Below, one piece after another: positions 1 to 36,189 of a stretch of DNA of 36,189 bases. A program made the translations under genes and the position numbers. The first letter of the stretch is position 1, and each line of letters begins with the position of its first letter. The stretch lies in contig JAGCUK010000029.1 of NCBI GenBank assembly GCA_017962925.1, forward strand, positions 1 through 36,189. Direction: 5' to 3'. The notes under the pieces were generated by a model. The model made no database searches, was not told where the DNA came from, and saw nothing but the letters and a program-made list of their open reading frames with translations. This DNA is from Bacteroidales bacterium (GTDB lineage: Bacteria > Bacteroidota > Bacteroidia > Bacteroidales > UBA932).

Positions 1-562
1 CGCGGATCAGCCCGCGGTCCCAGGTGTGCCCCAGACCAAGCTGGGTGGGGAAATTGGTAGCATTGTAAGCCTCGACTCCACGGATGCCTTCGTCGGTAAA
101 ATCCACCGGAATGCCCAGACGCGTCTCCTCTATGAAGAATCGCTGCACCGTGTTCAGGGCCTTCGCATGGTTCGATGCCGGCCAGACGCCGGGGTTCTCC
201 TCTGGAGTGAGAACCTTCCGTGAATTCACATACGAGTTCAGGTGCTCGTCGATGGCACCCATGCCATCCTTCCAGATCTTATTCTTCCATTCAGGAGTGG
301 GAAGATCGTCTGCCAGCACGCGCCTGTAGCCATACAAGGTGACCATCTGGCAGGTCTTCTCCTCGACCGTCATCTGGCCCAGAAGGTCCTCTATCCTGGC
401 ATCCACCGAGGCTGAAGGGTCTTCATAAACATCCATTTTGCCGTTCTTGTTCAGGTCGATCCAGCCTTTATGGTAGATCTTGGAAGGCTTGACCGGCTTC
501 TTTGCGGCGAAGGCAGGTGCCATCACGCAGATGGCGAGGAGGATAGCGATATACTTTTTCAT
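1..562 (-). CDS. Glycoside hydrolase family 3 beta-glucosidase-like protein (partial)
   Basis: Only the N-terminal 187 or so residues are present; the gene runs off the left edge. An N-terminal signal peptide (MKKYIAILLAICVMAPAFA) predicts export to the periplasm. It is followed by a short acidic loop, DLNKNGKMDVYED, resembling a calcium-binding dockerin/EF-hand loop, as seen at the start of many Bacteroidota GH3 enzymes. The stretch EETRLGIPVDFTDEGIRGVE matches the start of the GH3 TIM barrel. Family knowledge predicts exo-acting hydrolysis of beta-glucosides or beta-xylosides from plant polysaccharides; the substrate cannot be set because the nucleophile Asp region is missing. Its ATG overlaps the recX stop as ATGA, so the two are probably translationally coupled. 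The family call is good, the specificity unknown. Confidence 0.88.
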   Translation of the reverse strand, partial: MKKYIAILLAICVMAPAFAAKKPVKPSKIYHKGWIDLNKNGKMDVYEDPSASVDARIEDLLGQMTVEEKTCQMVTLYGYRRVLADDLPTPEWKNKIWKDGMGAIDEHLNSYVNSRKVLTPEENPGVWPASNHAKALNTVQRFFIEETRLGIPVDFTDEGIRGVEAYNATNFPTQLGLGHTWDRGLIR

Positions 563-1023
563 TCCGGAGAGGTTATTTTTCGGACCAGAGGGTCTATTTC
601 TTCGTATTCATAGCCCCGGGTAAGGGCGTATTTAAAGAGTTTCAGACGCCCCTGAGGGTCGTCCTGAAGGGTGCGCCACTTGTTGTGGAGGAGTTTTTCC
701 AGACGGGCGGATGCTTTGTCGGTGTCGATCTCTCCGAGGGCGGATGATATATCGGCATCGGAGATGCCTTTGGAGCGGAGTTGGAACCGGATTTTGATGG
801 GGCCCCAGCCCTGGAGACCGGACTTTTCGCGGGCGAAAGCAGCGGCATAGCGGGCATCGTCCACGAACTTATCCGCCACCAGCGCGGCAACTATCTCATC
901 GGCCTTCTGCCTGTCCCCATCCAGCCTGTCCAGCGCCTTGCGGCGGATCTCCGAAACGCAATACTCACGCTTCGCGCACAGTGCCTCCAAAGCACTCTTT
1001 ACCGATTTTACATCCGTCTCCAT
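559..1023 (-). CDS. recX: Regulatory protein RecX
   Basis: A 154-residue protein of usual RecX length, built of repeated three-helix units (for example REYCVSEIRRKAL, VDDARYAAAFAREK, GPIKIRFQLRSKGI). RecX binds RecA filaments and limits RecA ATPase and strand-exchange activity in the cytoplasm. I chose the ATG at 1023; a longer frame begins with TTG at 1038 and would overlap the upstream patatin gene. The ATG lies four bases after that gene's stop. The recA gene is about 3.6 kb away on the opposite strand, so recX is near but not in the recA operon; it is instead co-transcribed with rlmN, the patatin gene and the GH3 gene. Confidence 0.88.
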   Translation of the reverse strand: METDVKSVKSALEALCAKREYCVSEIRRKALDRLDGDRQKADEIVAALVADKFVDDARYAAAFAREKSGLQGWGPIKIRFQLRSKGISDADISSALGEIDTDKASARLEKLLHNKWRTLQDDPQGRLKLFKYALTRGYEYEEIDPLVRKITSPE

Positions 1024-1027
1024 AATA

Positions 1028-3469
1028 TTAAAAATCAAATCCTACGCCCACATAGGCGCTCCAGCCGCGGAAATCAGACCACTGAAGCCGCGCCCGGACA
1101 GGACCAATGATCGAGTCGTAGGCAAGTTCGCCCGCGAGCCCGACATAGGCAGGAAGGATTTCCCTGAAAGTATCGGGCAGGGCATCATTTTCGTTGAAAT
1201 ATCCCGCAAGCAGCGAGGCATATAGATTCTTTGCTATGCATGCGCGGAAATCCAGATTCAGCACGAGCGCCAGATTCTTCGCCGGGGTCGCCTGATTGAA
1301 TCCCACGAAAGGCATCTGGCTGACAATGTACCTGCTGCGCATCGGGCCTCCCACGAAATTGGCATAGAAGAGATTATCTTCATCTGAATTGATCACGGAA
1401 CGGAAATACAACTCCGGCAAAATGGAGAACCAGTCGTTGATCTTGAACACGTTACGGAAGTCCAGGCCCATCATCATAGTGCCGGAATTCCATGGAAGCA
1501 GCTGGAAATCGACTCCCACGGTCATACCCTTCGAAGGGAAATAGAGATCATCCAGGGTATAGTGGCGCAGGTTCGCATACAGAGAGCTGAAATGCTTGCT
1601 GAGGAGCTGCATCTGGTCCTTGGGAACCGTGTTACCGGAATCAGTGAGCCAGGAGTGCACGGAATAACGTTCGTTCTTTATACCCACCCGGAAATCGAAA
1701 CTCTCCATCCGGATTCCTGAGAGATACGCGTCGAAACTTGTGCTGCGGAAACCCGTACGATAGTTATAGAAATCCTGGCGGATCATCGCATTCGTAAACC
1801 CGGTCTTGGCTTCCAGGTTGAAAGTTGGCAGCATCGGAGCAGTGTAAGAATACTTGGCCAGGGCATACCAATGGTTTCCAAGACGCCCTTCCAGATCCAG
1901 CCGCGAACCGCGTAACTTATTCACGTTCAGGCCAATATTCAGCATCGCAGCCACCAGCTCCTCGGAATCTGCCCTGCCAGCCGCTCCGATCCGGTGCACC
2001 GGGCCCTTGTTGCAGTTGAAGTTGAGAATATATCCGTCTCCATCATTCGAAACGGTGTAATTCACCGACTCGAAGGCATCCATCGAGAACAGTCGGCACA
2101 CGGCCTCATCTATCTCCGGAGCCATCACTTCCGCACCGTCCTGAATCTTGACCTCGCGACGCAGGAATTTGGCATCCTGCTCATCCACTCCGCGGAAGCG
2201 TATTTCATTGATTTTAATGGGATTCTTTGTGATATCCACCGCCTTGGGAGCCTGCAGTTTGATAGACGCAGACCCCACTTTCCTCTTGACCTCCGCCAGC
2301 GCAGCCTCCTGGTCCAGTGCAGCCTGATGCCCTCTGAAGAGGATGCTGTCCACCGATTCCGTGTCGAAGCTGAGCATGGTATAGCCTGTCATATCCGGGT
2401 GGATGGTCACATCCCCGTGACGCACATTTCCCATATAGACCTCGTGCCCCAGCATCTCGCTGATCTGCATCACCAGGTCCATGATGTTGTTGATCTGCGC
2501 GTAGGACGGTTCGGCATCCGCCAGCACCACACCTATTACTATATCCGCCCCCATCGCGCGCGCCATATCCGTGGGATAGTTATTGCGCGTGCCGCCGTCG
2601 ATCAGAATCATGTCCTTATAGCGAACAGGATTGAACATCACCGGGATCGACATAGTGGATCGCATGGCAGTGTTAAGCGGGCCGGAAGTCCAGTATTTCG
2701 CCTTGCCGGAAACCACGTCGGTTGCCACGCAGAAGAACGGAATAGGCAGGCTGGCGAAATCCAGAGAATCCTGGTAACCCACTGTCTTAGAGGCGATTAT
2801 ATTGTTCACATTCACCCCGTAGGCATAACCTGCGGGGAGGCTGTTGAAGCTCGTTGTAGCGGCCGCGCCATACACCAGATCTTCCTCCTGATCGGCACTC
2901 AGATTCAAACCCTTGCGCCGGGCGGAAGCCAGCACTCCCTCCTCCACCTTCGCCGCGAAATCCTCCTTGGAATAATGGAAAGGCAAGGAGACGAGATAGC
3001 GCTGCTGGCGCATCTTCTTATTGTAGGATACAACGTCCTGATCCACCTTGTCCGAGAGGGCCTTGCTCCAGTCCATCCCCCGCACAAGGGTATCCAGTTC
3101 ATCGCCGGTGTAGCCGAGGGCGAAGAGGCCGCCGATGAGCCCGCCCATGCTGGTGCCGAGCACCATATCCACCGGAATCTGCTTCTCTTCCAGATACTGG
3201 ATTATGCTGACGTGCGCCGCGCCCTTGGCACCTCCGCCGCTGAGAACCAGGGCGATGGTAGGACGCTTCTCCTTCCTGCGGATATCCTCCATCTTCTTGC
3301 GCATGCGGATGAACACCAGCGAATCCTCGTCCGGATCCCTGCTGGTGGCCGCGAGCCGCACCGTCTGAGCCTGACGCCTGCCCGGATAACGCCGGGACGA
3401 GCGCTGAGCTCCCGCACTGAGCGTGCAGAAGATGGCTATCAGTGCGAGTATGTAGCGGAGTCTAGTCAT
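1028..3469 (-). CDS. Patatin-like phospholipase with C-terminal BamA/TamA-like barrel
   Basis: 813 residues. A signal peptide (about 1-21, ending SAGAQ) is followed by a patatin domain with the oxyanion motif GGGAKG (78-83), nucleophile elbow GTSMG (105-109) and the dyad Asp in IDGGTRNNYP (around 290). A POTRA-like segment (starting near KINEIRFRGVDEQDAKFLRR) follows, then a beta-rich C-terminal half ending in an aromatic (VGVGFDF), as in outer-membrane barrels of the Omp85 superfamily. The architecture matches PlpD-type (type Vd) autotransporters and the Bacteroidota patatin-BamA proteins. Expected location is the outer membrane, with a lipid acyl hydrolase domain. The start overlaps the end of rlmN by 8 bases. 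Domain calls are strong; substrate and whether the lipase domain is released are unknown. Confidence 0.9.
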   Translation of the reverse strand: MTRLRYILALIAIFCTLSAGAQRSSRRYPGRRQAQTVRLAATSRDPDEDSLVFIRMRKKMEDIRRKEKRPTIALVLSGGGAKGAAHVSIIQYLEEKQIPVDMVLGTSMGGLIGGLFALGYTGDELDTLVRGMDWSKALSDKVDQDVVSYNKKMRQQRYLVSLPFHYSKEDFAAKVEEGVLASARRKGLNLSADQEEDLVYGAAATTSFNSLPAGYAYGVNVNNIIASKTVGYQDSLDFASLPIPFFCVATDVVSGKAKYWTSGPLNTAMRSTMSIPVMFNPVRYKDMILIDGGTRNNYPTDMARAMGADIVIGVVLADAEPSYAQINNIMDLVMQISEMLGHEVYMGNVRHGDVTIHPDMTGYTMLSFDTESVDSILFRGHQAALDQEAALAEVKRKVGSASIKLQAPKAVDITKNPIKINEIRFRGVDEQDAKFLRREVKIQDGAEVMAPEIDEAVCRLFSMDAFESVNYTVSNDGDGYILNFNCNKGPVHRIGAAGRADSEELVAAMLNIGLNVNKLRGSRLDLEGRLGNHWYALAKYSYTAPMLPTFNLEAKTGFTNAMIRQDFYNYRTGFRSTSFDAYLSGIRMESFDFRVGIKNERYSVHSWLTDSGNTVPKDQMQLLSKHFSSLYANLRHYTLDDLYFPSKGMTVGVDFQLLPWNSGTMMMGLDFRNVFKINDWFSILPELYFRSVINSDEDNLFYANFVGGPMRSRYIVSQMPFVGFNQATPAKNLALVLNLDFRACIAKNLYASLLAGYFNENDALPDTFREILPAYVGLAGELAYDSIIGPVRARLQWSDFRGWSAYVGVGFDF

Positions 3470-4547
3470 AGTAGCGGCTGTTTTCTTCGTTATGAAGATA
3501 GTTGACTTCGGTCTTATGCACCTCCCCAGCCAGGAGCCCGCAGGCAGCCATTATATCCTCTCCCCTCGAAGCGCGGATGGTGCAGGTAATGCCGTTGGAG
3601 TTCAGGCGGTCCCGGAACGCTTCCATCACGTTCTGGGCGGACGGCGCATAGGGGAAATCGGGGATCTTATGGAAGCGGATGAGGTTCACCCGGCACTCCA
3701 TCCCCTTCAGCAGGCGGATGAGAGCATCCGCATGGCGCTTGCTATCGTTCCATCCCGAGAACATCGTATATTCGAAGGATACCCTCCGCTGCCCGCTCCA
3801 GTCGTACTGGCGGATGAGGGCGATCACGTCCTTGATGGGCCAGGCCTTCTCCACCGGCATGAACTCTACCCGCTCGGCGCCGAAGGGATTGTGGAGGCTG
3901 ACCGCAAGATGGCACTTCTGCTCATCCAGGAAGCGCTTCAGCACGGGGATGACGCCGATGGTGGAGACGGTGATTCGCTTGGGGCTCCAGGCGAATCCCC
4001 AGTCCGCCGTCAGCACCTCGATAGCGCGGGCCACCTGGTCATAATTGTTGAAGGGCTCCCCCATCCCCATGAACACCGCGTTCGAAAGCTTCTCCGGCTC
4101 TTCGATGGAGATGAATTGATTGAGGATGTCGGAGGCCATCAGCTGCCCGTGGAATCCGCCCCGACCGGTCATGCAGAACTTGCAATTCATGGCGCATCCC
4201 GCCTGGGAAGAAACGCAGAGCGTGCGCCTGTCCCCATCCGGAATCATGACGGATTCGATGGCAGAGGTCTCGATGAGGCTGCCCCCAAGGGGCGCTTCGT
4301 TCAGGAAAAGATACTTTACGGTGCCGTCGGTGCTCTCCGCCTTCCCTATGGGAGCGGATGCTCCATGGGCATAGAGATGCTTTATCATCTCCCTTCCGTT
4401 CTTGGAAATATTGGTCATTTCGTCGATGGAGCGGACCTTCGAAACGTAGAGCCAATGGGCCAGTTGTTTGGCCACAAAAGGCTTGAAGCCGCAGTTCATC
4501 GCGACCAATTCCAATTCTTGCGGAGTTTTGCCAAGTAACTTTTCCAT
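3462..4547 (-). CDS. rlmN: 23S rRNA (adenine2503-C2)-methyltransferase RlmN
   Basis: A 361-residue radical SAM enzyme that methylates C2 of A2503 in 23S rRNA (and A37 in some tRNAs in characterised members). The 4Fe-4S cluster motif CxxxCxxC is at Cys118, Cys122 and Cys125, followed by the family signature TGRGGFHG. The C-terminal catalytic cysteine lies in RGEDIMAACG. The length is typical. It is the first gene of the minus-strand group rlmN, patatin, recX, GH3, with short overlaps between members. A -7 promoter element ends only 7 bases before the ATG, so the transcript is probably leaderless or nearly so. Confidence 0.95.
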   Translation of the reverse strand: MEKLLGKTPQELELVAMNCGFKPFVAKQLAHWLYVSKVRSIDEMTNISKNGREMIKHLYAHGASAPIGKAESTDGTVKYLFLNEAPLGGSLIETSAIESVMIPDGDRRTLCVSSQAGCAMNCKFCMTGRGGFHGQLMASDILNQFISIEEPEKLSNAVFMGMGEPFNNYDQVARAIEVLTADWGFAWSPKRITVSTIGVIPVLKRFLDEQKCHLAVSLHNPFGAERVEFMPVEKAWPIKDVIALIRQYDWSGQRRVSFEYTMFSGWNDSKRHADALIRLLKGMECRVNLIRFHKIPDFPYAPSAQNVMEAFRDRLNSNGITCTIRASRGEDIMAACGLLAGEVHKTEVNYLHNEENSRYYD

Positions 4548-4554
4548 ACTAGGG

Positions 4555-4562
4555 CAAAGTTA
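4555..4562 (-). promoter_or_regulatory. -7 promoter element for rlmN
   Basis: The minus strand reads TAACTTTG, matching the Bacteroidota -7 consensus TAnnTTTG, and ends 7 bases before the rlmN ATG. No TTTG at the usual -33 spacing was seen. Confidence 0.5.
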
Positions 4563-4575
4563 AGCATTTTTTGCC

Positions 4576-4583
4576 TATATTTG
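4576..4583 (+). promoter_or_regulatory. -7 promoter element for recA
   Basis: TATATTTG matches the Bacteroidota -7 consensus and lies 40 bases before the recA ATG in the 76-base divergent gap with rlmN. No good -33 TTTG was found. No LexA-like palindrome was recognised here. Confidence 0.5.
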
Positions 4584-4623
4584 CCTTCGGGCATAAGCCC
4601 CTTAATTATTAAAAAATTTCATT

Positions 4624-6803
<2,180 letters not shown>

Positions 6804-6861
6804 CTTCCGGGCCGTGGCAGATTGTGGCGCTTCGCAGCTTTGCGCTGCGTGAGCTGCTGGC

Positions 6862-6971
6862 CATGGCGGCCAACCAACTGAATTTCAACCATTTAACCCA
6901 CAGCCTCCCCTCTTGTTTTCCGGGGGAGGTTTATAGCTAAGACATTGATGGCCAGGCCTTTAGCCGCCATC
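6862..6971 (+). repeat. 110-bp RAYT-linked palindromic element, copy A
   Basis: One of four colinear copies in this window. It starts CATGGCGG and ends CCGCCATC, imperfect inverted ends. Inside are GAAT (6880), ATTTAACC (6891), then the hairpin arms CTCCCC (6905-6910) and GGGGAG (6923-6928) around a 12-base loop, then a degenerate form of the CTGATnATCAG palindrome (6945-6955). All spacings equal those of copies B, C and D. It ends 10 bases before the transposase ATG, so it forms most of that gene's leader. This copy is the most diverged from B and C in its right half. Confidence 0.8.
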
Positions 6972-6981
6972 ACCATTTTCC

Positions 6982-7893
6982 ATGAAGAACCCTGCAGGAG
7001 ACCGCAAGGTGCTCCATATCTATCAAAATACCCCTGAAGGAAGTCTTTTATTCTATACGGTATCCGACTTCCTTGTCTACTTTACGGTATTCTGTGTTTC
7101 GGCGAGGAAACACCGGGTTACCGTTTTAGGAACCTGTCCTATGTTCGACCATCTGCATGGCTTATTTGAAGAAGAATCACGTAAGGGTGTTTCTGGTTTC
7201 ATAGGTGACTATACAAGACAATATGCAAATCTTTTCAATCAGACCATTGGGCATTCCGGGGCGGTTTTCAATCCCGGTTTCGGGTGTGCTCTAAAAACCG
7301 GCGACAAGAGTATACGGACAGCGTGTTCATATCTTTACAATAATCCCGGTGAAAAGGGTCTTTGCAAAAGATCACAAGATTATCGATGGACATTTCTGGC
7401 ATATGCCGTTTCCGACCATCCGTTTTCTGAGAAAATCGTATTGAGTAAGGCTTCCAGGCCATTGCGACGGGCATTGAAAGAAGTCGATTGTTTTCGAAAA
7501 CAGGATAAACCGTTGACTTATGTTATTCTTGAAAGACTGTTTCGTGATCTGGAAAACAAGGAAAAGAACCAGTTGACAGACTACATAATCTCAAAATACA
7601 ACTGCATCGATTATGACAGGCTGATTTCCTACTATGGCAGTTACGATAAAATGTGTCTTGCCTTCGCTTCCAATCAGGGAAGCGAGTACGACATCGACGA
7701 AGTCTTCGAACGCGGAAGCCATAAAGTCTATACAGCTATATCCTCAACACTTCTTAAAGAGTTTGGCCTGAAGAATGTCAAAGACATTTTTCATTTGTCT
7801 CCCGCCGATCAGGAAGATCTGGCGCGTCGGCTATTTTATGAAACCTCGGCTCAGGACTGGCAGATCAGGAAGTACTTCCGATGGAAAAAGTAG
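6982..7893 (+). CDS. RAYT-like REP-associated tyrosine (Y1/HUH) transposase
   Basis: 303 residues related to the IS200-like/RAYT group of single-strand transposases. The HUH metal motif is His57-Leu-His59 in MFDHLHGLF. A RAYT-type core follows: YTRQYANLFNQTIGHSG (77-93), then SYLYNNPGEKGL (116-127), where Tyr117 aligns with the catalytic Tyr of the usual YIHLNP motif. The C-terminal half (about 170-303) is an added helical region, perhaps DNA binding, found in longer Bacteroidota members. Known RAYTs nick REP hairpins and are thought to spread or maintain them as domesticated transposases. The gene is bracketed by element copies A (10 bases upstream) and B (29 bases downstream). Its base composition is visibly more AT-rich than its neighbours, suggesting transfer. 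No promoter was recognised. Family call good; activity inferred. Confidence 0.82.
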   Translation: MKNPAGDRKVLHIYQNTPEGSLLFYTVSDFLVYFTVFCVSARKHRVTVLGTCPMFDHLHGLFEEESRKGVSGFIGDYTRQYANLFNQTIGHSGAVFNPGFGCALKTGDKSIRTACSYLYNNPGEKGLCKRSQDYRWTFLAYAVSDHPFSEKIVLSKASRPLRRALKEVDCFRKQDKPLTYVILERLFRDLENKEKNQLTDYIISKYNCIDYDRLISYYGSYDKMCLAFASNQGSEYDIDEVFERGSHKVYTAISSTLLKEFGLKNVKDIFHLSPADQEDLARRLFYETSAQDWQIRKYFRWKK

Positions 7894-7922
7894 AGCCGTG
7901 GCATTTCGTAGCACTTCTGGGC

Positions 7923-8032
7923 CGTGGCGGCCAACCAACTGAATTTCAACCATTTAACCACAAGCCTCCCCTCTTGTTTTCCAGAGGAGGCTTATATTTA
8001 ATATGCTGATTATCAGCGCTATATCTGCCATG
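7923..8032 (+). repeat. 110-bp RAYT-linked palindromic element, copy B
   Basis: Starts CGTGGCGG and ends CTGCCATG (8025-8032). GAAT is at 7941, ATTTAACCAC at 7952-7961, hairpin arms at 7966-7971 and 7984-7989, and the perfect palindrome CTGATTATCAG at 8006-8016. It lies 29 bases after the transposase stop and 2 bases beyond the stop codon of the convergent helix-hairpin-helix gene. It shares an ungapped 141-base block (7919-8059) with copy C, with 5 mismatches; that block includes the last 25 bases of the helix-hairpin-helix coding sequence. The hairpin may also serve as a transcription terminator for either gene. Confidence 0.85.
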
Positions 8033-8034
8033 CG

Positions 8035-8991
8035 CTATTTCAGCCGGCAACGGCGGAGACGTTCTGTTTGTTCCTCGGTGATTATTCCAGCCTGCCGTAA
8101 GCCATCGACAGTCAGTTTTTCCGGCGGATTGTGATCACGATAGAAAACGATGTCCCGGGCAGTCTGCCAATTACGGATGTGGGGGTGGTTGCGGATATCC
8201 TCCACGCTGCCGGACCAGAAGGGATAAGACTCTGAAGGTGAGCACGTTATAAGGTCCTTCAGCCCGTCATATTTCTCCTGGTCGAAATGCCAGATCTCCA
8301 TCAGTTGTTCCGGGCAACTGTAGCCCCGGAGCTGCTCCCGGTACTCTACCATCTTGTGCGCGAACCAGCCACCGATTCCAGGAAGGCTGTCGAAAGCCGC
8401 GGAATCTGCTTTATTGATATCGATCTTGGGGATGTCGATGAACGGCGCCAGACGCTTGAACACCGAATCCGCCACCACGAAACTCTTGGCAAAATCGCTC
8501 TTCCGCCGGAAGCGGCCGCCCTTCTCGCGATAGTTGATTATCGACTGCGCCTGCTTCTCGCTGAACCCCAGCCTCACCAACTCCTCCAGAGTGACGGTAT
8601 TCGGATTGAAGCGGAAACTCTCCACCCGCCTCTGCGGCGCCTTCTCATACATCGCCCTCGCCGCCGCCCCATGGCTGCCCTTCCTTCCGACGACTATCTG
8701 ATCTCCCTCCCCGGCCAAGTGCGACTGGCCGGATGACCCGCGCCACCCTCGGCTTAGAGGGGGGACCGCGTCAGCGGTGGGGTTGAGCGTGGGTGGGCTT
8801 GCGGGTGTGACAGGCGAGACGGTCGGTGAGGGTACATCCCCTCGCGCCGAAGAGTAAACAAACACCGTATCCGGCCGGTCGCGGTTGGCAACAATACGAT
8901 CGACAGCGGCGCGGTGCACGAACAACGCCAACTCGAAACCAAGGACGAGAAAAGCGAGGGCGATTGCCCCCGTTTTGAAAGAAGCCTTCAT
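8035..8991 (-). CDS. ComEA-like helix-hairpin-helix protein, membrane-anchored
   Basis: 318 residues. An N-terminal hydrophobic segment (about 8-25) anchors or exports the protein. A low-complexity, Pro/Ser/Gly-rich linker (about 50-115) follows, then repeated helix-hairpin-helix units: FNPNTVTLEELVRLGFSEKQAQSIINYREKGG (128-159), KIDINKADSAAFDSLPGIG (189-207) and a third degenerate unit near the C-terminus. Such units bind DNA non-specifically; ComEA-type proteins act in DNA uptake, but similar Bacteroidota proteins are uncharacterised. Linker residues 62-97 are encoded by palindrome-rich DNA that looks like repeat insertion. The final LRRCRLK and the stop lie in sequence duplicated downstream of tdk. 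Function is inferred. Confidence 0.8.
   Translation of the reverse strand: MKASFKTGAIALAFLVLGFELALFVHRAAVDRIVANRDRPDTVFVYSSARGDVPSPTVSPVTPASPPTLNPTADAVPPLSRGWRGSSGQSHLAGEGDQIVVGRKGSHGAAARAMYEKAPQRRVESFRFNPNTVTLEELVRLGFSEKQAQSIINYREKGGRFRRKSDFAKSFVVADSVFKRLAPFIDIPKIDINKADSAAFDSLPGIGGWFAHKMVEYREQLRGYSCPEQLMEIWHFDQEKYDGLKDLITCSPSESYPFWSGSVEDIRNHPHIRNWQTARDIVFYRDHNPPEKLTVDGLRQAGIITEEQTERLRRCRLK
8701..8808. repeat. Palindrome-rich segment inside helix-hairpin-helix gene
   Basis: The stretch contains CCGGCCA (8711-8717) inverted as TGGCCGG (8726-8732), CCCTC facing GAGGG, and ACCGC facing GCGGT. It encodes a Pro/Gly/Ser linker in frame. It does not match the 110-bp element; I read it as another repeat family inserted into the linker. 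Confidence 0.45.
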
Positions 8992-9003
8992 GCCACAACC
9001 CTC

Positions 9004-9714
9004 CTACTCCTTATATTTATTCTTGTGCTCTCCTTTTTCGATGACGGCCCCGCCCACGACGATGACTATTTCGCCCTTAGGCTCAGAAGCGCGGAAATGC
9101 TCGAGCACCTCTATCAGCGTGCCGCGGACATGCTCCTCGTGAACTTTGGAGATTTCGCGGGCGACGCTGCAGGGGCGTTCAGGGCCGAAGACTTCGGCAA
9201 ATTGCTCCAGCGTCTTGACCAGACGGCGCGGGGATTCATAAAAGACCATGGTCCGAGGCTCGGAAGCCAGGGACTGCAGCAGGGTCTGGCGGCCCTTTTT
9301 CTGGGGGAGGAATCCCTCGAAGCAGAATCTGTCGCAGGGCAGACCGGAAGATACGATGGCCGGGATGCAGGCAGTGGCGCCAGGGAGTGTCTGAACCTCA
9401 ATGCCTTCCGAAGCACAGGTTCGGGCCAGGAGGAATCCGGGATCGGAGATACCGGGGGTGCCGGCATCGCTGATCAAAGCCACATTCTTGCCGGAAGCGA
9501 TGATTTCCTTGATGCGGCCGGTCGTCTGATGCTCGTTGAATTTGTGATGCGACTGCAGTGGACGGTGGATTCCGTAATGATCCAGGAGAACTGAACTCGT
9601 GCGGGTGTCCTCGGCCAAAATCAGGTCCGCCTCTTTCAAAATCTCCACTGCCCGGAAGCTCATATCTTCCAGGTTTCCCACCGGGGTAGGCACAATGTAA
9701 AGTTTTCCTTTCAT
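9004..9714 (-). CDS. rsmI: 16S rRNA (cytidine1402-2'-O)-methyltransferase RsmI
   Basis: 236 residues. RsmI uses SAM to methylate the ribose of C1402 in the decoding centre of 16S rRNA. The N-terminal tetrapyrrole-methylase-like motif is [19 protein letters not shown], followed by [12 protein letters not shown] and the GTPGISDPG loop, all typical. I placed the start at the ATG encoding MKGKLY; the open frame continues 57 codons further into the tdk coding region, which is not credible. It is divergent from tdk, and the helix-hairpin-helix gene follows after 12 bases, so the two are likely co-transcribed. Confidence 0.95.
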
Positions 9715-9731
9715 AAAACAGGACTTATTGC

Positions 9732-9739
9732 TATCTTTG
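9732..9739 (+). promoter_or_regulatory. -7 promoter element for tdk
   Basis: TATCTTTG fits the Bacteroidota -7 consensus, 30 bases before the tdk ATG. A partial -33 (TTTC, 9709-9712) lies 19 bases upstream. It supports the tdk start at 9770 rather than 9728, since the longer frame would cover the promoter. Confidence 0.55.
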
Positions 9740-9769
9740 CACAACAAGTCGACGACAAATTTAACCAAA

Positions 9770-10342
9770 ATGTACGCAGAAAACAATACCAAAAAGAGCG
9801 GCTGCATCGAAGTTGTATGCGGCTCCATGTTCTCGGGAAAAACGGAGGAACTTATCCGCAGGCTCCGCAGAGCCCAGTTCGCCAATCAGGTCATTGCAAT
9901 CTTCAAACCTTCGGTAGATAACCGCTATTCCGATGTGGAGGTGGTTTCCCACGATTCCCACAGCATTACCAGCAAGCCCATCAAGGATGCGGCAGAGATG
10001 CTCAAGGTTGGTCCGGAGGTGCAGGTCGTCGGCATAGACGAGGCCCAGTTTTTCGGAGAAAACCTGGCCGCGGTCTGCCAGGCACTGGCTAACCGCGGCA
10101 TCCGCGTGATCGCGGCGGGCCTCGATACCGATTATCTTGGAAAACCCTTCGGCCCCATCCCGGCCCTCATGGCCATAGCCGAAGATGTGCAGAAAGTGCA
10201 CGCCATCTGCGTGAAATGCGGCGGCCTCGCCAACCATTCACACCGCCTGAGCAAGAGCCGCAAACTGGTCGTGCTCGGCGAAAAGGATATCTACGAGCCC
10301 CTCTGCCGCGAGTGCTTCAACAAGGCTCTAGCCGAAGAATAA
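9770..10342 (+). CDS. tdk: Thymidine kinase
   Basis: 190 residues, type II thymidine kinase. It phosphorylates thymidine to dTMP with ATP in the nucleotide salvage pathway. The P-loop GSMFSGKT is at 18-25, the DEAQFF catalytic Glu region at 90-95, and a zinc site is formed by Cys147/Cys150 (CVKC) and the C-terminal CREC pair. The lasso/thymidine-binding region ([25 protein letters not shown]) is complete. The start is the ATG following the promoter; an upstream in-frame codon at 9728 was rejected. Element copy C begins 41 bases after the stop. Confidence 0.95.
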
Positions 10343-10383
10343 AGCAATAATGCGGCTCTCCGCCGTTGCCGGCTGAAATAGCG

Positions 10384-10493
10384 CATGGCAGATATAGCGC
10401 TGATAATCAGCATATTAAATATAAGCCTCCCCTGGAAAACAAGAGGGGAGGCTTGTGGTTAAATGGCTGAAATACAGTTAGTTGACCGCCACG
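10384..10493 (-). repeat. 110-bp RAYT-linked palindromic element, copy C
   Basis: Inverted relative to A and B. On the plus strand it runs from CATGGCAG (10384-10391) through CTGATAATCAG (10400-10410) and hairpin arms CTCCCC (10427-10432) and GGGGAG (10445-10450), to CCGCCACG (10486-10493). The stem extends to 11 perfect pairs (AAGCCTCCCCT with AGGGGAGGCTT), the best of the four copies. It sits between the convergent ends of tdk and xerD. The 141-base block 10357-10497 equals copy B plus flanks at 136 of 141 positions and includes the 3' end of the helix-hairpin-helix gene as a non-functional passenger. Confidence 0.88.
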
Positions 10494-10545
10494 GCCCTAC
10501 CTTTTTCATTCCCCCTCGCATCATCCGCGAAAACCGGGGTACATT

Positions 10546-10560
10546 AGGGGCAGCGCCCCT
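10546..10560. terminator. Hairpin downstream of xerD
   Basis: AGGGGC, loop AGC, GCCCCT: a perfect 6-bp stem 19 bases after the xerD stop. It has no good T-run on either strand, so it may be a repeat rather than a true terminator. The same GGGGC/GCCCC hairpin next to a CCGCGGGGG tract recurs in the polA linker at 32550-32564. Confidence 0.35.
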
Positions 10561-10578
10561 GAACGAGGCCTCCGGGCA

Positions 10579-11484
10579 TCACCCCCGCGGATGATGCTCC
10601 AGAATGGCTTTCTGCCAGGTGGCGGAGTCGATGTGAGTATAGATTTCTGTGGTGAGGATGCTCTCGTGACCCAGCATTTCCTGAACTACGCGCAGATCTG
10701 CGCCGTTTTCAATCAAATGAGTGGCAAAACTGTGGCGGAAGGTATGAGGAGAGATTTCCTTGTTCACCCCGGCATGCATCGCCGCGGACTTCACCATATT
10801 GAACACTGACACCCTGCTCAACGGCTTTCCGAAACGATTCAGGAAAGCATAGTCGTCGAAAGCCGGAGCAGCAGGCTCGGGCCGCATAGCCAGCCATTCC
10901 AGAAAAGCATCCACGGCGGCGCCCCCCATAGGCACCAGCCGCTCTTTATTCCCCTTTCCGATTATCCGCACGAAGTTCTCGCTGGTATAGACATTCGAAA
11001 TCCGCAGTTCGCAAAGCTCCGAAACTCGTAGCCCGCAGCCGTACAGAATCTCCAGTATCGCGCGGTCCCGGACGCCGTTCCAGGTGCGGGTATCCACCCC
11101 TTCGATAATGGACGTAACTTCCTCAACAGAAAGTACTTCCGGCAGATACTTCCCCAACTTCGGATGATCCACCGCATCGCAGGGATTATCTGCCCGCTCC
11201 CCTTCCAGGATCAACCAGTCGAAAAAGGACCGAAGGGAACTCAAAGTGCGCGCCTGACTACGCTTGGAAACGCCATCGGCCCGGCTCGAGAGATACGCGG
11301 CCACCCCGTCGCTGTCCACGGCACGAAGGTCCTTCATCATCACGGAAGCCACGTCCCCGCCAAGATCCGCCAGAAAAGACGCGACATCGGCGCAGTAAGA
11401 CGACACCGTGTTCGGCGACATCTTCCTTTCTACCCGCAGATAATAGCGGTAGAACTTGAGCAATCCTTCTTCTGAACCAGCCAT
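10579..11484 (-). CDS. xerD: Tyrosine recombinase XerD/XerC family
   Basis: 301 residues. An N-terminal SAM-like core-binding domain (about 1-90) precedes the catalytic domain with the full set of residues: Arg153 (GLRVSEL), Lys177, His247 and Arg250 (HTFRHSF), His273 (LGHES) and Tyr282 (EIYTHI). This form normally acts with a partner at dif to resolve chromosome dimers. XerD is the likelier of XerC/XerD from overall form, but the two are hard to separate by eye. It is divergent from the clostripain gene, and a -7 element ends 7 bases before the ATG. Confidence 0.9.
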   Translation of the reverse strand: MAGSEEGLLKFYRYYLRVERKMSPNTVSSYCADVASFLADLGGDVASVMMKDLRAVDSDGVAAYLSSRADGVSKRSQARTLSSLRSFFDWLILEGERADNPCDAVDHPKLGKYLPEVLSVEEVTSIIEGVDTRTWNGVRDRAILEILYGCGLRVSELCELRISNVYTSENFVRIIGKGNKERLVPMGGAAVDAFLEWLAMRPEPAAPAFDDYAFLNRFGKPLSRVSVFNMVKSAAMHAGVNKEISPHTFRHSFATHLIENGADLRVVQEMLGHESILTTEIYTHIDSATWQKAILEHHPRG

Positions 11485-11491
11485 ATCAAGG

Positions 11492-11499
11492 CAAATTTA
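11492..11499 (-). promoter_or_regulatory. -7 promoter element for xerD
   Basis: The minus strand reads TAAATTTG, ending 7 bases before the xerD ATG; it implies a leaderless or nearly leaderless transcript. No -33 TTTG was seen at the usual spacing. Confidence 0.5.
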
Positions 11500-11510
11500 A
11501 TAAAAAAGCG

Positions 11511-11518
11511 TATATTTG
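11511..11518 (+). promoter_or_regulatory. -7 promoter element for the clostripain gene
   Basis: TATATTTG, ending 6 bases before the ATG at 11525. It lies back to back with the xerD element in a 40-base divergent gap; no -33 TTTG was found. Confidence 0.5.
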
Positions 11519-11524
11519 TAAGCT

Positions 11525-12775
11525 ATGCGCATAAAAACGACCATACTTCTTGCCGCAATCATAACGCTGTTTTGCGGATGTATGAAAGAGCCCGACCGGA
11601 GTGCCTATCCTCAGGAAGAGTTCGTCATGGTCTTTTATGGTGCAGGGTTCAACAACCTCGCCAGCGACATCAAGAACAACTTGGACATTCTCAAGGACGG
11701 AGCCATCCCCTACAAGAATTCCAAGCACAAACTGCTCACATTCACCCACTTCTCCACATCCGACACAAACTTCACCGACCTCACCGAATCTCATCTGGTG
11801 AGGATCACCAAGGACTTCGGCAAAGTAGAAACCGACACCCTCTACACGATAGACAGAACCCGTTTCGCCACCGACCCTGACGTGATTCAGGAGGTATTGG
11901 AAAAGGTGCATCAGCTGTATCCCAACGCACGCTATGGCCTGGTAGTGTCTTCGCACGGCACCGGATGGCTTCCTGCTGGCAAGTACAGTAGCAGCAGCGT
12001 CATTCAGTTCTCCGGCAAAAAGCGCAACGCCGGGCTGCCGCTCTACCGCTACAACGAGGCAGAGGGCGAGCCCCGGGTAAAGACATTCGGAGCGGAAGTA
12101 GAAGTTCTCAACGGGCAGAAGGTTTCCCGGGAGTTAAGCATTCAGAGCATGGCGGCGGCCATCCCCATTCATCTGGACTACCTCCTTTTCGATGCGTGTC
12201 TGATGGGTGGGATAGAAGTTGCCTATGAGTTCAAGGATGTGGCGGATAAGGTAGCCTTCTCCCCCACCGAGGTGCTGACCTTCGGCTTCGATTACACGGA
12301 CATCAGTTCCCTCATCAAGGACACTCCCGACATCGAGGCGTTCTGCAAGAGGTATTACGACTACTACGACAACCGCACCGGTGATCAGCGTTCAGCCACC
12401 ATCAGCGTGGTGAAGACCGACGGTCTGGATGCCCTGGCAGCAGTCTGCAAACGTCTGTTCAGCACCTACCGTGGCGCCATCGCCGGCCTCACTTCCTCCA
12501 GTGGAGTGCAACGTTATTATCGCTCCGACCATCACTGGTTCTTCGATCTCAGAGACATCGTTGCGAAGGCTATGGCCTCCGGCGAGGATCTGGCGGAACT
12601 GGACAACGCTCTCAATGGATGCGTCACCTACAAGGCTGCCACTCCATATTTCCTGGGGCTTGAGATTGCCCGCTACAGCGGCCTCAGTATGTATCTTCCA
12701 TCGGTGGGAGATGCCGAAGCGGATGATTTTTACAAGACACTTGCGTGGAATAAAGCCACAAATTTGGCAGAATAA
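11525..12775 (+). CDS. Clostripain-family (C11) peptidase lipoprotein
   Basis: 416 residues. The N-terminus is a lipoprotein signal ending LFCGC (lipidated Cys probably 19), so the protein is likely membrane-attached outside the cytoplasm. The C11 caspase-like fold is recognised from the catalytic His144 in SSHGTGW and Cys225 in FDACLMGG. Known C11 peptidases cut after Arg or Lys and often self-activate. Between these residues are the strand and loop elements expected of the family, and the C-terminal third is less conserved. It has its own promoter and is followed by the separate rplY promoter, so it is probably monocistronic. Substrate unknown. Confidence 0.87.
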   Translation: MRIKTTILLAAIITLFCGCMKEPDRSAYPQEEFVMVFYGAGFNNLASDIKNNLDILKDGAIPYKNSKHKLLTFTHFSTSDTNFTDLTESHLVRITKDFGKVETDTLYTIDRTRFATDPDVIQEVLEKVHQLYPNARYGLVVSSHGTGWLPAGKYSSSSVIQFSGKKRNAGLPLYRYNEAEGEPRVKTFGAEVEVLNGQKVSRELSIQSMAAAIPIHLDYLLFDACLMGGIEVAYEFKDVADKVAFSPTEVLTFGFDYTDISSLIKDTPDIEAFCKRYYDYYDNRTGDQRSATISVVKTDGLDALAAVCKRLFSTYRGAIAGLTSSSGVQRYYRSDHHWFFDLRDIVAKAMASGEDLAELDNALNGCVTYKAATPYFLGLEIARYSGLSMYLPSVGDAEADDFYKTLAWNKATNLAE

Positions 12776-12794
12776 TCAAAAATATCTATATTTG
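12763..12794 (+). promoter_or_regulatory. Promoter of rplY-pth
   Basis: TTTG (12763-12766), 20 bases, then TATATTTG (12787-12794): a full match to the Bacteroidota -33/-7 pattern. The -33 box overlaps the last codons of the clostripain gene. Confidence 0.75.
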
Positions 12795-12811
12795 CGCCCG
12801 CATTTCATAAA

Positions 12812-12858
12812 ACCCCTAAGGGGCTTTGGTGCAATGGGATCCGGGCCCAGTTTCCCGG
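12812..12858 (+). promoter_or_regulatory. Structured rplY leader
   Basis: The leader of roughly 85-90 bases carries two possible stems: CCCCT facing AGGGG near 12814-12824, and ATCCGGG facing CCCGGAT (about 12839-12861) around an 8-base loop. It could be an autoregulatory ribosomal-protein leader; I do not recognise a named motif. Confidence 0.35.
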
Positions 12859-12887
12859 ATTGAGTAACACATTTTAAAAAAACAGAA

Positions 12888-13472
12888 ATGAAGCATTTCG
12901 CACTTAACGGCCAGACCCGTGAGGTTGGCAACAAAGCCGTCATCAAGGCATTCCGCAAGCAGGGCCTCGTTCCTTGCAATCTGTATGGAAATGGTATCGA
13001 GAACGTTCTCTTCACCGTCAATGAAAAAGACCTGAAGGGCCTCCTCAACACTCCCTACTCTCACATTGTAGATCTTACCCTTGATGGCAAGACCAACTAC
13101 TCCGTGATTCTCCACGAGCTCCAGTTCCATCCCGTAAAGGACAACTGCCTCCACATCGACTTCCTCGCAGTCGACGAGAAGAAGCCCATCGCCATCAACG
13201 TTCCCATCAAGTTCGAGGGACACGCAATCGGTGTGCAGAAGGGTGGTAAGTTCGTTCCCGGCGCAAGGAGCCTGCGCATCAGCGCTACCATGGAGAACCT
13301 CCCGGACGATATCACCATCGATATCACCAAGCTCGATCTCGACAAGAAGATCAAGGCCGGTGACGTGAAGATCGAGAAGGTTTCTGTCCTCACCGACAAA
13401 GACGCCATCCTCTGCTTCGTGAAGACCACCCGCAACGTGGACACCACCGCAGCAGCTGCTGAGGCCGAGTAA
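12888..13472 (+). CDS. rplY: 50S ribosomal protein bL25 (CTC form)
   Basis: 194 residues: an L25 domain (about 1-95) that binds 5S rRNA in the large subunit, followed by the longer CTC-type C-terminal beta domain (about 96-180) and an Ala/Glu tail (TTAAAAAEAE-like). The start MKHFALNGQTREVGNKAV is typical of Bacteroidota L25. It is followed after 14 bases by pth, a common pairing across bacteria, and both are read from the promoter at 12763. Confidence 0.96.
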   Translation: MKHFALNGQTREVGNKAVIKAFRKQGLVPCNLYGNGIENVLFTVNEKDLKGLLNTPYSHIVDLTLDGKTNYSVILHELQFHPVKDNCLHIDFLAVDEKKPIAINVPIKFEGHAIGVQKGGKFVPGARSLRISATMENLPDDITIDITKLDLDKKIKAGDVKIEKVSVLTDKDAILCFVKTTRNVDTTAAAAEAE

Positions 13473-13486
13473 AAAATTTCCCCATT

Positions 13487-14065
13487 ATGGCAGGCGAGAG
13501 CTATCTGGTAGCAGGTCTGGGCAATATCGGCCCGGAATACGCCGGAACCCGCCACAATATGGGTTTTATGGTATTGGATGCGTGGGCACACGCATCCAAT
13601 GTCAGTTTTGAGACGCATCGTTACGGAGATGTGGCAGTAATCAGCCTCAAAGGGCGCAACATCTATCTCCTCAAACCTTCCACCTACATGAACCTGAGCG
13701 GCAATGCCGTCCGCTACTGGCTGAGCAAGCTCCCCGTCACGACGGAGCACCTGCTGGTGATCTGCGACGACATCAACCTCCCCTTCGGCACACTCCGCAT
13801 GAGAAAGAGCGGAAGCGACGGAGGCCACAACGGGCTCAAGAATATCGAAGAGACGATAGAAACCAGGGACTATACCCGAATCCGCATGGGCGTGGGTCAT
13901 GATTTCCCGGAAGGGGCGCAGATAGACTATGTGCTTGGAGAGCTTTCAGAAGAAGAAACAAAGCAGATGCCCGAACTTTGCGAAAAAGTCATTCAGGGCA
14001 TAAAGGATTGGGTTTTGGCCGGTGCAGACCGCGCAATGAACGCTTTAAACACCAAAAAAGGCTGA
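13487..14065 (+). CDS. pth: Peptidyl-tRNA hydrolase
   Basis: 192 residues. Pth frees tRNA from peptidyl-tRNA that drops off ribosomes. The signature GLGNIGPEYAGTRHNMGF spans 10-27, with catalytic His23; the catalytic Asp lies in CDDINLPFG, and STYMNLSG and SDGGHNGLKNI are intact. Length is normal. It is co-transcribed with rplY, 14 bases downstream. Confidence 0.97.
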   Translation: MAGESYLVAGLGNIGPEYAGTRHNMGFMVLDAWAHASNVSFETHRYGDVAVISLKGRNIYLLKPSTYMNLSGNAVRYWLSKLPVTTEHLLVICDDINLPFGTLRMRKSGSDGGHNGLKNIEETIETRDYTRIRMGVGHDFPEGAQIDYVLGELSEEETKQMPELCEKVIQGIKDWVLAGADRAMNALNTKKG

Positions 14066-14090
14066 AAAACCGCATTTTTTTAAAAAAAAC

Positions 14091-14121
14091 TTTGCAATTC
14101 TTTAACTAATTGATTATCTTG
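14091..14121 (+). promoter_or_regulatory. Promoter of the histone H1-like gene
   Basis: TTTG (14091-14094), 20 bases, then TATCTTG (14115-14121), a close match to the Bacteroidota consensus. It gives an AT-rich leader of about 55 bases before the ATG at 14182. Confidence 0.65.
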
Positions 14122-14181
14122 CCAATCGCAAACTAAGACTACGTAACAGTACTATTTTATAAACCATTAAATTTCAAAGAA

Positions 14182-14358
14182 ATGAAAAAGCTTGTTGAAA
14201 AAATCAATGCTGAAATCGCTGATTTCCAGGTGAACGCTGAAGCTCAGCTCGTTAAGGGCAACAAGGCAGCTGGTGCACGTGCACGCAAGGCCGCTCTTGC
14301 TCTCATGAAGGACATCAAGGAGTTCCGCGCAGTGTCCGTTGCTGAAGCAAAGAAATAA
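14182..14358 (+). CDS. Histone H1-like small basic protein
   Basis: 58 residues, beginning MKKLVEKINAEIADFQ and ending SVAEAKK. It resembles the short histone H1/Hc1-like proteins widespread in Bacteroidota, including the GNKAAGARARKAALAL basic core. Such proteins are thought to bind DNA and help shape the nucleoid; direct evidence in this phylum is thin. The gene has its own promoter and a terminator, and its codon use is strongly biased to few codons, suggesting high expression. Confidence 0.8.
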   Translation: MKKLVEKINAEIADFQVNAEAQLVKGNKAAGARARKAALALMKDIKEFRAVSVAEAKK

Positions 14359-14391
14359 TTTACAGTTTTTGAAAAAAAACATGCAACGTTC

Positions 14392-14431
14392 CTAAAACCA
14401 GCTGCATCTATATTGCAGGTTTAGGTTTTAG
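14392..14431 (+). other. Nested inverted repeat after the histone-like gene
   Basis: CTAAAACC (14392-14399) pairs perfectly with GGTTTTAG (14424-14431), and inside it CTGCA (14402-14406) pairs with TGCAG (14414-14418). The RNA would form a two-part stem-loop between the stop codon and the terminator. It could be an mRNA-stabilising structure or a small RNA end; no known family was recognised. Confidence 0.4.
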
Positions 14432-14448
14432 TACACGTCTAAGGGTCG

Positions 14449-14480
14449 AGGGCCGTGAGGCTGGCGGCCCTTTGCTTTTA
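14449..14480 (+). terminator. Rho-independent terminator after the histone-like gene
   Basis: GGGCCG (14450-14455) and CGGCCC (14465-14470) form a 6-bp GC stem followed by TTTGCTTTT. The T-rich tail also contains the -33 box (TTTG, 14471-14474) of the next promoter. Confidence 0.75.
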
Positions 14481-14502
14481 TACTACTTTATTATTAACTT
14501 TA
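14471..14502 (+). promoter_or_regulatory. Promoter of the M6 protease-kinase-PqqD-ABC operon
   Basis: TTTG (14471-14474), 20 bases, then TAACTTTA (14495-14502), 7 of 8 at the -7 consensus. It ends 5 bases before the ATG at 14508 and supports that start over the ATG at 14502. Confidence 0.55.
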
Positions 14503-14507
14503 TGGCG

Positions 14508-16217
14508 ATGAAACGTGTGCTGATAATAATCCTCGCCATGCTCCTGCTAGGCCTGTCCTGGCAGCATGCATATGCGCAGAAAGCACACAGAGCGGTAATC
14601 ATCCCCATCGACTTCACCGACATCCAGATAAGCCAATCTACCGAATCTCTGGACAGTCTCGCACAACAGCTCTCGGCATACTTCAACGCGCAATTCCCGG
14701 ACAGCGTCAGGTTTTCTTTCGACGTGCTGCCCCCCTTCAAGATCAACGGCACTTCCTCCACTTTCGGCGCCAACACATCCTATAGCAGGGACGCCCTGGC
14801 CTACAGGATGGCGCTCACCGTGTACCGCTCCCTCTACGACAGAATCGACTTCGCCGTCTACGACAACGACGATGACGGCTACGTGAACGATATCATTTTC
14901 CTGACCCCCGGCATCCCTGAGTCTTACGGCGGCGGCGACAAGCAGTTCTGGCCGCAGTACATCGAGCTGGAAGATAAAGACATTCCATTCTCCCTCAAGA
15001 CCAGGCTGAAAGCTTTCGCAATGGCAGGAGAACTCAAGGCGGATGGAACCCCCACCGGCATCGGCCTTCTGGCGCATGAGTTCGGGCACGTTCTGGGCCT
15101 GAAGGATATGTACGATACCGACGAGGAGGCCAGCGGAGGCATCTTCCCCGGCCTGGGCAGAACCAGCGTCATGGATAACGGCCTGGAAAACGACGGTGGC
15201 AACACTCCCCCGAACCTGAATGCCATCGAAAGGGAGATGCTGGGCATCGGCATCTGCGAGGTGCTGGACTCCGGCGGCGTATTCAGCCTCGAGCCCATCC
15301 ACCTCAGAGGGCAGTACTTTAAACTCCCCTCCGCAGTGGAAAATAGATATTTCCTGCTGGAGAACCGGAGTTCCGAAGGGAATGATGCCTTCATCGGAGG
15401 GCAGGGCATGCTGATTTATCAGATCGATAAGTCCGATGCCGACGCCGGTTATTCAACCTATTTCCAACGCACTCTCAGCGCCCTGGAGAGATGGAAGCTC
15501 AACCAGGTGAACTGTAATCCGGAGTATCCCTGCGCCCAGATCATCCCCGCGAAAGTGGACACGCTGGACAGCTCCGCCATATTCTGGCCCAAGGAAGGGC
15601 GGACGGTTTTCAGCCCTGGAAAGATGGCGATCACCGACATCCGCAACGTGGCAGGCGGCAACATACAGTTCAGGGCGCTGGAACCGGTGAGCATAGACAA
15701 GGTATCCGTCTTCCAGAGCAGCGCGATCATCACCTGGAACATCGCCGGAGAACTTGGGCCCGTGGACAGCTGCAAGTTCGAATGGTCATCCAGAGAAAAG
15801 CTTCTGGGGCGGGAGGATGCCATCGATTCCGGAGGCGGAAGATACAGCTTCACCGTAAAGGGGCTGACCCCCCGCACGACCTACAACTACACCGCCAGCG
15901 TATATTATGCCGACGGTTCTGCCTTCTCCGCCAGCGGCAGCTTCACGACCAGGATCTACCGTAACGGCATCTTCCGTTTCATCTATTTTGGAGATGTGAC
16001 CAGAAACTGGGACGGCAGCTTCCGCAACGGCACTTCCATCCCTCTGGTAGTATATAACAGCGTCAACGAAGAGATCTCCTGGAGCTTCAACGGGCGGAGC
16101 ATCAGCCCCGGCACCGACGGGCTCTGGGCCATCCCCGGGAGCGGCACCCTTTGTGCGGAAATCCACAACGCCGACGGCAGTAAAGATATAATAATAAAGG
16201 AGATAACTGTAAAATGA
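14508..16217 (+). CDS. Secreted M6-family zinc metalloprotease with Fn3-like domain
   Basis: 569 residues. The signal peptide (about 1-24, ending HAYAQ) predicts export. The M6-like catalytic domain has an acidic calcium-type loop DNDDDGYVND (119-128) and the zinc motif HEFGH (190-194) in LLAHEFGHVLGLKDMYD, followed by a Met-turn-like SVMDNG segment. A fibronectin III-like domain lies at about 405-490 (starting near SIDKVSVFQSSAIITW, ending SASGSFTT), then a C-terminal beta-rich tail. M6 proteases (immune inhibitor A type) degrade extracellular proteins. An ATG two codons earlier (14502) is possible. The stop overlaps the next gene as ATGA, and it is the first gene of a six-gene operon. Substrate unknown. 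Confidence 0.85.
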   Translation: MKRVLIIILAMLLLGLSWQHAYAQKAHRAVIIPIDFTDIQISQSTESLDSLAQQLSAYFNAQFPDSVRFSFDVLPPFKINGTSSTFGANTSYSRDALAYRMALTVYRSLYDRIDFAVYDNDDDGYVNDIIFLTPGIPESYGGGDKQFWPQYIELEDKDIPFSLKTRLKAFAMAGELKADGTPTGIGLLAHEFGHVLGLKDMYDTDEEASGGIFPGLGRTSVMDNGLENDGGNTPPNLNAIEREMLGIGICEVLDSGGVFSLEPIHLRGQYFKLPSAVENRYFLLENRSSEGNDAFIGGQGMLIYQIDKSDADAGYSTYFQRTLSALERWKLNQVNCNPEYPCAQIIPAKVDTLDSSAIFWPKEGRTVFSPGKMAITDIRNVAGGNIQFRALEPVSIDKVSVFQSSAIITWNIAGELGPVDSCKFEWSSREKLLGREDAIDSGGGRYSFTVKGLTPRTTYNYTASVYYADGSAFSASGSFTTRIYRNGIFRFIYFGDVTRNWDGSFRNGTSIPLVVYNSVNEEISWSFNGRSISPGTDGLWAIPGSGTLCAEIHNADGSKDIIIKEITVK

Positions 16218-16615
16218 GAAAGGCAGCCTTCATATTCTTCGTTGCCCTTGCAGCCCTCATGGGATGCAGGAGGGTGGACGTGTCTGAAGGCTTCCAGGAA
16301 GATGAAACCCTGCGCATGGAGATCAAGGGCTATACCACCTTCCGCTACGATCCTCTCACTTGCCAGCTGGCGTTCAACCGCGAACAATGTGAATTCCGCG
16401 TCCACACCGACAATATGTCAGACTTCTACATAGTGCGTTTCGACGAGATGCCTGCCGGAGAGTCTCAGGTGGTCGGAGGCACGATTACATGGACCACAGG
16501 TGACGATCTGCACAGCAAGAAGACCGACTTCTCGGTGTTGAAGATAGAGGGTGCAAAGGTATGGTTATGGTCGGCCGCCAGCCGCATCGCCGTCGTGGTG
16601 CAGATTTTGGAGTAA
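16214..16615 (+). CDS. Small lipoprotein of unknown function
   Basis: 133 residues with a lipoprotein signal (MRKAAFIFFVALAALMGC; lipidated Cys18). The mature part is beta-rich (EIKGYTTFRYDPLTCQLAF, SQVVGGTITW, VWLWSAASRIAVVVQIL) and I recognise no family. It overlaps the protease gene by 4 bases and precedes the kinase-like gene by 10 bases, so it belongs to this operon. Its position suggests a role at the cell surface with the M6 protease, but that is inference only. Confidence 0.75.
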   Translation: MRKAAFIFFVALAALMGCRRVDVSEGFQEDETLRMEIKGYTTFRYDPLTCQLAFNREQCEFRVHTDNMSDFYIVRFDEMPAGESQVVGGTITWTTGDDLHSKKTDFSVLKIEGAKVWLWSAASRIAVVVQILE

Positions 16616-16625
16616 AATCAAGAGA

Positions 16626-17510
16626 ATGAGCAAGATTACTACATACAAAGTGGCAGGATTCGTCTTCGGCATAGAAGTGCCCGAAGGCGAGACCGTGCTG
16701 GAATCGATGTCCAACCTGACGCCTTTCCTCTGCAGCGCCACTCAGGAAGAGCATATTTTCGATCTGACAGTCGTGGAGGCCCTGGATTATCCGAACGCAG
16801 AGCTTATCTTCCGCAGCGACGACGGCCCCGGTTTCCCGGAGATCTCCCTTCTCAAGGCGGAAGACGGATGGATTGTCAGAGTCCGCCCCCTTCCCAATAT
16901 GCCGGAGGCATCCATTACTCATATCAATCAGGATTTCACCAAGGCGGAACTGCAATTCCTGAACCCCAAGGACAACAATTTCGCCATGAACAATACCCTG
17001 ATGCTGATGTATGCCTTCTCTACGGCATGTCTCGGAACGCTGGAGATGCACTCATCCGTGGTGATGAACTCCGGCAAAGGTTATATGTTCCTGGGCAAAA
17101 GCGGCACCGGAAAGAGCACCCACAGCAAACTCTGGATAAAGAACATCCCCGGCACTGAACTTCTGAACGATGATAACCCCATACTCCGCCTGATGCCGGA
17201 CGGCAGCGCGCGGGTGTTCGGATCGCCGTGGAGCGGCAAGACCCCTTGCTACAAGGCCAAGGACGTGCCCGTGGGCGCGATAGTGCGCATCAAGCAAGCT
17301 CCTTTCAACAAGATAGAGCGCCTCGGAGCCATTCAGGCCTACGCCACCCTGATGTCGTCGGCATCCTCTTTCCGCCCGTTCCAGAAGCTTGCGGAAGGAT
17401 GGCACAAGACGCTGGAAGGCCTGGCCGCTACGGTTCCTTGCTATGTTTTAGACTGCTTGCCGGACAACGAGGCGGCGCTGGTATGCAATAAAGCTGTTGC
17501 AAATGGATAA
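16626..17510 (+). CDS. HPr kinase-like P-loop protein (HprK/PEPCK superfamily)
   Basis: 294 residues. The C-terminal half has the HprK-type P-loop GKSGTGKSTHSKLW (157-170), an NDDNPILR motif (181-188) matching the HprK DD motif, and GSPWSGKTPCYK (199-210). The N-terminal half (1-140) has no recognised domain. Such stand-alone HprK-like proteins occur beside PqqD-like proteins, and in some lasso-peptide clusters a relative phosphorylates the precursor peptide; no role is shown for this form. It is soluble. The next ATG (17503) overlaps its end by 8 bases. A phosphotransfer or nucleotide-binding role is likely; the substrate is unknown. The start at 16626 follows an AGAG-rich tract. Confidence 0.8.
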   Translation: MSKITTYKVAGFVFGIEVPEGETVLESMSNLTPFLCSATQEEHIFDLTVVEALDYPNAELIFRSDDGPGFPEISLLKAEDGWIVRVRPLPNMPEASITHINQDFTKAELQFLNPKDNNFAMNNTLMLMYAFSTACLGTLEMHSSVVMNSGKGYMFLGKSGTGKSTHSKLWIKNIPGTELLNDDNPILRLMPDGSARVFGSPWSGKTPCYKAKDVPVGAIVRIKQAPFNKIERLGAIQAYATLMSSASSFRPFQKLAEGWHKTLEGLAATVPCYVLDCLPDNEAALVCNKAVANG

Positions 17511-17928
17511 GAGAGTCGTTGCGAATCAGGTGCTGCTGGAAGATGCCGCCAAGCTGATGGAAGAGGGACGCGAAGTCAACTTCACCCCCCTCGGAAGCAG
17601 CATGCTGCCATTCATCAAGGGCGGCAAGGACAGCGTCATCCTCCGCAAGATGCCTTCGGTAGAGGTCGGAGATATAGTGTTGGTGAGGCTGGAAGGCCCG
17701 CGTTATGTGCTGCACCGGATTATCTGCAAGGACGGAGACAGTCTCACCTTGATGGGAGATGGCAACATCGCCGGCACCGAGAGATGCAGCACCTCGGATG
17801 TGCTGGGCACGGTTACCGCAATTATCAAAGGCAAGCGGAAAGTCACCCCGGGGAACGGAAAATGGTGGCGCACGCTCAAGCCGCTTAGGCGTTATATATT
17901 AGCAATTTACAGAAGAATAGCAATATGA
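17503..17928 (+). CDS. S24/S26-family peptidase, Ser-His type
   Basis: 141 residues. TPLGSSMLPFIKGGKDSV carries the signal-peptidase/LexA-type catalytic Ser in GSSMLP, and YVLHRII places a His-Arg where bacterial type I signal peptidases have Lys-Arg, as in SipW/ER-type enzymes. MGDGN follows as in the S26 fold. There is no clear membrane segment, unlike true signal peptidases, so it may act on a cytoplasmic peptide or be membrane-associated by its basic C-terminus. It is placed between the kinase-like and PqqD-like genes, overlapping both (PqqD by ATGA). Cleavage of the operon's peptide substrate is inferred. Confidence 0.75.
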   Translation: MDKRVVANQVLLEDAAKLMEEGREVNFTPLGSSMLPFIKGGKDSVILRKMPSVEVGDIVLVRLEGPRYVLHRIICKDGDSLTLMGDGNIAGTERCSTSDVLGTVTAIIKGKRKVTPGNGKWWRTLKPLRRYILAIYRRIAI

Positions 17929-18191
17929 AGATCAAAGACGGATTTATCCTTCGCACCATTTGCGGCGAGCATGTCGTCGTAGGCGAAGGCCTGGCGCAGG
18001 TCAATTTCAACAAACTCCTCTCCCTCAACGAGACCGCCGCATTCCTTTGGAAAGAGGTGGAAGGGAAAGAGTTCACTAAAGAGGATCTGGTAAAACTCCT
18101 CCTGGACAATTACGAAGTGACCGCCGAAGTAGCCGGCCCCGATGTGGATAAGCTCCTGAACACCTGGATCGCCGAGGGCGTGGTAGAATAA
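17925..18191 (+). CDS. PqqD-like peptide-binding protein (RRE-type)
   Basis: 88 residues: MKIKDGFILRTICGEHVVVGEGL, then FNKLLSLNETAAFLWKEVEGKEFTKEDLVKLLLDNYEVTAEVAGPDVDKLLNTWIAEGVVE. It matches the PqqD fold, a winged helix whose beta edge binds the leader of a ribosomal peptide (the RiPP recognition element). Length is typical. In PQQ, lasso and sactipeptide systems this protein brings the precursor to the modifying enzymes. Here it sits between an S26-like peptidase and an ABC transporter and shares bases with both neighbours (ATGA; TAATG). The precursor is not visible in the window. Confidence 0.8.
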   Translation: MKIKDGFILRTICGEHVVVGEGLAQVNFNKLLSLNETAAFLWKEVEGKEFTKEDLVKLLLDNYEVTAEVAGPDVDKLLNTWIAEGVVE

Positions 18192-19810
18192 TGAAGGATT
18201 TCAAAACCTGCATGCGCGCCCTGCGCAAGATGTCCGTGCCGGTGAGGTGGCGGATGCTTGTGATCATCCTCATCGGGATGGTGAGGATTGGCGCGTCGCT
18301 GGCCTTCGTCTGGGCCAGCAAGCATCTGGTGGATATAGCCACCGGTGTATGCGACGAATCCATCTGGAACGGGATATACCTGTTCATCGGCATCCTCGCC
18401 GTGCAGATAGCCACCATCATTGTGGCCAACTGGTGGGAGAGTTTCTGCGAGGTCAAGGCTCGCAACGAGCTGCGTATCAGCACCTTCGCCCATGTCATGA
18501 AGAGCCGCTGGGACGGCCGCGAGCGCTTCCTTTCCGGCGACACCACCAACCGTCTGGAAGAGGATATCCGCGTGGTGGCGGACCTGCTGATCTGCCGTCT
18601 GCCCGGGCTGGTCGTTACCCTATTGCAGTTGCTGGCGGCATCCGCCTACCTGATGATGCTCGCCCCGAACCTGCTCTGGGTGCTCCTGATTCTGATGTTC
18701 TCGGCGGTATTCGGATCCAAACTCTTCTTCCGCCAGCTGCGCAAGCTGATGGCCAAGATCCGCACCCGCGAAAGCGAGCTCCAGCAGCACATGCAGGAGA
18801 GCCTGCAGCACAGGGTTCTGGTGCTCACCCTCACCAACGTGGAAAGGGTGCTGGAGAAGTTCGGATGGCTGCAGAAAGACATCGAAGACAACACCCGCAA
18901 GCGCCTGAATTACAATGCAGTAGCGCGCGGACTGATGTTCCTGGGATTCCAGGCAGGCCACGCCTCCGCATTCCTCTGGGGAATCTTCGGCATACTCCAC
19001 GGCACGGTGACATACGGTATGATGACCGCATTCCTGCAGCTGGTCGGCCAGGTGCAGCGGCCCATCGCCGAATTCGGCCGCCAGGTTCCTGCCTTCATCC
19101 AGGCCCTGACCTCGGTAGAGCGCATCATCGAACTCGAAGAACTCGAAGAGGAGCCTTCCGCCAAGGCCATCACTCTGAAGGGTGCTCCCGCAATCGAAGT
19201 TTCCCACATAGATTATGCATATCCGGATGGGGATGCGTTGGTGCTGAAGGATTTCTCCTGCACCTTCCCTGCCGGCACATTCACCGTGATTTCCGGGCAG
19301 ACGGGCGCCGGCAAGAGCACTCTCATCCGCCTGATACTGGGCCTTCTGAAGCCCCAGGCCGGCAGCATCACCGTAGGCGGGCATCCGGCAGGATCCGCCC
19401 TCCGCAGCAACTTCATGTACATCCCCCAGGGGAACTCGCTGCTTAGCGGCACCATCCGCTCCAACCTTCAACTGGCTGCACCGATGGCCAGCGAGGAGGA
19501 TATCCGCACCGCTCTGGACACTGCGATGGCGCAGTTCGTCTTCTCTCTTCCCAAGGGGCTGGATACGCCCTGCGGTTAGGTAGGAAGCGGCCTGAGCGAG
19601 GGCCAGGCACAGAGGATAGCCATCGCCAGGGCCCTGCTGCGCCCCGGTGGAGTTATGGTGATGGATGAATCCACCTCCTCCCTGGACGCGGAGACAGAAG
19701 AAAAGCTGCTGCAGAATATCTGCAACAGCTATCACGGGGTTAAAACCATTCTGTTTATCTCTCACCGGCAAGCCGCAGCGAAATACGCGGATGCCGTAGT
19801 GGAGATTTAG
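18191..19810 (+). pseudogene. ABC transporter (membrane + ATPase) interrupted by in-frame TAG
   Basis: The frame encodes 539 residues if the TAG at 19577-19579 (codon 463) is read through; as written it stops at 462. Six membrane segments lie in about 20-305, and the ATPase has Walker A GQTGAGKST (369-377) and Q-loop IPQGNSLL (411-418). The stop falls just before the signature GSGLSEGQ. Downstream, in the same frame and without another stop, come Walker B (VMVMDEST), the D-loop SSLD and the H-loop SHR, to TAG at 19808-19810. The expected residue at the stop is Glu, so a single GAG to TAG change explains it. TAG is a normal stop elsewhere here. It would be a type I exporter without a C39 peptidase domain. 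The truncated form lacks the signature and Walker B and should not hydrolyse ATP. Confidence 0.85.
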
Positions 19811-20562
19811 AACGACATTGCAATTCCGATAAAGTCGTCGGCCTTGAGCGCTGCTCCGCCGATAAGTCCACCGTCGATATCAGGCTGGGCGAAGAGTTCC
19901 TTTGCATTTGAAGGCTTGCAGCTGCCACCGTAGAGGATGGTGGTGTCGTCTGCAACCTGAGCACCGAACTTGGCGGCCAGGACCTTGCGGATACATGCGT
20001 GAATCTCCTGTGCCTGCTCTGCGGTAGCGGTCTTGCCGGTACCGATAGCCCAGACGGGCTCGTAAGCAACCACGATATTCTTCATATCCTCAGCGGTGAA
20101 GTGATAAAGCACGTTCTCGGTCTGAGTCTTGACAACATCGAAATGCTTGCCGGCCTCACGCTCGTCGAGGTTCTCACCGACGCAGAGGATGACCTTCAGG
20201 CCAGCGGCAAGGGCAAGCTGCACCTTATCCACAAGCTTGGAATCGTTCTCGCCATAGTACTGACGACGCTCGGAATGGCCGAGGATGGTCCACTTGGCAC
20301 CGGTGGAAACGAGCATGCCAACGGAGACCTCTCCGGTGTAGGCGCCCTTTTCCTTGTCGGCGCAGTTCTGTGCAGAAAGCTCAACACGGGTGCCCTTGAG
20401 CACTTCCGCCACAGGGCAGAGGTGGGTGAAGGGGGTGGCCACAATGAGACCTACCTCAGCGGGAACTTCTTTGGATTTTTCAACTACTTCTTTTGCGAGC
20501 TGTACGCCCTCGGGAACGGTGGTGTTCATTTTCCAGTTCCCTGCAACAATGTTCTTTCTCAT
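19807..20562 (-). CDS. tpiA: Triosephosphate isomerase
   Basis: 251 residues. It interconverts dihydroxyacetone phosphate and glyceraldehyde 3-phosphate in glycolysis. The N-terminal GNWKMN has the catalytic Lys11, GHSERR the catalytic His and [10 protein letters not shown] the catalytic Glu; the phosphate loop YGGSCKPSN is intact. The stop codon overlaps the stop of the convergent ABC gene by two bases. It is divergent from tyrS, and a -7 element lies 29 bases upstream of its ATG. Confidence 0.97.
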
Positions 20563-20591
20563 ATCTGGTATATTATGTATTTTCGCAGTTG

Positions 20592-20599
20592 CAAATTTA
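20592..20599 (-). promoter_or_regulatory. -7 promoter element for tpiA
   Basis: The minus strand reads TAAATTTG, giving a leader of roughly 25 bases. No -33 box was recognised with the usual spacing. Confidence 0.45.
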
Positions 20600-20641
20600 G
20601 CAATAATTGCCCAAATTTGTAAGTTATTAGATAATCATTCG

Positions 20642-21931
20642 ATGAAGAATTTTGTAGAAGAACTGAAATGGAGGGGAATGATTCATGACATCACTCCCGG
20701 AACTGAAGAAGAACTTGCCAAAGGCCCCATGTCCGCCTATGTAGGAATCGACCCTACAGGGGATTCCCTGCACATCGGGCACCTGGTCAGCATAATGATA
20801 CTCAAGCACTTCCAGGCCTGCGGCAACAAGCCGTTCGCACTCGTGGGAGGTGCCACCGGAATGATTGGCGATCCTTCTATGAAGAGCGCCGAACGCAACC
20901 TGCTGGACGAGGCCACCCTGGCACACAATGTGGCTTGCATCAAGGCCCAGTTGGGCAAGTTCCTGGATTTCGAATCCGACGCCCCCAACAAGGCTGAACT
21001 GGTGAACAACTACGACTGGATGAAAGACTACACCTTCATCAACTTCACCAGGGATATCGGCAAACTCATCACCGTCAACTACATGATGAGCAAGGATTCC
21101 GTGAAGAAGCGTCTCAGCCGCGACTCCAGCGAGGGCATGTCCTTCACCGAATTCACCTACCAGCTGCTCCAGGGCTACGATTTCCTCTATCTCTTCCAGC
21201 ATAACGACGTGCGCCTGCAGCTTGGCGGCGCCGACCAGTGGGGCAACATCACCACCGGCACCGAACTCATCCGTAAGGTGCTCGGAAAGGATGCATACGC
21301 CCTCACCTGCCCCCTCATCACCAAATCCGACGGCGGCAAGTTCGGCAAGACCGAGAAGGGTAACATCTGGCTCGATCCCGAGCGCACCACTCCTTACCAG
21401 TTCTATCAGTTCTGGCTGAACGTCAGCGACGAGGATGCCGAGCGCTACATCAAGATCTTCACAATGCTGGAGCGCCCTGTGATCGAGGCAGCTATCGAGG
21501 AGCACCGCGCAGATCCCGGGCGCAGGACTCTGCAAAAGCTTCTGGCAAAGGAAGTTACCATCATGGTGCACGGAGAGAAGGAATACGACAACGCTGTTGC
21601 CGCCTCTCAGATGCTCTTCGGCAAGAGCACCTCGGAAGACCTGCGCAAACTCGACGAGCGTACCTTCCTTGCAGTGTTCGACGGAGTGCCCACTTTCGAA
21701 ATCTCCAAAGAAAAACTTCCCTGCCCTGTGCAGGACTTCCTCGCAGTCGAAACCGCCGTGTTCCCGTCCAAGGGAGAGGCGCGCAAGATGATCCAGGGCA
21801 ACGGCGTCAGCATCAACAAAGATAAGTTCACAGACCCTGCCGGGCAGATCACCGAGGCCGATATCATCGACGGCAAATACATCCTCGCCCAGAAGGGAAA
21901 GAAAGACTACTATATCATCATCGTCAAGTAA
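20642..21931 (+). CDS. tyrS: Tyrosyl-tRNA synthetase
   Basis: 429 residues. The class I HIGH motif is exact at 44-47 in [17 protein letters not shown] is the tyrosine-binding motif. The KMSKS loop has the [13 protein letters not shown] form common in TyrS of this type. An S4 RNA-binding domain (about 350-429) closes the protein. I chose the ATG at 20642; the open frame extends upstream into the tpiA region but this ATG gives the family's N-terminus. It is followed by rbfA after one base. Confidence 0.97.
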
Positions 21932-21932
21932 T

Positions 21933-22280
21933 ATGGAAAAGGCTCCCTCCACCAGGCAACTCAAGGTTGCCCGCGAAATCCAGAAGGATCTGGCGGAAAT
22001 CATCCGAGGCAAAGGCATGGCCGCGTTCGGCGGTGCCATGGTGACCGTGAGCGAAGTGCGCATCAGCCCGGATCTTTCCGTAGCCAAGGTCTATGTCAGC
22101 ATTTTCCCCTCCGACAAACAGGCGGCGGTGATGTTCTCTCTTCAGGACCAGAACCGCGCCCTGCGCGGAGAACTCGGCCGCAAGGTGGGCAAGCAATTGC
22201 GCATCGTGCCTGAGCTCGCGTTCTATCTGGACACTTCCATCGACTATGCGGAACACATAGACGAACTCCTCAAAAAGTGA
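21933..22280 (+). CDS. rbfA: Ribosome-binding factor A
   Basis: 115 residues. RbfA is a KH-like protein needed for 16S rRNA 5'-end maturation and 30S assembly. The N-terminal STRQLKVAREIQKDLAEIIRGK, central SEVRISPDLSVAKVYVS and C-terminal RIVPELAFYLDTSIDYAEHIDELL are all typical. Its TGA overlaps the GTG start of the next gene (GTGA). Confidence 0.94.
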   Translation: MEKAPSTRQLKVAREIQKDLAEIIRGKGMAAFGGAMVTVSEVRISPDLSVAKVYVSIFPSDKQAAVMFSLQDQNRALRGELGRKVGKQLRIVPELAFYLDTSIDYAEHIDELLKK

Positions 22281-23482
22281 GACTGCCCCTCTACATAGCC
22301 GGCCGTTACCTTTTCGCACGGAAATCACATAACGTGATCAACATTATCTCTGCGATAAGCGCGGCAGGCATGGCCCTGGGCACCGCGGCACTGATTCTGG
22401 TGCTGTCGGTATTCAATGGCTTCAACAGCATAATCGAGCAGAATCTGTCCTCGGTGGAGGCGGACCTGCGGATTGTGCCCGCGGAGGGCAAGGTGTTCGT
22501 TCCGGAGGGTCCGGCATTCGACTGGCTCTACGATGCCCCAGAGGCAGGCAGCATCTCCTCCGTCATCAGCGACAAAATCTTCATCTCCTACGAAGGCCGC
22601 CAGAGTGTGGTGAATGCCAAGGGGGTGGATGACGTGTACGCCGAAGAAACCGGCCTGCAGCTGAAGCGGGAGGATGTGAATCTGGCGGTCGTGGGCAGGG
22701 ACCTCGCCTGGAACCTGGGCATCAACCCCAAGTTCCTCTCCCCCATCCAAGCATGGTATCCGGACCGTAAGGGCACCATCTCCCCCTCCAATCCGGCAGC
22801 ATCCCTGCACACCGCAGAATTCTATGCCTCCAGCCTGATGGATATTCCCCACACCTCCGATGCCGGAGCAGAAGGGACCATCATCCTCCCTATAGGCGTA
22901 ATGCGCTCGCTCACAGGCTATTCCGAGGAAGTTTCTTCGGTGGAAATACGCTACGCAGATGGCCTTGAGAAGAAGCAGATCAAGCGCTTCTGCCGGAGTC
23001 TGCGGCAGCAACTGGGCCCGGAGTTTCTGGTTCAGGACCGCTACATGCAGGACGAAGGGCTCTATAAGATGATGCGCTACGAGAAGGCAGCCATCTACCT
23101 GATACTTATATTCATAGTGATTATAGTGGCGCTGAACATCTTCGGATCCCTCTCGATGCTGATAATCGAGAAGGACGACGATATCGCCACGCTCCGCGCG
23201 ATGGGTGCTGACGATGCCCTGATCCGGCGCATTTTTGTGCTGGAAGGATGGCTGATTTCCCTGCTAGGAATGGCCATTGGAATAGTTCTGGGCGTCGGTC
23301 TCGCCCTGCTGCAGCAGCATTTCGGGCTGGTGAAGATGCCCGGCAATTTCGTGGTCGATGCCTACCCGGTGGTGCTGAAATTCACAGACGTGCTGCTCTC
23401 CGCCGCAGGAGTGGCCCTGATAGGGCTGGTGGTGGCACTCGCTCCCGCATCCAAAAGAAAACTAAAACAATCCTCGATATGA
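22277..23482 (+). CDS. LolC/E-like (FtsX family) ABC transporter permease
   Basis: 401 residues. The start, RLPLYIAGRYLFARKSHNVINIISAIS, and four predicted membrane segments (about 18-40, 273-300, 318-345, 370-393, with a large periplasmic domain between the first two) are typical of LolC/LolE-type permeases, which release lipoproteins from the inner membrane. No LolD ATPase is adjacent. The GTG start overlaps rbfA; the N-terminal homology supports it. It is followed by the C1B peptidase gene with an ATGA overlap, so rbfA, the permease and the peptidase form one unit. Confidence 0.88.
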   Translation: MRLPLYIAGRYLFARKSHNVINIISAISAAGMALGTAALILVLSVFNGFNSIIEQNLSSVEADLRIVPAEGKVFVPEGPAFDWLYDAPEAGSISSVISDKIFISYEGRQSVVNAKGVDDVYAEETGLQLKREDVNLAVVGRDLAWNLGINPKFLSPIQAWYPDRKGTISPSNPAASLHTAEFYASSLMDIPHTSDAGAEGTIILPIGVMRSLTGYSEEVSSVEIRYADGLEKKQIKRFCRSLRQQLGPEFLVQDRYMQDEGLYKMMRYEKAAIYLILIFIVIIVALNIFGSLSMLIIEKDDDIATLRAMGADDALIRRIFVLEGWLISLLGMAIGIVLGVGLALLQQHFGLVKMPGNFVVDAYPVVLKFTDVLLSAAGVALIGLVVALAPASKRKLKQSSI

Positions 23483-24849
23483 AGAAGACACTCGTAATCG
23501 CAATGGCCCTGCTCAGCGTGAGCGCCTTTGCACAGAAGGGAGCCATAGATGCTTCCGTCCTCACCGAAATCCAGAAGGGATACGAAGGCAGCGCCACCGA
23601 CAAGGCCCTGCGCAATGCCATGAACACCACTCCTCTGGCCACTCTGGCGAAGAACGCCGACCGCTCCGTCATGATCGACACCCACTTCTCCGACATGATC
23701 GAAACCAAGGGCCGCACCAACCAGAAGTCCTCCGGCCGCTGCTGGCTCTTCACCGGCCTCAACGTTCTGCGCGCATCCGCCATCGAGCGCTTCGACCTGG
23801 GCGAGTTCCAGTTCAGCCAGAACTACTGCTTCTTCTACGACCAGCTGGAGAAGGCCAACCTCTTCCTCCAGGCAGTCATCGACACCCGCAACAAGCCCAT
23901 TGACGACCGCACCGTGGACTGGCTCTTCGCACATCCCATTGGCGACGGCGGCACTTTCACGGGAGTTGCCGACCTTGTGAGCAAGTACGGAGTGGTGCCT
24001 GCGGAGATCTTCCCCGAGACCCTTACCGCCAACAGCACCTCCGCTATCCGCGGGCAGCTCTCCACAATTCTGCGCCAGGATGGCCTTGCCCTGCGTGATG
24101 CCGGCAAGAAGGCTGATCTTCAGAAGATGAAGGTGGAGATGCTGAAGGAGATTTACCGCATCCTCGCCCTCACCCTGGGAGTGCCTCCTACCGAATTCGA
24201 ATGGACCCGCCGCGATTCCAAGGGCAATGTGGTCAGCACCAAGACCTACACCCCTCAAGAGTTCTACAAGGAGTTCGTGGGCTACGATCTGCAGAACAAC
24301 TATATAATGTTCATGAACGACCCTGCCCGCGAGTACGGCAAGGTCTACGAGATCGAATACGACCGTCACACCTATGACGGGCACAACTGGCTCTATGTCA
24401 ATCTTCCTCTGGACGATATCAAGAAGATGGCCATCGCTTCCATCAAGGGCGGCGACGCTATGTATTTCTCCTGCGATGTGGGCAAGTTCCTGGATCGCGA
24501 GCGCGGCATTGCCGACATTGCCAACTTCGACTATGAAAGCCTGCTCGGCGTCAAGTACACCATGGACAAGAAGCAGCGCGTGCTCACCCACGCCAGCGGT
24601 TCATCCCACGCAATGACTCTGATCGGTGTGGATCTGAAGGATGGTGTGTCTCAGAAGTGGCTCGTGGAGAATAGCTGGGGCGACACCGGCTGGAAGGGCA
24701 ATATCATCATGACCGACGAATGGTTCAACGAATATATGTTCCGCCTCGTCGTCGAGAAGAAATACATCCCCGCCAACATCCAGGCCCTGCTCAACCAGAA
24801 GCCTATCATGCTCCCGGCTTGGGACCCGATGTTCCTGGGAGAAGAATAA
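23479..24849 (+). CDS. C1B-family aminopeptidase (bleomycin hydrolase-like), secreted
   Basis: 456 residues. The signal peptide MKKTLVIAMALLSVSAFAQ indicates export. The cysteine protease core has SSGRCWLF (catalytic Cys88), SSHAMTLIG (His) and VENSWGD (Asn), all in the order of the PepC/bleomycin hydrolase family, which forms hexameric aminopeptidases. A secreted version is common in Bacteroidota. The longer open frame to 23248 is an artefact of the overlapping permease. It ends at the shared terminator at 24848. Confidence 0.92.
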   Translation: MKKTLVIAMALLSVSAFAQKGAIDASVLTEIQKGYEGSATDKALRNAMNTTPLATLAKNADRSVMIDTHFSDMIETKGRTNQKSSGRCWLFTGLNVLRASAIERFDLGEFQFSQNYCFFYDQLEKANLFLQAVIDTRNKPIDDRTVDWLFAHPIGDGGTFTGVADLVSKYGVVPAEIFPETLTANSTSAIRGQLSTILRQDGLALRDAGKKADLQKMKVEMLKEIYRILALTLGVPPTEFEWTRRDSKGNVVSTKTYTPQEFYKEFVGYDLQNNYIMFMNDPAREYGKVYEIEYDRHTYDGHNWLYVNLPLDDIKKMAIASIKGGDAMYFSCDVGKFLDRERGIADIANFDYESLLGVKYTMDKKQRVLTHASGSSHAMTLIGVDLKDGVSQKWLVENSWGDTGWKGNIIMTDEWFNEYMFRLVVEKKYIPANIQALLNQKPIMLPAWDPMFLGEE

Positions 24850-24874
24850 AAAAAGCGGCTCAGGCCGCTTTTTT
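24848..24874. terminator. Bidirectional rho-independent terminator
   Basis: AGCGGC (24854-24859), TCAG loop, GCCGCT (24864-24869), flanked by an A-run and a T-run, so it can act for both the convergent C1B and S9 genes. The minus-strand peptidase stop is at 24876-24878. Confidence 0.88.
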
Positions 24875-24875
24875 G

Positions 24876-26972
24876 TTACATATTCAGATTCTTAAATATG
24901 AACGCGTAGATATCTGCCTGCTCCTCGAGCACTTTGGCTAGGGGCTTGCCGCCGCCGTGGCCGGCTTTGGAGTCGATGCGGATGATGCAGGGGTTCGGGC
25001 CGGCATTGCATTCCTGCAGGGTGGCCGCGAACTTGAAGGAGTGGGCGGGCACCACGCGGTCATCGTGGTCTGCGGTGGTCACAAGGGTTGCGGGATACAC
25101 CGTGCCGGGCTTCAGGTTATGCAGAGGAGAATATCCGTACAGATACTTGAACATCTCTTCGCTGTCTTCGCTGGTGCCATAGTCCGGAGCCCAGTTCCAA
25201 CCGATGGTGAACTTGTGGTAGCGGAGCATATCCATCACACCCACCTGGGCGATTACTGCGCCATAGAGATCGGGCCTCTGGGTCATGCAGGCACCGACCA
25301 GCAGACCGCCGTTGGAGCCGCCCTGGATGGCCAGTTTCTCCTTCGACGTCCACTTATTCGCTATCAGCCATTCGGCAATTGCGATGAAGTCGTCGAACAC
25401 GTTCTGCTTGTTCATCTTGGTTCCTGCCATATGCCAGGCCTCGCCATACTCACCGCCGCCGCGCAGATTGGCCTGCACATAGATTCCTCCTGCCTCGAGG
25501 AAAGGTATGCGGACGGTAGAGAAGGAAGGTCCCAGGGAGATGTTGAATCCGCCGTAGCCGTAGAGCAGCACGGGATTGGTTCCATCAAGTACAATGTCCT
25601 TCTTGTGAGTGGCGAAGAACGGAACTTTGGTGCCGTCCTTGCTCTCTATGAACACCTGCTCCACCACATATTCAGACAGGTCGAAACTGGTCTTAGGCTG
25701 AGTGAACACGGTGCTTTCGCCGGTCTGAAGGTCGTAGCTGTAGATGGTCCCGGGAGTAGTGAAGGAGGAGTATGAGTAGAAGCACCAGGGCTCATCCTTC
25801 CTGCCACCGAATCCTGCGCTGCCGACACCCGGGAGTTTCACCTCAGTCACGCAGTTGCCATCCATCTCATGCAGATAGGCGTGCGTAGAGGCATCCTTCA
25901 GATAGCTGGTGATGATCTTTCCGCCAATGAAGCTGGCGCTTTCCAGCACGCAGTCGCTTTCGGGAATCAGGTCCTTCCAGTTCTTGTAGGTGGGATTCTT
26001 GATATCGGCGACCACTACTTTGTTGAGCGGAGCGAAGCGGTTGGTGAAAATATATATCTTATCTCCTTCAGTCTCGAGGGGATAGCAGCTGTTCTTCATG
26101 TCGGCAGTCATCTGCACGAACTTAGAACCAGGCTTGCGGAGATCCATCACATACATATTGTTGCCGATATCCGCGCCATCCTCATACAAGAAGGCCATGG
26201 TCTCTTCTTCGTTGATATCCAGCTGGTAGAAGCGCAGCGGCTCATCGGGGTTGGAGTAGAAGAGCTCGTCATCTGCCTGGGCAGTGCCGATCTTATGGAA
26301 ATAGATCTTGTGGACCTCGTTCTTGCCACTGAATTCGTGGCCGTCGCCCTCGGGCTTGTCGTAGGCGCTGTAGTAGAAGCCGTCGCCCCTCCAGGATGCG
26401 CCGGTGAACTTGGCCCATTCGATATGGTCTTCGAGCAGCTGGCCGCTCTCCACGTCCATCACGAAAATCTCTTCCCAGTCGCTGCCGCTGCGAGAGATGA
26501 CGTAAGCCATATATTTGCAGTCGTGGCTGAAGTAGGTGCCTTTGAGGGCCACGGTGCCATCGTCGCTGAGTTTATTGGGATCCAGGAAGACGCTGGGCTC
26601 GCCGCCGAGTTCATCCATTTCGTACAGCACGCTCTGGTTCTGAAGGCCGTCATTCTTGTAGAAGTACCATTTGCCGTTCTTCTTGTGGCTGGGGGCGCCT
26701 ACTTTCTCGTAGTTTGCAACATCTTTCAGGCGGGCCAGGATCTTGTCACGTGCGGGGAGTTTACGCAGATATGCGCTAGTCACCTTGTTCTGGGCCTTGA
26801 CCCATGCCGCGGTTTCTTCGGAAGCGTCATCTTCCAGCCAGCGGTAGGGGTCTGCGACCTCGGTGCCGAAATAATTATCCACAGTGTCGTCTTTGCGCGT
26901 CTCAGGGAGTTTGGGTGCGCAGGAATTCAAAGCAATAGCAGTCATTGCCAAAAGTAAAATGATTCGTTTCAT
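24876..26972 (-). CDS. Prolyl oligopeptidase family S9 lipoprotein
   Basis: 698 residues. A lipobox (LNSC, in MKRIILLLAMTAIALNSC) predicts a lipoprotein. The N-terminal seven-bladed propeller region (about 70-430) covers an alpha/beta hydrolase domain (about 440-698) with GGSNGG (nucleophile Ser), the catalytic Asp in ADHDDRV and His in AGHGGGKP. Such enzymes cut after proline in short peptides. The open frame starts 43 codons earlier inside the rpmH terminator; I chose the ATG 5 bases after a -7 element. Confidence 0.93.
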   Translation of the reverse strand: MKRIILLLAMTAIALNSCAPKLPETRKDDTVDNYFGTEVADPYRWLEDDASEETAAWVKAQNKVTSAYLRKLPARDKILARLKDVANYEKVGAPSHKKNGKWYFYKNDGLQNQSVLYEMDELGGEPSVFLDPNKLSDDGTVALKGTYFSHDCKYMAYVISRSGSDWEEIFVMDVESGQLLEDHIEWAKFTGASWRGDGFYYSAYDKPEGDGHEFSGKNEVHKIYFHKIGTAQADDELFYSNPDEPLRFYQLDINEEETMAFLYEDGADIGNNMYVMDLRKPGSKFVQMTADMKNSCYPLETEGDKIYIFTNRFAPLNKVVVADIKNPTYKNWKDLIPESDCVLESASFIGGKIITSYLKDASTHAYLHEMDGNCVTEVKLPGVGSAGFGGRKDEPWCFYSYSSFTTPGTIYSYDLQTGESTVFTQPKTSFDLSEYVVEQVFIESKDGTKVPFFATHKKDIVLDGTNPVLLYGYGGFNISLGPSFSTVRIPFLEAGGIYVQANLRGGGEYGEAWHMAGTKMNKQNVFDDFIAIAEWLIANKWTSKEKLAIQGGSNGGLLVGACMTQRPDLYGAVIAQVGVMDMLRYHKFTIGWNWAPDYGTSEDSEEMFKYLYGYSPLHNLKPGTVYPATLVTTADHDDRVVPAHSFKFAATLQECNAGPNPCIIRIDSKAGHGGGKPLAKVLEEQADIYAFIFKNLNM

Positions 26973-26977
26973 GGCTG

Positions 26978-26984
26978 CAAGATA
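26978..26984 (-). promoter_or_regulatory. -7 promoter element for the S9 peptidase
   Basis: The minus strand reads TATCTTG, ending 5 bases before the ATG, just after the T-run of the upstream rpmH terminator. It implies a leaderless transcript. Confidence 0.45.
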
Positions 26985-27037
26985 CGAAAAAAGCGCCAGA
27001 TTATTACATCCGGCGCTCTTAAACCCGTTCGGGTTAA
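26985..27037 (-). terminator. rpmH terminator region with two hairpins
   Basis: On the minus strand, an ACCCG/CGGGT hairpin is followed by AGCGCC and GGCGCT arms around a 14-base loop and then TTTTTT, a convincing rho-independent terminator for rpmH. Confidence 0.75.
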
Positions 27038-27039
27038 TC

Positions 27040-27192
27040 TTAGAACCTGTCTTCGGAAGACACGGTGAGTTTCTTGCGACCGTGTGCACGACGGGCTGCA
27101 AGGACGCGACGGCCGTTAGGAGTGCTCATGCGCTCGCGGAAGCCGTGCTTGTTGACGCGCTTGCGGTTTGAAGGTTGAAATGTCCTTTTCAT
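27040..27192 (-). CDS. rpmH: 50S ribosomal protein bL34
   Basis: 50 residues, [18 protein letters not shown] then [24 protein letters not shown] and a short acidic end. It is a small basic protein of the large subunit, with the normal length. It has its own promoter inside the end of rsmG and a terminator. No dnaA or rnpA gene is adjacent, as is common in Bacteroidota. Confidence 0.97.
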
Positions 27193-27217
27193 ATCTATAC
27201 TTTTTTAATTTTTCGCG

Positions 27218-27970
27218 TTAGGGAGTGCAAAGGTAGTTTTTTCCAATCTCAATTACAAATTTTTCTGCAAAATATTCGTCTTTTAGCCAGGAATCTATTC
27301 TCCAGGTGCGGATATTCTCGTTTGGAATGTGGAATTTCTTCTGCAGTGCGGCTATTTCGGTATTGATATCACCGCCTTTGAGGTAGAGGATGCTGTTGCG
27401 GAAGCGGCCTTTTACCCATGGGTAGAAGTTCTCCAGGCTGGTGACCGCACGGCTGACCACCCAGTCCCACTCCCCTTTCAAACTCTCCACTCTGGCATTC
27501 ACACACTCCACATTCTTCAGTCCCAGGCCATCTGCCACCGCCTGCGCTACTTTCACTTTTTTCCCTATCGAATCGCATAACGTAAACTTTGCCTCCGGCA
27601 TCACCATGGCCAGCGGAATTCCAGGAAATCCGCCGCCGCATCCGACATCTAAAAAAGTGTCATGGCAGCCAAATGCCTGATTATCAGACACTTCACCGCA
27701 TTCCTCCCCTCCGCTTTCTCGGGGGAGACAAGTGGTTAAATCACTGTCATTCAGCGCGTTACGTGCCATAGCGAGAGAGCTCGTAGAACGGACGGTGCCC
27801 GTTGCAGAGGGATAGTAAAGCTCCAGATACTCCGCAATAGCCAGAGAATGCAGGACATGGTGCGCGAAAATCGCATCCTCATCCTTGCGGGAGATAACAT
27901 TGATCTTCGCATTCCACTCCCGCCACAGCGCAACCGCCTGCGCGAAATCCTGTTCAGAAGGTATCAGCAT
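27218..27970 (-). CDS. rsmG: 16S rRNA (guanine527-N7)-methyltransferase RsmG with in-frame element insertion
   Basis: 250 residues; RsmG is usually about 205-215. It methylates G527 in the 16S rRNA 530 loop. The N-terminal helical region (HHVLHSLAIAEYLELYYP, to about 54) and the SAM site FLDVGCGGGFPGIPLAM (106-122) are typical. Between them, residues about 67-104 are encoded by the 110-bp element copy D, and this stretch has no counterpart in the family as I know it. The frame stays open and the rest is normal, so the protein is probably functional, with a surface loop before the first beta strand. The start ATG at 27970 overlaps the HAD gene by 7 bases; an earlier frame to 28045 is not needed. 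Confidence 0.92.
   Translation of the reverse strand: MLIPSEQDFAQAVALWREWNAKINVISRKDEDAIFAHHVLHSLAIAEYLELYYPSATGTVRSTSSLAMARNALNDSDLTTCLPRESGGEECGEVSDNQAFGCHDTFLDVGCGGGFPGIPLAMVMPEAKFTLCDSIGKKVKVAQAVADGLGLKNVECVNARVESLKGEWDWVVSRAVTSLENFYPWVKGRFRNSILYLKGGDINTEIAALQKKFHIPNENIRTWRIDSWLKDEYFAEKFVIEIGKNYLCTP
27228..27259 (-). promoter_or_regulatory. Promoter of rpmH, inside rsmG
   Basis: Minus strand: TTTG (27259-27256), 20 bases, then TACCTTTG (27235-27228), a full consensus match. It lies in the last codons of rsmG and gives rpmH a leader of about 30 bases. Confidence 0.75.
27661..27770 (-). repeat. 110-bp RAYT-linked palindromic element, copy D (inside rsmG)
   Basis: On the sense strand it starts TATGGCAC and ends CTGCCATG. 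GAAT, ATTTAACCAC, CTCCCC, GGGGAG and CTGATAATCAG all occur at the same spacings as in copies B and C: 10, 7, 4, 12, 16 and 8 bases between successive blocks. The loop and spacer sequences have diverged, while the hairpin arms and palindrome are kept. It encodes about residues 67-104 of RsmG. Confidence 0.82.
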
Positions 27971-28800
27971 AACCCGTGAGCTTCCTCCAAAAGACAACCC
28001 AGCTCCTCGATATCCCGGCAGATCAACGAAGGGGCGTGAGGCCAAGCCTTGGCCACCTCGAGAGTGGTCTCGCCGCTGAGCACCAGCACGCCGAAAGTGC
28101 CGGCATTGTATGCCATCTCCACATCAGTATAGATGCGGTCCCCCACCATCGCAATCTGCGAAGGCTTCAGGCCGTAACGTCCTTCAATTCCCGCCAGCAT
28201 GGCTGGATCGGGCTTGCCTATGGTCACATCAGGCTTACGCCCGGTAGCATATTCTATGCACTTGCACAGCGATCCGCAGTCCACCAGGATAGTGGGCTGG
28301 TCGGTCGGGCAGACCTTGTCGGGATTTGTGGCAAGATAAGGCAGCCCCTGCGACACCCACCATGCGGCACGGCACAGGCGCGGATAGACCAGGGTGGTGT
28401 CGAATGCCACCACAACCGCATCCGGCACATCCGCCGCCGAATCCGAAGTGCTCTCGAAACCGGCCTCTTCGAACTGGCTAATCATAGAAGGAGTGCCCAG
28501 CAGGAACAGCCTCTTCACATCCGGCAAGTGAGTCTTGATATAGTCTATCGTTGCAGGCACAGTGCTGTACATCTGCTCCCTCTCGGCCTTGATCCCCATC
28601 CGCGCCAGCTTGGCAAGATAGTCGTCCAGCGACTTGGTGGGGTTATTGGTCAGGAAAGAATATGTTATCCCCATCCGCGTCAACTTCGCCAGAAAGTCCA
28701 GTGTGAAGGGGAAGATGTTGTTCTCCATATAGATGGTTCCATCCATATCGAGGGCTATATGGCGCAGGGCCAGCAATTTGTCGCGAAGGTCCTTATTCAT
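27964..28800 (-). CDS. HAD-IIA phosphatase (NagD-like)
   Basis: 278 residues. The nucleophile motif is DMDGTIY, with TNNPTKS as motif II, GKPDP as the motif III region and GDRIYTDVEMA as motif IV, the usual NagD/4-nitrophenylphosphatase order. Members dephosphorylate small phosphorylated metabolites (UMP, sugar phosphates, phosphoglycolate). The ATG at 28800 overlaps the transporter gene end by 8 bases; a TTG at 28806 is the only upstream alternative. The neighbouring glycerol phosphate-type transporter suggests a phosphorylated C3 substrate, but this is only context. Confidence 0.88.
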   Translation of the reverse strand: MNKDLRDKLLALRHIALDMDGTIYMENNIFPFTLDFLAKLTRMGITYSFLTNNPTKSLDDYLAKLARMGIKAEREQMYSTVPATIDYIKTHLPDVKRLFLLGTPSMISQFEEAGFESTSDSAADVPDAVVVAFDTTLVYPRLCRAAWWVSQGLPYLATNPDKVCPTDQPTILVDCGSLCKCIEYATGRKPDVTIGKPDPAMLAGIEGRYGLKPSQIAMVGDRIYTDVEMAYNAGTFGVLVLSGETTLEVAKAWPHAPSLICRDIEELGCLLEEAHGLC

Positions 28801-30271
28801 TTGCAACGTAGTTTTCGGTGAACTTGCGGGAGCGCTCGTATCCGTCGCGGGGGGCCTTCCACATCACAAAGAAGATGATAGCGCCCACTACGCCTACGCA
28901 GAGGAAGGTGATGAACACCGCCCGCCAGCCGAAGTGGTCTGCAATCAGACCCACGCCGAGGGCGGAGAGGGCGGAGCCAACATAACCCAGGATTCCGGTG
29001 AGGCCGTTCGCGGTAGCGGATGCCTCCTTGGTGGCCTGGTTGGCCGCGCCTATGCCGATCAGGGCCTGAGGGCCGTAGATGCAGAATCCGGCAAGAGCCA
29101 GCACGATGGTGGAAAGGATCACCGGCATATCCACAAGGGCAAAGAGCCCGAGGAAAACCACCGAACCTATCATCGAGAACAGGCACATGCGATGCGCGCG
29201 TCCCTTGAAGATCTTATCGGTCGCCCAGCCTGCGAAGAGGGTGCCGAACACTGCGGTGAGCTCGAACGCGGCCACTGACCAGGCAGCGCCGTTCAGGTTC
29301 ATTCCACGGTCCTCGGTGAGGAACTTGGGGCCCCAGTCCAGCACGCCCATGCGCAGCACATAGACGAAGATGTTGGCCAGTGCGTAGAGCACGACCCACT
29401 TGTTGAAGAACACCATATGCTTGAGGAAAGCGCCGTGTGCGCCCTTCTTGCCCTCGGTTGCTTCTTTGCCGGTGTGCGTTTCGGCAATCTCCGGAAGGCC
29501 CACGCTCTGAGGAGTGTCCCTCAGGGTAGTGAAGCAGATGATTGCCCCGCCGATGGCGACTATCGCAGGGATGATGAAGCACCAGCGCCAGGCCCCGTAA
29601 TGCGAGGCGTAGGCCATGATGCGGGAGGTCTGCTCAGCTGCGGGGAGGCTTTCCCAACCCTTGATGCTGGCAGCGAGGTTGCCCGCTATCCTGGTGACTA
29701 TGCTGCTGTCGCCGGACATATCCGCACCCATATTGGTCATCAGCAGACCGCAGACAACCACTGCGCAGAAGGCGCCCACGGAGTGGGATGTATTCCAGAT
29801 GCTCATCTTGGTGGCCAGTTCACCGGGCGCGATCCACTGCGGAAGCATCCTGGCGCAAGGAGGGAATCCCATCCCCTGGAAATACTGGTTGAGCACGATG
29901 GTCACTCCCATCACCAGAATCAGCATTTTCACGAACTGAGGGCCTTCGTGCACCCCGGTGATCCAGTAGCTCAGGTCCACTCCGAAGCCGAAGCAAATAT
30001 TCGCAGCAGCACACAGGATGAGGCCAATTCCCATGAAGGTCTTGGGGCTCACACGCTCCACCACGAACCCGTTCAGGAAGCGGCTCAAGCCATAAATCAG
30101 CGAGCCAATCGCTATCACGATACCGAAGCTGGTATTCGAAATGCCGTACTCGGCGGTGAGGCCGGGCATGGCGATGGAGAAGTTTTTCCTTACAAAATAA
30201 TAAATGGCATAGACCACCATAGAACCTATTATGGTGCGCCACTGCCAATACTTGAAAGATTTGTTGGTCAT
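28793..30271 (-). CDS. OPA-family phosphate antiporter (GlpT-like)
   Basis: 492 residues with about 12 membrane segments. The start YYFVRKNFSIAMPGL and the FNGFVVERVSPK/MSIWNTSHSVGAF motifs match the organophosphate:phosphate antiporters, closest to glycerol-3-phosphate transporter GlpT. It would import an organophosphate in exchange for inorganic phosphate across the inner membrane. A GlpQ-like phosphodiesterase is not adjacent. It overlaps the sigma factor gene (ATGA) and the HAD gene. Confidence 0.88.
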   Translation of the reverse strand: MTNKSFKYWQWRTIIGSMVVYAIYYFVRKNFSIAMPGLTAEYGISNTSFGIVIAIGSLIYGLSRFLNGFVVERVSPKTFMGIGLILCAAANICFGFGVDLSYWITGVHEGPQFVKMLILVMGVTIVLNQYFQGMGFPPCARMLPQWIAPGELATKMSIWNTSHSVGAFCAVVVCGLLMTNMGADMSGDSSIVTRIAGNLAASIKGWESLPAAEQTSRIMAYASHYGAWRWCFIIPAIVAIGGAIICFTTLRDTPQSVGLPEIAETHTGKEATEGKKGAHGAFLKHMVFFNKWVVLYALANIFVYVLRMGVLDWGPKFLTEDRGMNLNGAAWSVAAFELTAVFGTLFAGWATDKIFKGRAHRMCLFSMIGSVVFLGLFALVDMPVILSTIVLALAGFCIYGPQALIGIGAANQATKEASATANGLTGILGYVGSALSALGVGLIADHFGWRAVFITFLCVGVVGAIIFFVMWKAPRDGYERSRKFTENYVANE

Positions 30272-30861
30272 ATACTTTCTTCGGTTTTAATCTTGTCTAT
30301 CTGCGCTTTCGCGCGGCGGATACGGGTGCGGACGGTGTTGAGCGGCAGGCCGGTCTCCTCCGCAATCTCCCCATACTGCAGGCCATCCACCAGCCGCATC
30401 TTCGCTATCCTCCGGTAGAGTTCGGGCAGGCCCTCGATATACTTCTCCGTCTGGATCTGATCCTCGTCCCGGATGATGGATTCGAGCGGAGTATCATCCC
30501 CACTGCCTATACTGCTCACGGCAGTAACGGCGGAATGGTCCTGATCGATGGACACATAGCGCTTGTGCGAGCGGTTCTCCTGCTCCACTATATCCAGGGC
30601 CGTGTTATGGGCGATGTTGGTGAGCCAGGTAGAAAACTGGCTCTTGGTAGGGTCGTAGCTGCGAATCTGGCGGAAAGCCTTCTCAAAGCTCCGCGAGCAG
30701 ATGTCATCCACGTAGAAGTCATCCAGATTCTTCATCCGGCTCTTGATGTAGGACCGGAGGGAATCTATGTGCGTATCCCAGAGTTCGGTGAACGCGGCCC
30801 CGTCGCCTATGATGGCCAGGCGGAGCAGTTCGTCAATGGGCCTCGAGCCAGGTCTTGCCAT
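30268..30861 (-). CDS. RNA polymerase sigma factor, ECF type
   Basis: 197 residues with sigma-70 region 2 (DDICSRSFEKAFRQIRSYDPTKSQFSTWLTNIAHNTALDIV, about 50-92) and region 4 (YRRIAKMRLVDGLQYGEIAEETGLPLNTVRTRIRRAKAQI, about 149-188). It lacks region 3, as in the ECF group. No anti-sigma gene adjoins it, unlike SusCD-type ECF units. Its ATG lies 29 bases inside the polA end, and its stop overlaps the transporter start, so it sits in one transcript with polA. Target promoters are unknown. Confidence 0.88.
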   Translation of the reverse strand: MARPGSRPIDELLRLAIIGDGAAFTELWDTHIDSLRSYIKSRMKNLDDFYVDDICSRSFEKAFRQIRSYDPTKSQFSTWLTNIAHNTALDIVEQENRSHKRYVSIDQDHSAVTAVSSIGSGDDTPLESIIRDEDQIQTEKYIEGLPELYRRIAKMRLVDGLQYGEIAEETGLPLNTVRTRIRRAKAQIDKIKTEESI

Positions 30862-33547
30862 AATTGCATTCTACTGTCAGCGGAACCGAAAGTTCCATTA
30901 CACCTTGCATCTCCTCTACCAGCAGTGCCTTCACCGCATCTATCTCATTCTCAGGCACTTCCAGCAGGAGTTCGTCGTGAATCTGCAACACCATCACGGC
31001 CTTCAGGCCCTCCTTGCGCAGGCGGGCGGCCACGCGTATCATCGCCAGTTTGATGATATCCGCCGCCGTGCCCTGGATGGGGGCGTTGACGGCGTTGCGC
31101 TCGGCGATGGCGCGGATGTTTGCATTGTGCGAGTTGATGTCGGATATGTAGCGTCTGCGCCCGAACATCGTCTCGGTATAGAGGGTTTCGCGGGCCTTCG
31201 CCAGGGTGCCGTCGATGAATGAACGGATGCTAGGGAAGGATTCGAAGTAGTCGTCTATCAGCTTCTTGGCCACCGTACGGGGGCATTTCAGGCGCTGTGC
31301 CAGCCCGAAAGAGGAGATGCCGTACATAATGCCGAAGTTGGCGGTCTTGGCCATACGGCGGTCATCCGCGGTCACGTCCGCGACCGGCTTGCGGAAGATC
31401 TTGGCGGCCGTGGCGGCATGCACGTCCTGCCCTTCGCGGAAGGCCTGGCGCATGTGTTCATCGCCACAGAGATGTGCCATCACACGCAGCTCTATCTGGG
31501 AGTAGTCCGCCGACATCATCACCTTTCCGGGTTCTCCCGGCACGAAGGCCTTGCGGATTTCGCGGCCCTGTTCGGTGCGGATGGGGATGTTCTGCAGGTT
31601 AGGGTTGCTGCTGGAGAGCCGCCCCGTGGCTGTAAGTGCCTGATTGAAAGTGGTATGCACGCGCCCGTCCACCGGTGAGATGTACTGCGCGAAGGGTTCT
31701 ATGTAGGTGGATAGCAGCTTGCGCAGGCCGCGGTAATCCAGCAATGCGTCTATGATAGGGTGCCTGTCTGCCAGTGCGGAGAGCGTCTCTTCATCCGTAG
31801 GCCAGGTGCCCTTGGAGGGCTTTTTGGCCTTGGGATCTAGATTCAGCTTTTCGAAGATGACTTCTCCCATCTGCTTGGGGGAACTGACGTTCAGGGCAGG
31901 ATTCTCCGCATAGCCGCGGATTTCCTCTTCCCGGGCCAGCATCTGCTTGCGCAGAGATTCTGCAAAGTCTTTGAGGGATGAGAGATCTACCTTTACGCCA
32001 ACGAGCTCCATTTGGGAGAGGACGCTGATGAGGGGCTCTTCGATTTCGTCGTAGAGTTTCTGCATGCCGGAGGCGGCCAGTTCGCCGTAGAGCGTGCCGG
32101 ACAGGCTGCGTATGGCTTCCGCTTCTTTCGTATGGTCGGCTTCGCCCGGGGCGCCGCCGTCGTCGCCGAAAAGAGAACCGAGGTCGGCTGCAGGGGCTTC
32201 GTCGAGGCTGATGCCGAGGTAGGTTTGGGCGAGGGATGTGAGGCGGTGGTCGCTTTCGGGGTTCAGCAGATAGTGCATGAGCTCGATGTCCAACAGCTTG
32301 CCTTTCAGCGAGATGCCGCGTTTTGCCAATTCATTCATCTGAGCCTTGATGCCATATCCTGCCTTGCTCTTGCCGGCATCTTCCAGGTCCTTTTTGAACT
32401 CCTCCAGCCTCCCGCTCCTGGTCCCGTCCTCATCCGCCAGCCATAGGGTTTCACCGTCAAGGTATATAGCTATATCAGAGGGCTTTGTATCTGTAGGTTG
32501 CGGAAGGTCTTCCCCCTGAGGGAGTTCGTCCTGCGGACTCCCTATCTGTGGGGGCGCTGCCCCCAAATCCCCCGCGGCTCCCGGGCTACCGACATCGCTG
32601 CTTCGCAGCTCCGTCCCGCCCTCCGCCGTGCGCTCTGAGGAGCGCAGAGAGCCCGCCCCTGTCATTCCGAGCGAATCGAAGGAATCTGGAATATTCAAAT
32701 ATTTCTTCAGGGAGTTAAAGCCATAGAGATTGAACAACTCCATGGCTTCCGGGCGGGCAGCCTCGAGAAGCATATCATCCGCCGAAACGGGAATGTCGAT
32801 ATCCGTCTTGATGGTCACCAGCACCTTGCTGAGGGCGATGTGATCCTCCGCAGCGCGGAAAAGCTCCTGCTGGCGCGGAGTCAGCTCGTCGAGGTGAGAA
32901 TAGATCTTCTCGAGGGTATCGTATTTCTGCAAAAGCTTGCTGGCACCGACTTCGCCCACGCCCTTCACACCGGGCACATTGTCGGAAGCATCGCCGCAGA
33001 TGGCGAGCATGTCGATTATCTGATCCGGACGCTCGATACCATACTTCTCCTGAAGACGCGGGATGTCGTAAAGTTCATCATCTCCTCCCTTCTTGCCGGG
33101 CTTGACCTGGAAGATATGGGGTTCCAGCAGTTGGCCGTAATCCTTGTCGGGGGTGACCATGTAGACGTCGAAACCCTCTCGGGCACTGCGCTTAGCCATC
33201 GATCCCAGCACATCATCCGCCTCAAAACCGGGAATCATCAGCACCGGAATATTCAGGGCCTTGACTATCTGGGTGAGCGGCTCGAGGGCATCGATCACCA
33301 GCTGGGGAGTCTCCCCACGGTTGGCCTTGTATTCGGGATAGAGCTGGTTGCGGAAGGTGCCTCCGGGCGGATCGAACCCCACTGCAATAGGCGTGGGCTG
33401 CTCGCGCCGTATCAGCTCCAGCAGATACTTCGTGAAGCCGAAAAGGATGGACGTATCCACCCCCTTGGCATTTATCATCGGCCTGCCCAGGAAGGCATAG
33501 TACATCTTGAAGATGAGGGCATGGCCGTCAATCAGAAAAAGTTTCAT
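30833..33547 (-). CDS. polA: DNA polymerase I with degenerate 3'-5' exonuclease domain
   Basis: 904 residues. The N-terminal 5' nuclease domain (about 1-287; FEADDVLGSMA, CGDASDNVPGVKGVG) is intact. A repeat-rich linker (about 288-353) follows. The exonuclease domain (about 358-500) lacks the DxE motif (IAIYLDGETLW in its place) and the following NxxxD motif is YGIKAQMN, so proofreading is probably lost, as in Taq Pol I. The polymerase domain has motif A (SADYSQIELR), motif B (AKTANFGIMYG) and motif C (QIHDELLLEV). It fills gaps and removes RNA primers. The ATG at 33547 is preferred to the TTG at 33553. Confidence 0.95.
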   Translation of the reverse strand: MKLFLIDGHALIFKMYYAFLGRPMINAKGVDTSILFGFTKYLLELIRREQPTPIAVGFDPPGGTFRNQLYPEYKANRGETPQLVIDALEPLTQIVKALNIPVLMIPGFEADDVLGSMAKRSAREGFDVYMVTPDKDYGQLLEPHIFQVKPGKKGGDDELYDIPRLQEKYGIERPDQIIDMLAICGDASDNVPGVKGVGEVGASKLLQKYDTLEKIYSHLDELTPRQQELFRAAEDHIALSKVLVTIKTDIDIPVSADDMLLEAARPEAMELFNLYGFNSLKKYLNIPDSFDSLGMTGAGSLRSSERTAEGGTELRSSDVGSPGAAGDLGAAPPQIGSPQDELPQGEDLPQPTDTKPSDIAIYLDGETLWLADEDGTRSGRLEEFKKDLEDAGKSKAGYGIKAQMNELAKRGISLKGKLLDIELMHYLLNPESDHRLTSLAQTYLGISLDEAPAADLGSLFGDDGGAPGEADHTKEAEAIRSLSGTLYGELAASGMQKLYDEIEEPLISVLSQMELVGVKVDLSSLKDFAESLRKQMLAREEEIRGYAENPALNVSSPKQMGEVIFEKLNLDPKAKKPSKGTWPTDEETLSALADRHPIIDALLDYRGLRKLLSTYIEPFAQYISPVDGRVHTTFNQALTATGRLSSSNPNLQNIPIRTEQGREIRKAFVPGEPGKVMMSADYSQIELRVMAHLCGDEHMRQAFREGQDVHAATAAKIFRKPVADVTADDRRMAKTANFGIMYGISSFGLAQRLKCPRTVAKKLIDDYFESFPSIRSFIDGTLAKARETLYTETMFGRRRYISDINSHNANIRAIAERNAVNAPIQGTAADIIKLAMIRVAARLRKEGLKAVMVLQIHDELLLEVPENEIDAVKALLVEEMQGVMELSVPLTVECNYGKTWLEAH
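32490..32690. repeat. In-frame palindromic repeats in the polA linker
   Basis: Several inverted repeats occur in about 200 bases: GGGGGC/GCCCCC (32550-32564), GGGAGT/ACTCCC, TGCGCTC/GAGCGCA, GCTGC/GCAGC, and near the right edge TGTCATTCCGAGCGAATCGA, similar to a widespread bacterial intergenic repeat. They encode a Gly/Ser/Ala/Pro-rich linker. Confidence 0.6.
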
Positions 33548-33600
33548 AAGCAACTACAAATTTGAAACTTTTTTCGGAAGTTTCAAAGAGTAGATTGCAC

Positions 33601-35253
33601 TTATTTTTGCTTCTTCCACTCCTGGGGAGTCATGCCGGTGAGGGCTTTGAAGTTGCGGAAGAAGGTGGTGCGGGAGGAGAATCCGGATTCTTCGGCAACT
33701 TCGTCGAGAATCATGTCGGGATGCTCGCGAAGAAGTTTCTGGGCATACTGCACGCGGTAGCGGGTAATCATCGAAGTGAAGCTTTCACCGGACATGTTGT
33801 TCAGCAGGACGCTCACGTATGTCTTATTAGTGGCAAGTTCGGAAGCGACGTCGGTGATGCGCAGGTTCTTGCGGCGGTAGAGTTCTTTCTCTTCGATAAG
33901 GGCGGACATCTCTTCCATGAGATTGCGGGTGAGGCGCCCCTCTTCGGCCGACGCATCAGGCTCTCCGGCACGCCTGCTGCGAAGAACCACGATCAACGCG
34001 ATGCAGGTTAGGCCCAAGATAATCGCCAAAATGGCCCACAAGGGCATTCCGGACCTGGACGGCATCTCCGTATGCAGGATATATGCTGAAGAATAAGCCT
34101 TGAAATTATCTACCAGAACGGGGAACGTTCCCTCTTTCCAACCCCTGCCGCCTGCAAGGATGAATCTACCTCCGGGCATGAGCCTTGCACAACCGGAAGG
34201 AGCCCCGCCTGGATTATCTGCATAATAGTAAGAAACCGACGCACTGCCTCCATCGAAGGTGGCATCGTAGGCGATGCGAGCAAGGCAAAGACATCCTTTC
34301 ACAGAATCGAGTCCCTGCACCCAGGCGATACGGGATGGACGGTCGACCTGAAGCAGCGTCCAGGTCACAGGGCCTCCTTCCGGGCCCTTTCCCGTAAGAA
34401 GTGTTTCCATCTCGAGGAGGGAGAACTTCCCGGAAGCTACCTTGACCACAACTTGTTCATCCGTAGAACGGTTCTGCGCAGGAATGAGATAGGTGTAATC
34501 AGCAATCTGCATATCCCCCGGGAAGACGTCGTAGTTGGCACAAACGGCATAATCCTCAAGCAAGGGAACCTGTTCCGGGGCGCCGCCCAAATGATCCACA
34601 AGGCAACCGGTGTCGTCTCCGCGCGGATTCCATGGTCCGAATACGATAATGTCGTCTGCGGATGAGGGAAGGATGTAAGGTTCCGCCCAGCCGGGCGAAA
34701 GAGGCCCTCCGGGCACAAAGCCAGCTTCTGCTGTCCATGTTTCATAACTATCTTCCGCACGCCAGTTGCCGGCGATGACCACGCGGCCATCCGGCAGAGA
34801 AAGAGCCGAGGACATGGCTCGCTTTACCGACATTATGCCGACCGGGGAAAAGCTGTGGGAAAGCGGATCGTAGATCTCCGCGCCCCAACTCTGACCAATG
34901 CCGAAATCCGATTCGCTACCGCCTCCAAGGAGTACTCTACCGTCCGCAAGGGGTGTTGCAAAACCGTTGATGTGGGCGTAGAGCATAGGAACCGTGTGCC
35001 AGGCGCCACCGGAGTAGTATTCGGCTGTTTCCAGAGGCTTGAACCCGTTGGTCTGGCCACCCAGAAGCACTATTTCGTTGCCAGCAATAATGGTCCTGTG
35101 GCTACCACGTGGCGTAGGAAGGTCCGGCAGACGCTCCACCGTCATTTGCTGCCACTCCGTACCGTCCGGAGCGGTAATGACATGCCCTCCGGGCTGCGCC
35201 GGAGAGCATGCTATGATGAATACAAATAATAATATGTGGAATACTCTATTCAC
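33601..35253 (-). CDS. Membrane-anchored kelch-AraC one-component regulator
   Basis: 550 residues. A lipobox (FIIAC, Cys16) is followed by kelch-type beta-propeller repeats (about 35-395; IIAGNEIVLLGGQ, PLADGRVLLGGGSE, SLPDGRVVIAGN, MPGGRFILAGGRG), one membrane segment (about 404-424; PLWAILAIILGLTCIALIVVL), and a cytoplasmic AraC DNA-binding domain (about 460-550; ITDVASELATNKTYVSVLL, EVAEESGFSSRTTFFRNFK). This resembles Bacteroidota sensors in which a periplasmic propeller controls an AraC domain, but with kelch blades and no kinase. The start is GTG, 4 bases after a -7 element. Ligand unknown; the upstream surface-protein gene is a possible target. Confidence 0.85.
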   Translation of the reverse strand: MNRVFHILLFVFIIACSPAQPGGHVITAPDGTEWQQMTVERLPDLPTPRGSHRTIIAGNEIVLLGGQTNGFKPLETAEYYSGGAWHTVPMLYAHINGFATPLADGRVLLGGGSESDFGIGQSWGAEIYDPLSHSFSPVGIMSVKRAMSSALSLPDGRVVIAGNWRAEDSYETWTAEAGFVPGGPLSPGWAEPYILPSSADDIIVFGPWNPRGDDTGCLVDHLGGAPEQVPLLEDYAVCANYDVFPGDMQIADYTYLIPAQNRSTDEQVVVKVASGKFSLLEMETLLTGKGPEGGPVTWTLLQVDRPSRIAWVQGLDSVKGCLCLARIAYDATFDGGSASVSYYYADNPGGAPSGCARLMPGGRFILAGGRGWKEGTFPVLVDNFKAYSSAYILHTEMPSRSGMPLWAILAIILGLTCIALIVVLRSRRAGEPDASAEEGRLTRNLMEEMSALIEEKELYRRKNLRITDVASELATNKTYVSVLLNNMSGESFTSMITRYRVQYAQKLLREHPDMILDEVAEESGFSSRTTFFRNFKALTGMTPQEWKKQK

Positions 35254-35257
35254 TCTG

Positions 35258-35265
35258 CAAAGATA
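35258..35265 (-). promoter_or_regulatory. -7 promoter element for the kelch-AraC gene
   Basis: The minus strand reads TATCTTTG, ending 4 bases before the GTG start, so the transcript would be leaderless. A TTG lies 17 bases upstream, shorter than the usual spacing. Confidence 0.5.
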
Positions 35266-35292
35266 GTTTTTTTAGTGACTTCCAATCTCTTC

Positions 35293-36189
35293 TTACTCAG
35301 CGGTTTGCACCAAGCGGACAGCCGTCCAGGTTGACTTATCGGGATGGTCATAAAGATCTACGCCTTCTGGACGAAACCAAATGCAATAATAGTCATAATA
35401 GATGCCATAGTACCCTCCGCCTTCGGTGGAGCTGCTATAGCTTACTTCTAGCCCCACTTGTTTCCATGTTCCACCGCCTGTTTTCCATCCCGCGGCTGGC
35501 AGGAATACACATCCAGCGGCTTCCATCTTTGCCCAGCCGGCATCATCGACGCTTGCCGTGTAGTTCGAAGCCTCGTCAAAGGATCCTGAAACAAAGCCCG
35601 TCCCTTCGGGATGCGTGTATATGTCCGGGAAAATGATGAGGCCATTGACGCCGCCCACCTTGGCCATAGTGTAGTGTGCACCATCGGACAAGGTGTTGGT
35701 TACACTTCTGGTTAAGAAGAGATAAACCCACTGATCACGCGATAACCTCCACCAAGGCCTGACAGCATCATAGGAATACCCATCCCAGGAGAACATATCA
35801 AACCCGTCTGTCTGACTCTCTCCCATATAGTCTTTTTGAGCGTCGGCGAACTTGTACGAACCCGTAGCCGACACATAATTTAAATTGCCTTTTGAGAAAT
35901 AAACCTTCCTCGTATCACTGACGGAAAAAAATCCGACTATAGCATCCTCCGGAACCAATTTCATCTTTACCGGTATCTCATAGTAACTGCCATCTGCGAA
36001 AGTTACGCCGGATTTCTCGTATATGTACTTATCGCTTCCTACTGTTGCGACCAACTTGACAGGGCGGCTTGAAATGCCGGGAAGAGCCACAAACCGCACG
36101 CAGTTTCCAGTGGCAGTGAAGGGCGCAGCAGGTATGCTTTCCAGGCTGATGATTCCTGTGCTATAAATGGTCAGGGATGTGGGATTGGA
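35293..36189 (-). CDS. Bacteroidales surface protein, C-terminal part (partial)
   Basis: At least 298 residues, open to the right edge, so the N-terminus is missing. The stretch VGFFSVSDTRKVYFSKGNLNY begins a domain common in Bacteroidales cell-surface proteins, with WRLSRDQWVYLF and a C-terminal WFRPEGVDLYD...WTAVRLVQ that resembles exported proteins of unknown function. I give no function. The gene lies 39 bases upstream of the kelch-AraC GTG start on the same strand, so it ends just before that gene's promoter. Confidence 0.65.
   Translation of the reverse strand, partial: SNPTSLTIYSTGIISLESIPAAPFTATGNCVRFVALPGISSRPVKLVATVGSDKYIYEKSGVTFADGSYYEIPVKMKLVPEDAIVGFFSVSDTRKVYFSKGNLNYVSATGSYKFADAQKDYMGESQTDGFDMFSWDGYSYDAVRPWWRLSRDQWVYLFLTRSVTNTLSDGAHYTMAKVGGVNGLIIFPDIYTHPEGTGFVSGSFDEASNYTASVDDAGWAKMEAAGCVFLPAAGWKTGGGTWKQVGLEVSYSSSTEGGGYYGIYYDYYCIWFRPEGVDLYDHPDKSTWTAVRLVQTAE

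Follow-up and report, generated by a model that had tools for sequence, protein, structure and literature searches.

How does a palindromic repeat come to lie within the reading frame of an rRNA methyltransferase gene, and how does the frame stay open across it? The question is posed by a 36,189-nt stretch of DNA (hereafter the window), contig C78 in the genome of an uncultured gut bacterium of the Bacteroidales (G000; 2.03 Mb in 96 contigs, 84% complete). The gene concerned lies in an ORF of 275 codons at 27218-28045 on the minus strand, open back to a TTG at 28045, and was identified as rsmG by a match to the equivalog model TIGR00138 rsmG_gidB (104.4 bits, above the cut-off of 99.5) and to Pfam GidB (6e-32). 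A search of 400 genomes of the genus found an rsmG match in 372. Relatives of the protein (80 records) came from Bacteroidales metagenome-assembled genomes (MAGs), many of them from the ruminant gut, and five of the 80 were named Candidatus Cryptobacteroides species. The initial annotation had placed a repeat copy, copy D, in frame within this gene; with the ATG at 27970, the 38 codons of the element are residues 67-104, in agreement with that placement (Table 1).

Table 1 Positions of the repeat copies, the transposase gene and rsmG in the window
Feature	Position	Strand	Basis or remark
Copy A, upstream of transposase gene	6858..6974	+	119.8 bits, covariance model
Y1 (HUH) transposase, RAYT type, 303 aa	6982..7893	+	Pfam Y1_Tnp; motifs FDHLH and YLYNNP by eye
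Copy B, downstream of transposase gene	7919..8035	+	138.0 bits, covariance model
Copy C, intergenic	10381..10497	-	139.7 bits, covariance model
rsmG CDS (16S rRNA methyltransferase G), 250 aa	27218..27970	-	ATG at 27970 chosen via alignment with relatives
Copy D, 117-nt palindromic element	27657..27774	+ register 27657-27773; - register 27658-27774	cmsearch with covariance model
38 element-encoded codons AMARNALNDSDLTTCLPRESGGEECGEVSDNQAFGCHD, RsmG residues 67-104	27659..27772	-	Peptide reading
46 codons (138 nt) missing from the closest empty allele (G195, L104)	27659..27796	-	Codon alignment; ends uncertain by a few bases

A repeat search grouped positions 27658-27769 with copies A and B, with 61% identity to copy A over 112 nt without gaps. 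Because circularity was to be avoided, a covariance model (117 positions, 29 pairs) was built from seven copies, none of them in rsmG: three from the window, three from G109 and one from G069. This model recognised copy D with 40.2 bits on the plus strand and 35.6 bits on the minus strand, corresponding to E-values of 4e-8 and 6e-7 in the window and, for the plus strand, 2.2e-6 across the whole 2.03 Mb genome. Copy D was aligned over all 117 positions without indels, confirming the exact block spacing first noticed by inspection. Scanning the window up to an E-value of 10 returned copies A, B, C and D only; being quasi-palindromic, each was matched on both strands. Copy D therefore belongs to the palindromic element family. 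The unit had been given as 110 bases, not a multiple of three, and bases were thought to have been gained, lost or repaired at its edges. The 110 nt were the core only; the full unit of 117 nt is divisible by three, so this puzzle disappears and 117-nt coding copies keep the frame without edge repair. The statement that arms and palindrome had been kept was too strong: copy D retains 23 of the 29 pairs overall and 8 of the 11 pairs in the central stem, where 43 non-coding 117-nt copies have a mean of 10.4 (total pairs ranging from 22 to 29).

DNA alignment identified five genomes of one Bacteroidales clade with the element in rsmG (G000, G194, G109, G069 and G398), and a frame-specific search of 400 genomes of the genus found rsmG copies in those same five only. 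Genomes G195, G353, G197 and G351 have a short linker at this point (PSATG followed directly by SFLDVG in G195), and their RsmG proteins are 84-90% identical to that of the window. Between the HH.LHS and GGGFPG motifs, the window protein has 75 residues and that of G195 has 29; the gain is therefore 46 codons (44 against G197) and not about 37 as originally estimated. The 138 nt gained relative to G195 comprise the element and 22 nt outside it (27775-27796). No target-site duplication was evident by eye between filled and empty alleles, the flanks of which have diverged. The alignment of relatives with and without the segment, which had been set as a test, thus shows rsmG alleles of both kinds, filled and empty, in close relatives, down to a 90% identical RsmG without the element, and the frame is open in all five carriers.

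Among the matches listed, many relatives align to the 275-codon ORF in two blocks, approximately 27-81 and 130-275, with the middle missing, and G194, G109 and G069 match through the linker and G398 from residue 86 on. We surveyed 80 rsmG loci, of which L313, L320, L321, L323, L318 and L328 gave no length and L284 and L285 represent one genome. In the 74 measurable loci, the linker had 26-38 residues in 60 and 52-137 in 14. The element peptide was present in four of the 74 (L273, L274, L275 and L277, corresponding to G194, G109, G069 and G398), and homologues carrying the same residues independently of the element were looked for among these loci and not found. Comparison with the PDB sequence of E. 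coli RsmG (1jsx) matched query residues 12-49 to chain residues 28-65 (weakly, i-Evalue 1) and 103-215 to 67-183, so that the insert falls where the E. coli protein has about one residue.

The element was not confined to rsmG. In a first batch of 58 copies found with the covariance model, three recognisable genes held it: rsmG (in the five genomes), a RhaD-type aldolase/dehydrogenase gene (TIGR02632, 248 bits, below the cut-off of 568) and dnaX (TIGR02397, 423 bits, cut-off 250). In all three, the coding frame starts at the third position of the element, counted on the coding strand. A second batch added a DUF3575 gene, also among the covariance-model matches and in the same frame. Among recognisable genes found with the nucleotide model alone, which is blind to frame, a single frame was used in three of three and then four of four. 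Nine peptides from the first three genes share nine invariant positions, including LN, LP, GE, Q and H. A profile made from the peptide matched 15 of the 400 genus genomes at E<=0.01, some of the matches containing stops or lying in short frames, and its hits in long open frames added a gene for an outer-membrane beta-barrel (G191), a gene of Mur-ligase type (G268) and a 236-codon ORF (G000:C63). These further genes were found with a frame-specific profile and therefore cannot count toward the frame claim. The G268 gene has Pfam Mur_ligase domains and was named folC by eye; its element copy misses by 2 nt the rule that the frame be open for at least 60 nt past both element ends. The 236-codon ORF (L228), counted as coding, had no Pfam match and its status as a gene is putative. 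By this 60-nt rule, eleven further copies lie in open frames of 90-346 codons; they gave no Pfam match (0/11) and were excluded from the coding count.

All 19 full-length coding copies measure 117 nt. The dnaX peptide of G069 is partial, matching 25 of 38 profile positions, and the dnaX copy of G250 has kept its length and ends with a different middle. Element-free orthologues were found for dnaX (G351, G197, G145 and G268) and for the RhaD-type gene (G351, G117, G069 and G145), in a comparison that leaves out the RhaD-type genes of G195 and G250 and dnaX of G117 and G123. Collectively, these data indicated that the element is read in one frame in dnaX, RhaD-type, DUF3575, outer-membrane barrel and Mur-ligase (folC-like) genes and in one unidentified ORF. 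The likeness to Rickettsia palindromic elements suggested at the outset therefore goes further than was claimed, since the element occupies the same frame in other, unrelated genes. As for the essential genes of that comparison, dnaX is the better example, rsmG being dispensable in E. coli.

Members of the family also lie beside transposase genes. The window transposase matched Pfam Y1_Tnp just above the cut-off (3.1e-5, 24.5 bits against 23) and the NCBIfam model REP_Tyr_transpos (NF047646) below it (30.1 bits against 80), and no PDB sequence matched it at E<=1. Both flanks were examined for 11 RAYT-like genes, and nine had an element close by on both sides (the window gene, G109:C19, G194, G398, G353, G000:C86, G109:C16, G123 and G069:C33). 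The gene of G000:C52 has a close copy on one side only, with a second, weak match (23.7 bits) about 1.2 kb away; no element was found by the covariance model at G071:C3; and G085:C8, for which the sequence starts inside the gene, has one copy downstream. Two of these loci, L121 (G000:C86) and L123 (G000:C52), are further RAYT-like genes of G000, 57% and 32% identical to that of the window, and their element copies have other central stems.

The covariance model matched all 14 chosen close relatives at E<=1. Across the order, with stricter filters, it matched 2 of 149 genomes at E<=1e-4 (the own genome and G535), and one further genus genome in this draw gave no match at that threshold. DNA similarity to copy B was detected in 3 of 121 genus genomes (E<=0.001), and a RAYT relative in 67 of the 121 (E<=1e-10). 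Taking the model matches listed and the peptide hits together, there are at least 122 distinct copies; 63 of the 122 measure 117 nt and 119 measure 114-118 nt, within a range of 90-118 nt. By eye, the central hairpin differs between subfamilies, and the ends (GTGGCGGcTAA..TTAGCCGCCAC-like) and inner CTGATnATCAG-like motifs recur. The outer stem consists of 8 pairs and its ends, TGGC..GCCA, form terminal inverted repeats as in MITEs.

We therefore propose, with a probability of roughly 0.8, that copy D stems from the long-past insertion of a non-autonomous, quasi-palindromic element of 117 nt, siblings of which flank RAYT-like Y1 transposase genes, and that it was moved in trans, tolerated as a loop and later exchanged. 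A RAYT protein would move the element in trans as single-stranded DNA, and the element would have landed in the RsmG loop that connects the N-terminal helices to the first strand of the SAM domain. Its skeleton, TGGCGGCTAA..CTGATnATCAG..CTGATnATCAG..TTAGCCGCCA, is expected to put stops in two of the three frames on either strand; only inserts in the third frame would therefore survive, all yielding a related hydrophilic peptide. Tolerated copies would also have lost the remaining in-frame stop and part of the stem. By eye, copy D has GGTGAA in place of the GGTTAA-like arms of other copies. The RsmG insert peptide would be a tolerated surface loop and not a new activity, and the insert-bearing segment of rsmG would afterwards have passed between species by homologous recombination. 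The element peptides are hydrophilic, with a negative GRAVY score in 15 of 15 (-0.05 to -1.39), which suits a loop and proves nothing.

The exchange step is suggested by the distribution of substitutions. Over the 212 nt around the insert (27633-27844), G000 and G194 differ at 4 sites; in the flanks, they differ at 39 in the 200 nt of 27846-28045 and at 29 in the 200 nt of 27433-27632. Synonymous change between the two genomes was 0.04 in the insert against 0.74 and 0.81 in the flanks, and G109 matches the left part of the tract at 93-97%. From these sequence comparisons, the insert-bearing segment of rsmG was probably exchanged between species by homologous recombination. Judging by this near-identical tract, recombination seems to move the allele. 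The element might have entered genes without a RAYT, either by homologous recombination or gene conversion from one copy to another, or through a different enzyme; the dnaX and outer-membrane coding copies of G191, each other's nearest relatives in the tree (support 0.96), also speak for such a route. First entry at a non-homologous site in a gene nevertheless requires insertion, and nine of the 11 RAYT-like genes have family members on both flanks. We regard spread without a RAYT as unlikely, yet as the strongest competitor to transposase-driven insertion.

How the frame stays open was addressed by comparing coding and non-coding copies. For 36 non-coding copies, read on both strands, none of the 72 readings was open in frame 0 or frame 1, and 3 were open in frame 2; among 15 coding copies, frames 0 and 1 were open in none and frame 2 in all 15. 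For 43 non-coding copies, a larger set, frame 2, which is the coding one, was open in 6 of 86 readings. Two frames thus seem to be closed by the skeleton of the element itself, and the third seems to need only a few changes. Coding copies keep 18-24 of the 29 pairs (n = 19) against 22-29 in non-coding copies (n = 43; Mann-Whitney p 5e-9, for rows that are not independent), the loss falling chiefly on the central stem and the neighbouring arm. The mean predicted RNA fold was -39.6 for coding copies (n = 15) against -47.3 for non-coding ones (n = 36), the rsmG copies (-41 to -56) being among the stronger. A tree was built from 15 of the 19 coding copies together with 36 non-coding copies, each of these entered in both orientations. 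In it, the coding copies mostly clustered, with weak support for the whole cluster (0.35-0.80) and 0.90 for dnaX with the RhaD-type gene; the G000:C63 copy fell outside the cluster and two copies of other loci inside. The tree fits a coding lineage, and shared codon constraint may yield the same picture.

The strong mRNA hairpin predicted for copy D (-41.0 kcal/mol) raises the question of whether the insert reaches the mature protein, as it might be removed by ribosome skipping or RNA cutting, or rsmG might be broken. This is improbable, as the frame is open in five genomes, the length is a multiple of three and the same frame is used in other genes. Pairwise dN/dS was 0.03-0.09 in rsmG downstream of the insert, so the stretch that follows the insert is under selection at the protein level; the values in the insert itself were relaxed, ranging from 0.15 to 1.0, and dN/dS in this gene is unsafe because the recombination tract spans the insert.

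The linker of RsmG also holds other sequences in other relatives, and three of these are dispersed repeat families. An 88-nt unit in the linkers of G398 and G009 was matched in every one of the 17 genomes searched, as many as 14 times in a single genome; the folC-like gene of G268 contains one of these matches. With at most 2 mismatches, 13 of 14 genomes contained the sequence GTCATCCYGAGCGAAGCGAAGGA, which is part of the G250 linker; G195 alone had 39 occurrences, and the reversed control occurred in none of the genomes. A unit containing GGGGCGGAGCCCC, in the linkers of G145 and G402, occurred at four other places among the loci examined (L119, L159, L168 and L180). Two more families are likely, less certain than these three: VSQKSGHLAQ is repeated inside the G292 linker and present in that of G268, and the unit DYPAIPLEGVQG (L101, L103, L109 and L112) had one short match elsewhere (L254). 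The G298 linker had no match elsewhere among the loci examined. In G398, the linker contains in a row the 88-nt unit, a stretch common to G402, and the element. The rsmG linker is therefore a hot spot that holds, in relatives, three other dispersed repeat families and perhaps five. At this one position, several independent repeat families thus seem to supply protein linkers.

With a length of 26 to 137 residues across the 74 loci and other sequences in the same place, the linker could be merely hypervariable and its likeness to the element due to chance or convergence; this is very improbable given the ungapped match at E 4e-8 to a model that never saw copy D, and several of the other long linkers are dispersed repeats themselves. 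An assembly or binning artefact is the least probable explanation of all: the carrier relatives are MAGs, and the genome of the window is in 96 contigs at 84% completeness, but the insert occurs in five genomes with diverged sequence, and the four carriers with named records come from different assemblies (SRR12081293; RGIG6641 from sheep rumen, L274; RUG10780, L275; and Tb.RUG.525, L277).

Beyond the insertion of copy D itself, the data admit a more tentative reading, which we consider possible though doubtful. A coding-competent lineage may have split from the transposase-linked element after losing the final in-frame stops and a large part of the stem, and may spread from gene to gene as protein sequence. 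A family peptide, about AANxLNxSxxxTSLPxENxGExxxQxxDNQxxxRHA, would thereby enter proteins, among them a subunit of the clamp loader and an rRNA methyltransferase. The loop before the SAM domain of RsmG would have accepted at least four repeat families, that of copy D included, and the genus would build linkers from mobile repeats.

Palindromes within genes are already known. Rickettsia is the best-known case of palindromes in protein genes, and to our knowledge no enzyme has been tied to the Rickettsia palindromic elements (RPE). The element described here resembles them, by description, as a palindromic repeat in frame in unrelated protein genes with a conserved peptide; it differs in its host, a Bacteroidales clade, in its 117-nt unit and in having copies that flank Y1 transposase genes. 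As excerpted, the account of RPE gives a length of about 150 bp, an ORF for a conserved peptide in each, and nearly half of them in frame in unrelated genes (PMC10969869).

REP sequences offer a second comparison. According to parts of one source, several species have them within genes, many of which serve DNA synthesis or repair; two Xanthomonas recB genes carry REPs at about the same site; and REPtrons and TIRtrons consist of transposases with REPs or longer inverted repeats on either side, a GGGGWSAS motif being present in some (PMC3733652). Nine of the 11 RAYT-like genes, that of the window among them, have the arrangement of a REPtron, a Y1 transposase gene flanked by repeat copies, and by eye GGGGAGAC, in the central stem of copy D and of many copies, fits GGGGWSAS as in TIRtron and REP repeats. 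Unlike REPs (20-40 bp), the unit measures 117 nt and has no conserved GTAG foot: no GTAG is found among the invariant columns of the seven model copies, and it directly precedes the unit in one of them (copy C). Unlike intragenic REPs, the element is read in a single fixed frame and encodes a family peptide in different genes.

Bacteroidetes transposases of TnpA-REP subclass 2.6 (RAYT group 5) are described, in the excerpted text, as having 'atypical secondary structures' on their flanks, further copies of which occur in other parts of the genome (PMC6006769). The window transposase is likewise from the Bacteroidetes, with flanking structures and copies elsewhere in the genome; its motifs, DHLH and YLYNNP, do not exactly match the NH[LIV]H and YIH[QN]NP given for the subclass in that excerpt, which does not mention coding copies such as those found here. 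Enterobacterial RU sequences, compared by partial descriptions, are also small, MITE-like elements with open frames and intragenic copies, in other hosts (PMC2759123, PMC2229807). In the open-licence literature (titles and abstract starts), none of the matches listed was recognisable as dealing with coding palindromes in Cryptobacteroides or with RAYT-linked coding elements in Bacteroidetes; within that scope, no Bacteroidales element was found that is linked to a RAYT and has a fixed coding frame. The outcome known from Rickettsia is here accompanied by Y1 transposase genes flanked on both sides. These flanking copies, together with filled and empty alleles in close relatives, make the entry and survival of palindromes in genes directly testable.

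Some minor observations were made alongside. A polA-like ORF (30833-33553, minus strand, by eye) has a two-mismatch copy of GTCATCCYGAGCGAAGCGAAGGA at 32661-32683 on the plus strand, read as SFDSLGMT at the start of a long low-complexity linker. PTADAVPPLS, present in the window ORF 8035-8991 (minus strand) and in the RhaD-type linker of G398, is perhaps another coding repeat, and TLGTLRGRGPAPLGGVERSE, in the linkers of dnaX (L242 in G398, L243 in G353) and of the RhaD-type gene (L266 in G191), perhaps a further coding repeat family. Over 141 nt (7919-8059 and 10357-10497), copies B and C show 96% complementarity, which continues for 24 nt past the unit on one side; the flank they have in common suggests that a segment longer than the 117-nt unit was duplicated or converted.
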